Assembly: GCA_019234815.1 (NCBI GenBank)
Contig: JAFALA010000068.1
Location: 1 to 64,000, forward strand
Length of the DNA stretch: 64,000 nt
Direction of reading: 5' to 3'
From: Burkholderiaceae bacterium
GTDB taxonomy: Bacteria > Pseudomonadota > Gammaproteobacteria > Burkholderiales > Burkholderiaceae_C
Shown here: positions 1-64,000 of the stretch, in pieces
How positions within the stretch are numbered: the stretch's first letter is position 1
Layout of the letters: every line of letters starts with the position of its first letter
Notes under the pieces: model-generated
What the model was told of the DNA's origin: nothing
What the model saw: the letters and a program-made list of their open reading frames with translations, nothing else
Databases searched by the model: none
Made by a program: the position numbers and the translations under genes

Positions 1-662
1 GCATTGGCCATGCGGCAGCGCTGGATGTCGCAGGCTGTGGGCAAGGTGGACCGGTATTCGACGACCGAGCGGAACTGTCGCGCGTCCCTTAGATAACAGG
101 ATTCGCCTTTGCCGTTGTTGTAGTAGGACGTCACGTCCACGCAGCGGCGCGAATGCGCCATCAAGCCGTACAGGTGGCCCATCTCGTGGGAGATCACCAT
201 CTGCAGGGTTTGCGTGGCGTCGTAGCCGGGGTTTCTCTCGCGCAGCAGTTGGAAGGCGGCCGGGCTCAGCGACAGCGTGCGCGCCGTCAGGTTGGCCAGC
301 CCGAAATTGCCGCGGCTGTCGGCGCTGTTCCATTGCACGAGCACGCTGCCCGCCGGTGTGTGGGCTGGGTCGGTCTCGCGCAAGACCTTGCCCGCAATGC
401 CGCAGGCCGACCAGGCCTTGGCGGCCGCTTGCAGCTTGCCTAGCACCAGGCCTTCAGAAAACCATGCAGGAGCGCCTTGGTGCCGATACACCAACACCAC
501 GGGCGAGCTGATGGCCTTGCGATCGACACCATCGCCCCAGGTGCTCACTTCGCCAGGCCGGCATTGCGCGATCTCGTCGTCGCGGGTCGTGGCCTCGGCC
601 CCGGCGCCGGCCAGGGCCAGCGCGACGGTCAGGACGAGGACGGGAAAAGACGCGAGGCGCAT
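1..662 (-). CDS. Secreted zincin-like metalloprotease, incomplete (C-terminus runs off the left edge)
   Basis: Manual minus-strand translation from ATG at 662: MRLASFPVLVLTVALALAGAGAEATTRDDEIAQCRPGEVSTWGDG...MVISHEMGHLYGLMAHSRRCVDVTSYYNN...; signal peptide and HExGH zincin motif; open to window edge so absent from the ORF track. Confidence 0.8.
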   Translation of the reverse strand, partial: MRLASFPVLVLTVALALAGAGAEATTRDDEIAQCRPGEVSTWGDGVDRKAISSPVVLVYRHQGAPAWFSEGLVLGKLQAAAKAWSACGIAGKVLRETDPAHTPAGSVLVQWNSADSRGNFGLANLTARTLSLSPAAFQLLRERNPGYDATQTLQMVISHEMGHLYGLMAHSRRCVDVTSYYNNGKGESCYLRDARQFRSVVEYRSTLPTACDIQRCRMAN

Positions 663-786
663 GAGGACGATCCGATAATGGCTGGCTCCGATGATGCCGT
701 ATTGGGTCTGCCTGCAAGCTCAATGTAAGGCTGCCAACACGGCGTTTCATTCTCGTTCCCCCGCTTCAGGCGGGATCCAGCCCTTG

Positions 787-2742
787 ATGACAGAAGACGT
801 TTTTGAGCCCTTGGGCTTCATCCCCTCCAGCGAGCAGCGTGCCATCCAACTGGCCCGCTTGCGTCACATCGTGGTTGAGGCCAACGCAGGAGCGACCAAG
901 ACCACCACGCTGGCGCTGCGCATGGCGCAAGCCCTGCATCGCGGCGCGGAACCTGAGCGTCTGCTGGGCCTGACCTACACGCAAGGCGCTGTCGATGCCT
1001 GGCGCGCGGCATTGCTGCGAATGGGTGTGGGCGCGTCCGTGGCGCGGCGCTTGAGACTGATGACTTTCGACGATTTCAGCACCGCCTGCCTGCAGGGGCT
1101 GGAGGGTCCGGGCTGCCAGAAGTTTGCCGCGCCGGAGCAGCTCAAGCCCAGCGTGCTGGATGCCATGGACTGGGCCCAGACCCGGGTTGAGGAGCGCTTT
1201 CCCCAGGAACTGACGCTGCAGGGGCCCGGCGCCGTGGAGAGCCTGCTGCGCAGCTTCGCCGTGCTCAAGGGTTGCATGAGCCTGGCTGACGAGGCGGGCG
1301 CACGGGCTTGGACGCCTGAGTCCGCCCAGGAGATGGGGCTGGACTATGCAACGCTGCGGGTCTTCCAGGCCCACGAGCAGATTCGACGTGGCGAGCATCC
1401 CGACCGTCCGGAGTTCCGTGCACCTGGCGATGCGACCTACGATTTGGCGCTCTTGCTCAAAGCCGATGAGCCGAGCTTCGACCCTCGGTCCGCACTGGCA
1501 CAAGGCCAGCATCTCGTGCTGGTCGACGAAATGCACGACACCAACCGCGCCATGTTCACGGTACTGGCGGGCTTGCTGGCCGCCAACCCGCGTGCCGGCT
1601 TTGTTGGCGTGGGTGACCGCGATCAGGTCATCCATTCGGGCGCCGGCGCCGATGCGGCCTTCATGGGCCGAAGTTTCGATCAGGAGATCGGACCCGCCAC
1701 GCGCATGCCTTTGAGCCTCAGTTTTCGATTCGGGCCTGCGGTGGCGCAGGCGGCGGGCCGCTTGGCGCGCAAGCCCTATGCGGCCACGCAGCAGGCGGCA
1801 ACGGATGTGCGATTGATTCCGTATGCCGACCCGCCGAGCCTGTATCGAGATCTGGTGGCGCGCATCCAGCGCCGCGAGGGGCTGGCGCCCGATGCCGCGC
1901 TGTCCGATATCGCCGTGCTGGTCCGCCAGCCCGACGCCTCCATCCCGCTGGAGAATCATTTGCTGCAACGGGGCGTGGACTACCGCACCGTGGGCTTCAA
2001 CAGTTATTTGCAGCGCCCTGAAACGCTGTTGCTGCGCGCGTTGATTCATCACGCCCGGCGCGAGTTCCATGTGGTCGAGAGGCCGGCCGCACGGCTCGCC
2101 ATGCTGCAGGCGCTGATGCTGTTTTCGGGCGCACAGATTGAAGGCTTGACGCAATCGGGTGCCGCCGGCGCGCAAGCCCAGTTGCGCGTGATGGAGGAGG
2201 TGTCGCGCGAGCCCACGGCGCACTGCGACTTCATCGACAACCAGATCCTGCGCAACGCAGTGCCCGAGGTGCGGGCCTGCCTGCAGGGGGCGCTGCACTT
2301 GGTCGAGCAAGACGATCTGCCGCAGTTCTGCGCGAAGCTGCTCTCCCAACTACGGCCCCGCTGGCTGGCTGCGCGTTTTCTGGTGCGTCAAGAGGATGTG
2401 GCGCAGACCCACGCCAATCTGCAGCGCCTGCTGGACTTCGCCGCCGAGGCCGACAGCATCGAGGCCTTTGCCCGCGTGACCCACATGCTCGAACTGCGCC
2501 AGCAGACCATGGGCGGCAAGCAGGCCCTGGTCCTGTCCAGCATCGAAGCGGCCAAGGGTCTGGAGTTCGATCATGTGATGCTGCCCGCATTGAACCAGGG
2601 CGAATTCGCCATCGGCGGCGACAGCCCTGAAAACCGCAATCTGCTCTACGTCGCCATGACCCGCGCGCGTCGCTGCCTCAGCGTGTTCTACCAGTCCGAC
2701 CGCCCCAGCGCCTACCTGCGCGACGCGGGCCTGTTGAGTTGA
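787..2742 (+). CDS. UvrD/REP-family ATP-dependent helicase-like protein
   Basis: VVEANAGATKTTTLALR (P-loop-like), LVDEMHDTNRAMF (Walker B), SSIEAAKGLEFDHVMLP and NLLYVAMTRARRCL (C-terminal SF1 motifs); ATG at 787 preferred over the upstream ORF start. Confidence 0.85.
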   Translation: MTEDVFEPLGFIPSSEQRAIQLARLRHIVVEANAGATKTTTLALRMAQALHRGAEPERLLGLTYTQGAVDAWRAALLRMGVGASVARRLRLMTFDDFSTACLQGLEGPGCQKFAAPEQLKPSVLDAMDWAQTRVEERFPQELTLQGPGAVESLLRSFAVLKGCMSLADEAGARAWTPESAQEMGLDYATLRVFQAHEQIRRGEHPDRPEFRAPGDATYDLALLLKADEPSFDPRSALAQGQHLVLVDEMHDTNRAMFTVLAGLLAANPRAGFVGVGDRDQVIHSGAGADAAFMGRSFDQEIGPATRMPLSLSFRFGPAVAQAAGRLARKPYAATQQAATDVRLIPYADPPSLYRDLVARIQRREGLAPDAALSDIAVLVRQPDASIPLENHLLQRGVDYRTVGFNSYLQRPETLLLRALIHHARREFHVVERPAARLAMLQALMLFSGAQIEGLTQSGAAGAQAQLRVMEEVSREPTAHCDFIDNQILRNAVPEVRACLQGALHLVEQDDLPQFCAKLLSQLRPRWLAARFLVRQEDVAQTHANLQRLLDFAAEADSIEAFARVTHMLELRQQTMGGKQALVLSSIEAAKGLEFDHVMLPALNQGEFAIGGDSPENRNLLYVAMTRARRCLSVFYQSDRPSAYLRDAGLLS

Positions 2743-2754
2743 GCTCAGAATTTC

Positions 2755-2782
2755 TTGAAGGAAGAAAAAAGTCCGCTATACT
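2755..2782 (+). promoter_or_regulatory. sigma70-like promoter for tRNA-Thr
   Basis: TTGAAG-16 nt-TATACT, about 45 nt upstream of the tRNA. Confidence 0.55.
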
Positions 2783-2826
2783 AGCGAGCTTCGCTACTGC
2801 AGCTTTTTTTGAAGCGCAGACAGCGT

Positions 2827-2902
2827 GCCGGTGTAGCTCAGTCGGTAGAGCAGCTCATTCGTAATGAGAAGGTCGGGTGTTCGATTCATCTCTCCGGCAC
2901 CA
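2827..2902 (+). tRNA. tRNA-Thr(CGT)
   Basis: GCCGGTGTAGCTCAGTCGGTAGAGCAGCTCATTCGTAATGAGAAGGTCGGGTGTTCGATTCATCTCTCCGGCACCA; cloverleaf with encoded CCA, anticodon CGT. Confidence 0.93.
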
Positions 2903-3556
2903 ATAAAAACAAGCACTTAGCCTCGGATGACCTCCGGGGCTTTGTTGTTTTGGGACTGCTTTTGGGCAATCTGTAGGCAACTTTGCAGATTCAGACGCCC
3001 ATTCAATGGCAACCGTGAAACGACCTACTTGCGGTCTGGACGTTGCACCAGTCTTCTGGGCATGACAACTCGCGGCCTGGGCTTCTCGACCTCACCGAAC
3101 GCGCCACAGCAAACCGCCTCATAGTGCGCCCGCTCAAGGATCCCCCGACCTCCCTTACCAAGAATGGCTCGGAAGAATCCTCGCCGATGCAATTCGCGCA
3201 GTTGGTCGGATGCCAACGCCGGTTGATTCTTCTGAGGGACCAACGATCAAAGTAAACAACGGCGCAGGCGGCGATTCGCCAATGCGGACTGCCTCGACTT
3301 TCAACATGTAAAACTGCGCGCTGTTGCTTTCGTTGAGCCATGTAACTTTGAGCATTTTGATGTTCGGGTACAAAAGCTGGCAAATTGATGCTGATCAAGG
3401 ACGACAAACAGCTCGCGTTCAAACTATGTATGGGAAGAACCCTGGTACATAAGGCTTTTCGTGACTGTCGATTGACGAAGTCATCAGTAAGTGATTTTGA
3501 ATGAGCGGCGTAACGCCGGCCAAGCCAAACATACTGGATATTGATTGGATCAAGTC

Positions 3557-5839
3557 ATGCGCACGCTCCCGATCAATGCAGCGCTCTTGGGCATCGCAGC
3601 AGCCTCACTGACAGCCGGCGCCTTACTGGCATGGGCTGGCCATCTATATGTTGGTCACCTGTTGTGGGCGCTTGGCGCGTTACCGGCACTTGGCGTGGTG
3701 CTCTACGACATTGCGGGTTCATTGTTTCGCCGCGAAGCCGGTATTGATGTACTGGCTGCCATCGCGATGGTTGGTGCAGTCCTGCTAGGCGAATACCTGT
3801 CTGCAAGCGTAATCGCTGTCATGTTTTCCAGTGGTCAGTTACTCGAAAGTTATGCGCAAGCACGCGCCAGTCGGGAAATGTCAGCCTTGTTGTCCAGGGC
3901 ACCACGCAGCGCGATTCGGATCGAGGGTGACACGTTGGTTAACGTCAATCTGAACGAGGTTCGCGTCGGTGATCGACTATTGGTGAGATCGGGCGACACG
4001 GTAGCCGTCGATGGCGTAGTTGAATCTCTGGCGGCCACGCTTGATGAGTCGGTACTGACCGGCGAGTCTGTACCAATTGAGCGGCACGAGGGCGATGGAC
4101 TGCGCAGCGGCGCGATCAATGCAGGTGCGCCATTCGAGTTGCTGGCGACAGAAACAGCCGAGCGCAGCACATTTGCCGGTATCGCCAGACTGGTAGAGTC
4201 GGCGCGTTCATCGCGATCACCTGCTTCTAGGCTCGCAGATCGATATGCGCTCTGGTTCGTACCCTTGGCACTTGGGGTGGCCCTATTCGCCTGGCTAGTC
4301 AGCCGCGACCCTTTGCGAGCGTTGGCCGTGGTGGTCGTAGCCACGCCTTGCCCTTTAATTCTCGCAGTACCTGTTGCACTCGTTTCAGGTATGTCGAATT
4401 GCGCCAAACGTGGAATCTTGGTCAAGGGCGGTGCCGCGCTTGAAGGACTTGCAGAGGCTAGTGTGCTGTACTTTGACAAGACCGGCACATTGACCGGTGG
4501 ACAAGCGCGGCTCGTGCACGTCGAAACCAAGGCAGGTATCGATCAAGCCAAGGTACTCTCCGTCGCGGCTTCGCTAGATCAGGTTTCTGCGCATGTGACA
4601 GCTGCTGCCATCGTCGCCGCTGCACGCGAGCGTCACCTGCGGCTATCAATGCCGACCAATGTACACGAGGAGCCGGGCGCGGGGCTGACGGGGGTCATTG
4701 ATGGCGAGCTTGTCATGGTTGGAACCTTCCGTTTTGTATGCGGAACATTGGCAGCACCCGCCTGGAGCGCAAGATTTCAGTCGGCAGTCGGAGACGATGG
4801 CGGGTCTGCGGTGTTTGTTGCAAAAGCAGGAGAGGTAATTGGCGCTTTGCACCTGGCAGATCAGATTCGTACTGAAACACCCCGCGCATTGCGCATGCTC
4901 AGGCAAGTAGGAATTGCGCGCATGATCATGCTCACCGGAGACCGGCACGATGTGGCTAACGCAATCGGATCGTCAATTGGCGTAGACGAAATCCGGGCCG
5001 AACTCGACCCAGAAGGCAAACTCCGCGCGCTGGCTGAATTGCCATCCAGCACGATTTCGATCATGGTCGGTGACGGCGTGAATGATGCCCCGGCACTGGC
5101 TGCTGCCGGTGTCGGCGTAGCGATGGGGGCACGAGGCGCGGCCGCATCATCGGAGGCCGCAGATGTTGTGTTGCTAGTTGACCGTCTCGATCGACTTGCG
5201 GAGGCGGTCCACCTAGCCAAGGCTTCTCGAAATATTGCGACCCAGAGTGTCGCGCTGGGCATGGGACTATCGCTGTGCGCCATGGTGGTTGCGGCAGCGG
5301 GTTATCTGACACCAGTCTATGGTGCGGCTTTCCAAGAAGTAATTGACGTACTTGCAATCGCGAATGCATTGCGAGCACTGCGCGTGGCGCCCTTGCGCGT
5401 CAGCCGTAAACGATTGTCCGAACGGGAGTCAAAACAGCTGCGTAGCGAACATGAACAGCTGGCACCAATTCTTGATCGCATGTCCTACCTCGCTGATCAG
5501 ATTCTGGCCATGCCAATTGAAGATGCAGTGCCTGCTCTATTTCAATTGGATGAATTGCTTGTCGATGAGCTACTACCTCACGAGAAGGCCGACGACATCG
5601 AGCTCTATCCCAAGGTTGCCGGATTACTCGGTGGGGATGATCCCATGGCATCGCTAAGCCGCTCGCATCGCGAAATTTTCAACTTTGCGCGACGCTTTCA
5701 TCGTGTCGTACATGCCATGTCTGACGCAAAGCCAGACGAAGCAACTATGCGAGAGGTTCAACGAACGTTGTATGGGCTTGATGCCATCGTTCGACTGCAC
5801 TTCGCTGAAGAGGAAGAACTTTTTCTGACTTTGAGCTAG
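3557..5839 (+). CDS. Heavy-metal P1B-type ATPase with C-terminal hemerythrin-like domain (P1B-5-like)
   Basis: TGES, DKTGTLTGG, GDGVNDAPALAAAGVGVAMG; TM motif ATPCPLILAVPVA; C-terminal H/HxxxE pattern LLPHEKADDIELYPK...SRSHREIFNFARRFHRVVH...IVRLHFAEEEELF; ATG at 3557 (TTG at 3545 possible). Confidence 0.92.
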   Translation: MRTLPINAALLGIAAASLTAGALLAWAGHLYVGHLLWALGALPALGVVLYDIAGSLFRREAGIDVLAAIAMVGAVLLGEYLSASVIAVMFSSGQLLESYAQARASREMSALLSRAPRSAIRIEGDTLVNVNLNEVRVGDRLLVRSGDTVAVDGVVESLAATLDESVLTGESVPIERHEGDGLRSGAINAGAPFELLATETAERSTFAGIARLVESARSSRSPASRLADRYALWFVPLALGVALFAWLVSRDPLRALAVVVVATPCPLILAVPVALVSGMSNCAKRGILVKGGAALEGLAEASVLYFDKTGTLTGGQARLVHVETKAGIDQAKVLSVAASLDQVSAHVTAAAIVAAARERHLRLSMPTNVHEEPGAGLTGVIDGELVMVGTFRFVCGTLAAPAWSARFQSAVGDDGGSAVFVAKAGEVIGALHLADQIRTETPRALRMLRQVGIARMIMLTGDRHDVANAIGSSIGVDEIRAELDPEGKLRALAELPSSTISIMVGDGVNDAPALAAAGVGVAMGARGAAASSEAADVVLLVDRLDRLAEAVHLAKASRNIATQSVALGMGLSLCAMVVAAAGYLTPVYGAAFQEVIDVLAIANALRALRVAPLRVSRKRLSERESKQLRSEHEQLAPILDRMSYLADQILAMPIEDAVPALFQLDELLVDELLPHEKADDIELYPKVAGLLGGDDPMASLSRSHREIFNFARRFHRVVHAMSDAKPDEATMREVQRTLYGLDAIVRLHFAEEEELFLTLS

Positions 5840-5871
5840 GGGCTGATCACCGTGAACAGTGAGACGCCCGT

Positions 5872-7074
5872 TCATGAGCGGCACATCCTCACGATCAACG
5901 CAGCACCGGCAGACACCGTGCTGAGCCCCACAACCCCCATCCAGCCGGCGCTCGCAAGCACCAGGCTGCCCAGCGCCGCGCCGCTGGCCATGCCGATGAA
6001 CATGCCGGTGAACAGCAGGGCGTTGAGGCGGCTGCGTGCTGCGGGGTCGATGCCGTAGACCAGCGTCTGGTGCGCCACCAGGGTGGCCTGGACGCCGAAG
6101 TCGAAGCCTACTGTGGCGGCAACGATCAGGCCGATCTGCGCTTCACTCGGCAGCAGGAGACCCAGGCCCATGATGGCGAAGGAGGCCATCGCCAGACCGG
6201 TGCCCAGCCGTGTCACCAGTTCCGGGCCGCGGCGGTCGGCCAAGCGGCCGGCCAGCGGCGCGGCCAGTGCGCCGGCGGCGCCGGCCAGTCCGAACGCGCC
6301 TGCGACAGCGCTGCCAAAGTGGAATTGCTCATGGAGCATCACGGCCAGCGTCGACCAGAAGGCGCTGAAGCCGAGGGCCAGCAGCCCTTGCGCCCAGGTG
6401 GCGCGGCGCAGAGGCGGATGCATGGCCCACAGCTTCGCCAGCGAGTTCATGAGGTGGCGGTAGTTCATGCGGGTGCTCGGGTGGAAGCGCGGCAGGCCCT
6501 GCCAGGCCATCAGGCCGAACACGGCGACCAGGCCGGCGGCCAGTTCGTAGACGCAGCGCCAGCCCCAGCGCTCGGCGATGAAGCCGCTGGCCACGCGCGA
6601 GAGCAGGATGCCCAGCAGCAGGCCCGTCATGACGGTGCCGACGATTTTTCCGCGCTGTGCCTCGGGCGCCAGCGTGGCGGCGGCCGGCACGATGTCTTGG
6701 GCCATGGTGGCGGCGAGGCCGACGACCAGGCTGGCTGCCAACAGGGCAGGGAGTCCGGGCGCGAGTCCGCTGATCAGCAAGGCAAGGGCCAGCAGGGCGG
6801 ACTTGATCAGGATGATGGTGCGGCGGTCGTGGCGGTCGCCCAGCGGCGCCAGCAGCAGGATGCCCAGCGCATAGCCCAGTTGGGTTAGGGTGGGGATGAA
6901 GCCGGCGGAACGCGCGGAGGCGTTCATGTCGCTCGACAGGACGCCGAGGATGGGCTGGCTGTAGTAGATCGACGCCACCGCCATGCCGGCACCGCCGGCC
7001 AAAAGCATGACCAGCGGACGGGAGAGTTCCGCGTGCCGGTGCAGGCCGGCCTGGGCGTTGGAAATCGCATTCAT
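5872..7074 (-). CDS. MFS transporter
   Basis: 12-TM MFS-like protein (SIYYSQPILGVL, APLGDRHDRRTIIL); start chosen at MNAISNAQAG. Confidence 0.88.
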   Translation of the reverse strand: MNAISNAQAGLHRHAELSRPLVMLLAGGAGMAVASIYYSQPILGVLSSDMNASARSAGFIPTLTQLGYALGILLLAPLGDRHDRRTIILIKSALLALALLISGLAPGLPALLAASLVVGLAATMAQDIVPAAATLAPEAQRGKIVGTVMTGLLLGILLSRVASGFIAERWGWRCVYELAAGLVAVFGLMAWQGLPRFHPSTRMNYRHLMNSLAKLWAMHPPLRRATWAQGLLALGFSAFWSTLAVMLHEQFHFGSAVAGAFGLAGAAGALAAPLAGRLADRRGPELVTRLGTGLAMASFAIMGLGLLLPSEAQIGLIVAATVGFDFGVQATLVAHQTLVYGIDPAARSRLNALLFTGMFIGMASGAALGSLVLASAGWMGVVGLSTVSAGAALIVRMCRS

Positions 7075-7166
7075 ATCAAGCACCTTGGATGGAATGCGTT
7101 CATTCTTGCTGGACATGAAAATCTTTGGTAGAACGCCAAGATGCAATACAGTTATGCGCATTACGA

Positions 7167-8126
7167 ATGAGCAAGGCGGCACCGACAGGACTCGACAGGC
7201 TGGAGCTGATGCAGACCTTCGTCCGCATCGTTGAAGCCGGAAGCCTCAGTGCGGCCGCCCGCCAGATGGCGAGCACGCAGCCGACGATCAGCCGCCGCCT
7301 GATGTGGCTGGAGCAGACGCTGGGGCTCAAGCTGCTGCAGCGCTCTACCCACGCCATGAAGCTCACCGAGGACGGCGAGCGCTGCTACGCCCACGCCAAG
7401 ACGCTTCTGGAGGCCTGGAGCGCGGTCGAGTCCGATCTGCGCGGTGCCAAGGACACGCCGCGCGGGCATCTGCGGGCGATCGCGCCGCATGCCTTCGGCC
7501 AGCATCTGCTGGTGGAGCCCCTGGCCGAATTCCTGCGCGAGAACCCGGAAGTCACGGTCGACTGGATGCTGCTGGATCGGCAAGTCGACTTCATCGCGGA
7601 GGGGATCGATTGCGCGATTCGCGTCGGCGCGGTCGAGGAGCCGGGCGTGGTCGCGGTGCGTCTGGGCGAGGTGCCGCGCATCCTGGTCGCGGCGCCAGGG
7701 CTGTGGGGTGCGGGCGATCCGCCCAGCCGTCCGGAAGAATTGGCGCGCCTGCCGTGGCTGGCGCTCACGCAGTTCTATCGCAATGAAATCAAGCTCAGGC
7801 AGGTCGACGGGGCTCGCATCGAGACCCTCGCCATCCAGCCGCGCATGTGCACGGACAACCTCTACGCCGCGCGCTCCGGCGTGCGCAGCGGCATTGGCGC
7901 GGCGCTGGTCTCGGCATGGCTGGTGGCGGACGACCTGGCCAGCGGGCAGCTGTGCCAGTTGGCGCCGGACTGGGAAGCGTCGCCGCTGCCCGTGCACCTG
8001 ATCTATCCGTATGCAAGGATCTATCCGGCCCGGCTGCGCGAGTTCATTGCGGTCATGAAACGGGCCACGCCCAATATCCCTGGCATGCGGCCGCCGACGC
8101 CGTCCATGACGTCAACCCTGATGTAG
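7167..8126 (+). CDS. LysR-family transcriptional regulator
   Basis: MQTFVRIVEAGSLSAAARQMASTQPTISRRLMWLEQTLGLKLLQRS helix-turn-helix; divergent from the MFS gene. Confidence 0.92.
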   Translation: MSKAAPTGLDRLELMQTFVRIVEAGSLSAAARQMASTQPTISRRLMWLEQTLGLKLLQRSTHAMKLTEDGERCYAHAKTLLEAWSAVESDLRGAKDTPRGHLRAIAPHAFGQHLLVEPLAEFLRENPEVTVDWMLLDRQVDFIAEGIDCAIRVGAVEEPGVVAVRLGEVPRILVAAPGLWGAGDPPSRPEELARLPWLALTQFYRNEIKLRQVDGARIETLAIQPRMCTDNLYAARSGVRSGIGAALVSAWLVADDLASGQLCQLAPDWEASPLPVHLIYPYARIYPARLREFIAVMKRATPNIPGMRPPTPSMTSTLM

Positions 8127-8147
8127 AACGGTCGGCCCCAATGAGGG

Positions 8148-9077
8148 TCAGGCCGCCTGCCGCCTCTGCCACAAGGCCTGCAGCAGGGGCTGCACCTGCG
8201 GCAGCAGTTGCACGCCCAGCATGCTGAAGAAGATCAGGCCGCAGCCCAGCAGGCCGCTTTCATTCAGGCGGTCGCCCATGAAGACGTAGCCGAAGCCGGC
8301 CGCGAACAGGGTTTCGGACGAGAGGATGATGGCCGCGTCCGCCGCATGCGCGTAGCGTTGCGCCACCACCTGGCCCGTGAAGGCTACGCCGACCGACATC
8401 ACGCCGGTGTAGAGCAGCGGCTGCGCGGCGGCCTGCAGTCCTTGCAGGCTGATGGGCTCGAACAGCAGCGCCCAGGCCAGGGCCAGCATGCCGCAGGTCA
8501 GGAACTGGCCGCCGGCCACCAGGAAGGGCGCGTTCATGCGGTCGGCCACCCGGCCCACCATCAGCACGTGCACGGTCCAGGGCAGGGCCGAGAAAATGAC
8601 CCAGAGGTCGCCCGTCCCGATTTGAAGCTCCTTGGCGCCTGAGAGCAGGAAGGCGCCCAGCAGGCAGCACAGCGCGCCGGGCCAGACCGACCAGTGCGGC
8701 AAATGACGGAACAGCAGCCAGCCCAGCACCGGCACCAGCGGCACGTACAGGGCGGTCAGGAAGCCGGCGTTGGTGACGGTGGTGGTCTGGATGCCGATCT
8801 GCTGCATGGCGGCGCCCAGGGTCAACAGGCAGCCCAGGCCGGCAATCTTGAGCGCCTCGCGCGCCCCCCAGACATGCTGGTGCAACTGTTGCAAGTGGGC
8901 CTGCGCGCGCCATTCCTTCCACATCAGCGGCGACACCACCAGGGCGCCGATCAGGAAGCGGACTCCGGTGAAGGTCATAGGGCCGACGTGCGCCATGCCG
9001 TGGGCCTGGGCGACAAAGGCCGAACCCCAGATCAGGGCAACGACGATCAGCAGCAGGTTGGCTTGGATGCGGGTCAT
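8148..9077 (-). CDS. EamA/DMT-superfamily transporter
   Basis: MTRIQANLLLIVVALIWGSAFVAQ...; repeated EamA-type TM segments. Confidence 0.88.
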   Translation of the reverse strand: MTRIQANLLLIVVALIWGSAFVAQAHGMAHVGPMTFTGVRFLIGALVVSPLMWKEWRAQAHLQQLHQHVWGAREALKIAGLGCLLTLGAAMQQIGIQTTTVTNAGFLTALYVPLVPVLGWLLFRHLPHWSVWPGALCCLLGAFLLSGAKELQIGTGDLWVIFSALPWTVHVLMVGRVADRMNAPFLVAGGQFLTCGMLALAWALLFEPISLQGLQAAAQPLLYTGVMSVGVAFTGQVVAQRYAHAADAAIILSSETLFAAGFGYVFMGDRLNESGLLGCGLIFFSMLGVQLLPQVQPLLQALWQRRQAA

Positions 9078-9150
9078 GGCGTGGGCCGTACAACAAAAAA
9101 GGGCGGTGGCCCACGAAAAGCCGCGATTTTACCGGGCCTAGAATTCCCCC

Positions 9151-9924
9151 ATGAATTCCCTGCGTGATCGCGTGCTGGAGCCCTTGCTGACGGCCGACCC
9201 CATCCGAAAGGCGGCCTTGACGCAAGACTTGGCGCTGGATGGTCCCATAGGCGCCGAGCGCCAGATCGAGGCGCCGCCCGGCATTCCCGGCCGGCCTGAG
9301 CATCCGCAACTGGTGCCTCATACCCAGCTCAAGGCCTATTCGATGCGCACGGTGGAGGGGCAGGCGGCGCTCGTGCATTCCATCGCGCACATCGAGCTCA
9401 ACGCGATCGACCTGGCGCTGGACATCGTCTGGCGCTTCGCCGGCATGCCCGAGGCTTTCTATCTGGACTGGGTCCGTATTGCCAAGGAGGAGGCGCTGCA
9501 CTTCACCCTGCTGCGCAATCATCTGGTGAGCCTGGGTTTCGACTACGGCTCGTTCCAGGCCCACAAGGCGCTGTGGGACATGGCCGAGCGCACGCAGGGC
9601 GACATCCTGGCCCGCATTGCCCTGGTGCCGCGCACGCTGGAGGCGCGCGGCCTGGACGCTTCGCCGGCGGTCAAGAACAAGCTGCTGGGCGTGGGCGACA
9701 AGAAGGCGGCCGCGATTCTGGATGTGATCCTGGGCGACGAAATCGGCCATGTGGCAGCGGGCAACCGCTGGTACAACTTTGTCTGCGAGGCCCGCGGCCT
9801 GGACCCGGTCGGCACCTATGCCGCGCTGGTCAAGCAATACGACGCGCCCAAGCTGCGCGCGCCTTTCAACCTGGAGGCGCGCCGCGCCGCCGGGTTCACC
9901 GAAGCCGAACTGCAGGCCTTGTAA
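9151..9924 (+). CDS. DUF455-type ferritin-like protein
   Basis: HSIAHIELNAIDLALDIVWRF...EEALHFTLLRNHL...DEIGHVAAGNRWY. Confidence 0.82.
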   Translation: MNSLRDRVLEPLLTADPIRKAALTQDLALDGPIGAERQIEAPPGIPGRPEHPQLVPHTQLKAYSMRTVEGQAALVHSIAHIELNAIDLALDIVWRFAGMPEAFYLDWVRIAKEEALHFTLLRNHLVSLGFDYGSFQAHKALWDMAERTQGDILARIALVPRTLEARGLDASPAVKNKLLGVGDKKAAAILDVILGDEIGHVAAGNRWYNFVCEARGLDPVGTYAALVKQYDAPKLRAPFNLEARRAAGFTEAELQAL

Positions 9925-10017
9925 GCCGTCGCCGCGCCCCCAGCTGGGAGTTCATACAATTCCCGGTTTGCTGCACAAGATCGGCAGCACGGATCGATTC
10001 ACGCCCTGGAGACATCA

Positions 10018-10542
10018 ATGGCAATTTACAAGCTAGGCGACAACGAGCCCCAGGTGGCGGCGTCCGCGTGGGTGGCCGACAGCGCCGAGGTGATAGGCCG
10101 GGTCACGCTGGGCGAGGAGGTCAGCGTGTGGTTCCAGTCAGTGCTGCGCGGCGACAGCGACAGCTTGACGATAGGCGCAGGCAGCAACATCCAGGACGGC
10201 TCCGTGCTGCACGCCGACACCGGTTTCCCGCTGGAGTTGGGCCGCAACGTGACGGTGGGTCACAAGGTCATGCTGCATGGCTGCACGGTGGGCGACAACT
10301 CGCTGATCGGCATCGGCGCCGTGGTGCTCAATGGCGCGCGCATCGGCAAGAACTGCCTGGTGGGCGCCGGCTCGCTGGTGACCGAGGGCAAGGAGTTCCC
10401 CGACGGCAGCCTGATCATGGGCCGGCCGGCCGTGGTGGTGCGGGAGCTGCGTCCCGAACAGGTGGCCGGACTTGCAATGAGTGCGAAGCACTACGTCCAC
10501 AACGGCCAGCGCTTTGCGCGTGAATTGACAAAAATCGCTTGA
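10018..10542 (+). CDS. Gamma carbonic anhydrase family protein (left-handed beta-helix)
   Basis: [67 protein letters not shown]. Confidence 0.9.
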
Positions 10543-10550
10543 GTGTCTGC

Positions 10551-11516
10551 ATGAGTGAATTGCACAAATTCCTGTTCGAGGGCCTGCCCGTTCGCGGCAT
10601 GCTGGTGCGCCTGGATGACAGCTGGCGCGACGTGCTCAAGCGGCGCGAGACGCAAGGCGCCTTCCCGGCGCCGGTGCGCCATCTGCTCGGAGAGATGGCC
10701 GCCGCCGCCGTGCTGATGCAATCCAACATCAAGTTCAAGGGCAGCCTGATCCTGCAGGCCATGGGCGACGGCCCGGTCAAGCTGGCCGTGGCCGAGGTCG
10801 GGTCCGACCTGAAGTTTCGCTGCACCGCCAAGGTGGTCGGCGAGGTGCAGGAGACGGCGACCTTGCCGGCCATGCTGAACGCGCACGGCCATGGGCGCTG
10901 CGCCATCACGCTGGATCCGCAGGACCGCCTGCCGGGCCAGCAGCCCTATCAAGGCGTGGTGCCTTTGTCGGATGCGAATGGCGAGCCGCTGCAGCAGGTC
11001 TCCAAGGTGATCGAGCAGTACATGCGCCAGTCCGAGCAGCTCGACACCTGCCTGGTGCTGGCCGCCAACGATGAATTGGCCGCAGGCCTCTTGATCCAGC
11101 GCCTGCCGCTGGAGGGCAAGGGCAATCTGGAAGGGCAGGGGAAGGCAGGCGAAAAGAGTGCAGAAGAGCTGGCCGATGCCTTCAACCGCATCAGCATGCT
11201 GGCTTCAACCCTGACCCGTGAAGAATTGCTGACGCTGGACGCCGACACGGTGCTGCGCCGCCTGTTCTGGGAAGAGGACATGCGCCGCTTCGAGCCGTTG
11301 GTGCCCAGTTTCGCCTGCAGCTGCTCGCGCGAACGCGTGGGCGGCATGCTGCAGGGCCTGGGACGCGCCGAAGTCGATGAAGCGCTGGAGCAGATGGGCC
11401 AGCTCGAGATCGATTGCGATTTCTGCGGCGCCCGCTACCACTTCGACGCGGTCGACGTCGGCGCGCTGTTCGCCACCGGCACCGCGAAGGAAGCCGACAA
11501 GGGCACGCTTCAGTAA
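10551..11516 (+). CDS. hslO: Hsp33 family redox chaperone
   Basis: MSELHKFLFEGLPVRGMLVRLDDSW; C-terminal CSC...CDFC zinc motif. Confidence 0.93.
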   Translation: MSELHKFLFEGLPVRGMLVRLDDSWRDVLKRRETQGAFPAPVRHLLGEMAAAAVLMQSNIKFKGSLILQAMGDGPVKLAVAEVGSDLKFRCTAKVVGEVQETATLPAMLNAHGHGRCAITLDPQDRLPGQQPYQGVVPLSDANGEPLQQVSKVIEQYMRQSEQLDTCLVLAANDELAAGLLIQRLPLEGKGNLEGQGKAGEKSAEELADAFNRISMLASTLTREELLTLDADTVLRRLFWEEDMRRFEPLVPSFACSCSRERVGGMLQGLGRAEVDEALEQMGQLEIDCDFCGARYHFDAVDVGALFATGTAKEADKGTLQ

Positions 11517-11722
11517 GCCGACGGGTTGGACCGGGTCTGGTGCTCGCCGCACCAGTCCTTGGCCAGGGTCAGCGGGTGGTGCCAGTGCCTGAGCGGGTGC
11601 ACGTCCTTGGACTCGATGGACGTGTCGCGCTGCGGCGGGTGGCGATGGCATTGCCCGTAGGTAGCGGCCAGGTGCGTGTCTTGCCCGACTTCCAGCCAGA
11701 ACTTGCATTGATCGCATTGCAT
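11510..11722 (-). CDS. Small Cys/His-rich protein of unknown function
   Basis: 70-aa ORF MQCDQCKFWLEVGQDTHLAATYGQCHRHPPQRD...WCGEHQ; CxxC plus further Cys/His pairs. Confidence 0.6.
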   Translation of the reverse strand: MQCDQCKFWLEVGQDTHLAATYGQCHRHPPQRDTSIESKDVHPLRHWHHPLTLAKDWCGEHQTRSNPSAY

Positions 11723-11735
11723 GGGAAGCTCCTGG

Positions 11736-13454
11736 TCAGTGGGTGAGCGCGGTCACCCGATCCAGCCTGCTGGGCGTGGTCAGTGCCTGTGATTGCAGGT
11801 AGCGCGCCAGGGCCTCAGCATCCATGATGCCCACCACCCGGTCGCTGCCCTGGCGCAGCACGCTGAAACCGTCGCCTCCGTCGGCCAGGTAGTTGTTGAC
11901 GGTGACGCGCAAGCGCGCATCGGGCTGGATCGCTTGGCCCTGCAGGCGCAGGCTGTCGGGCCGGACGCGATGTCCCTCGGGCTGGCTGGCGTCCCAGCTG
12001 TAGCTGAAGCCTTGGGAGACCTGCAGCGGCCTGAACTTGGCTTGCCCGCTCCATTGCTGCTCCAGCAAGGCCAGAAGTTGCGCGCCCGACAGTGTCAGCG
12101 TCACCAAATTGTTAGAGAAGGGCTGGGACGTGAAGACCTGGCCGTAGGTGATGGCGCCGTCGCCCTTCCTGAGCAGGGGGGCGCGTATGCCGCCGGGGTT
12201 GGTCAGCGCGATCACGGCGCCGCCTAGCTCGGATGGCCGCGTGGCGGCCAGCTGCGCGTCGGCAATCAATTGGCCCATGCTGCTTGCGCCGGCGGCCGAG
12301 GTGGCGTCGAAGTTGTCGCTGATGTGGCCCACCACGCGCTGGATCTGCGGCGCGGCCAGCCGTTCGTAATGGCTGATCAGCCGGGTCTGGTCGGTGTCCT
12401 TGGCAAAGACGTCGTCGCGCACCAGCAGATTGCGGGCCTGGGCGCTGAGCACCGTGCCCTGGGCTCGATCGAGCGTCAGTTCGATGTCGGTCAGCACGGT
12501 GCCGTATTTGTCGCCGCTGGTGACCAGGCGTCCATCGATGCGGCAGTTGTAGGCCTTGTGGGTGTGCCCGCTGACGACCACGTCCACGGCCTTGTCGAGC
12601 TTCTTCGCGATGTCGACGATGGCGCCCGAGATACCCGGGCATTCGTTGTAGTCGCCCGTCGGATAGCCGCCTTCGTGGATCAGCACGACGATGGCATGCA
12701 CGCCCTGCGCCTGGATCTCGGGCACCAGGCGGTTGATGGTGTCCGCCTCGTCGTCGAAGCGCAGTCCCTTGACGCCGCTGGCCAGGACGATGCCGGGCGT
12801 GGCCTTGAGCGTCAATCCGATGAAGGCCACGGGCACGCCCTCGAAGCGCTTGATCTCGTAGGCAGGGAGCAAGGTCTTGCCCGTCTGCTCGACCCAGGTG
12901 CTGGCCGAGAGGTAGTGGTAGCGCGCGCCCTTGAACGGCTCGGGGCCCTGGCAGCCGTCCACCGGGTGGCAGCCGCCGTACTGCTGGCGCAGAAGCTCCG
13001 CATAGCCCTTGTCGAATTCGTGGTTGCCGACGGCGCTGAGTTCCAGGCCCATCTGGCTCAGGGCGTCGATGGTGGGCTCGTCGTGGAACAGGGCCGAGAG
13101 CAGGGGGCTGGCGCCGACCAGGTCGCCAGCGGCAACGAACACGTGGTTGGGGTTTTGCTGCATCAGCTGCCGCGCCGCCGTGGCCAGGTGTTCGGCGCCG
13201 CCGGCTGCGACCTGCAGGGCCTGGCCAGGGTGATCAGGGTCCTGGATGCGTATGCCGCCTTCCGGAGGCTTGAGGTTGCCATGGAAGTCGTTGATGGCCA
13301 GCACGGTCACCTTGACGGGCGCCAGGTCGGCCCTGGGCGTCGGCGGCACGGGCGCGCACGCGCCGAGCGACACCGTCAGGAACGGAAACAGAAATGCAAG
13401 GGCAATTCGGCTGGCAGCCAGGGTCTTGGGGCGGATGAATGACATGAGCGACAT
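11736..13454 (-). CDS. Bifunctional metallophosphatase/5'-nucleotidase (UshA-like lipoprotein)
   Basis: ITVLAINDFHGNLKPP, VAAGDLVGASPLLSALFHDEPTIDALSQMGLELSAVGNHEFDKG; signal peptide with lipobox-like LGAC. Confidence 0.9.
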   Translation of the reverse strand: MSLMSFIRPKTLAASRIALAFLFPFLTVSLGACAPVPPTPRADLAPVKVTVLAINDFHGNLKPPEGGIRIQDPDHPGQALQVAAGGAEHLATAARQLMQQNPNHVFVAAGDLVGASPLLSALFHDEPTIDALSQMGLELSAVGNHEFDKGYAELLRQQYGGCHPVDGCQGPEPFKGARYHYLSASTWVEQTGKTLLPAYEIKRFEGVPVAFIGLTLKATPGIVLASGVKGLRFDDEADTINRLVPEIQAQGVHAIVVLIHEGGYPTGDYNECPGISGAIVDIAKKLDKAVDVVVSGHTHKAYNCRIDGRLVTSGDKYGTVLTDIELTLDRAQGTVLSAQARNLLVRDDVFAKDTDQTRLISHYERLAAPQIQRVVGHISDNFDATSAAGASSMGQLIADAQLAATRPSELGGAVIALTNPGGIRAPLLRKGDGAITYGQVFTSQPFSNNLVTLTLSGAQLLALLEQQWSGQAKFRPLQVSQGFSYSWDASQPEGHRVRPDSLRLQGQAIQPDARLRVTVNNYLADGGDGFSVLRQGSDRVVGIMDAEALARYLQSQALTTPSRLDRVTALTH

Positions 13455-13729
13455 GATGCGATCTCTGTGACGACGCGAACTGTATGTGAAGCAAATGACC
13501 AAATTAACAATTGACTTGAATTTGTCGCAATGCAACAATCGCAGGATCGAAACTTCGGAGCCGCGTGCGTGGACAGTGCCAGTTGTTGCAGTGAATTGAA
13601 GCGTGCCGTGATGGCCGCGACCTGCTCAGCCGTCTGACGCCTGCTTCGTGGGCTGTCGGTCACTGAGTTGATCGACGCCTGAACCTTCGCCAGTCCCAAT
13701 CCGTGGTCTGGCCTTCAATCACCAAATAG

Positions 13730-13768
13730 CAAGAGCTTCACCCTCATTGACGAGGGCTGTGGCTCTTG
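13730..13768 (+). promoter_or_regulatory. Composite stem-loop in the 5' region of the NRAMP leader
   Basis: CAAGAGC(13730-13736)/GCTCTTG(13762-13768) perfect 7 bp enclosing CCCTC(13741-13745)/GAGGG(13752-13756). Confidence 0.5.
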
Positions 13769-13813
13769 GCGCTTGTGCGCGCATGCAGCTTTCGTCCTGA
13801 GCGGGAGTGCAGC

Positions 13814-14017
13814 ATGCAGTTCATCCATTCCATATCGTCCACGGCCAAGCCTGCGGTTCCGTCGAACCGTGCTCGGCAGCAGGACGCTGCGCCCCTTCTT
13901 GAAGCAGTCAAGGCGGTAGACCTGTCTTCGCTTTGGCCGACCCGTCGTTTGCGTGTTTGCCTGACAGACGAACGCGTGAACGGTTCCGTGCAACGCACTG
14001 CAGTGCCCCACAACTGA
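13814..14017 (+). CDS. Leader small ORF A (67 aa), unknown
   Basis: ATG preceded by GGGAG; stop TGA overlaps the SD of the next small ORF; MQFIHSISSTAKPAVPSNRARQQ... Confidence 0.45.
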   Translation: MQFIHSISSTAKPAVPSNRARQQDAAPLLEAVKAVDLSSLWPTRRLRVCLTDERVNGSVQRTAVPHN

Positions 14018-14026
14018 GGAGAAAGC

Positions 14027-14131
14027 ATGGATCCCGACCCTAGTAGGCGCACGCCGGCGCCCCCCCCCAATTTCAAACGTATTTCCGTCCAATTCATCCC
14101 GACTTGGTCGCGGAGAGTGCTGCTCGCCTGA
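14027..14131 (+). CDS. Leader small ORF B (34 aa), MgtL-like acidic-proline peptide
   Basis: GAGGAGAAAGC-ATG; MDPDPSRRTPAPPPNFKRISVQFIPTWSRRVLLA; C9 tract encodes Pro-Pro-Pro. Confidence 0.6.
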   Translation: MDPDPSRRTPAPPPNFKRISVQFIPTWSRRVLLA

Positions 14132-14137
14132 TTGCGA

Positions 14138-14173
14138 GGGTTTCTCTGTGGCCGAGTGCCCAAGGAGAAACCC
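14138..14173 (+). promoter_or_regulatory. SD-sequestering hairpin 1 (upstream of small ORF C)
   Basis: GGGTTTCTC(14138-14146)/GAGAAACCC(14165-14173) perfect 9 bp; 3' arm and adjacent bases contain AAGGAG and abut ATG 14174. Confidence 0.7.
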
Positions 14174-14308
14174 ATGTTTTGCAAACAAATCTTCGTCCGC
14201 CTGTTTGAATTCCTGCCGACCCTGCGGCATGTGACTTCGCCTCGCATCAGCGCCGCGCATGGCAGCGCCTACTGCATGCTCGTCGACCTTCACGACCTCG
14301 GTCGCTGA
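14174..14308 (+). CDS. Leader small ORF C (44 aa), unknown
   Basis: AAGGAGAAACCC-ATG; MFCKQIFVRLFEFLPTLRHVTSPRISAAHGSAYCMLVDLHDLGR; stop 2 nt before hairpin 2. Confidence 0.55.
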   Translation: MFCKQIFVRLFEFLPTLRHVTSPRISAAHGSAYCMLVDLHDLGR

Positions 14309-14310
14309 GG

Positions 14311-14340
14311 CCTCTGTATCCAGTCTCACAGATACGGAGG
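14311..14340 (+). promoter_or_regulatory. SD-sequestering hairpin 2 (upstream of NRAMP-family transporter)
   Basis: CCTCTGTATC(14311-14320)/GATACGGAGG(14331-14340), 10 bp with one U-G; 3' arm contains the GGAGG SD for ATG 14347. Confidence 0.75.
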
Positions 14341-14346
14341 AACGAC

Positions 14347-16020
14347 ATGATGTACCAGACTTCAAATGCCGTGCCGCCGCCGCGTGTCACGCAGCATGCC
14401 GTATTGGATAGCGCGCACATCGGCGACATCCGCGGCGCCTTCGGCACGATCAAGCGCGATCAGCACCTGACGCAGACGCAGCGCAGCTGGCGGCGCCGCG
14501 TGCAGACGCTGCTTGCGATTCTCGGGCCGGGCCTGATCGTGATGGTGGGCGACAACGACGCCGGCGCCTTCAGCACCTACGCGCAGGCCGGGCAGAACTA
14601 CGGCACGACGCTGCTGTGGACCCTGGCGCTGCTGATTCCCGTGCTTTACGTCAATCAGGAAATGGTGCTGCGCCTGGGCGCCGTCACGGGCGTGGGACAT
14701 GCCAGGCTGATCCTGGAGCGCTTCGGAAAATTCTGGGGCGCCTTCAGCGTCATCGACCTGTTCCTGCTCAATGCGCTGACCATCGTGACCGAGTTCATCG
14801 GCATCTCGCTGGGCCTGGACTACCTGGGCATTCCGCGCGCCTTGGGCGTGGCCGTCTCGGCGGCGCTGGTGATGCTGGCGGCCGGTACCGGAGACTTCAG
14901 GCGCTTCGAGCGTTTTTCCATGGCGCTCGTCGCCGGCAGCCTGGTGCTCCTGCCGCTGTTCGTGATGGTGCATCCGCCCATGGGGCAGTTGCTGCATGAC
15001 TTCGGCACGGTGGGCCTGCCCAAGGAGGGCAAGCTCAGCGACGTGATGCTGCTCATCATTGGCATCGTGGGCACGACCGTGGCGCCGTGGCAATTGTTCT
15101 TCCAGCAGAGCTATGTGATCGACAAGCGGATCACGCCGCGCTTCATCCCCTACGAGCGCATCGACCTCTGGCTGGGGATCGTGCTGGTGATTGCCGGCGC
15201 CGTGGCCCTGATCGGCATGGTGGCGCATTGCTTTGCAGGCACCGCCGAAGCCGGCCAGTTCAGCGACGCCCTGGCCGTGGCGCAGGGCCTGTCCAAGTAC
15301 CACGGGTCCTGGCCGGGCACGCTGTTCGCCATCGCCTTGATCGACGCCAGCGTGATCGGCGCAAGCGCCGTGTCGCTCTCGACGGCCTACGCGCTGGGCG
15401 ACGTGCTGTCCTTGAAGCATTCGCTGCACCGCAAGCCTTCGGATGCCAAGGGCTTCTACCTGGTCTACTTCGGCCTGATCGTCGTGGCGGCGGCACTGGT
15501 GCTGATTCCCGGCGTGCCTCTGGGCCTGCTGACGAACGCGGTGCAAACGCTGGCGGGCGTGCTCCTGCCCAGTGCTTCGGTGTTCCTGTTGCTGCTCTGC
15601 AATGACAAGCAAGTGCTGGGGCCGTGGATCAATGGCAAGTTCACCAATGTGTTTACGGCGGTGGTCGTGGGCGTGCTGGTGGTGTTGTCGGTGGTGCTGA
15701 CCACCGCGGTGCTGTTCCCGGACATCGACGAGGACGCCATCATCTCCATCCTGGTCGGCGGCGGGCTGGTCGGTGTGCTGATTGGCATCGCCGCATTGGC
15801 GCTGCGCGCCTTCAAGGCCGCGACGCAGGCGCAGGCGGTTCAAAACCCTGTCACCATTCTTGAGCAAAATGCCCTGGATTGGCGCATGCCTCCCTTGCAT
15901 ACCCTGGAGCAGGCGCCCATGACGCCGGCCACGCGCCTCTGGATGAGCGTGCTGCGTGGCTATCTCGTGCTGGCCGTGGGCATGGTGATCTACCGTGTCG
16001 TGCAACTGGCAGCCTTCTGA
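14347..16020 (+). CDS. NRAMP-family transporter with noncanonical metal-site motifs
   Basis: LAILGPGLIVMVGDNDAGAFSTYAQAGQNYG aligns by eye to NRAMP TM1 (GYIDPGNFATNIQAG); IVGTTVAPWQLFFQQS to TM6 (GATVMPHxxYLHS). Confidence 0.88.
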   Translation: MMYQTSNAVPPPRVTQHAVLDSAHIGDIRGAFGTIKRDQHLTQTQRSWRRRVQTLLAILGPGLIVMVGDNDAGAFSTYAQAGQNYGTTLLWTLALLIPVLYVNQEMVLRLGAVTGVGHARLILERFGKFWGAFSVIDLFLLNALTIVTEFIGISLGLDYLGIPRALGVAVSAALVMLAAGTGDFRRFERFSMALVAGSLVLLPLFVMVHPPMGQLLHDFGTVGLPKEGKLSDVMLLIIGIVGTTVAPWQLFFQQSYVIDKRITPRFIPYERIDLWLGIVLVIAGAVALIGMVAHCFAGTAEAGQFSDALAVAQGLSKYHGSWPGTLFAIALIDASVIGASAVSLSTAYALGDVLSLKHSLHRKPSDAKGFYLVYFGLIVVAAALVLIPGVPLGLLTNAVQTLAGVLLPSASVFLLLLCNDKQVLGPWINGKFTNVFTAVVVGVLVVLSVVLTTAVLFPDIDEDAIISILVGGGLVGVLIGIAALALRAFKAATQAQAVQNPVTILEQNALDWRMPPLHTLEQAPMTPATRLWMSVLRGYLVLAVGMVIYRVVQLAAF

Positions 16021-16034
16021 AATCCAACGAGAAC

Positions 16035-16053
16035 GGAGCGGGCTCACCGCTCC
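16035..16053 (+). other. Intercistronic hairpin between NRAMP and porin genes
   Basis: GGAGCGG-GCTCA-CCGCTCC perfect 7 bp, no following U tract. Confidence 0.5.
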
Positions 16054-16089
16054 AGACCGATCCCCAAACAATTCCAAAGCGAGATTTAA

Positions 16090-17523
16090 ATGTTGAAGTT
16101 TTTCAATGCGCTGCCCGGTGCGCAGCGTGGCATGGCTTTTGCCAAGATTTTTGCAACTGCATGGATGGCCCAGTCCGCCGCCATGTCGGCCATGGCGCAA
16201 TCCGACGCCGCTGCGCCGGTCCAGTCCGTGGCCTTGTCCGCGGTACCGCAGCCAGAGGCGGCAGCGGAGGCTGACGTCAAGACCGAAAGCTGGGGCTGGC
16301 ATTGGCAGGCCACCAACACCACACAGAAGCACGGTACGTTCACCTCGCCCTATAGCGGCCCGCAGAGCCTGCTGTCGGTTGAAAGCGCCAAGGAAACCTT
16401 GGACACCACCCTGTTCCTGGGGGCGCGGGTCTGGAAGGGCGGGGAGTTCTACCTGAACCCTGAGTTCGACCAGGGCTACGGCCTCGAAAATACCCTGGGG
16501 GTCGCCGGATTCACCAGCGGCGATGCCTACAAGGTCGGGCACGACACCCCCTATGCCCGCTTGCACAGGGCCTTTCTGCGTCAAACCTTTTCACTCGACG
16601 ACGGGCCCACGGAGTTCGTCGAATCCAGCGCCAACAATCTGGCCGGAACGCGGTCTGAAAACCGCATCACGCTGACGCTGGGCAAGATCTCGGTTCCGGA
16701 CCTGTTTGACGGCAACGCCTATGCCCACGATCCGCGCGCCGATTTCCTGAACTGGACCGTGATCGAGGCGGGCGCGTTCGACTATGCCGCCGACTCCTGG
16801 GGCTTCAGCTCGGGCGCAGCCCTCGAATGGGCGCACCGCGATTGGACCTTGCGCGGTGGCTTTTACGCCATGTCCAAGCAGCCCAATATGGAAACCCTGG
16901 ATGGCACATTCAAGCAGCAGCAATGGCTGCTCGAACTGGAGCGGCATTACGACCTGCTGGGCCATCCCGGAGCCGTCCGCGTGCTGGGATTCCTGACCCA
17001 TGCGCGAATGGGGCTGTACACGGATGCGGTCAGCCAGGGGCTGGCGCTCGACACCGCGCCCAATACGGCGAATGTCAGGCAGGTCGCGAACAAGACCGGT
17101 TATGTGCTCAATCTGGAGCAGGAGCTGGCGCCGGATGTGGGGGCGTTTGCCCGTTACAGCGCGAATGACGGCAAGACCGAAGCCTACGACTTCACGGACA
17201 TCAACCAGGCGCTGTCAGGCGGGGTGTCCATCAAGGGCAGCTACTGGAATCAACCCGAGCATCGCGTCGGCCTTGCCTTTGCCGTGAACGGCTTGTCGTC
17301 GCAGGCCAAGGCCTACTTTGCGGCCGGCGGCATGGGCATTCTGATCGGCGACGGCCAGTTGCCTCACTACGGTACGGAGCAGATTCTGGAGGCCTATTAC
17401 TCGGCGCGCCTGAACAAATACCTGACCGTGACGGGTGACTATCAGTTCGTCAAGAACCCGGCCTACAACGAAGATCGCGGTCCGGTTTCCGTCTGGGGCT
17501 TGCGTCTGCACGCCGAACTCTGA
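16090..17523 (+). CDS. OprB-like outer-membrane porin
   Basis: Signal peptide, WGWHWQATNTTQKHGTFTSPYSGPQSLLS...KETLDTTLFLGARVWKGGEFYLNPEFDQGYGLENTLGVAGF. Confidence 0.8.
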   Translation: MLKFFNALPGAQRGMAFAKIFATAWMAQSAAMSAMAQSDAAAPVQSVALSAVPQPEAAAEADVKTESWGWHWQATNTTQKHGTFTSPYSGPQSLLSVESAKETLDTTLFLGARVWKGGEFYLNPEFDQGYGLENTLGVAGFTSGDAYKVGHDTPYARLHRAFLRQTFSLDDGPTEFVESSANNLAGTRSENRITLTLGKISVPDLFDGNAYAHDPRADFLNWTVIEAGAFDYAADSWGFSSGAALEWAHRDWTLRGGFYAMSKQPNMETLDGTFKQQQWLLELERHYDLLGHPGAVRVLGFLTHARMGLYTDAVSQGLALDTAPNTANVRQVANKTGYVLNLEQELAPDVGAFARYSANDGKTEAYDFTDINQALSGGVSIKGSYWNQPEHRVGLAFAVNGLSSQAKAYFAAGGMGILIGDGQLPHYGTEQILEAYYSARLNKYLTVTGDYQFVKNPAYNEDRGPVSVWGLRLHAEL

Positions 17524-18228
17524 TCAGCCTCGGCGCCTCAGCGCGTGCTCGCATTCGGCCACGTCGCAGTGCTCGCAGGCCCAGGCGCGCAAGCCGCCAA
17601 CCTGGGCCTGGCGCTGGACCAGGCGGCTGAACAGCCCTGGGCCTGAGTCTTGAGGCGCAAGGCTCAGCAGCACCGGCGTGATGGCGTTCAAGGCGGCGTC
17701 CAGGCGCGCCGGTCCTTGGCCCGTCACGACGCTGAAGGGCGTGCCGAAGTTGCGCAAGGCCTGGCGAAGCAGCGCATCCACCGGCGCACGCACATGGGGG
17801 CCGTCGCGCTGCAGGCCGTCGGCCACCCAGGGCAGGTCCAGGCCCATCAGCAGGGTCTGCTCGCAGCGCCGGTGAAATTGCCGGGCTGTGTCGTACAGGC
17901 GGGTGTCCGCAAACAGCAGGTCGCTGTAGACCGCCGTCATCAAGGGCGTGGTGTCGCAGATCACCAGATCGTGCCTGAGCGCCGCGGCTTCAATCAGGTC
18001 GATCTGCACTTGTGCAATGCCGGCCTGCTCGTCGATGCGGGGCGTGCGGCCCTGGGCGTCGCACCAATGGCGCAAGTGCTCGTCGACTGGCGTCACGCGG
18101 AGCCGCGTGGTCTGGCTCAGGTGCTCGGTGAGCGCGAGAGCCAGGCTGCTCTTGCCCGTGCTTTCCGCGCCGACCAGGGCAATGCACAAGCCCTTGACGG
18201 CTTCAGCAGGCGCTGGCGTGCTGTCCAT
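17524..18228 (-). CDS. NadR-like nucleotide-binding kinase/ATPase
   Basis: CIALVGAESTGKSSLALALTEHL P-loop; adjacent to and overlapping pnuC; C-terminal ACEHCDVAECEH. Confidence 0.8.
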   Translation of the reverse strand: MDSTPAPAEAVKGLCIALVGAESTGKSSLALALTEHLSQTTRLRVTPVDEHLRHWCDAQGRTPRIDEQAGIAQVQIDLIEAAALRHDLVICDTTPLMTAVYSDLLFADTRLYDTARQFHRRCEQTLLMGLDLPWVADGLQRDGPHVRAPVDALLRQALRNFGTPFSVVTGQGPARLDAALNAITPVLLSLAPQDSGPGLFSRLVQRQAQVGGLRAWACEHCDVAECEHALRRRG

Positions 18229-18868
18229 GCTGGCGTTGCTGGATCTGCCGTAGCTGTTTCTGCCAGGCCCGCCACCCGGCCACCGACATGGGGATGAAGA
18301 CGGCATAGAGCAGCACGGTGAGCCAGTAGCCCTTGAAGGCGAACAGGCCCACGCTGACCACGTTCACCACGACCCAGACGGTCCAGTTCTCGCGGTATTT
18401 GCGGCCCAGCAGCCACTGGCCGGTGAGGCTGGCCACGGTGGGGAAGGCGTCCCAGTAGGGCAGCGGCGAATCGGTGTGGCTGTGCAGGAACCAGCCCAGC
18501 ATGGGCCACAGCATCAGCGTCGTCATGCCCGCCACCCAGATGCCCTTGGCGTCCAGGCGACGCACGTGCAGCGCCTGGCCGTCGGCCGTGCGGCCGCGCA
18601 GCCACTGCCACCAGCCCCAGACGGCGAGGCTGGCGAACAGCAGCTGCAGGCTCGCCTCGCCATAGAGCTTGCCGCTCCAGAACAGCAGGAAATACAGCAG
18701 CGAGCTGATCAGGGCCAGCGGCCACGCCAGCACCTGTTCGCGCATATTGCAGACCACCATCCAGATCGACAGCACGAAGGCCAGCAGCTCGACCCACGTG
18801 ATGGGGCTGCCCAGCGCTTCGAAGGCGGGCGCAAACAGCGGTGCAAGCCAGATCAGCAGGGCGTCCAT
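18203..18868 (-). CDS. pnuC: Nicotinamide riboside transporter PnuC
   Basis: VELLAFVLSIWMVVCNMREQVLAWPLALISSLLYFLLFWSGKLYGEASLQLLFASLAVWGWWQWL. Confidence 0.9.
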   Translation of the reverse strand: MDALLIWLAPLFAPAFEALGSPITWVELLAFVLSIWMVVCNMREQVLAWPLALISSLLYFLLFWSGKLYGEASLQLLFASLAVWGWWQWLRGRTADGQALHVRRLDAKGIWVAGMTTLMLWPMLGWFLHSHTDSPLPYWDAFPTVASLTGQWLLGRKYRENWTVWVVVNVVSVGLFAFKGYWLTVLLYAVFIPMSVAGWRAWQKQLRQIQQRQHGQHASAC

Positions 18869-18887
18869 GAGGGTGTGCGGAGGAGGC

Positions 18888-19157
18888 TCAGTGTTGAATC
18901 TGGACGTAGATCTCGTCCGGCTTCACCATGCCCAGCTCCATGCGGGCTTTTTCCTCGACCATCTCCAAGCCTTCGCGCAAGTCGCGAAGCTCGGCCTGCA
19001 ATTGCGCGTTGCGGGCGCGGATCTGCTCGTTGGCCTCCAACTGCGATTGCAACTGGGCACGCAGCTGAACGCCGCGACCTAGGCCCCCTTTGCCGAACCA
19101 AAGCTGGGCCTGGATGACCACCAGGAAGGTGGCAAGAACGACGGCGAGCGTTTTCAC
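18888..19157 (-). CDS. ftsB: Cell division protein FtsB
   Basis: Short TM plus coiled coil, QAQLWFGKGGLGRGVQLRAQLQSQLEANEQIRARNAQLQAEL; next to eno. Confidence 0.9.
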   Translation of the reverse strand: MKTLAVVLATFLVVIQAQLWFGKGGLGRGVQLRAQLQSQLEANEQIRARNAQLQAELRDLREGLEMVEEKARMELGMVKPDEIYVQIQH

Positions 19158-19193
19158 GCGGCTGAGTTTAGCCCGAGCGCTTGAGCCCGGGTC

Positions 19194-20480
<1,287 letters not shown>

Positions 20481-20571
20481 TCAAGGTCTCCAGAAGGTCA
20501 GAAATTCTTGCGGCCGCATGGTGCCAGCTTTCAGTTACCGGCGCTGAACAAGATGCGACGGCGTGCGGGGC

Positions 20572-21429
20572 TCAGCAGCTGAAATCGTTCTCTAACAGCG
20601 GCTGCGTCTTGACCACGCGGTCCAGCGCCACCAACTGCTCCAGCAGGGTCTTCATGTGCTTGAGTGGCACGGCGTTCGGGCCGTCGCTGAAGGCTTCGGC
20701 CGGGTTCGGGTGTGTCTCCATGAAGAGGCCGGCCACACCGGCGCCCACGCCGGCCCGGGCCAGCACCGGCACCATCTCGCGCGCACCACCGCTCGTGCCA
20801 CCGAGTCCGCCAGGCTTCTGCACGGAGTGGGTGACGTCGAACACCACCGGAGCGCCCGTGTCGCGCATGACGGCCAGGCTCGTCATGTCGGCGACCAGGT
20901 TGTTGTAGCCGAAGCTGACGCCGCGCTCACAGGCGAGGAAACGGTCCTCCGACAGGCCCACCTCACCGGCGGCGGCACGGGCCTTGTCGATGACGTTCTT
21001 CATGTCCCAGGGCGCAAGGAACTGGCCCTTTTTGATGTTCACCGGCCGGCCACTTTGCGCGACGGCACGAATGAAATCGGTCTGTCGGCACAGGAATGCC
21101 GGCGTCTGCAACACGTCGACGACGCTGGCGACCTCGGCCACCTGGGCGGCGTCATGCACGTCAGTCAGCACAGGCAGGCCAGTCTGGCGGCGGACCTCGT
21201 CGAGGATCTTCAAGCCGGCCTCCATGCCGACACCGCGCTTGCTGGTGCCGGACGAACGGTTGGCCTTGTCGAACGATCCCTTGTAGATCAGCGGAATGCC
21301 GAGCGTGGCACACGCCTCCTTCAGCAGGCCCGCAACGTCGAGCGAGAGTTGCAGCCCCTCGATCGAGCAGGTGCCCGCGATCAGGAAGAAAGGCTTGTCG
21401 ACGCCGACGTCGAATCCGCACAGTTTCAT
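20572..21429 (-). CDS. kdsA: 3-deoxy-8-phosphooctulonate synthase
   Basis: [14 protein letters not shown]...[12 protein letters not shown]...[14 protein letters not shown]. Confidence 0.97.
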
Positions 21430-21435
21430 TTCAGT

Positions 21436-21506
21436 GCCGCCCGGCCGCCCGAAGGCGCTGAAGCACCCCCTCGGGGGGCAGTGAACAAAGTGAGCGTGGG
21501 GGTTGT
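21436..21506. repeat. Intergenic palindromic repeat
   Basis: GCCGCCCGGCCGCCCGAAGGCGCTGAAGCACCCCCTCGGGGGGCAGTGAACAAAGTGAGCGTGGGGG between kdsA and pyrG; hairpin core CCCCCTCGGGGGG. Confidence 0.55.
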
Positions 21507-21514
21507 CATTTCAA

Positions 21515-26681
<5,167 letters not shown>

Positions 26682-26748
26682 GTCTTTGATTTTTTCTCCG
26701 GCGCAGGGCGCATCTCGGAAGTGGTGCGGATTATCTTTGACGCCGTCG

Positions 26749-27303
26749 TCAGGATTGCGGCACCAGCTCGATCTTCAGCCCGTCGGACCTGACCTCGATG
26801 CGCCCGACGGTGTATCCCAGCTTGTAGGCGGTCCCCAGCTCTTCCGGCTTGAACTGGCGCAGCACAAAGCCTTCGAAGCGCTGCTCCAGCTGAGGGGCCG
26901 CGAGGCGATTGATGTGGGCCTGCATCTGCGGGGCCACGCCGTCGATCTGGAATTGGTCCACCTGCACGTGGACCAGCTTCAGGCTCAGCGTTGGCGCATC
27001 GAATTGAAGTCCGGCCCGGAAGGCGAAATCACCGCCCTTGTCGTGGCCCAGCAACCTGTCGTGCAGGTTCAGGTGCACCGACAGGGCCAGTTGCTGGGTC
27101 TCAGGCAGCAGGCGCAGCCGGGGCGATTCCACCTTGAGCGTGAAGACCTCGAGTACGGGGCGCTCCAGCGGCAGCACCTGATCCAACTTGGCTTGCAATT
27201 CGTGCGCAGAGACCTGCACGGACTGCGGCCCCACCAGATGGGCGCAGGCGCTCAGGAGAGCGGTCAGCAGAACGGCAGCGATGAAAGAGCGCAATGTTGA
27301 CAT
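26749..27303 (-). CDS. DUF1439-like lipoprotein
   Basis: [23 protein letters not shown] lipobox; beta-rich small protein. Confidence 0.7.
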
Positions 27304-27328
27304 GGGCGACGGATTCATTCAGGGCACT

Positions 27329-28987
27329 TCAGGGAATGCGGCGGTACAGCTGGTTGGCTTGCAAACGGTCGCGCGGACCCTTGACCGCCGCCACCCATTG
27401 CCAGAACTCAGGCACCTGGGGCCGGACCCCGTCCGGGCTCAGTTGCAGGGCAAAGTCGCAACTGGACTGCTGCAGCGGCGTGACGGCGTCCACGCGCCAG
27501 TGCCCGTCCACCTCCAGCGAGGCGATGGTCGACAGGGCCTGACCGGGCGCGGCAATGCAGCGGGCCTCGGACGGGATGTGCTGGCGCAGCTTTTGCACCA
27601 GCGAGCGATTGCTGAGCGCGAAATCAACCTCGGGCAGCATCAGCGTGACGGCGAGCAGCCAGCAAAGGGCCACGCCGCCCGCGGGCAGCACCAGGCTTTT
27701 CCAGAGCGCATGCTGGTGCCTGGCGGTTCGCCAGCGCACCAGGGCCATCCACGCGCTGGTGCCCACCAGCGCGAGCACCAACTCGAAGAGATTGAAGCCG
27801 GGTTGGTAGCCGATCAGCAGATCCTTGACGTTGACCAGCAATTGCGGCGGCCAGCCCGTCTGGATGGCCACGTAGTAGAGCCAGATGAACAGCGCGGCGG
27901 AGGTGAAGAAGAACACCGAGAACCAGTCGACCATGGCCGAGCCGCTGCGGCTGAACGTGGGCAGGGCAAAACTTGCCAGCACGGCCAGGGCCGGCAGGCC
28001 CAGCATCAAAGCGCGATCCGAGCCGTCGAGCGCAATGCAGCTGACCAGCGTGATGCCAAAAGCCAGCAGCGGCACGCTCACATGGCGGCGCGTCCAGTAA
28101 CGCCGCCAGCGCCACAAGGTCCACAGGCCCAGCGGCCAGGCCGGCCAGCCGAACCAGACCAGCAGCGATGCGACACGCACCGGCAGGCCGGTATCCAGAT
28201 GCGCCGTGACGCGCCAGGCCCAGGTGTGCAGGGCCCATCCGCAGGCGACCGAAATCAGCGTGGCCAGGGCCAGCCAGGGCCGGCTTTCGCGAGCCGGGTC
28301 GTAGCTCGAGCGCCAAAGAATCCAGCATCCCAGCGTGCCCAGGCCCACGGCAAGCGCCGGCGCTGCCGATGCCGCCAGCATTGGCAGGGCCAGCATCAGG
28401 CTGAGCCGGCCCTTGAGCGGCTTGAAGGGCAGTGCCGCCATGCCATACACGAACAGCGACATCGCCAGCAACTGCACGAGTTCGGGCGTGGTCTCATGGC
28501 CCAGGCGCAGCAGTCCCAGCGAGGCCACCAGGGCCAGCACGGCGCCATCGGCCAGCGCACGCGCGTAGTCGGCCGCATGGGCTTCGCCGCCGAAGGCGAA
28601 TGCCACCGGCTGGGCCGCGTCGGTGCGGGCCAGATGAAAGGTGCTGTACCAGACCAGCGTCAGCACGCCGATCAGCATCAGCCCGAAGGGCATGCGCGCG
28701 GCCAGGGCCGGATCGAGAAAAGGCAACGCCTTGATGGCGATGGCACCCAGCCAATACGGCAGGGCACCGCCGTCAGCGCTCAAGCCGCCCATCATCGGGT
28801 GCAGCCAGGGGCTGTGGCCGCTGGCGATCTGGGCCATGAAGCCGTAGGCTGTCAGATCGGCATTGCGCCAGGGGTCGCGTCCGAACAGGCCGGGCAGGAC
28901 GTAGGCGGCGCAAAACAGCAGCAGGGCGAGTCGGGGCAGGCGTTGCGCGCCGCGTTCCGGAACGATGGCGGGTGAGGGGAGATTCAC
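27329..28987 (-). CDS. Polytopic membrane glycosyltransferase-like (ArnT/GT39-type) protein
   Basis: Multiple TM segments, RDPWRNADLTAYGFMAQIASGHSPWLHP; GTG start at 28987. Confidence 0.65.
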   Translation of the reverse strand: MNLPSPAIVPERGAQRLPRLALLLFCAAYVLPGLFGRDPWRNADLTAYGFMAQIASGHSPWLHPMMGGLSADGGALPYWLGAIAIKALPFLDPALAARMPFGLMLIGVLTLVWYSTFHLARTDAAQPVAFAFGGEAHAADYARALADGAVLALVASLGLLRLGHETTPELVQLLAMSLFVYGMAALPFKPLKGRLSLMLALPMLAASAAPALAVGLGTLGCWILWRSSYDPARESRPWLALATLISVACGWALHTWAWRVTAHLDTGLPVRVASLLVWFGWPAWPLGLWTLWRWRRYWTRRHVSVPLLAFGITLVSCIALDGSDRALMLGLPALAVLASFALPTFSRSGSAMVDWFSVFFFTSAALFIWLYYVAIQTGWPPQLLVNVKDLLIGYQPGFNLFELVLALVGTSAWMALVRWRTARHQHALWKSLVLPAGGVALCWLLAVTLMLPEVDFALSNRSLVQKLRQHIPSEARCIAAPGQALSTIASLEVDGHWRVDAVTPLQQSSCDFALQLSPDGVRPQVPEFWQWVAAVKGPRDRLQANQLYRRIP

Positions 28988-29098
28988 ATGAATTCGATTT
29001 TTTGTGCAGCGCGCATGATGCCCCAAAACACGCTGTGGGCTGGCGGGCGGCACACAAGGATTTGTGAAGCCGTTGATGACGAACGGACGCGACAAATG

Positions 29099-29126
29099 AA
29101 AAAGGCAGCCTGAGCTGCCTTTTTTT
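29099..29126 (-). terminator. Intrinsic terminator downstream of rpmE
   Basis: AAAAAGGCAGC-CTGA-GCTGCCTTTTTTT (read on the minus strand after rpmE). Confidence 0.8.
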
Positions 29127-29143
29127 GCATGAAGCGGGAAGTC

Positions 29144-29404
29144 TTACTTCTTGGCGCCCAGGCGTGCAAACTTGTTGCGGAACTTTTCGACACGGCCGCC
29201 CAGCGAGTCGATGCTCTTTTGGGTGCCGGTGTAGAAGGGGTGCGATTCGCTGGTGGTTTCCAGCTTGACGAGAGGCAATTCGCGGCCGTCGTCCATCTTC
29301 ACGGTTTCCTTCGATTGCACGGTCGAGCGCGTGACAAACTTGAAGCCGTTGGACTGGTCCACGAAGCACACTTCGCGGTAATTGGGGTGAATGCCTTCTT
29401 TCAT
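29144..29404 (-). CDS. rpmE2: Ribosomal protein L31 type B
   Basis: [60 protein letters not shown]; lacks the zinc Cys set. Confidence 0.93.
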
Positions 29405-29450
29405 GGGAAACCTCTTGCCGTATCTGTTGACAGTGCCGGGAGCCACGCCC

Positions 29451-29500
29451 TTGAAACGTTCTCGAAACGTTCTTGAAACGTTCTTGAAATCTTGAAACGC
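29451..29500. repeat. Short tandem repeat (unit ~TTGAAACGTTC)
   Basis: TTGAAACGTTC TCGAAACGTTC TTGAAACGTTC TTGAAATC TTGAAACGC. Confidence 0.8.
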
Positions 29501-29568
29501 TTTTTAAATGCAGGGCGCACTTTCCGACGGCGGAAAACCAGTGATTCTATACCAGAATCAGCCGTTTA

Positions 29569-30831
29569 TCACCCGCCTCTGCGCATCATGTCGAAGAAAT
29601 CGTGGTTGTTCTTGGACGATTTCATCTTGTCGAGGATGAATTCCATCGCCTCGATTTCGTCCATGTTGTAGAGCAGCTTGCGCAGAATCCAGCTCTTTTG
29701 CAGGATCTCGGGCTTGAGAAGCAGCTCTTCGCGGCGCGTGCCGGACTTGTTGATCTGGATCGAGGGATAGACGCGCTTCTCGGCCATGCGGCGATCCAGG
29801 TGGATTTCGCAATTGCCGGTGCCCTTGAACTCTTCGTAGATCACTTCGTCCATGCGGCTGCCGGTGTCGATCAGCGCGGTGCCGATGATGGTCAGCGAGC
29901 CGCCTTCCTCGACGTTGCGGGCCGCGCCGAAGAAGCGCTTGGGGCGCTGCAGGGCGTTGGCGTCCACGCCGCCGGTCAGCACCTTGCCGCTGGAAGGCAG
30001 CACGTTGTTGTAGGCGCGTGCCAGGCGGGTGATGGAGTCGAGCAGGATGACGACGTCCTTCTTCAGCTCGACCAGGCGCTTGGCGCGTTCGATCACCATT
30101 TCGGCGACCTGCACGTGGCGGGCCGCGGGTTCGTCGAAGGTCGAGCTGATGACCTCGCCGCGCACGGTGCGCACCATTTCGGTCACTTCTTCGGGGCGCT
30201 CATCGACCAGCAGCACGATCAGGTGGGCATCCGGATGGTTGGCCACGATGGCGTGGGCCAACTGCTGCATCATCATCGTCTTGCCGGTCTTGGGCTGGGC
30301 GACGATCAGGGCGCGCTGGCCTTTGCCGATCGGCGCGATCAGGTCGATGATGCGGCCGGTGATGTTCTCTTCGCTCTTGATGTCGCGCTCGAGCTTGAAC
30401 TGCTCCTTGGGGAACAAGGGCGTCAAGTTCTCGAACATGATCTTGTGCTTGCTCTCCTCGGGGGTAAGGCCGTTGACGCGGTCCACCTTGACGAGCGCGA
30501 AATAGCGTTCGCCGTCCTTGGGGACGCGCACTTCGCCTTCGATCATGTCGCCGGTGTGCAGGTTGAAGCGGCGGATCTGGCTGGGGCTCAGGTAGATGTC
30601 GTCGGTCGACGCCATGTAGCTGGTGTCCAGCGAGCGCAGGAAGCCGAAGCCGTCGGGCAGGACTTCGAGCACGCCGTCTCCAAAGACCTGTTCGCCCGCC
30701 TTGGCGCGCTTTTTCATGATCGCGAACATCAGCTCCTGCTTGCGCAAGCGAGCGACGTTGTCGATCTCCAGTTCTTCGCCCATCTTGATCAGGGCAGAGA
30801 CGTGAAGCGCTTTCAGTTCAGAAAGATGCAT
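29569..30831 (-). CDS. rho: Transcription termination factor Rho
   Basis: [38 protein letters not shown]...[21 protein letters not shown]. Confidence 0.98.
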
Positions 30832-31086
30832 GTGGGAAACCCGGTTGGGTCGTCCAAGGTTCGCCAAAAACCTGGGACACAAACTTCGGACGCCGCCGCA
30901 CGGAACTCATGGATGCGCGAAACCTCGCGATGAGCCAGTCTTGAAACTACGGGAGCTTGGGCGCCGAGTCCACGCGCCTGAGCCGCTGGGCGGCAAAGGG
31001 CATGTTGGCAATCGTTGCTGGAGCGTGCGGAAGGATGGTCCCCTTGGGGTGGTCCTTCCGCCGCGCTTCGCAGCAAGTATAGGGGA

Positions 31087-31416
31087 TTATAGGTTGGCGT
31101 CGAGGAAAGACGTCAACTGGGCCTTGTTCAGGGCGCCGACTTTCGTGGCGGCGAGCTGGCCGCTCTTGAACAGCATCAGGGTGGGAATGCCGCGAATGCC
31201 GAACTTGGCGGGCACTTCGCGGTTTTCGTCGACGTTCATCTTGGCGATCTGCACGCGGCCTTCGTAACTCTTGGAGACATCGTCCAGGATCGGGGCAATC
31301 ATCTTGCAGGGGCCGCACCATTCGGCCCAGTAATCGACCAGCACGGGCGTGTCGGACTGGATGACGTCGGCTTCGAAAGATGCGTCGGAAATGTGTTTGA
31401 TCAGTTCACTGCTCAT
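31087..31416 (-). CDS. trxA: Thioredoxin
   Basis: [41 protein letters not shown]. Confidence 0.97.
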
Positions 31417-31543
31417 GGAAGGAATCCTTGGACGGGCGGGGCTTGGGCATTCTGACACAAAGCCCAAGCCCCTGTTAGGGACTGCGCAAAAGGCGTCGGT
31501 GTGTTCTGCGTGTCCTCTTGATCGCATCGATCACGCGCCATGT

Positions 31544-31581
31544 GAAAAGAGGCTGGGAGTCAGGACTTCCAGCCTCTTTTC
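31544..31581 (-). terminator. Intrinsic terminator between tRNA-Pro and trxA
   Basis: GAAAAGAGGCTGG / CCAGCCTCTTTTC, 13-bp perfect stem. Confidence 0.8.
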
Positions 31582-31602
31582 AGGAATATCAGGTATTCAA
31601 GA

Positions 31603-31679
31603 TGGTCGGGGCGAGACGATTCGAACGTCCGACCCTCTGCTCCCAAAGCAGATGCGCTACCAGGCTGCGCTACGCCCCG
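31603..31679 (-). tRNA. tRNA-Pro(TGG)
   Basis: Minus strand CGGGGCGTAGCGCAGCCTGGTAGCGCATCTGCTTTGGGAGCAGAGGGTCGGACGTTCGAATCGTCTCGCCCCGACCA. Confidence 0.96.
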
Positions 31680-31928
31680 ACTGAGCCTTGCATTCTAGCC
31701 TGAGTTTTCATGGCCCCCGGAGTTCTTGCCTCCAGGTGCGCGCGGATGTCGGTTGGACTGCGGTGGTGGGGTTGCGGCCGCGTTGATGCAGGAACTGTCG
31801 CTTGAATGCTGCAAAACCGCGCGCGAATACCTCAATCTGGGGGATTCGCGAGGAAAGGGTCGAGGAGAAAAAATCTTGTCATATCGCATGTTCATCATGC
31901 ACATCAAACGCCGCGTCAGGAGCTTGCC

Positions 31929-32309
31929 ATGCCTCAGGTGTATTCCGTCGGACATCGATCGTTGTGGGTCAGCGCCATGGCCTATCTGTTGATGACGCTG
32001 GGGCTGGTCGGCCTCAGTGCCGCGGCTTGCGCCTGGTGGCTGGGCAACCTGGCTGCATTGCCGCTGTCCCTGTGGGCGGTATTGGCCGTGCCGGCTGGCT
32101 TTGCCTTGCTGCGCCGGCTGGAATGGGGCCGCTGGCTGGGCTGCGCGACTTTGCTCAGCCTGCTGCCGGCCATGCTGCTGGGCCTGTGGCTGGTGCGCGT
32201 TCAGGTGCTCAACGTCTGGGTGGCCTTGATTTGCCTGGCCTTGGGGGCCGGCAAGCTGGGCCTGCTGAACCACCTGTATTCGCGCCCGGTGCAGCAGGAA
32301 TTCGCCTGA
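31929..32309 (+). CDS. Small integral membrane protein, unknown
   Basis: MPQVYSVGHRSLWVSAMAYLLMTLGLVGLSAAACAWWLG...; about four TM helices. Confidence 0.6.
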   Translation: MPQVYSVGHRSLWVSAMAYLLMTLGLVGLSAAACAWWLGNLAALPLSLWAVLAVPAGFALLRRLEWGRWLGCATLLSLLPAMLLGLWLVRVQVLNVWVALICLALGAGKLGLLNHLYSRPVQQEFA

Positions 32310-32328
32310 TTGCGCCTGCGTCGCGCAT

Positions 32329-32769
32329 TCAGCGCATCTCGCCCGCAAGGTAGTACCAGACGGAGTCCTCGCGCACGAATCGGCTGATCTCGTGCAGCCG
32401 ATGGGCCCGGCCGCCGAATTTGCTGCGCGCCACGAATTCAACGGTCGCATGATCGGCATCCTGGACATGGTGCGCCTTGACCTCCAGCCCGAGCCATTTC
32501 AGCCCTGGCTCGTTGGGCCCCAAATGGGCGGGGCGTGTGCTGGCATGCCAGGTTGCCAGCAGGTAGTCGAGCCGGTCCAGCACATAAGCGCTGTATCGGG
32601 AGCGCATCAGCATGGACGCGTCCGCGGCGCCGAGTTCGCCGGAATCGGCGTGGCGCTGGTGAAGCGCGCCGCAGCATTGCAGGTAGCTCAAGTTGCCGCC
32701 GGGGGGCTGGCAAGGGCACAAGAGGGTAGCAAACCGGGCAGCGGGTGATTCGGGTTGGCGCGCTTTCAT
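32329..32769 (-). CDS. YchJ-family protein (UPF0225-like)
   Basis: CPCQPPGGNLSYLQCCGALHQRHADSGEL...LMRSRYSAYVLDRLDYLLATWHASTRP. Confidence 0.88.
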   Translation of the reverse strand: MKARQPESPAARFATLLCPCQPPGGNLSYLQCCGALHQRHADSGELGAADASMLMRSRYSAYVLDRLDYLLATWHASTRPAHLGPNEPGLKWLGLEVKAHHVQDADHATVEFVARSKFGGRAHRLHEISRFVREDSVWYYLAGEMR

Positions 32770-32803
32770 GGGGGCGCATCATGCCAGCTTCTAAAATGTC
32801 GCG

Positions 32804-35200
<2,397 letters not shown>

Positions 35201-35212
35201 ATCCCGGCCGCC

Positions 35213-36040
35213 TCAAGCCACTTCGTTCAAGGGTAGGTCGCGCGGGGCGCCGAACATGAAGCAGTCGACGAAGGTGAAGTACAGCGAGGCGTAGAACACC
35301 GTGCTGAGCAGCAGCCCCAGGCTCAAGCTCATCATGGGGACGGCACCGGGCAGCTCGAACAGGGTCAGGATCAGGCTGGTGATCACGCACAGGCTCACCA
35401 TCACGCCGAACCAGCACAGCGCGCTGACGGTGAAGGCCGCGCGATTGCGCCACACCCCCAGGGTGCTGGAAAACAGCGCCTGCATCGCGCCCTGGCCGCC
35501 CCAGTGCACCAAGGCCGGCGCGTGCCAGAACGGCACCGACAGCGTGGCCAGCAGGCCGACGCGGGCCACGATGCCCCAGAGCAGGCGCGGGTCGGTCATG
35601 GCGGCTTCCAGTGCGCTCGGGTCGACCGTGCCTTTTGACAGCAGGTCCTGCAGGTTTTGCAAGGCGCCTTCGTCGATCCAGTCCGCCAGCGCCATGATGC
35701 CGATGGTGGCCAGCGCATAGGCCAGGCCCAGGGCCAATTGCGTATTCCTGCGCTGCGGCGTGAGCTTCAGGGGCGAAATGAACACGGTCAACGTCGGACG
35801 CTTGCCTTGCAGGATCTGGTGGGTGGCCAGCATGAAACCCAGCGACACCAGGGGCAGGGCGGCTAGCACGAGCACGCTGCCGATGCCTGGAATCAGCGCC
35901 ACCACCATGCCGCTGAACATGAAGCCCAGCAGCAGCATCAGCAGGCTCATGGGCTTGCGCTGGAACACCTTGAAGCCGTGCCTGACCCACAGCACGCCAT
36001 TGCGCGCGGGAACCGTTTGCAAGTGCAGCGTGATGCTCAT
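35213..36040 (-). CDS. BPSS1780-type polytopic membrane protein
   Basis: MSITLHLQTVPARNGVLWVRHGFKVFQRKPMSLLMLLLGFMFSGMV; ATGA overlap with thrB. Confidence 0.75.
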   Translation of the reverse strand: MSITLHLQTVPARNGVLWVRHGFKVFQRKPMSLLMLLLGFMFSGMVVALIPGIGSVLVLAALPLVSLGFMLATHQILQGKRPTLTVFISPLKLTPQRRNTQLALGLAYALATIGIMALADWIDEGALQNLQDLLSKGTVDPSALEAAMTDPRLLWGIVARVGLLATLSVPFWHAPALVHWGGQGAMQALFSSTLGVWRNRAAFTVSALCWFGVMVSLCVITSLILTLFELPGAVPMMSLSLGLLLSTVFYASLYFTFVDCFMFGAPRDLPLNEVA

Positions 36041-37020
36041 GTCTGCTGCTCCGTGCTGAGAGCGTGCCAGGGCTGCTCGATGCGCGCGCGCAGCACCCGT
36101 TCAAAATGGGTCGGGTCGTGCGGCTTGAGCAACGCGGCTTCGCGCGGCAGATGAAAGTCCCACAGCCTGGAAATCCAGAAGCGCAAGGCTGCGGCGCGCA
36201 TCAGGGCCGGCAGCAGGCGGTGTTCGCCGGCGCTGAGCGCGCGAACACCTTCGTAGGCGCGGACGAAGGCGCTGGCGCGGTCGGTGTCGAGCACGCCGGT
36301 TTCCAGCGTGATGCACCAGTCGTTCAAGCACACGGCAAGATCGAACAGCCAGGTGTCGACGCCTGCGAAATAGAAATCGAAGAATCCGCTGAGCATTTCG
36401 CGGCCTGGCAGGCCATCGAACATCACGTTGTCGCGGAACAGGTCGGCGTGGATGGGTCCGCGCGGCAGCTCGGCGTAGGACTGCGAGGCGGCCAGCTGCT
36501 GCTGGAAGCGCAATTCCTGCTGCAACAGCTCGGCCTGTTCAGGCTCCAGGAACGGCAGCACCACCGGCACCGTCTGCGTCCACCAGCTCAGGCCGCGCAG
36601 ATTTTCCTGATGCAGCTCGAAATCCTGTCCGGCCAGATGCATGCGGGCCAGGCCCGCACCCACCTGGGCGCAGTGCTGGGCGGTTGGCGCCAGCTGATGG
36701 CCGCCCTTGAGCTTGTTCACCACGGCGGCCGGCTTGCCGCACAAGGTGTGCAGGATGTGGCCTTGCGCGTCGGCCTGGGGATCGGGCACCAGTACGCCCT
36801 GGCTGGCAAGATGCTTCATCAGGCCCAGGTAGAACGGCAGTTGCTCGAAGCCCAGCCGCTCGAAGATCGTCAGGACATAGTCGCCCTGGTCGGTGGTGAG
36901 AAAGTAGTTGGTATTTTCAATGCCGGCGGTGATGCCGCGCAGGGACTCGATGCGTCCCAAGGAGAGTTCGCTGACCAAGTCTTGGGCCAACGGCAGCGGG
37001 ACTTCAGTGAAAACAGCCAT
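36037..37020 (-). CDS. thrB: Homoserine kinase (ThrB, APH-fold type)
   Basis: MAVFTEVPLPLAQDLVSELSLGRIESLRGITAGIENTNYFLTT...RGPIHADLFRDNVMFDG. Confidence 0.93.
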   Translation of the reverse strand: MAVFTEVPLPLAQDLVSELSLGRIESLRGITAGIENTNYFLTTDQGDYVLTIFERLGFEQLPFYLGLMKHLASQGVLVPDPQADAQGHILHTLCGKPAAVVNKLKGGHQLAPTAQHCAQVGAGLARMHLAGQDFELHQENLRGLSWWTQTVPVVLPFLEPEQAELLQQELRFQQQLAASQSYAELPRGPIHADLFRDNVMFDGLPGREMLSGFFDFYFAGVDTWLFDLAVCLNDWCITLETGVLDTDRASAFVRAYEGVRALSAGEHRLLPALMRAAALRFWISRLWDFHLPREAALLKPHDPTHFERVLRARIEQPWHALSTEQQT

Positions 37021-37073
37021 GGATTGATGCGTACGTGAGCACGTGCGAGCGAAGGCGCTCAGCCCGCAATTGC

Positions 37074-37517
37074 TTAGAAACTGAACAGATGCCAGACGCG
37101 CTGGCCGGCGGCGCCGCGCGAGGAGCCCGCGCTGTTGGAGAGGTCGCGGCTGGCGTCGCCCATGATGATTTCGTAATCAGGGGCCTTGCTGCCCTTGGGA
37201 TGGACCTTGACTTGCTGGGTCTGGCCGCGCACGCTGCGTTCCTCGATGCGGTTGCTGTCGTCTTCCAGTATGGTTTCCCTGACCACGGGCTCCGGCGTGC
37301 GGCTGGCCAGTTGCTCGCCTTGGGCGGCGGCCTGATGGGCCGAGGGCTGGGGGGGCGATCCCTCGTCGGCATGCACGCTTGCAGCGCCAAGCGCGGCACC
37401 CAGTGCCAGGCCGGCCAGCGCCAGCCGTGAGACGCGGGCGCCACGGCCATGGCGGCCGTCATGATCGGGGGCGGCATGCAGGGCGCTTGCCTGTGATGGG
37501 TCGAAGTGGGCGTGCAT
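37074..37517 (-). CDS. DUF2782-like secreted protein
   Basis: Signal peptide and VRETILEDDSNRIEERSVRGQTQQVKVHPKGSKAPDYEII. Confidence 0.65.
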   Translation of the reverse strand: MHAHFDPSQASALHAAPDHDGRHGRGARVSRLALAGLALGAALGAASVHADEGSPPQPSAHQAAAQGEQLASRTPEPVVRETILEDDSNRIEERSVRGQTQQVKVHPKGSKAPDYEIIMGDASRDLSNSAGSSRGAAGQRVWHLFSF

Positions 37518-37595
37518 GGGGCCATTCTAAGCGCGCGGCCCCGGGTGGGTCATTCACGTCCATCCGGGCTGCGCGCTTGCGTGACAATGCGCGCC

Positions 37596-40358
37596 ATGAG
37601 CAAACCCATCCTGCTGCTGGTCGACGGTTCCAGCTATCTTTACCGTGCCTATCACGCCATGCCGGACTTGCGCGGTCCTGGCGGACAGCCCACCGGCGCC
37701 GTGCATGGCATGGTGGCGATGATGAAGCGCCTGCGTGAGCAGGTGGGCGCGGAGCACGCGGTCTGCGTGTTCGATGCCAAGGGCCCGACCTTCCGCGACG
37801 AGTGGTACCCGGAGTACAAGGCGCAGCGGGCGCCTATGCCCGATGCCTTGCGCGAGCAGATTGCCCCCATCCACGAGGTGGTGAAGCTGCTGGGCTGGCC
37901 CGTGCTGGAAGTGCCGGGCATCGAGGCGGACGATGCCATCGGCACACTGGCCAAGGTGGCGTCCGGGCAGGGGCACCAGGTCATCATCTCGACCGGCGAC
38001 AAGGACATGGCGCAGCTCGTCAATGCCGACGTCTCGCTGATCAACACCATGAGCAACGAGCGCCTTGACGAAGCCGGCGTGCTCGAGAAATTCGGCGTGC
38101 CGCCCGAGCGCATCATCGACTACCTGTCGCTGATGGGCGATACTGTCGACAACGTGCCCGGCGTCGAGAAGGTCGGCCCCAAGACCGCCGCCAAGTGGAT
38201 CGCCGAGTACGGCTCGCTGGACGGCGTGATCGCCCATGCCGACAAGGTCAAGGGCGTGGCCGGCGAGAACTTGCGCAAGGCGCTGGACTGGCTCCCCATG
38301 GGCCGCAAGCTGGTGACGGTGGTGCTGGATTGCGACCTGAGCGCGCACGTGCCGAACTGGCCTCAACTCGATGCGCTGGCCCTGCAACCGGCCGATTCGG
38401 CGGGCCTGCTCGACTTCTTCAACCGCTACGGCTTCAAGACCTGGAAGCGCGAGCTTGAAGCGTCCGCGTCGGCGCCGGCCGAACGCATGCCCGCAGGCGA
38501 GACGGCTGATTTGTTCGCCGACCCCGTGCCTCCGGCTGAGGCCGCAACCATTGCGACCCACTATGAAACCGTGCTCAGCTGGGAGCAGTTCGACCGCTGG
38601 CTGGACAAGATCAAGGCCGCGCCTTTGACCGCCCTGGACACCGAGACCGATTCCCTCGATGCCATGCAGGCCCGCATCGTCGGCATGTCGCTCAGCGTCA
38701 AGTCCGGCGAGGCTGCCTATCTGCCCCTGCGCCATGAGGGGCCGGACGCGCCGCAGCAGCTGCCGTTGGATGAAGTCCTGGCGCGCCTGAAGCCCTGGCT
38801 GGAGGATGCGAGCAAGAAAAAGCTGGGCCAGCACGCCAAGTATGACACCCATGTGTTCGCCAATCGCGGTATTGCCGTGGCCGGCTATGTGCACGACACC
38901 ATGCTGGAAAGCTATGTGCTTGAAGCCCACAAGACGCACGGCCTGGAAGCACTCGCCGAGCGCCACCTGGGACGCCATGGCCTGAGCTACGAAGACCTGT
39001 GCGGCAAGGGCGCGCACCAGATTCCCTTTGCCCAGGTCGATGTGGACAAGGCCTCCCAATACGCCTGCGAAGACTCCGACATGTGCCTGCACGTGCACGA
39101 GCTGCTGTTGCCGCGCCTGGAGGCCGATGCGGGACTGAAGTTCGTTTACGAGCAGATCGAGATGCCGGTGTCGGCCCTGCTGGCGCGCATCGAGCGCAAT
39201 GGCGTGCTGATCGACGCTGCGCGCCTGCAGGCGCAGAGCCATGAGATTGCGCAGCGCCTGGTCGTGATCGAGCAGCAGGCGCAGGAGATGGCCGGCCAGC
39301 CCTTCAACATGGGTTCGCCAAAGCAGATCGGCGACATCCTCTTCAACAAGCTGGGCCTGCCCATCGTGAAGAAGACCGCCACCGGCGCGCCCTCGACCGA
39401 CGAGGAGGTGCTCGACAAGCTTGCCGCGGACTACCCGCTGCCCGCCAAGATCCTCGAATACCGGGGCCTGGCCAAGCTCAAGACCACCTACACCGACAAG
39501 CTGCCGCTGATGGTCAATGCCCAAACGGGCCGCGTGCACACCACCTATGCGCAGGCCGTGGCGGTGACCGGGCGCCTGGCTAGCAACGACCCCAATCTGC
39601 AGAACATTCCCATCCGCACGGCCGAGGGCCGGCGCGTGCGCGAGGCCTTCATCGCGCCGCCCGGACATAAGATCGTCAGCGCCGACTACTCGCAGATCGA
39701 ACTGCGCATCATGGCGCACATCAGCGAAGACCCCGGCCTGCTGCGCGCCTTCCAGGACGGCCTGGATGTGCACCGCGCCACGGCTTCCGAGGTTTTTGGC
39801 GTGCCCGTGAACGAGGTCAGCAACGAACAGCGCCGCTACGCCAAGACCATCAACTTCGGCCTGATCTACGGCATGGGCGCGTTCGGCCTGGCGCAGAGTC
39901 TGGGCATCGAGCAAAAAGCCGCCAAGGACTACATCGACCGCTACTTCACCCGCTTTGCCGGGGTGAAGCGCTACATGGATGAAACCAAGGAGAGCGCCCG
40001 CAAGCTGGGCTATGTGTCGACCCTGTTCGGCCGCCGCATTTACCTGCCCGAGATCATGGGCGGCAACGGCCCGCGCAAGGCCGGCGCCGAGCGCCAGTCC
40101 ATCAATGCCCCCATGCAAGGCACGGCTGCCGACCTGATCAAGCTCGCCATGATTGCGGTGCAGAAGGAGCTGGACGCGCAAGCCAGGCAGACCCTGGTCG
40201 TGATGCAGGTGCACGACGAGCTGGTGTTCCAGGTGCCGGAATCGGAACTGGCCTGGATCCAGTCCGAGGTGCCGCGCCTGATGGCGGGCGTGGCGACGCT
40301 CAAGGTGCCCTTGCTGGCCGAAGTGGGAGTGGGGAACAACTGGGATGAGGCGCATTGA
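37596..40358 (+). CDS. polA: DNA polymerase I
   Basis: MSKPILLLVDGSSYLYRAYHAMP...LASNDPNLQNIPIRTAEGRRVREAFIAP...VMQVHDELVFQVP. Confidence 0.98.
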   Translation: MSKPILLLVDGSSYLYRAYHAMPDLRGPGGQPTGAVHGMVAMMKRLREQVGAEHAVCVFDAKGPTFRDEWYPEYKAQRAPMPDALREQIAPIHEVVKLLGWPVLEVPGIEADDAIGTLAKVASGQGHQVIISTGDKDMAQLVNADVSLINTMSNERLDEAGVLEKFGVPPERIIDYLSLMGDTVDNVPGVEKVGPKTAAKWIAEYGSLDGVIAHADKVKGVAGENLRKALDWLPMGRKLVTVVLDCDLSAHVPNWPQLDALALQPADSAGLLDFFNRYGFKTWKRELEASASAPAERMPAGETADLFADPVPPAEAATIATHYETVLSWEQFDRWLDKIKAAPLTALDTETDSLDAMQARIVGMSLSVKSGEAAYLPLRHEGPDAPQQLPLDEVLARLKPWLEDASKKKLGQHAKYDTHVFANRGIAVAGYVHDTMLESYVLEAHKTHGLEALAERHLGRHGLSYEDLCGKGAHQIPFAQVDVDKASQYACEDSDMCLHVHELLLPRLEADAGLKFVYEQIEMPVSALLARIERNGVLIDAARLQAQSHEIAQRLVVIEQQAQEMAGQPFNMGSPKQIGDILFNKLGLPIVKKTATGAPSTDEEVLDKLAADYPLPAKILEYRGLAKLKTTYTDKLPLMVNAQTGRVHTTYAQAVAVTGRLASNDPNLQNIPIRTAEGRRVREAFIAPPGHKIVSADYSQIELRIMAHISEDPGLLRAFQDGLDVHRATASEVFGVPVNEVSNEQRRYAKTINFGLIYGMGAFGLAQSLGIEQKAAKDYIDRYFTRFAGVKRYMDETKESARKLGYVSTLFGRRIYLPEIMGGNGPRKAGAERQSINAPMQGTAADLIKLAMIAVQKELDAQARQTLVVMQVHDELVFQVPESELAWIQSEVPRLMAGVATLKVPLLAEVGVGNNWDEAH

Positions 40359-40421
40359 GCGACTGAGGGGCCAAAAGGCGAGGTTGATCCGCGCCTGTCC
40401 CAATGGTCCATGAGTTCTTGT

Positions 40422-41765
40422 TCAGAACACGTGGCGCATGCCCACCGCCAACGACAAGGTGTGGGCCTTGTAGCCAGCCCAGACCGGCCCGTTGACGTCG
40501 GACTCGGTGACCAGTCCATACAGGTCGGTGCGCTTGCTCAGGCTGTGGATGAGCTCGCCCACGTAGTACTTGGCGTTGCTGGTGTCAGACATGGTGGCCG
40601 CAGCGGCGTTGGCGCCGTACCGATTGGTGTTGCGCTGGTAGTAGCCCAGGTTGGCCTTCCAACCTGGCACGAAGGCATAGCTCGCGCCCAGCCAATACAT
40701 ATTCTCATTGCGCGGGTTGGTGTAGGCCGTGACTGACCACTGCGTGACGCTGACACCGCTCATTGAGCCAATGGACTGGTTGTAGGCCGGGTTGAATGGG
40801 TTCTCGGTGTGGATCTGCTCCCAGCCGCCCTTGAAGCTCCAGTCGTCATTCAATTGATAGGCTCCCAGCAGCGCATAGGCGTAGGTGTTGGCGAAGGTCA
40901 GCTTGAGCGTGTTGGTATAGGTCGGGTTGGAGGGCAGGCTGCCGGCGGCCAGTTGTGTGCTGCCCGAGGCAAGCTGCGCGTCGTGGTCGTTGACGTAGGC
41001 CGCGGCCAGCTTGAGCGGGCCCGACGTGAAATACAGCGTCGCGCCTTCGGCATTGCGCGTGTTCATGCTGCCGGAGACGCCGCCGAGGCGATACATCAGC
41101 TGGACCCGGAAGTTCTCGTTCAGGTCGACGCCGTATTTGATGGCGTTGTCCCAACGCGCCTCCGCGGTGAAGCCGCCGCCGTTGTAGCCGCCGTTGTAGA
41201 CCAGCGGATCCATGTAGCCGCTGTTGATGTCGAACTGCCCCAGCGCGTCGGCCATCACCGTTTGCTGGCGTCCGAAGCGCAGTTCACCTAGCGCCTTGCT
41301 CCTGAGACCGACGGTGGACTCACGTGCGAACAACTGACCATCGAACGAGCCTTCCTGTGTGGCGTAGGGCGTGTTGGCCTGTGAGTTGGCCACTGACAGG
41401 CGCACATTTGGCACGGTGCCCGCCGCCACGTTGATGGGGGACTCCAGCGTGAACACTGCTGCCAAGCCATCACCCAGGTCCTCGGACCCCTTGATGCCCC
41501 AGCGTGAAGGCGATAAACCGCCGTTGATCAGCGAGCTCACTCGCGCTTCGGTCTTGCCATTGGGGGCTGTGGCCGGGTTGTAGGTCACCGCACTGGTGGG
41601 CAGCGGCGTGACGTTGGCGGCGCCGTTCGGGTCGGCCGGATTGCCGTGGTCGGTTGTGACCAGGCCCAAGTCCGCAATGCCGTAGAGCTGAATGCTGGAA
41701 TCGGCATGCGCTGCACTCAACGCAGCAAGCAGCACGGCCGAAGCGGTGCAAGGCAAAAGTCGCAT
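40422..41765 (-). CDS. Beta-proteobacterial general porin
   Basis: Signal peptide, DSSIQLYGIADLGLV, SRWGIKGSEDLGDGLAAVFTLES, terminal SLAVGMRHVF. Confidence 0.92.
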   Translation of the reverse strand: MRLLPCTASAVLLAALSAAHADSSIQLYGIADLGLVTTDHGNPADPNGAANVTPLPTSAVTYNPATAPNGKTEARVSSLINGGLSPSRWGIKGSEDLGDGLAAVFTLESPINVAAGTVPNVRLSVANSQANTPYATQEGSFDGQLFARESTVGLRSKALGELRFGRQQTVMADALGQFDINSGYMDPLVYNGGYNGGGFTAEARWDNAIKYGVDLNENFRVQLMYRLGGVSGSMNTRNAEGATLYFTSGPLKLAAAYVNDHDAQLASGSTQLAAGSLPSNPTYTNTLKLTFANTYAYALLGAYQLNDDWSFKGGWEQIHTENPFNPAYNQSIGSMSGVSVTQWSVTAYTNPRNENMYWLGASYAFVPGWKANLGYYQRNTNRYGANAAAATMSDTSNAKYYVGELIHSLSKRTDLYGLVTESDVNGPVWAGYKAHTLSLAVGMRHVF

Positions 41766-42137
41766 GGACAAGTCTCCTGATGGATTGGAATCGTGGGTCA
41801 GATGCACAACTTCAAGTGCAATCGCGATTCCAGCAGCAAAAAATGCTGTCGATCAGGGGCGAGGGCGCAGCTCGATTCGCCTGCGCGAGGGGTGATTTGA
41901 AATCGGGTTTGTCCTCGTCAGGGTGTGTGTTTTTGCCGACGAGGAATGAGTGCCACCGAATCCCCAAAGAAGACTGGGGGAGGTGAATGGAATCGAGGTA
42001 TTGGGGGTTGACGAGCCCGACCCCGGCACTGGTCACAACAGTTAGGGCTGCTTGGTTCCCCACCTGACCCGGTTGGCCGTGCTTCCATGCGAGGAGGCCC
42101 GTCAAACGCTATTGTAAGCGAAGCTGGACGGGCCCTG

Positions 42138-42162
42138 GAAAAACAGGCGCCTCAGCGCCTGT
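42138..42162 (-). terminator. Intrinsic terminator downstream of purM
   Basis: Minus strand ACAGGCGC-TGAG-GCGCCTGTTTTT. Confidence 0.8.
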
Positions 42163-42189
42163 CCTTCTGTCCTTGTTTGCGATGGCGAC

Positions 42190-43320
42190 TCAGCGCAGCT
42201 GCAGGTCGTCGTCGCTGAAGCGGATGTCCAGGGGCTCGATCAGCAGTTGCTTGGGGCCATCCTCCAGTTGGCCGGCCACCCAGGCGTCAATGCCACAGGC
42301 CTTGGCCACGTCGACGGTCCGCTGGGCCTGGTCGGCCTTGACGAAGATCGCGAAACCGGCGCCCATGTTGAGAGTGGAATAGGCCTCGCGGTCGTCCTGC
42401 TTGGCGTGCTCCTGCATGAAGCGCAGCACCGGCGTGACAGGCGGCACTGTGTGGATCCGGTAGGTGAACTGCCCTGGGTGGCGCAGCAGCTTGCGCCAGC
42501 CGTGGCCGGTGATGTTGGCGCAGTAGTGCGGCGTGATGCCGGCCTTGTACAGCGCTTCGGTGACCGGCGAGTACAGCACGGTGGGGGCCAGCAGGGCCTC
42601 GCCGTAGCTCAGGCCGGGTTCGACCTCGGTCAGGTAGCCCTGCGGCAGACGTTCGACCAGCTTGCGCGCCAGGCTCAGGCCGTTGGCGTGGATGCCGCTG
42701 GAGGCCAGCAGCACGATCGCGTCGCCGGCACCTAAGCGGTCGCCCACCGAGAGGCGCTCCTTGGGGTTGATCAGGCCCGTGCAGGACGCCGCCAGGTCGA
42801 TGCGGCCGTCTTCGACGATGCCGGCCAGCGCGGGCGTCTCGCCGCCGCCCCAGGCCACCTGGCAGGTGTCGCAGGCCTTTTTCCAGCCTTCCACCAGAGC
42901 CTGGGCGCGCCTGGCGTCGCCAAACCAGTCGGAGCCGCCGGCGGCCCAGTAGGCCTGCACCACCAGGGGCGTGGCGCCGACGGTGATCAGGTCGTTGATG
43001 GCCATGGCGATGGTGTCTTGCGCGATCGAAGCGTAGTAGCTCTTGCCTGTGAGCTTGTTCATTTCGTCGGCCACCAGGGCCTTGGAGCCCAGGCATTCGA
43101 CGATGGACGCCATGTAGAAGGGGCCCACGTCCACCACATAGGCCGATTCGCCGCGCGAGGCCTTGACCTCGGTGAAGCCGTGCCCGGCCAGGTGGCTGGC
43201 GGTGGAGGCGGCGGCGCGCTGGGCGCTGACCTTCAGCGGGTCGATCAGGTCGTAATTGACACCGGCCTGTTCGTAGCTGAGGGTGTCGGAAGATGCATGG
43301 GAGGAGGGGGACGTGCTCAT
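42190..43320 (-). CDS. purM: Phosphoribosylformylglycinamidine cyclo-ligase
   Basis: LSYEQAGVNYDLIDPLK...DTIAMAINDLITVGATPLVVQAY...GMSGIHANG-like segment. Confidence 0.97.
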   Translation of the reverse strand: MSTSPSSHASSDTLSYEQAGVNYDLIDPLKVSAQRAAASTASHLAGHGFTEVKASRGESAYVVDVGPFYMASIVECLGSKALVADEMNKLTGKSYYASIAQDTIAMAINDLITVGATPLVVQAYWAAGGSDWFGDARRAQALVEGWKKACDTCQVAWGGGETPALAGIVEDGRIDLAASCTGLINPKERLSVGDRLGAGDAIVLLASSGIHANGLSLARKLVERLPQGYLTEVEPGLSYGEALLAPTVLYSPVTEALYKAGITPHYCANITGHGWRKLLRHPGQFTYRIHTVPPVTPVLRFMQEHAKQDDREAYSTLNMGAGFAIFVKADQAQRTVDVAKACGIDAWVAGQLEDGPKQLLIEPLDIRFSDDDLQLR

Positions 43321-43390
43321 GGGTGGCGATTATCGGTCAGATGGATAGGTGCGACTGAAGTGTGCCTGCGCGCCCGTAGAATCGCGGCCC

Positions 43391-45709
43391 ATGAGTTATC
43401 AGGTCCTCGCTCGCAAGTACCGTCCCCACAGCTTCGAGGAGCTGGTGGGCCAGGAGCACGTGGTGCAAGCCCTGGCGAATGCCTTGACGCAGCAGCGTCT
43501 GCATCACGCCTACCTGTTCACCGGCACGCGGGGGGTCGGCAAGACCACCGTGTCGCGCATCCTGGCCAAGAGCCTCAACTGCACCGGGGCCGACGGCCAG
43601 GGAGGCATCACCGCCACGCCTTGCGGCGTCTGCGAGGCCTGCCGCGACATCGATGCGGGCCGCTTCGTCGACTATGTGGAGCTCGACGCCGCCTCCAACC
43701 GCGGCGTCGAGGAGATTTCGCAGCTGCTGGACCAGGCGGTCTACAAGCCTGTGCTGGGGCGCTTCAAGGTTTACATGATCGACGAAGTCCACATGCTGTC
43801 CAACACCGCCTTCAACGCGATGCTGAAGACGCTGGAGGAGCCTCCCGAGTATTTGAAGTTCGTGCTGGCGACCACCGACCCGCAGAAGGTGCCCGTGACG
43901 GTGCTGTCGCGCTGCCTGCAGTTCAACCTGCGGCCGATGGCGCCGCAGAATGTGCTGTCGCACCTGACGAACGTGCTGCAGGCCGAGCAGGTGAATGCCG
44001 AGCCCGGCGCGCTGCGCCTGCTGGCGCGCGCGGCGCGCGGGTCCATGCGCGATGCGCTGTCGCTGACCGACCAGGCCATCGCCTTTGGCGCCGGCCAGTT
44101 GGCGGAGGAGGGCGTGCGCCAGATGCTGGGCACGGTCGACCGCGGCCATGTGGTGGCCATTCTGGACGCCCTGATTGCCGCCGATGGCCCCGCCGTCGTC
44201 GGGCAGGCCGACCGTTTGCGCAGCCTGGGCCTGTCGGCCGCGGGCACGCTCGAAGACCTGTCGACCACGCTGCAGCGGATGGCCGTGGCGCAAGCTGCGC
44301 CGGGCGCCCTGGATGAGCAGGATCCTGACACCCCTGAGGTGCGCCGCTTGGCGCAGACCCTTCCGTCCGACGAGATCCAGCTGATGTACAGCATGGCGCT
44401 GCATGGCCGCCAGGAGCTGTCGCTGGCGCCCGATGAATACGCCGGCCTCGTGATGGTGCTGTTGCGCATGCTGGCGTTCCGGCCGGGAAGCCCGGGCCGC
44501 GCGCAGGCGGCACCGAGCGAGACGGGCCTGAATGCGGCCAAGCCCGCTGCGGCACCGGCGGCAGTCGCAGTGCCAACACCAGTGCCAGCGCCCGTCAGCG
44601 CGCCCTTGCTTCGAACGCCTGCGGTCAGCCTGAGCGTTCCGGCTGCCGTTTCCAAACCTGAGGCCAAGCCTGCGCCAGCGGCTGATGCGCACAGTGCCCG
44701 TTTGCGCCCCAAGCCGGTTGAACCGGTCGAGCCGGCTGTCGAAGCGCGGGAGCCGGTCCAAGGCCAAAGTGCCGCGGACGAGGTGCCGCCATGGCTGGAT
44801 GGCCCGCCGCCGGAAGATGTCGCAGCGCAGGGCGAGCCCGAACTGGTGGACGAGCAGGACCTGCGCACTGAAATGGAATCCCAAGGCCTGCCGGCGCGCG
44901 GCGAAGGCGGCTACGCCTCGACCGCAGGCGCTGACCTGGTCTGGACGCCCAGTCCGCTGGGCGAGCGCTGGGCCGCGCTGATCAAGCAACTGGGCCTGGT
45001 GGCATTGGCGCGCGAGCTGGGCATGCAGGCCCAGTGCCTGGCGATCGACGAGCAGGCAGCGCCCCAGGTCTGGCGCTTGCGCGTGGAGCGTGAGTCCTTG
45101 CGGCAGCCGGCCTTGCGTGACAAATTGCAGGCGGCGCTGGCGGCGCATCTGAATGCGGCGGTGCTGATCGAGCTGGAAGCGGGCGTCGCCACGGATTCGC
45201 CGGCGCTGCGCGACGCGGCGCAGGCGCAGGCCAGGCAGCGCCGCGCCGAGCAGATCATTTTGAACGATCCCCAGGTGCAGTCCTTGCTGGCGCAGTTCAA
45301 GACCGCGCGCATCGTGCCCGGATCGATCAAGCCGCTTAATCCCCATACCCAACCCCATATCGAAATACACGGAGAAACCACCATGATGAAAGGTCAACTC
45401 GCAGGTCTGATGAAGCAGGCGCAGGCGATGCAGGACAACCTCAAGAAGGCGCAGGACGAGCTCGGCACGATCGAGGTCGAAGGCCAGTCGGGCGCCGGCC
45501 TGGTCAAGGTGACCATGACCTGCAAGCACGACGTCAAGCGCGTCGCCATCGATTCCAGCCTGCTCGACGAAGACAAGGACATGCTCGAGGACCTGGTGGC
45601 CGCTGCCTTCAACGATGCGGTGCGCCGCGCCGAGGCCGTCAGTCAGGAAAAGATGGGCAAGCTGACCGCCGGCATGCCGCTGCCCCCGGGCATGAAATTT
45701 CCGTTTTGA
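43391..45709 (+). CDS. dnaX: DNA polymerase III subunits gamma/tau, reading in frame into YbaB/EbfC
   Basis: [28 protein letters not shown]...[27 protein letters not shown]; no stop before ...[35 protein letters not shown]. Confidence 0.93.
45383..45709 (+). CDS. ybaB: YbaB/EbfC nucleoid-associated protein (internal start within the dnaX ORF)
   Basis: ATGATGAAAGGTCAACTCGC with upstream [49 protein letters not shown]. Confidence 0.9.
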
Positions 45710-45710
45710 G

Positions 45711-45800
45711 GGATCACCCCGTACCGACTTCGTCGGCCCCTCAAGGGGGCACACCCGTAGGACCGGCGGAGCCGGATCCTCGGGCGTCGCTGGATATGTT
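45711..45800. repeat. Intergenic repeat-like palindromic cluster
   Basis: CCGACTTCGTCGGCCCCTCAAGGGGGCACACCCGTAGGACCGGCGGAGCCGGATCC; several adjacent hairpins between ybaB and recR. Confidence 0.45.
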
Positions 45801-45856
45801 TGATTCGTAGGCAACAGAGATGGCAGTCTTGAGGCAGGGCTTCAATCGGAGTTTGT

Positions 45857-46438
45857 GTGTCAGCGCTTGAGGCCCTGATCGCGGCGCTGCGGCATCTGCC
45901 GGGCGTGGGCCAGAAGTCGGCGCAGCGCATGGCCTACCACCTGCTGCAGCACGATCGCCAAGGCGCCTTGCTGCTGTCGGACGCGCTGAAGGCGGCGCAT
46001 GAGCAGGTCCTGCACTGCGAGCGCTGCCACACCTTCAGCGAGTCGGCCATCTGCGATATCTGCCTGGACGCCACGCGCGACCCGCGTCTTTTGGCCGTGG
46101 TGGAAACGCCTGCCGACCAGTCGGCGTTGGAGCGCACCGGCTCGTACCGGGGCTATTACTTTGTGCTGCAGGGGCGCGTGAGTCCGCTGGACGGCGTGGG
46201 CACCGAAGAGATCGGTGTGGCCAAGCTGCTGGCGCGCGCCGAGGAAGGCGGTGTCGAGGAGGTGATTCTCGCCACCAGCTTCACGGCCGAGGGCGAGGCC
46301 ACCGCGCATGTGCTGGCCCAGGCGCTGCGCGCTCGCGGCATACGCGCCACCCGTCTGGCGCGGGGCGTGCCGGTGGGCAGCGAGCTGGAATACGTTGACC
46401 TCGGCACCATTGCGCATGCCTTGGTGGATAGGCGCTGA
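45857..46438 (+). CDS. recR: Recombination protein RecR
   Basis: [36 protein letters not shown] zinc finger; [28 protein letters not shown] start. Confidence 0.97.
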
Positions 46439-46474
46439 AGAATAAAGTTGGAGCATCAACAGGAGACACGCTCA

Positions 46475-46861
46475 ATGACCATCGCGAGCATCTGCATCAT
46501 CGTGGCGGCCGTGCTGCCGATTCTTTCGGTCGGCCTGGCCAAGGTGGCGCCCGTCAGCCGGCCGGAGCGCTACGACAACCACAACCCGCGCGCCTGGATT
46601 GCCAAGCAGACGGGCTGGAAGGCGCGCGCCAATGCGGCCCAGTCCAACGGGTTTGAAGCCTTGCCGCTCTTCATTGCCGGCGTGCTGGCGGCGCAGCAGA
46701 TGCATGCGGACCAGGCCATGGTGGACAAGCTGGCGATGGCATTCATCGCCGCGCGGCTGGTCTATGTCGCCTTGTATCTGGCCGACGTGGCAGCGCTGCG
46801 CACGGCGGTCTGGGGCGTGGGCCTGGCGTGCAGCATCGCGCTGTTCTTCCAGGGCGCCTGA
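46475..46861 (+). CDS. MAPEG-family membrane protein
   Basis: NPRAWIAKQTGWKARANAAQSNGFEALPLFIAGVLAAQ. Confidence 0.88.
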   Translation: MTIASICIIVAAVLPILSVGLAKVAPVSRPERYDNHNPRAWIAKQTGWKARANAAQSNGFEALPLFIAGVLAAQQMHADQAMVDKLAMAFIAARLVYVALYLADVAALRTAVWGVGLACSIALFFQGA

Positions 46862-46892
46862 GATAAGACGGCCTCAGCGGAGGCCCTGGCGA

Positions 46893-48626
46893 TCAGCGTT
46901 GCTGCGCCATCTGGCGCGCCAGGTGGCCGCCGTTCAGGTTGGCCGGGCCGGCATCGGCGCTGTTGCGCCCGGCACGGTTCTTGTGCACAGGTCTTGCCGT
47001 CTTGCTTGAGGCATTGGCGTGCACGCTCGCGGCGGGCTTGCTCGTTCTCCCGTTCGGCACGAACAGCACCACCTGCTGGCCGGCCTTGAAGCTGCCGTGG
47101 GCTGCGGTCTTGTTCCATTGCGCCACCTGCTCGGGCGACACCTTGTAACGTTTGGCCACGCTGGCGACGGTATCGCCGCGGGCGGCCTTGTGGGTCACGC
47201 GGCGCAGCGGCGGGAGGTCGGGCGTCAGCGACAGGCTGGCGGTTTCGGCCATGTGTTCCGGCACGTCGGTTTCCAGATGGGCTGCACGCGGCACCAGCAG
47301 GGTCGAGCCTTGCTTGACCAGCATGCGCGGCGGAATGGTGTTGACTTCACGCAGCTGCGCCTCGTTCATGCCGACCCGCTTGGCCGCATCGCCAGGGTTC
47401 ATGGTCTTGGGCACGACCCAGGCAGTCCAGGTGGCCAGGGGCCCTTGGTGCGCGCCGAGGTTGGCGACGAACGCGCCCGCATTGTCGTAGGGCAGCAGCA
47501 ATTGCGGCGTGCTGGCCGCCAGGATCACGGGCTTGTTCAACTGCGGGTTGAACTGCCGAAAGCTCTCCAGCTCCATGTCGGCGAGCCGGGCCGCCATTCC
47601 CACGTCCATGTCGCGTTCGATGCGTACGCTCAGGAAGTAGGGGTGGTTGGCGATCTCGGGCAGGCTCAGGCCATAGGCGCCCGGGCGCAACACGATGTTC
47701 TTCACGGCCTGCAGCTTGGGCACGTAGTAGCGTGTTTCATCCGGCAGCTTCAGGTTGTCGTAGTCGGTGGGCAGGCCCAGCTTCTGGTTGCGGGCCACGG
47801 CCCTTTGCACATTGCCGGGGCCCCAGTTGTAGGCGGCCAAGGCCAATTGCCAGTCGCCGAACATGGTGTGCAGGCGATCCAGGTAGTCGAGCGCGGCGCG
47901 GGTCGAGGCCAGCACGTCGCGGCGATCGTCGCGGAAGATGTTTTGCTTGAGCGAAAAGTCGCGTCCCGTGGAGGGCACGAACTGCCACATGCCGGAGGCC
48001 TTGGCGGTGGACATGGCCTGCGGGTTGTAGGCGCTCTCGATGAAGGGCAGCAAGGCGAGTTCGGTGGGCATGCCGCGCTTTTCGACCTCTTCGACGATGT
48101 GATAGAGGTAGCGGCCGCCGCGCTCGGTCATGCGCTGCACATAGTCGGGTCGCGCGCTGTACCAGGCCTCGGCCTTGCGCACGCCGTCGTTGTCGAGGTC
48201 GGGCATGGCGAAACCGCGCCGCACGCGCAGCCACAGGTCGGCGCGCGCGTTGTCGTCGTTGAAGTTGATCTGGCCGTCGGGGTCCAGGCTGTCCTCCAGC
48301 TGCGCCATCGGCATGTGCGGCGGGTTGTTCAGCTCAGGGATCTCGATCTGGCCGGCGGCGTTGCTGCCCTCGTTGCCGAAGTTGTTGTTGAACCCCGCGC
48401 GTTTGCTGAAGCCGTCGCCGCCATTGTTGTTGCCCGTGGTGGCGGCGCTGTCGTTGGCATGCGGCGCCGAGGCGCAGGCGGCCAGTGCCGCTGCGCAGGC
48501 CAGCAGCGGCAGGCGTTGCAGCAGGGTGCGCAGGTGCGCAATGGCAGCGGACGGACGGGATGGGGAGCAGGTGGAAGGCGAGGCCGGTAGCAGGCGTTTG
48601 GATGCGTGTCTTGGGGTACGGGTCAT
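46893..48626 (-). CDS. mltD: Membrane-bound lytic transglycosylase D with LysM
   Basis: ELALLPFIESAYNPQAMSTAKASGMWQFVPSTGRDF; C-terminal LysM-like repeat. Confidence 0.93.
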   Translation of the reverse strand: MTRTPRHASKRLLPASPSTCSPSRPSAAIAHLRTLLQRLPLLACAAALAACASAPHANDSAATTGNNNGGDGFSKRAGFNNNFGNEGSNAAGQIEIPELNNPPHMPMAQLEDSLDPDGQINFNDDNARADLWLRVRRGFAMPDLDNDGVRKAEAWYSARPDYVQRMTERGGRYLYHIVEEVEKRGMPTELALLPFIESAYNPQAMSTAKASGMWQFVPSTGRDFSLKQNIFRDDRRDVLASTRAALDYLDRLHTMFGDWQLALAAYNWGPGNVQRAVARNQKLGLPTDYDNLKLPDETRYYVPKLQAVKNIVLRPGAYGLSLPEIANHPYFLSVRIERDMDVGMAARLADMELESFRQFNPQLNKPVILAASTPQLLLPYDNAGAFVANLGAHQGPLATWTAWVVPKTMNPGDAAKRVGMNEAQLREVNTIPPRMLVKQGSTLLVPRAAHLETDVPEHMAETASLSLTPDLPPLRRVTHKAARGDTVASVAKRYKVSPEQVAQWNKTAAHGSFKAGQQVVLFVPNGRTSKPAASVHANASSKTARPVHKNRAGRNSADAGPANLNGGHLARQMAQQR

Positions 48627-49474
48627 TTGAATTCGTTCTTCCATTGGCGCAAACATGCGAATACCGCAATGGACGATGCCCCGGCGGCCAGGGCGGATTG
48701 TGCCGGCGTCGGCTCGATCAGGGAAGTGCCGTGCGTCAAATGTTGGTCGTGCCACTGCAGGGCGCTGTGCCTGACTTCCACTTCTTCGCACCGCAGGAAC
48801 GGATTGACGGCGAGCTCCCGGCCAATGCTGGACGGCAGCGTGGGCAGGTCCATGGCACGCTGTGCCTCACACCAGCGTTGGTAGTCCGTCAGCACTTTGT
48901 TGCCGGGTTCCACGGCACAGGCAAAGCGCAGGTTCGACAAGGTGTATTCGTGGGCGCAGCAGACCCGCGTGCCGCCGGGCAGGGCTGCGAGCGTTTGCAG
49001 GGAGTTGTACATCTGCGCCGCCGTGCCTTCGAACAAGCGCCCGCAGCCGCCGGAAAACAGCGTGTCGCCACAGAACAGGATGGGCTCGCCGCCGTCCGAG
49101 GGCGCGTCGATCAGGTAGGCGATATGTCCCGCGGTGTGGCCCGGTACCTCGAGCACGCGCAAGGCCTGGCCCAGCAGACTCAGCCTGTCGCCGCCCGCCA
49201 ACGCGATGTGCGGGCCCGGGATCCGCTCGGCCGCCGGGCCATAGATCGGAGGCGATGTTTCCGTCTGGCGCAGCAAGGGCGCCAGTTCAGCCAGGCCACC
49301 CACATGGTCGGCGTGATGATGGGTCACTAGAATCGCTGCCAGTTCGAGCCGGCGCTCTTTCAAGGCGTGCAGAACGGGTGCGGCGTCGCCGGGATCGACC
49401 ACAATGGCCTGCCCGTCCTTGTGCAGCATCCAGATGTAGTTGTCGGTGAAGGCCTTGATGGCGATGAGTTCCAT
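48623..49474 (-). CDS. gloB: Hydroxyacylglutathione hydrolase
   Basis: NYIWMLHKDGQAIVVDPGDA...LVTHHHADHVGGLAEL...HTAGHIAYL. Confidence 0.95.
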   Translation of the reverse strand: MELIAIKAFTDNYIWMLHKDGQAIVVDPGDAAPVLHALKERRLELAAILVTHHHADHVGGLAELAPLLRQTETSPPIYGPAAERIPGPHIALAGGDRLSLLGQALRVLEVPGHTAGHIAYLIDAPSDGGEPILFCGDTLFSGGCGRLFEGTAAQMYNSLQTLAALPGGTRVCCAHEYTLSNLRFACAVEPGNKVLTDYQRWCEAQRAMDLPTLPSSIGRELAVNPFLRCEEVEVRHSALQWHDQHLTHGTSLIEPTPAQSALAAGASSIAVFACLRQWKNEFK

Positions 49475-49520
49475 GCAACGAGTTCCTGTCGACCGAAATT
49501 GCCGAGATTGATCAGCGCCA

Positions 49521-50312
49521 ATGTCACGCGATTCCCAAATTGTAGAGTTTGCCAGCTGGTTCCAGACCCCGCCGGGGCGCTACCTGCTCGAGTGGGAGCA
49601 GGCGCGGCTGGACGAGACGGTCGCCGACCTGTTCGGGTTCCATGCCCTGCAGCTGGGCCTGCCGGAGTTGCGGGGCCTGCAGACCAACCGCATGCCGCAT
49701 CGCTGGCTGGCGCTGGAGACGGGCGAGGGCCTGGAGGCGCCGCTGCAGGCGGTGGCCCTGCGCTGCCAGTTCGACGCCTTGCCGTTTGAATCCGGCAGCC
49801 TGGATCTGGTGGTCCTGCCGCATGTGCTGGAGCTGGCCGACGATCCGCATTTCACCTTGCGCGAGGTCGAGCGTGTGTTGCGGCCCGAGGGGCGGGTGGT
49901 GATCCTGGGCTTGAATCCGGTCAGCCTGTGGGGCTTGCGCCAGAACCTCGGGCATCTGCGGCGCCAGATGTTTTCGCGCCGGCGCTCCGATCTCTTCTTG
50001 CCGCGCGCTGGCGAATTCCTCGGCTACTGGCGCTTGCGCGACTGGCTGCGCCTGCTGAGCTTCGACATCGAGCAGGCTCGTTTCGGCTGCTACGAGCCGC
50101 CCTTGCGCAGCGAGGCCTGGCTGGCGCGCTGGCGCTGGATGGAGGGCGTGGGCGAGCGCTGGTGGCCGGTGCTGGGCGCGGTTTACTTCATGGTGGCGGT
50201 CAAGCGCGTGCACGGCATGCGGCTGGTGGGACTGGCTCGCCAGAAGCGGGCCGCCGCCAAGGGCGCACCGGCCGTGGCCATGCACCAGCACCGCTGCCCG
50301 CATCGCGATTGA
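49521..50312 (+). CDS. SAM-dependent class I methyltransferase (type 11-like)
   Basis: DALPFESGSLDLVVLPHVLELADDPHFTLREVERVLRPEGRVVILGLNP. Confidence 0.87.
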   Translation: MSRDSQIVEFASWFQTPPGRYLLEWEQARLDETVADLFGFHALQLGLPELRGLQTNRMPHRWLALETGEGLEAPLQAVALRCQFDALPFESGSLDLVVLPHVLELADDPHFTLREVERVLRPEGRVVILGLNPVSLWGLRQNLGHLRRQMFSRRRSDLFLPRAGEFLGYWRLRDWLRLLSFDIEQARFGCYEPPLRSEAWLARWRWMEGVGERWWPVLGAVYFMVAVKRVHGMRLVGLARQKRAAAKGAPAVAMHQHRCPHRD

Positions 50313-50340
50313 GGCGAGGACGCCTGGCGAGGCCAACGGG

Positions 50341-50376
50341 CCCAACGAGCCCAATGAGCCCAATGAGCCCAATGGG
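50341..50376. repeat. 9-bp tandem repeat (CCCAATGAG x ~4)
   Basis: CCCAACGAG CCCAATGAG CCCAATGAG CCCAATGGG upstream of rnhA. Confidence 0.85.
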
Positions 50377-50396
50377 CGATCAGTTACGATGCCCGC

Positions 50397-50864
50397 ATGA
50401 TGAATTTGAATCAAGGCGACAAGTGGGTCGCTTACACGGACGGCGGCTGCGCGCCGTCCAATCCCGGACCCGCGGGATGGGGGGTGGTGCTGCTGGCACC
50501 GAACGGCGGCGCATCGGACCACTATGGTTTCATCGGCCCGGGCACCAACCAGATTGCAGAACTGACGGCTGCCATTGAAGGGCTGAGCCGCGTGCCGGCG
50601 GGACAAGCGGTGGAACTGGTGTCCGACAGCCAGTACGTGCTCAAGGGCATCAGCGAATGGCGCGCCGGCTGGGAGCGCAAGGGCTTTCGCAATTCGAAGG
50701 GCCAGGAAGTCGCCAACCTGGCCTTGTGGAAAAAGCTGTTCGCGCTGGTCGACGCCCGCAAGGTCAGCACGCGTTGGGTCAAGGGCCACAACGGTGACCG
50801 CTACAACGAGCGCGCCGACGTGCTCGCCGGCGAGGCGCTCAAGCGCAAGGCCAACAGTCCATAA
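50397..50864 (+). CDS. rnhA: Ribonuclease HI
   Basis: VAYTDGGCAPSNPGPAGWGVVL...ELTAAIEGLS...VSDSQYVLKGI...GHNGDRYNERAD. Confidence 0.96.
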   Translation: MMNLNQGDKWVAYTDGGCAPSNPGPAGWGVVLLAPNGGASDHYGFIGPGTNQIAELTAAIEGLSRVPAGQAVELVSDSQYVLKGISEWRAGWERKGFRNSKGQEVANLALWKKLFALVDARKVSTRWVKGHNGDRYNERADVLAGEALKRKANSP

Positions 50865-50895
50865 ACGGCCAAAGGCCGTCGCACAAGGCTGCCGC

Positions 50896-51267
50896 TTAAC
50901 TCAGGCCGCAGAGCTTCCTGAACGGGCTGAGCACGGCCTCGCCGCGGAAGGGCTTGACGATCCAACCTGTGACACCGGCCTGCTTGCCGCGCTCGCGCAG
51001 CAGGGCGTTGTCTTCGGTGGTCAGCATCACGATATGCAGCGGCCGCTCGCTGAATTCGGCGCGGATCTTCGCGGCCATGGTCAATCCGTCCATATTGGGC
51101 ATGTTGACGTCGCTGACCACCAGCCGGATGTCGGCGTCCTGGCGCAACTGCCGCAATCCATCGAGGCCGTCGACCGCCAGGGTGACTTCAAAGCCATTTT
51201 GGACAAGGTAATTCGATACGATCTCGCGCATGGTGCTGGAATCGTCGACGACCAGAATCAGGGCCAT
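50896..51267 (-). CDS. CheY-like response regulator
   Basis: MALILVVDDSSTMREIVSNYL...RLVVSDVNMPNMDGL...IVKPF. Confidence 0.92.
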   Translation of the reverse strand: MALILVVDDSSTMREIVSNYLVQNGFEVTLAVDGLDGLRQLRQDADIRLVVSDVNMPNMDGLTMAAKIRAEFSERPLHIVMLTTEDNALLRERGKQAGVTGWIVKPFRGEAVLSPFRKLCGLS

Positions 51268-51288
51268 TCAAATTTCTCTCTTCAACAA

Positions 51289-52254
51289 TCAGAACAGGTC
51301 CAGCTCGCCCGTTGAAACCGCCGCTGCGGATTGGGCGGCAAACTCCGCAAATCCTTCAGGCGACCAATACAGATTGAAAATAAAACGCTGCACGATCATC
51401 AGGGGCGGCATGCCCGGACGGCGCGGATCTGACAACTGGTAGCGTATGCACAGCTGCGCATCCTGCGAGCCGAACGACATGTACTTGTGGGCATGGTTGA
51501 TCACCAGCGGCACCTGGATCTGCTGCGTGGTGAAGGCCTGCGGCGGGATGTAGCGGTTCTTGAACGCGCCCCAGATCAGGTTGGTGGTCTCGCCCAGCAG
51601 GTTGTTCAGCTCGCGGAAATTGAAGTCGCCGCCCAGGCCTTCATAACTGAAACCTTGGATCAGGCCCTGGCGCAGCGCGCCTTCCTCGGTCTGCAGCATC
51701 ATGTAGCCGCGGCACCAGGTGCTTTCGATCGGGATCAGCGTCGAGACTTCGCCGAAGATGATGCGGTCGTGCACGACATAGGGCGACTCGGCCCGCACCT
51801 GCGCATACGGGAACATCGAGCGCATCGATTCGATGGTCAGCTCCACGATGCCGTCGACCAGCGCGGTGGGATAGCGCAGGCTGAAAATCGCGCGGTGCAC
51901 GCCGTCCTGGAGCGCCTGCAATTCGCCGGGCTGCCAGGTCAGGCGCACGCTGGCCTGCTCGGCCTCGGTCAGCTCGCGCTGGCTGCTGCGCCGCAGGAAG
52001 GTGGGCAGCTCGGGACGCTGCTTGCGGATGGCCTGGGCCAGGCCCAGGCTGTCGGGTTCGCAGCCGGGCAGATCTTCTGCCAACAGGACGCCGGCCAGGT
52101 CCTTGTGTTCCGCCAGGGTGCTGAGGGCATCGCGGGCGGTTCGGGGCAAGGGCAGCAGCCCGATCGAGGCGCAAAAATCCATCAGCAGCTGGTACTGCGT
52201 CGGATCGTGCTCAAGCAGCAGGACCTTGGCCTCAAGATGGGTGGTTTCTGTCAT
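51289..52254 (-). CDS. Degenerate receiver-like N-terminus plus CheX-like C-terminus
   Basis: N-terminal KVLLLEHDPTQYQLLMDFCASIGL...GVLLAEDLPG; C-terminal RELNNLLGETTNLIWGAFKNR. Confidence 0.6.
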   Translation of the reverse strand: MTETTHLEAKVLLLEHDPTQYQLLMDFCASIGLLPLPRTARDALSTLAEHKDLAGVLLAEDLPGCEPDSLGLAQAIRKQRPELPTFLRRSSQRELTEAEQASVRLTWQPGELQALQDGVHRAIFSLRYPTALVDGIVELTIESMRSMFPYAQVRAESPYVVHDRIIFGEVSTLIPIESTWCRGYMMLQTEEGALRQGLIQGFSYEGLGGDFNFRELNNLLGETTNLIWGAFKNRYIPPQAFTTQQIQVPLVINHAHKYMSFGSQDAQLCIRYQLSDPRRPGMPPLMIVQRFIFNLYWSPEGFAEFAAQSAAAVSTGELDLF

Positions 52255-52471
52255 TGTTGTGGGCTCCCGAAACGACGCCTAATGCTACTTGGATTTGCGT
52301 CCGGTCGGCATTCGGACAGATGCCTATTTGTCGTGGCGGCCTCGGACAGGTGCAAGAGAAATATGCGAACTTGCGTCGCGATTTTCACCTGCGTCAATGC
52401 CAGGCGGGGATGCGGGCGGATCGGTGTGGCGGGCGCATAAAATGGGCCACTTAGCATCCGGGAACCTAGAG

Positions 52472-53038
52472 ATGAGCATCAAGAGCGACAAGTGGATACG
52501 CCGCATGGCAGCCGAGCACGGCATGATCGAGCCTTTCGAGCCGGGCCAGATCCGCGAGCACGAAGGGCGCCGCATCGTCAGCTATGGCACCTCGAGCTAC
52601 GGCTACGACATCCGCTGCGCGCCGGAGTTCAAGATCTTCACCAATGTGCATAGCACCGTGGTCGATCCCAAGAATTTCGACGAGCGCAGCTTTGTCGACG
52701 TCGAAGGCGACTCCTGCATCATCCCGCCCAACAGCTTTGCGCTGGCGCGCACGGTCGAGTACTTCCGCATTCCCCGCAACGTGCTGACGATCTGCTTGGG
52801 CAAGAGCACCTACGCGCGCTGCGGCATCATCGTCAACGTCACGCCCTTCGAGCCGGAGTGGGAAGGCTATGTGACGCTGGAGTTTTCCAACACCACGCCG
52901 CTGCCGGCCAAGATCTACGCCGGTGAAGGCTGCGCGCAGGTGCTGTTCTTCGAGAGCGATGAAGTCTGCGAGACCAGTTACCGCGACCGCGGCGGCAAGT
53001 ACCAGGGGCAGAGCGGCGTCACCTTACCCAAGACTTGA
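52472..53038 (+). CDS. dcd: dCTP deaminase
   Basis: [24 protein letters not shown]...[20 protein letters not shown]...[10 protein letters not shown]. Confidence 0.97.
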
Positions 53039-53069
53039 GGCCTGGGCGCCGAGTCGAGGCTTGAATAAG

Positions 53070-53090
53070 GCGCGGAATTCCGCGCTTTTT
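53070..53090 (+). terminator. Intrinsic terminator downstream of dcd
   Basis: GCGCGGAATTCCGCGC-TTTTT. Confidence 0.8.
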
Positions 53091-53122
53091 CACATTTAAG
53101 TCCGGGTTCGGGTCGGCATGAT

Positions 53123-53158
53123 GGGAGCCATGTCCGCGTTCACGCGCGCTCCCTTTTT
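53123..53158 (+). terminator. Second terminator/attenuator-like hairpin
   Basis: GGGAGC(53123-53128)...GCTCCC(53148-53153)TTTTT, ending 12 nt before the ATG at 53171. Confidence 0.55.
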
Positions 53159-53170
53159 GTCGAGGCCCAC

Positions 53171-53551
53171 ATGATCATCCCGCTGCCCCTGGTTCCCCGC
53201 GATGCCAAGCGCGAGCCTCAGGCTCAGAGCGATGCACAGGAGCCTCTGAGTTTCGATCAGATCGATCCTTCGATCCGCGTCAGGCGTACCGAGGATGTGC
53301 CGCTCGAGCCGCTCGATCTGGGACAGCTCGTCATTGCCTCTCTTGAGGGGCACGACTTGCAGGCTTTCAGCAGCCTGATGGCTCGCGAGCGCCTGCCGCT
53401 GCAACCGGCGCGCATGCTGTACGACCGCGTGTACGCGTTCGAGCGCCTGGCCCAGGCGCACGCCAGCAATGCGCCCGACCTGCAGGACCTGGCCGGACAG
53501 ATCTTCGACAACTACCAGGCCCGGGGCGAGTGGATCGGGATGATCCACTGA
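53171..53551 (+). CDS. Hypothetical protein
   Basis: 126-aa ORF with GAGG upstream; no family recognised. Confidence 0.6.
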   Translation: MIIPLPLVPRDAKREPQAQSDAQEPLSFDQIDPSIRVRRTEDVPLEPLDLGQLVIASLEGHDLQAFSSLMARERLPLQPARMLYDRVYAFERLAQAHASNAPDLQDLAGQIFDNYQARGEWIGMIH

Positions 53552-53570
53552 GCTTTCTGTCTGTGCAGAT

Positions 53571-54725
53571 TCAAGCGGTCGGGTAGGTGCCCGGCAGCAG
53601 GATGTCGCGGTTGACCGATTCGATTCGCGTGTGGCCGCAGAAGGCCATGCTCAGGTCCAGTTCGTTGTGGATGAGTTGCAGTGCCTTGGTCACGCCGGCC
53701 TGGCCCATCGCACCGAGTCCGTACAGGAAGGCGCGTCCGATGTAGGTGCCCCGCGCGCCCAATGCCCTGGCCTTGAGCACGTCCTGGCCCGAGCGTATGC
53801 CGCCGTCCATGTGCACTTCAATGTCCTTGCCCACCGCCTCGACGATGCGCGGCAGGGCCCGGATGCTGGACTCGGCGCCGTCCAGCTGGCGGCCGCCGTG
53901 GTTGCTGACGATCAGCGCGTCGGCGCCCGATTGCACGGCCAGCTTCGCATCCTCGACGTCCTGGATGCCCTTGAGGATGAGCTTGCCGCCCCAGCGTTTC
54001 TTGATCCATTCGACGTCGCCCCAGTTGAGCTGGGGGTCGAACTGCTTGGCGGTCCATTCCGACAGCGAGCCCATGTTGTCGACGCCGGTGACGTGGCCGA
54101 CGATGTTGCCGAACTGGCGCCGCGAGGTGCCCAGCATCCCTAAGCACCAGCGCGGCTTGAACATCAGGTTGATCAGATTGGCGACAGTGGGCTTGGGCGG
54201 CGCGGACAAACCGTTCTTCAGGTCCTTGTGGCGCTGGCCGAGAATCTGCAGGTCCAGCGTCAGCACCAGCGCGCCGCATTTCGCCGCCTTGGCGCGGTCG
54301 ATCAGTCGCTCGATGAAGCCGCGGTCGCGCATCACGTAGAGCTGGAACCAGAACGGCGCCTGGGTGTGGGCGGCAATGTCCTCGATCGAGCAGATGCTCA
54401 TGGTCGACAGCGTGAAGGGCACGCCGAAGGACTCGGCGGCGCGCGCGGCCAGGATCTCGCCGTCGGCATGCTGCATGCCAGTCAGGCCGGTGGGCGCGAT
54501 CGCCACCGGCATGGCCACCGGCACGCCTACCATGGTGCTGGCGGTGCTGCGGTTTTCCATGTTCACCGCCACGCGCTGGCGCAGCTTGATGCTTTGGAAA
54601 TCCGCTGCGTTGGCGCGGTAGGTGCTTTCGGTCCAGCTACCGGAATCGGCGTAGTCGTAGAACATGCGTGGCACGCGTTTTTGCGCCAGCACGCGCAGGT
54701 CTTCAATGCAGGTGATCACGGGCAT
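53571..54725 (-). CDS. lldD: L-lactate dehydrogenase, FMN-dependent (alpha-hydroxy-acid oxidase family)
   Basis: VPRMFYDYADSGSWTESTYRANAADFQSIKLRQR...ALIVSNHGGRQLDGAESSIRALP. Confidence 0.93.
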   Translation of the reverse strand: MPVITCIEDLRVLAQKRVPRMFYDYADSGSWTESTYRANAADFQSIKLRQRVAVNMENRSTASTMVGVPVAMPVAIAPTGLTGMQHADGEILAARAAESFGVPFTLSTMSICSIEDIAAHTQAPFWFQLYVMRDRGFIERLIDRAKAAKCGALVLTLDLQILGQRHKDLKNGLSAPPKPTVANLINLMFKPRWCLGMLGTSRRQFGNIVGHVTGVDNMGSLSEWTAKQFDPQLNWGDVEWIKKRWGGKLILKGIQDVEDAKLAVQSGADALIVSNHGGRQLDGAESSIRALPRIVEAVGKDIEVHMDGGIRSGQDVLKARALGARGTYIGRAFLYGLGAMGQAGVTKALQLIHNELDLSMAFCGHTRIESVNRDILLPGTYPTA

Positions 54726-54837
54726 GGTGGGTCCCCAGGTTGTTTTTTGAAGGAGAAAGACAGGTCGCAGGTCGCAAATGCTAGGGGCTGCATCGGACCC
54801 TGAATTGAAACTTCTTCATCATGAATCTGAATAGTTC

Positions 54838-56103
54838 TTAGAACAACGGCAGATTCTCGGGGGCGGGCGGCGCGTTCGCGGACCGCTCGGCCCGCGTCTT
54901 GCGCGTGCCGCCGTGCAGGGGCTGGTCAGGCGTTGCGCTGCGGCTCAGGCTGCCCATGCGCACGCCCAAGAGGCGCAGGCGCTGGCTGAGGTCGACACGC
55001 TTGAGGCACTCGCCGGCGGCGCGGCGGATGGTGGCGAAGTCCTGGGTGGGGATGTCCATGGTGTGGTCGCGCGTGACGGTGCGAAAGCCTTCGAAACGCA
55101 GCTTGATGCCGATGGTGCGGCCCACATAGCCCTTGCGCTGCAGGTCGGCGGCAAGCTGCTCGCACAGTCGCGTGAAGATGTCGCTGAGCTCGGCGCGGTC
55201 GCGCTGTGCATGCAGGTCGCGTTCGAAGGTGGTTTCGCGGCTGATCGAGACCGGCTCGCTGTGCGTGACCACGGGCCGCGCGTCGCGCCCATGGGCGGAC
55301 TCGTGCAGCCAGATCCCGTAGCTGCGGCCGAAGTGCTGGATCAGCAGGGCGGGGTCGGTCGCGGCCAGATGGCCCACCGTCTCTATGCCCAGGCCGGCCA
55401 GCTTGGCGCCGGCCTTGGGACCGATGCCATTGATCTTGCGCACCGCCAGCGGCCAGATGCGGCCGGCGATGTCGTCTCGCGTGAGTACGGTCAGGCCGTC
55501 GGGCTTGTCGAGTTCGGAGGCGATCTTGGAGAGCAGTTTGTTGGGGGTGATGCCGATCGAGCAGGTCAGGCCGGTGGCGCGCTGCACGTTGTTCTTGATC
55601 TCGCGCGCCAGCGCCTTGACTCCGCCCAGCGGGTCATGGCCCACGGCCTCGCGAACGCCGGGGATGTCGCTCAGGTCGATGTAGATCTCGTCGATGCCGC
55701 GGTCCTCGATGACGGGCGCGAGTTCGGCCACGGCGGCCTTGAACAAGCGCGAATAGTGCCGGTAGGAGTCAAAGTCGGTCGGCAGCAGGATGGCGTCGGG
55801 GGCGCGCAGCGCGGCCTTCATCAGGCCCATGCCGGAAAACACGCCGAGGTCGCGCGCCGCGTAGGTGCTGGTGGTGATGACGCCGCGCCCGATGTAGTCG
55901 CGTAGCCTGGCGTATTTGCGGCGGCCGTCCGGCAGCGTGCGCGGCTCATGCGCGCGGCGCCCGCCGATCACCACGGGTTGGCCTTTCAGCTCGGGGTAGC
56001 GCAGCAGTTCCACCGAGGCATAGAAGGCATCCATGTCCAGGTGCGCGATCAGGCGCTCGGGGACATTGCTCGAGTCTGGATGTTCAGTCTGGGCGGCAGC
56101 CAT
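54838..56103 (-). CDS. dinB: DNA polymerase IV
   Basis: LIAHLDMDAFYASVELLRYPELKGQPVVIGG...DEIYIDLSDI...CSIGITPNKLLSKIASELDKPDG. Confidence 0.95.
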   Translation of the reverse strand: MAAAQTEHPDSSNVPERLIAHLDMDAFYASVELLRYPELKGQPVVIGGRRAHEPRTLPDGRRKYARLRDYIGRGVITTSTYAARDLGVFSGMGLMKAALRAPDAILLPTDFDSYRHYSRLFKAAVAELAPVIEDRGIDEIYIDLSDIPGVREAVGHDPLGGVKALAREIKNNVQRATGLTCSIGITPNKLLSKIASELDKPDGLTVLTRDDIAGRIWPLAVRKINGIGPKAGAKLAGLGIETVGHLAATDPALLIQHFGRSYGIWLHESAHGRDARPVVTHSEPVSISRETTFERDLHAQRDRAELSDIFTRLCEQLAADLQRKGYVGRTIGIKLRFEGFRTVTRDHTMDIPTQDFATIRRAAGECLKRVDLSQRLRLLGVRMGSLSRSATPDQPLHGGTRKTRAERSANAPPAPENLPLF

Positions 56104-56144
56104 GCAGCATTGTGCCGCCCGCGGGCATGGGTTTCAGTCTTGCG

Positions 56145-56651
56145 TCAGGTGCAACTGCTGCTGCCGCAGGAACTGATGGGTGTGGCCTGCGCCTTGCGGA
56201 TCGCTGCTTCGGCCTCGGCGCTGGCGAAGCCGCCGGTGTCCGGATCAAAGCCTACCTGCTTCATGTGGAAGACCAGCGAGGCATCCATCATGTCGGCATG
56301 TTGCGGAAACCAGTTGACGAGCTCGGGCAGCAACTGCTTCATGGGCGCAAGATCGCCGTGCGCGTGGGTGTGTGCCAGCACCTCGCGCATCACGTCCAGC
56401 ACCATGGCGTGCTGCTTGTTGTGGCAGTTGTCCCGGGCGAATCCGGTCGCCGCCATCCAGTCTTCCTCCATCGCGAAATGGGCTTCGGTGTGTGCCAGCA
56501 GCCTGGCGTAGGCGGGCAGCGGATCCTCGTCGCCGCCGAGCACTTCGGCCCATTCGTTGATCAGGTCGACGAATTCCTGGTGGACTTGGTCGATGCGGGC
56601 TTGGTGAAGGGTGAGCGAGTCGCTCCAGGCGAGGATGGTCATGCGGCGCAT
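56145..56651 (-). CDS. Bacteriohemerythrin-like protein
   Basis: HQARIDQVHQEFVDLINE...HTEAHFAMEEDWM...HNKQHAMVLDVM; C-terminal CGSSSCT. Confidence 0.88.
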   Translation of the reverse strand: MRRMTILAWSDSLTLHQARIDQVHQEFVDLINEWAEVLGGDEDPLPAYARLLAHTEAHFAMEEDWMAATGFARDNCHNKQHAMVLDVMREVLAHTHAHGDLAPMKQLLPELVNWFPQHADMMDASLVFHMKQVGFDPDTGGFASAEAEAAIRKAQATPISSCGSSSCT

Positions 56652-56704
56652 TGTTCCGCCGCACCCGCCGCCAGCCCCTGCGCTGGATCAAGCTTTAGCG
56701 AAAC

Positions 56705-58396
56705 TTACGCCTTGGCGAAACTCAGGCAGCTGGTCAGGTCGCCCGGGGGCAATGCGCCGCGCGCCCGGAAGGCTTCGTTGCGCGCCGCGATGCCTTCCAG
56801 CGTGGGCAGGTCGTGCAGGCGGGTCAGTAGGCGCAGGATGGACGTGGTGTCAAGGAAGTTGTGGTCCACATGCCCCTTCTTGGCGTGCGGCGACACGACC
56901 AGCGTGGGCACGCGCGAACCCGGGCCCCAGCGGTCACCTTGGGGCGGCGCGACGTGGTCCCACCAGCCGCCGTTTTCGTCGAAGGTGATGACCACCAGCA
57001 TGTGGGCCCACTGCGGGCTCTTGCGCAGATGCTCCAGCACGTTGGTGACGTGCTGGTCGCCCGACTCCACGTCCGAGTAGCCGGCATGCAGGTTCAGGTT
57101 GCCCTGCGGCTTGTAGAAGCTCACGGCGGGCAGCTTGCCTGCCACCACGTCGGCCAGGAATTTGTTGGCCAGCGGGCTGTCGCCCATGCCGCCGTCGCGC
57201 AGATGCTCGGCGCGCGCCGCCGTGCCGGGGGCGAACTGCTGGAAGTAATTGAAGGGTTGGTGGTGGTACTGGAAATTGGGCTTTTTGCCGCCGCCGCGGG
57301 CATCCAGCGCGGCTTGCCAGGCACCGCTGTACCAGGCCCAGCTCACGCCTTTTTGCGAAAGCAGGTCGCCGATGGTGGTGTGCGACTGGGGCGGCAGGGT
57401 GCTGGGGTGCGCGGGATCGGCCAGCAATGCGTCGCCGCCGGCAGCCGGCGGGATGTAGCTGGGTTGGTAGGGCGGCGCCATGGTGTTGACGGCATAGCCG
57501 TCGGGCGAGATGGCGCCGTCGTTGACGTACTTGGGCGGACCGTCCAGCGCGGAAGCCGGGCAGTTCTCGGCCAGCGCCAGCCGCTTGCCCTGCGGTCCGT
57601 CGGCCAGCGCGGCGATCTTGGTCTTGGCGGCGGTGCTGGCGACGTGGAAATACTCGGGCGGGCGGCCCGAGATCAGGAACTGGTGGTTGAGGAAGGAGCC
57701 GCCGAAGGCCCCCATGAAGAAGTTGTCGCACAGCGTGTACTGCTGCGCCACCTTCCACAGGCCCAGGTTCTTGGGCGTTTCGCCGTAATGGCCCATGACC
57801 AGGCCGCCGGCGTCGGACCAGGCGGCGAACTGGTCGTTCTTGCCACCATTGATCTGCATCTGGTTCTGGTAGAACACGTGGCACAGGTCGCGCGTGACCA
57901 CGCACTCGGGCAAGGCCTGGCCCTTGGCATCCTTCAAGGCATAGGGCGCGTTGGGCAGGCCCTGGATATCGTCTTCCTTGATCAGCCAATCGGCGCCGCC
58001 CAGGCTCTGGCTTTGCGGCACCATGCCGCCCCAGACCTTGGGCAGCTGCGGCAAGACCTGGCCGCTGCGGTCGCGCTGCGTGCCGGAGGCCTCGGACAGG
58101 GGCTGGCTCGCGCCGGGGAAGTTGGCGAACAGGTTGTTGAAGCTGCGGTTTTCCAGGTAGATCACCACCACATGGTGGATGTGGGCCTTGAGCTTGGCGT
58201 TCAGCGAATGGCTTGCCGAGGGATGATCCGGGCTCCGGTCTGCGGTGGCCGCCTCGGCCGCAGACGCCAGGCTGCCGATCGCCACGCCTGCCGCGCTGGC
58301 TTGCAGCATGCGCCTTCTCGACGGGTTGGCGGGCTGGGAAGCGGTGGGCAGGGGAGCGGTTTGTGGGTCGTCCTGGGGCGAGCGGTCGTCGGTCAT
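56705..58396 (-). CDS. AcpA/phospholipase C-type acid phosphatase, Tat-exported
   Basis: SRRRMLQASAAGVAIGS Tat signal; HHVVVIYLENRSFNNLFANFPGA; VVITFDENGGWWDHVAPP. Confidence 0.88.
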   Translation of the reverse strand: MTDDRSPQDDPQTAPLPTASQPANPSRRRMLQASAAGVAIGSLASAAEAATADRSPDHPSASHSLNAKLKAHIHHVVVIYLENRSFNNLFANFPGASQPLSEASGTQRDRSGQVLPQLPKVWGGMVPQSQSLGGADWLIKEDDIQGLPNAPYALKDAKGQALPECVVTRDLCHVFYQNQMQINGGKNDQFAAWSDAGGLVMGHYGETPKNLGLWKVAQQYTLCDNFFMGAFGGSFLNHQFLISGRPPEYFHVASTAAKTKIAALADGPQGKRLALAENCPASALDGPPKYVNDGAISPDGYAVNTMAPPYQPSYIPPAAGGDALLADPAHPSTLPPQSHTTIGDLLSQKGVSWAWYSGAWQAALDARGGGKKPNFQYHHQPFNYFQQFAPGTAARAEHLRDGGMGDSPLANKFLADVVAGKLPAVSFYKPQGNLNLHAGYSDVESGDQHVTNVLEHLRKSPQWAHMLVVITFDENGGWWDHVAPPQGDRWGPGSRVPTLVVSPHAKKGHVDHNFLDTTSILRLLTRLHDLPTLEGIAARNEAFRARGALPPGDLTSCLSFAKA

Positions 58397-58476
58397 GGGC
58401 AGGCCTGAGGTTGAATCAAATCGGCCGATTTGATCATTCCTGTATGACCGGCTCGTGTAGCGCTTGCTCTTGGGGC

Positions 58477-59874
58477 TTATGCGAGGCGGGCCCGGTGCCG
58501 GGCCACCTGGGCGCGCACCTGCGCCGGCGCCGTGCCACCGAGGATGTTGCGCGCGTTGAGCGAGCCGCGCAGCGAGAGCACCTCGAACACGTCCTCCGCG
58601 ATGCGTGCGTCAAAGGCCTGCAATTCGGCCAGCGGCAGCTGCGACAGGTCCAGGCCGCGGGCGATGCTGGTCTTGACGGCGTGCGCCACGACCTCGTGGG
58701 CATCGCGGAAGGCCAGGCCCTTCTTCACCAGGTAATCGGCCAGGTCGGTGGCGGTGGCGTAGCCCTTGAGCGCGGCGCGTTCCATGGCCTCGGGCTTGAC
58801 GGTCAGCCCGCCCATCATCTCGGCAAAGATGCGCAGCGTGTCCTTCAGGGTGTCGACGGTGTCGAACAGCGGTTCCTTGTCTTCCTGGTTGTCCTTGTTG
58901 TAGGCCAGCGGCTGGCCCTTCATGAGGGTCAACAGGCCGACGAGGTGGCCGACCACGCGGCCGGTCTTGCCGCGCGCCAGTTCGGGCACGTCGGGGTTCT
59001 TCTTCTGCGGCATGATGCTGGAGCCGGTGCAGAAGCGGTCGGCCAGGTCGATGAAGCCGAAGCTCTGGCTCATCCATAGGATGAGCTCTTCCGACAGGCG
59101 CGAGACGTGCACCATGACGAGCGCCGCGGCGGCGCTGAATTCGATCGCAAAGTCGCGGTCGCTGACGGCATCGAGGCTGTTCTGGCACACGCCTTCCATG
59201 CCCAGCGTGCGGGCGACGCGCTCGCGGTCCAGCGGATAGCTGGTGCCGGCCAGCGCGGCGGCGCCCAGCGGCAGGCGGTTGACGCGCCGGCGCGCGTCCA
59301 GCATACGTTCGGCATCACGCGCGAACATCTCCACGTAGGCCAGCAGGTGGTGGCCGAAGGCGACCGGCTGGGCCACCTGCAAATGGGTGAAGCCGGGCAG
59401 GATCACCTCCGCATTCTTCTCGGCCACGTCGACCAGGGCCAGCTGCAAGGCGCGGAGCAGGGCGCCGATCTCGTCGATCTCGCCGCGCAGCCACAGGCGC
59501 ACGTCGGTGGCGACCTGGTCGTTGCGGCTGCGGCCCGTGTGCAGGCGCTTGCCGGCCTGGCCGATCAGCTGGGTCAGGCGCGCCTCGATGTTCAGGTGCA
59601 CGTCCTCGAGGTCGAGCTTCCACTCGAACTCGCCGGCCTCGATCTCGCCCTTGATCTGCGCCATGCCGCCTTGAATGGCGGCGTGGTCTTCGGTGCTCAG
59701 CACGCCTTGGGCCGCCAGCATCTCGGCGTGCGCCAGGCTGCCGGTGATGTCGGCCAGCCACAGGCGCTTGTCGAAGAACACGCTCGAGGTGTAGCGCTTG
59801 ACCAGCTCGCTCATCGGCTCGGAAAAGAGTGCGGACCAGGCTTGGGACTTGTTGGCGAGTTGGTTGTCGGACAT
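58477..59874 (-). CDS. argH: Argininosuccinate lyase
   Basis: [19 protein letters not shown]...[24 protein letters not shown]. Confidence 0.98.
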
Positions 59875-60113
59875 GGCGGCGGCATTGAAAGGCGGGCCTT
59901 GCTGGCGAAGCAGGTTTGGCCCCGAGGATGAACCTTGAATTCTAAGGGGCTGGTCCAGCCGTGTTTCCGACGCAAGACCGTCATGTAAATCAATGACAAT
60001 ACCGCCCTGCCTGAGTAGGACAAAAGCACCAACGTGCCCTGGATCGCCCCGGCGGCCGATGACGGGGGCTTGGCTTCAAGCTCAGATTCCAAAAAATCCC
60101 AAGAACGCCCCAC

Positions 60114-61841
60114 ATGCAAGATAAACGTTTTTTCCCCCGCCAGGTGGTCGAGGCGCCCGTCAATCGCTGGGACTGGGCGTTGCTCCCCATGGTGTTGGCG
60201 CTGTTCACGGTGCTGGGCATGGCCGCCACGCAAATGGCCAAGCCCTTTCATGTGGGTGAGTCGCTGCCGCTGACGCTGGACCCCCGGATCCTGCCTTACT
60301 ATCTGCTGCGCACCACCTTGCGCATGTTCCTGGCGCTGGGGGCGTCGATGCTGTTCGCCTGCGTGTTCGCAGCGGTGGCGGCCAAGGTGAAGGCCGCTGA
60401 AAAGGTGCTGATCCCCATGCTGGACATCCTGCAATCGATTCCGATTCTGGGGTTCCTCTCCATCACGGTGACCGGCTTCATTGCCTTGTTCCCCGGCAGC
60501 CTGCTGGGCGTGGAATGCGCAGCGATCTTCGCGATCTTCACCTCGCAGGCCTGGAACATGGCTTTCAGCCTGTACCAGTCCCTGCGCACCGTGCCGGCCG
60601 AGCTGCAGGAGGCGGCCCACATCTTCCAGCTCTCGCCGTGGCAGCGCTTCTGGCGCCTGGAGCTACCGTTCGCGATGCCGGGCCTGCTTTGGAACATGAT
60701 GATGAGCATGTCGGGGGGCTGGTTCTTCGTGGTGGCCTCGGAAGCCATCTCGGTGGCCAACCAGGACATCAAGCTGCCCGGCATCGGCTCCTACATCGCG
60801 CTGGCCATCGAGGCCAAGGACCTGCACGCCATCGGCTATGCGGTGCTGGCCATGCTGCTGGGCATCTTGCTTTACGACCAGCTGTTCTTCCGTCCGCTGC
60901 TGGCCTGGGCCGACAAGTTCCGGTTCGAGGAGTCCGGCAACGAGAGCGTGCCGACCTCCTGGCTGCTGACCTGGTTGCGCCGCACCGAGCTGCTGCAGCG
61001 CGTCGGCGTGCTGCCCGGCTTGATGCTGGCCAAGAGCTTCGGCGTGACACGCCAGCGCTTTGACGGCACCTCGATCCGCGCGCGCCGCGACACGGTCAAT
61101 CCGATGTGGTCGCGCGCCTGGGATGCGCTGGTGATGGCGGGCGCCCTGTTCGCGGTCTGGCGGCTGGTCAATTTCGTCATGTCGGAGGTCGGGCTGCACG
61201 AGGTGGGCCATGTGTTCATGCTGGGCTTCATCACCTTGTTCCGGGTGCTGCTGCTGATCTTTCTCGCGTCGCTGATCTGGGTGCCCATCGGCGTGTGGAT
61301 CGGCTTGAATCCGCGCATTGCCGGGCGCACGCAGGCCTTGGCGCAGTTCCTGGCGGCCTTCCCGGTCAACCTGCTGTTCCCGGTGGCGGTGATGGTGATC
61401 GTCAGCCTCAAGCTGGATCCCGACATCTGGCTCTCACCCTTGATGGTGCTGGGGACGCAGTGGTATTTGCTGTTCAACGTGATCGCGGGCGCCTCGACCA
61501 TTCCGTCCGAGCTGCGCCTGGCGGCGCACAATCTGGGCCTGAAGGGCTGGCTGAAGTGGCGCCGCTACCTGCTGCCGGCGATTTTCCCGAGTTTCGTGAC
61601 GGGCGCCATCACGGCCAGCGGCGGCTCATGGAACGCCAGCATCGTGTCGGAGTACGTGACCTGGGGCAATACCAAGCTCGAGGCCCAGGGCCTGGGCAGT
61701 TACATCCAGCACATGACCGCAGTCGGCGACTTTCCCCGCATCGCCCTGGGGATCGGCGTGATGTGCGTGTTTGTCATGACCCTCAACCATTGGCTGTGGC
61801 GCCGTCTGTACCGCCTGGCCGAGCAACGCATGCATTTCTGA
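60114..61841 (+). CDS. ABC transporter permease with two BPD-transp modules (NitT/TauT-like)
   Basis: Two permease EAA-like loops: ELQEAAHIFQLSPWQRFWRLELPFAMPGL and ELRLAAHNLGLKGWLKWRRYLLPAIFPSFV. Confidence 0.88.
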   Translation: MQDKRFFPRQVVEAPVNRWDWALLPMVLALFTVLGMAATQMAKPFHVGESLPLTLDPRILPYYLLRTTLRMFLALGASMLFACVFAAVAAKVKAAEKVLIPMLDILQSIPILGFLSITVTGFIALFPGSLLGVECAAIFAIFTSQAWNMAFSLYQSLRTVPAELQEAAHIFQLSPWQRFWRLELPFAMPGLLWNMMMSMSGGWFFVVASEAISVANQDIKLPGIGSYIALAIEAKDLHAIGYAVLAMLLGILLYDQLFFRPLLAWADKFRFEESGNESVPTSWLLTWLRRTELLQRVGVLPGLMLAKSFGVTRQRFDGTSIRARRDTVNPMWSRAWDALVMAGALFAVWRLVNFVMSEVGLHEVGHVFMLGFITLFRVLLLIFLASLIWVPIGVWIGLNPRIAGRTQALAQFLAAFPVNLLFPVAVMVIVSLKLDPDIWLSPLMVLGTQWYLLFNVIAGASTIPSELRLAAHNLGLKGWLKWRRYLLPAIFPSFVTGAITASGGSWNASIVSEYVTWGNTKLEAQGLGSYIQHMTAVGDFPRIALGIGVMCVFVMTLNHWLWRRLYRLAEQRMHF

Positions 61842-61851
61842 CGGAGCGCGC

Positions 61852-63150
61852 ATGTCGAATGTTTTGATTGAACTGAAGAACGTAGCCAAGAGCTTCAAAT
61901 CCGCCGACGGGAACGCGCGTACCGTGCTGGAGGGGGTGGACTTCCGCCTCAAGGAAGGGGAGATCGTCGCGCTGCTGGGGCAGTCGGGCTCCGGCAAATC
62001 CACCTTGCTGCGCATCATGGCGGGCCTGATTTCCGCCGACGGCGGCGACGTGCAATACCGCGGCCAGCCGTTGTTCGGGCCGGCCCAGGGCATCGCGATG
62101 GTGTTCCAATCTTTCGCCCTGTTCCCCTGGCTGACGGTGCAGCAGAACGTGGAACTCGGCCTGGAGGCGCGCGGCGTCGATACGGAGGTGCGGGCCAAGC
62201 GTGCCGAGGAGGCGATCGAGATGATCGGCTTGGCCGGTTTCGAAGGCGCATTGCCGCGCGAATTGTCCGGCGGCATGCGCCAGCGCGTGGGCCTGGCCCG
62301 CGCCCTGGTGACGCAGCCCGATGTCCTGCTGATGGACGAGGCGTTCTCGGCGCTGGACGTGCTGACCGGCGAACGCCTGCGCAACGAGATTCTGGAGTTG
62401 TGGGACGGCGGTCAGATGCCGACCAAGGCCATGCTGGTGGTGTCGCACAACATCGAGGAAGCCGTGATGATGGCCGACCGGGTGCTGATTTTCGCCAGCA
62501 ATCCAGGGCGCATCCGTGCGCAGCTGTCAATCGGACTGCCGCGCCCGCGGCGCGACGACAGCCATGAAATCCGCATGCTGATCGACGAGGTCTACGGCCT
62601 GATGACGGCAGGCGCCAAGCGCAAGCACGCTGCCGAGGAGCCGGTGCGCGCCAAGCTGTCCGACAGCCTGCCGGACGCCGACGTGGGCTCGATGGAAAGC
62701 CTGTTGGAACTGCTGGCCGACGAACGCTTCAACGGCCGTGCGGACTTGCCGCAACTGGTGGAAGAGAGCGACCTCACCGACGAGGACCTGCTGCCGCTGG
62801 CCGACGCGCTCAACATGCTGGGCCTGGCCCAGCTGGAGGCGGGCGACTTGATCATCACGCCAGTGGGGCAGAAGTATGTGGAGGGCGACTACGACCATCG
62901 CCGCGAAGTCTTCGGCAAGCAACTGCTCGAGAACGTGCCGCTGGCGGCCTTCATCCGTCACAGCCTGGACCAGGAGGCCAGCGGCCAACTGCGGGAAGAG
63001 TCTTTCCTCAAGCTGCTGCGCGAGCACATGGACCAGCAGGAGGCCGAGCGCGTGCTCAAGGTCGCCATCGAATGGGCGCGCCATGGCGAGGTGTTCGAGT
63101 ACAACTACAACACCGGCATGATCCATCTGCCCGAGTCGGCCGAGGCTTGA
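61852..63150 (+). CDS. ABC transporter ATPase (NitT/TauT-like) with C-terminal AAA-associated domain
   Basis: LGQSGSGKSTLLRIMAGL, LSGGMRQRVGLARALVTQPDVLLMDEAFSALD; about 170-aa C-terminal extension. Confidence 0.92.
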   Translation: MSNVLIELKNVAKSFKSADGNARTVLEGVDFRLKEGEIVALLGQSGSGKSTLLRIMAGLISADGGDVQYRGQPLFGPAQGIAMVFQSFALFPWLTVQQNVELGLEARGVDTEVRAKRAEEAIEMIGLAGFEGALPRELSGGMRQRVGLARALVTQPDVLLMDEAFSALDVLTGERLRNEILELWDGGQMPTKAMLVVSHNIEEAVMMADRVLIFASNPGRIRAQLSIGLPRPRRDDSHEIRMLIDEVYGLMTAGAKRKHAAEEPVRAKLSDSLPDADVGSMESLLELLADERFNGRADLPQLVEESDLTDEDLLPLADALNMLGLAQLEAGDLIITPVGQKYVEGDYDHRREVFGKQLLENVPLAAFIRHSLDQEASGQLREESFLKLLREHMDQQEAERVLKVAIEWARHGEVFEYNYNTGMIHLPESAEA

Positions 63151-63288
63151 GCGAGTGTGCGATTGGTACTTTGAATTGGGCGTGACTCAGTATTGTTCCT
63201 AGGGCGTTGGCACTGCCGCCAGAAAGTGAAGCCCTCACAATCAGGCCATGGCATCGGTTGTTCGGTTGTGATGGAAAAGTAGGTCAAT

Positions 63289-64000
63289 GTGTTGCGCCGG
63301 TTTGGCTCGGTATTTTTATCGGGTCTGTCCTTGGGGCTGACGTTGGGACTGGCGCTGCAAGTGGGGTGGGCGCGCGCCGCTCCGCAGCCGTTGGTGATGT
63401 TGGTCGACGCGTCCATCGACATGCCATGGGCGCAGTTTGCGGGCCATGAGGTGGTGGGAGGCATCCATTTCGACATGGCGAGTGCTTTGGCCGCCAGCCT
63501 GCACCGCCCGGTGAAGCTGGAGCAGATGGCGCGCCGGCGCCTGGCCGAGAAGCTGGAAAGCGGCGAGGGCGATCTGGTCTGTGCGTCCAGTCCGGAGTGG
63601 CTGCCGGGCAATGTGGCCTGGAGCGTGCCCTTCATGTCGAGCGACGACGTGGTGGTCACGCGCAAGGACGTCCAGGCCGTCAAATCGGTTGACGATCTCT
63701 TGGGCCATACCCTGGGCACCATTGCCGGGTTTGCATATCCTGAACTGGAGAAGCGGCTGAGCCCGGGATTCGTGCGCGACGACGCCCCCAACATGATCTC
63801 CAACCTGCGCAAATTGAGCATGGGGCGCGTTGTCCATGCCGTGGTCAATCAGCGCAGCCTGATGTATTTGCAGCGAACGGGCGCATTCAAGCTGCCGATT
63901 CAAAAGCCTCTGGTTGCTGGCCACAACCAGACCGGCTGCGCCTTGTCCCGTCAGTCCAGCCTGAGCCTGGGCGAACTCAACGCCAGCATTCAGGCGTTGA
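63289..64000 (+). CDS. Periplasmic solute-binding-like protein, incomplete at right edge
   Basis: Manual translation from GTG 63289: VLRRFGSVFLSGLSLGLTLGLALQVGWARAAPQPLVMLVDASIDMPWAQ...DLLGHTLGTIAGFAYPELEKRL; open to window end so absent from ORF track. Confidence 0.65.
   Translation, partial: MLRRFGSVFLSGLSLGLTLGLALQVGWARAAPQPLVMLVDASIDMPWAQFAGHEVVGGIHFDMASALAASLHRPVKLEQMARRRLAEKLESGEGDLVCASSPEWLPGNVAWSVPFMSSDDVVVTRKDVQAVKSVDDLLGHTLGTIAGFAYPELEKRLSPGFVRDDAPNMISNLRKLSMGRVVHAVVNQRSLMYLQRTGAFKLPIQKPLVAGHNQTGCALSRQSSLSLGELNASIQAL

Follow-up and report, generated by a model that had tools for sequence, protein, structure and literature searches.

A probable Mg2+-responsive upstream ORF leader of an NRAMP-family transporter gene, with relatives upstream of other Mg2+ transport genes

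A few upstream ORFs (uORFs) of enterobacteria are known to sense Mg2+ through the instability of the ribosome. In MgtL, the uORF of mgtA in E. coli and Salmonella, an EPDP stretch causes ribosome dissociation under Mg2+ limitation (PMC11282234). In MgtQ from Salmonella, destabilizing Asp/Glu codons shift the 2:3 and 3:4 structures and free the mgtB RBS (PMC8092293). For CorL, the corA uORF of E. coli and Salmonella, more translation goes with less corA expression (PMC11552253). The M-box (RF00380) and yybP-ykoY riboswitches likewise regulate genes for Mg2+ or Mn2+ transport at the RNA level.

Here we analyzed the leader of an NRAMP-family transporter gene in a 64-kb stretch of DNA from a Burkholderiaceae bacterium (the window; all features described below lie on the + strand). 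An initial annotation had proposed a candidate new attenuator, consisting of three small ORFs (A, B and C) and two hairpins sequestering the SD sequences of ORF C and of the transporter, and had neither included a further uORF, ORF0, nor recognized ORF B as MgtL-like. With MgtL, CorL and MgtQ as precedents the device is not wholly new. The leader is real and conserved, and is best understood as a further form of uORF control that responds to Mg2+, distinct from those already described. The reading we prefer, with a probability of roughly two in three, is an MgtL/MgtQ-type switch that turns the transporter on at low Mg2+.

Comparison with the described systems shows both shared and distinct features. 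MgtL, a short uORF near the 5′ end of its mRNA with a DPDP/EPDP start, is a counterpart of ORF B (MDPDPSRRTPAPPP...). MgtL acts on Rho termination, whereas ORF B comes before a hairpin that covers the SD of a further small ORF; the transporter targeted is of the NRAMP type, and ORF0 adds a second motif uORF on the 5′ side. Both MgtQ and the leader have acidic early codons, and the leader may also have alternative stem-loops like those by which MgtQ releases the hidden SD of a Mg2+ transporter gene. MgtQ, with 8 codons, is located inside an operon between mgtC and mgtB and frees the transporter SD directly, whereas in the window the gated SD is that of ORF C, which stands between ORF B and the transporter in a 5′ leader. 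CorL finds a likeness in the uORFs MDPYPSW and MDPYPSR that precede corA in two genomes of the same family as the window (L183 and L195), but differs in having few acidic or proline residues and in working via Rho. The leader matched no covariance model of a known Rfam metal riboswitch, and had no Rfam match at the gathering score, the only hit being at chance level to an unrelated family (E 1.4).

The transporter (14347..16020, PF01566, SD-led) belongs to the NRMT (Mg2+) branch of the NRAMP family. NRMTs carry Mg2+, and the nearest solved structure, 7QIA (E 5.5e-50; next 1.7e-17), is that of EleNRMT, a transporter of Mg2+ and Mn2+ (PMC8806188). Helix 6 of the window protein contains VGTTVAPW, aligned to IGTTIAPW of 7QIA, and thus the TxxA motif without methionine (TxxA/T replaces A/CxxM in NRMTs), while helix 1 contains NDAGA, a DxxA in place of the NRMT DxxG. 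The window protein also has extra N- and C-terminal parts relative to 7QIA. By its sequence, the transporter is NRMT-like with one signature residue different. That its leader is held in common with Mg genes supports Mg2+ as the substrate, and because the same uORFs precede MgtA, CorA, MgtC and MgtE genes and are absent before 13 MntH genes, the signal, given as either Mg2+ or Mn2+ in the initial annotation, also points to Mg2+. Mn as the signal, or membership in canonical MntH, is not favored, given the match to 7QIA and the motif in 0/13 MntH leaders. An OprB-family porin gene (16090-17523) lies directly 3′ of the transporter gene, possibly in one operon.

The sole promoter-like site in 13440-14400 is a sigma-70-like element (TTGACT-17-AACAAT with TG ahead, 13511..13539), and a TTGAC / (C)AACAAT-type element occurs at the equivalent place in most of 12 related leaders compared. 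Thirty nucleotides 3′ of the predicted promoter is ORF0 (MDSASCCSELKRAVMAATCSAV, GTG GAC AGT GCC AGT TGT TGC AGT..., 13569..13637, SD GGAG at 13557-13560), which begins MDSASCC. Homologs of ORF0 are present in 11 other leaders, where they end 330-529 nt 5′ of the ORF B start; in the window, the stretch from ORF0 to ORF B is 389 nt and includes an extended structured spacer. ORF A (13814..14017, 67 codons, SD-led) ends 9 nt 5′ of ORF B and carries the C-terminal motif WPTRRLR. A motif of the W[PST]T[RH]R[LIV]R type, or close to it, is found near the C terminus of ORF A in the 11 related leaders having ORF0, and there is little conservation of ORF A outside this motif among the 12 sequences. The motif might reflect a peptide of the arrest type or a constraint on the RNA. 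Promoter, ORF0, ORF A and ORF B follow one another in this order in 12 leaders including that of the window, and the cassette in full, with hairpin 1 and ORF C after ORF B, is found again 5′ of NRAMP-type Mg transporter genes and mgtA. The positions initially annotated for ORFs A, B and C, each with its own SD, and for the transporter ATG at 14347 were all correct.

ORF B (14027..14131, 34 codons, SD GAGGAG at 14016-14021) has the N terminus MDPDPSRR, which closely resembles that of E. coli MgtL (sequence from the K-12 record). An acidic/proline destabilizing motif of the EPDP type is thus present in its first codons (MDPDPS), while MDSAS of ORF0 fits only partly, with one acidic residue and no proline. 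ORF B and ORF0 are both short SD-led uORFs in the leader of a gene whose product probably transports Mg2+. Among the 281 SD-led small ORFs of the window, just two contain the motif, namely ORF0 and ORF B, which are 458 nt apart. Five close relatives agree in all of the first six residues of ORF B except for the start codon; pooled over the whole length of ORF B, their pN/pS is 0.82.

The codons of the motif are also biased. In 46 uORFs, Ser in the motif was encoded by AGT in 64/83 cases, compared with 125/2076 in the transporter genes downstream; the corresponding fractions were 18/26 and 21/265 for Cys as TGT, 29/59 and 114/1816 for Pro as CCT, and 10/20 and 66/1904 for Arg as CGA, and Asp was GAC in 50/51 cases. 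The genomes are GC-rich, yet the uORF starts use the rare codons AGT, TGT, CCT and CGA, with strict GAC. Motif residues replace one another among D, S, P, G, C and R through changes at codon positions 1 and 2. The motif seems constrained at both the peptide and the codon level.

Hairpin 1 (14138-14147 with 14164-14173) begins 6 nt past the ORF B stop, covers the SD of ORF C, and ends 0 nt ahead of the ORF C ATG. It had been described as a perfect 9-bp stem, and has 10 bp when one closing U-G pair is included. The predicted fold (−22.5 kcal/mol, z = −4.1) was matched in stability by 0/200 shuffles, in line with the initial view that it is unlikely by chance. A hairpin over the ORF C start was found in 13/13 homologous loci, including mgtA and NRAMP-type leaders and leaving out L199 (mgtC), L200 (mgtE) and the corA leaders, with individual z-scores of −4.9 to −0.7. 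Its 5′ arm starts 4-9 nt past the ORF B stop, its 3′ arm ends between 1 nt before the ORF C ATG and 2 nt into it, and the distance from the ORF B stop to the ORF C start is constant at 37-46 nt. The stem letters differ greatly, as in GGGUUUCUC/GAGAAACCC in the window, CGGUGUCUCC/GGAGAUACCG in L193 and AAAACCUC/GAGGUUUU in L182. Among six in-register sequences, both sides changed in 6/10 pairs, and the covariation score was equalled by 0/500 shuffles and by no slid version. These compensatory changes support the part of the attenuator proposal that has ORF B controlling ORF C by way of a hairpin over the ORF C SD. No such hairpin was present in the first 75 nt at L199. Strong hairpins immediately follow the seven-codon uORFs 5′ of corA in L183 and L195, with arms that differ yet are complementary (GCUUCCA.../...UUGGAAGC and GCUUUCGAC/GUCGAAAGC).

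A candidate anti-sequestor at the 3′ end of ORF B (14103..14117) is able to form a stem with 14144-14156; the stretch involved takes in the stop codon of ORF B as well as the hairpin 1 5′ arm. For a transcript truncated before the 3′ arm, the computed probability that the 5′ arm is paired with ORF B was 0.94 in the window; over 13 loci of truncated transcripts the mean was 0.75, compared with 0.53 when ORF B was shuffled, and the pairing was absent from the truncated-transcript fold of L192. At equilibrium in the window, exposing the ORF C SD costs 5.5 kcal/mol with the ORF B end free and 12.6 kcal/mol if ORF B is covered. No drop in this cost on freeing ORF B was seen for L008, L001 and L002 (the same leaders as L192, L193 and L201). 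Even with the ORF B end free, hairpin 1 stays the favored fold at equilibrium. The anti-sequestor as an equilibrium switch is thus not supported by these cost calculations, and a switch operated by the ORF B end, though plausible, would need to be kinetic. Of the two mutually exclusive stems expected for an MgtQ-type device, the sequestering stem is conserved and covarying, and the competing stem is preferred only in truncated transcripts.

ORF C (14174..14308, 44 codons, SD-led) has homologs in close relatives, and we infer that it is translated only once hairpin 1 opens. Its pN/pS is 0.19-0.49 among the three closest relatives, and longer relatives of 111-139 aa have weak, below-cut-off similarity to MgtE_N or FliG_M. 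This selection, together with the weak MgtE_N likeness, suggests that ORF C may encode a working small protein. The long versions (L184, L016, L182, L205) look like one small-protein family. In L191, L194 and L198, a protein of ~230-260 aa without a Pfam or NCBIfam match is encoded at the ORF C position, after ORF B and hairpin 1. A relation of ORF C to YnfA/UPF0060 was rejected as a weak, chance-level hit.

Hairpin 2 (14311-14320 with 14331-14340), over the transporter SD, is present as initially described, though much weaker than hairpin 1. Its fold (−14.1 kcal/mol, z = −1.4) was matched in stability by 16/200 shuffles, and the claim that two such hairpins are unlikely by chance does not extend to it. 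No such stem was found in the five relatives checked (L189, L192, L193, L201 and L184), where the ORF C stop is 18-27 nt ahead of the transporter start, compared with 38 nt in the window. Hairpin 2 was therefore rejected as a conserved element, and with it the part of the attenuator proposal that relied on it. Given its absence from relatives with a short gap between ORF C and the transporter, the second step is more simply explained by plain translational coupling.

To find how widely the motif occurs, we searched for SD-led uORFs with the pattern M..[DE][PSG].[PS][SC]. Since this pattern was drawn up after viewing these leaders, the antisense and shuffle controls outweigh the raw count. The motif uORF was present 5′ of 50/96 NRMT-type relatives of the window transporter, which are not mutually independent, compared with 0/96 in antisense and 0.3/96 in dinucleotide shuffles; in canonical MntH leaders of Burkholderiales it was present in 0/13. 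The loci with motif uORFs span beta-, gamma- and alphaproteobacteria, and the uORFs of two actinobacterial loci (L072 and L053) look alike. A nucleotide pattern for the MDSxS uORF, run against 349 genomes of the order, also gave copies 5′ of mgtA genes (TIGR01524, E 1e-153 for L103), and the strict motif was found in 6/70 Burkholderiales mgtA leaders, compared with 0.5 after shuffling.

The ORF B pattern, with one mismatch allowed, was run against 401 genomes of the family and gave 20 sites in 19 genomes, compared with 3 for a reversed control pattern. Six sites are 5′ of NRAMP-type genes (L182, L188, L189, L192, L193, L201). Because the search pattern was derived from an NRAMP leader, only non-NRAMP matches count as independent evidence; these are 5′ of mgtA (L184 and L185, and with one intervening gene L191 and L198), corA (L183, L195), mgtC (L199) and mgtE (L200), with the gene families confirmed by profiles. 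The motif uORF is thus associated with Mg2+ transport genes beyond the window locus. At L194 the cassette is present, with no mgtA found within the stretch covered. One clear exception to the association with Mg genes is the RND efflux operon of L205 (also L197; G999), which is preceded by an MDPDPSS uORF, a hairpin and a long ORF C. The sites L186, L187, L190 and L196 were dismissed as chance or unrelated matches.

We propose that transcription begins ahead of ORF0, and that the transcript would bear two motif uORFs, ORF0 and ORF B. The opening codons of both, D-[S/P]-x-[S/P]-S/C (acidic, Pro, Ser, with mostly rare U-ending codons), would destabilize the early elongating ribosome at low Mg2+. 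With enough Mg2+, ribosomes would finish ORF B and cover its 3′ end, hairpin 1 would fold over the ORF C SD, and ORF C and the coupled transporter would be off. At low Mg2+, ribosomes would abort within the first codons of ORF B, and its free 3′ end would pair with the 5′ arm of hairpin 1; with this arm captured, the ORF C SD would be exposed, ORF C would be translated, and the transporter would follow by coupling to ORF C. ORF0 is probably a first sensor of like kind, acting on transcription or on ORF A. The direction of control, with the transporter probably turned on under magnesium shortage, is suggested by the import function of the gene products and by the behavior of MgtL, CorL and MgtQ.

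Besides the small share of Burkholderiales mgtA leaders with the strict motif and the cassette before an RND efflux operon, one point of geometry counts against the proposed switch, namely that a ribosome terminating on ORF B would abut the foot of hairpin 1, giving the opposite sign. As the initial annotation proposed, a ribosome finishing ORF B might then open hairpin 1, reinitiate on ORF C and go on to open hairpin 2, in which case expression would need complete ORF B translation and would drop when ORF B is aborted. The hairpin is within reach of such a ribosome (4-9 nt past the ORF B stop), the spacing between the ORF B stop and the ORF C start is constant, and hairpin 1 is too stable for displacement at equilibrium, all of which would suit this relay; however, aborting ORF B at low Mg2+ would shut importers off under Mg2+ scarcity, a senseless outcome for CorA, MgtA, MgtE and NRMT, hairpin 2 is not conserved, and efficient translation of mgtL or corL represses in E. 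coli and Salmonella, so that we consider the relay unlikely. A somewhat better prospect, though still a minority one, is control of the kind used by mgtL and corL, which act via Rho (PMC11282234, PMC11552253): translation of ORF0 and ORF B would set the access of Rho to downstream RNA, and hairpin 1 would chiefly be a Rho roadblock or an mRNA stability element. The long ORF0-to-ORF B stretch with its structured spacer, and the place of ORF0 as the first motif uORF of the transcript, agree with this, and Rho control of the ORF0 part is possible, but in 13/13 loci hairpin 1 has the end of its 3′ arm at the start codon of ORF C, which fits translational control.

A further point against the MgtL/MgtQ-type switch is that many copies of the motif (MDSxS, NDGPS) have a single acidic residue, which makes classical ribosome destabilization less obvious for them. 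Conceivably, the conserved start is instead a motif in the RNA or a signal at the codon level (GAC AGU NNN AGU NGU / GAC CCC GAC CCU AGU), read as RNA or via weak wobble decoding, with the peptide incidental. The bias towards AGT, TGT, CCT and GAC relative to the transporter genes, and the confinement of residue conservation in ORF B to the first codons, argue for such a signal; we nevertheless find it doubtful, because the residues stay D, S, P, G, C and R while codon positions 1 and 2 vary (AGT, CCT, TCT, GGC), strict GAC is at odds with weak wobble, and no Rfam family matches the leader. We regard it as very improbable that these uORFs are just ordinary small genes, with hairpin 1 as a brake on translation that is not regulated: ORF C is under some purifying selection and its longer relatives are weakly MgtE_N-like, but the same ORF B start precedes five transporter families and conservation is poor past the first codons, unlike in a conserved protein.

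The MgtL/MgtQ-type switch would extend the idea of ribosome instability to a conserved Burkholderiales cassette before NRMT and MgtA genes, with related Burkholderiales uORFs before MgtC, CorA and MgtE genes and similar ones before NRMT-type genes in gamma- and alphaproteobacteria and in actinobacterial sequences. It would also assign Mg2+ as the likely substrate to a large NRAMP group annotated merely as divalent metal transporters. Tentatively, these uORFs might constitute a new phylum-crossing Mg2+-sensing class, with D-[SPG]-x-[SP]-[SC] in rare U-ending codons, that controls several unrelated Mg2+ transporter families, has tandem sensors in many Burkholderiales and perhaps also senses through codon-anticodon strength, which, if true, would be a mode different from the known acidic/proline ribosome destabilization. 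The natural peptide series MDPDPS, MDSxSS, NDGPS and MDPYPS offers a probe of which sequence makes the ribosome Mg2+-sensitive, and of whether rare U-ending codons contribute. We found no earlier description of the motif or of such Burkholderiales leaders in the open-access literature, subscription papers being mostly beyond the reach of the search.

The arrangement of the uORFs varies among the loci. In alphaproteobacteria, NRMT-type genes are preceded by just one uORF, of the MNDGPSR or MDEGPSC form, ~150 nt 5′ of the gene (L023, L025, L032, L040, L050, L051, L052, L055). Tandem motif uORFs occur in Paraburkholderia (MDSCSSRP then MPDPEPC) and in Aquitalea relatives (MPSDSC then MDPYPSS) (L033, L034, L035, L041, L059; L003, L004, L084-L086, L089). 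In L100, L101 and L206, a uORF starting GTG GAC AGT TAT AGT TGT lies 5′ of an operon encoding an ABC transporter permease and ATPase, a candidate Mg-related importer.
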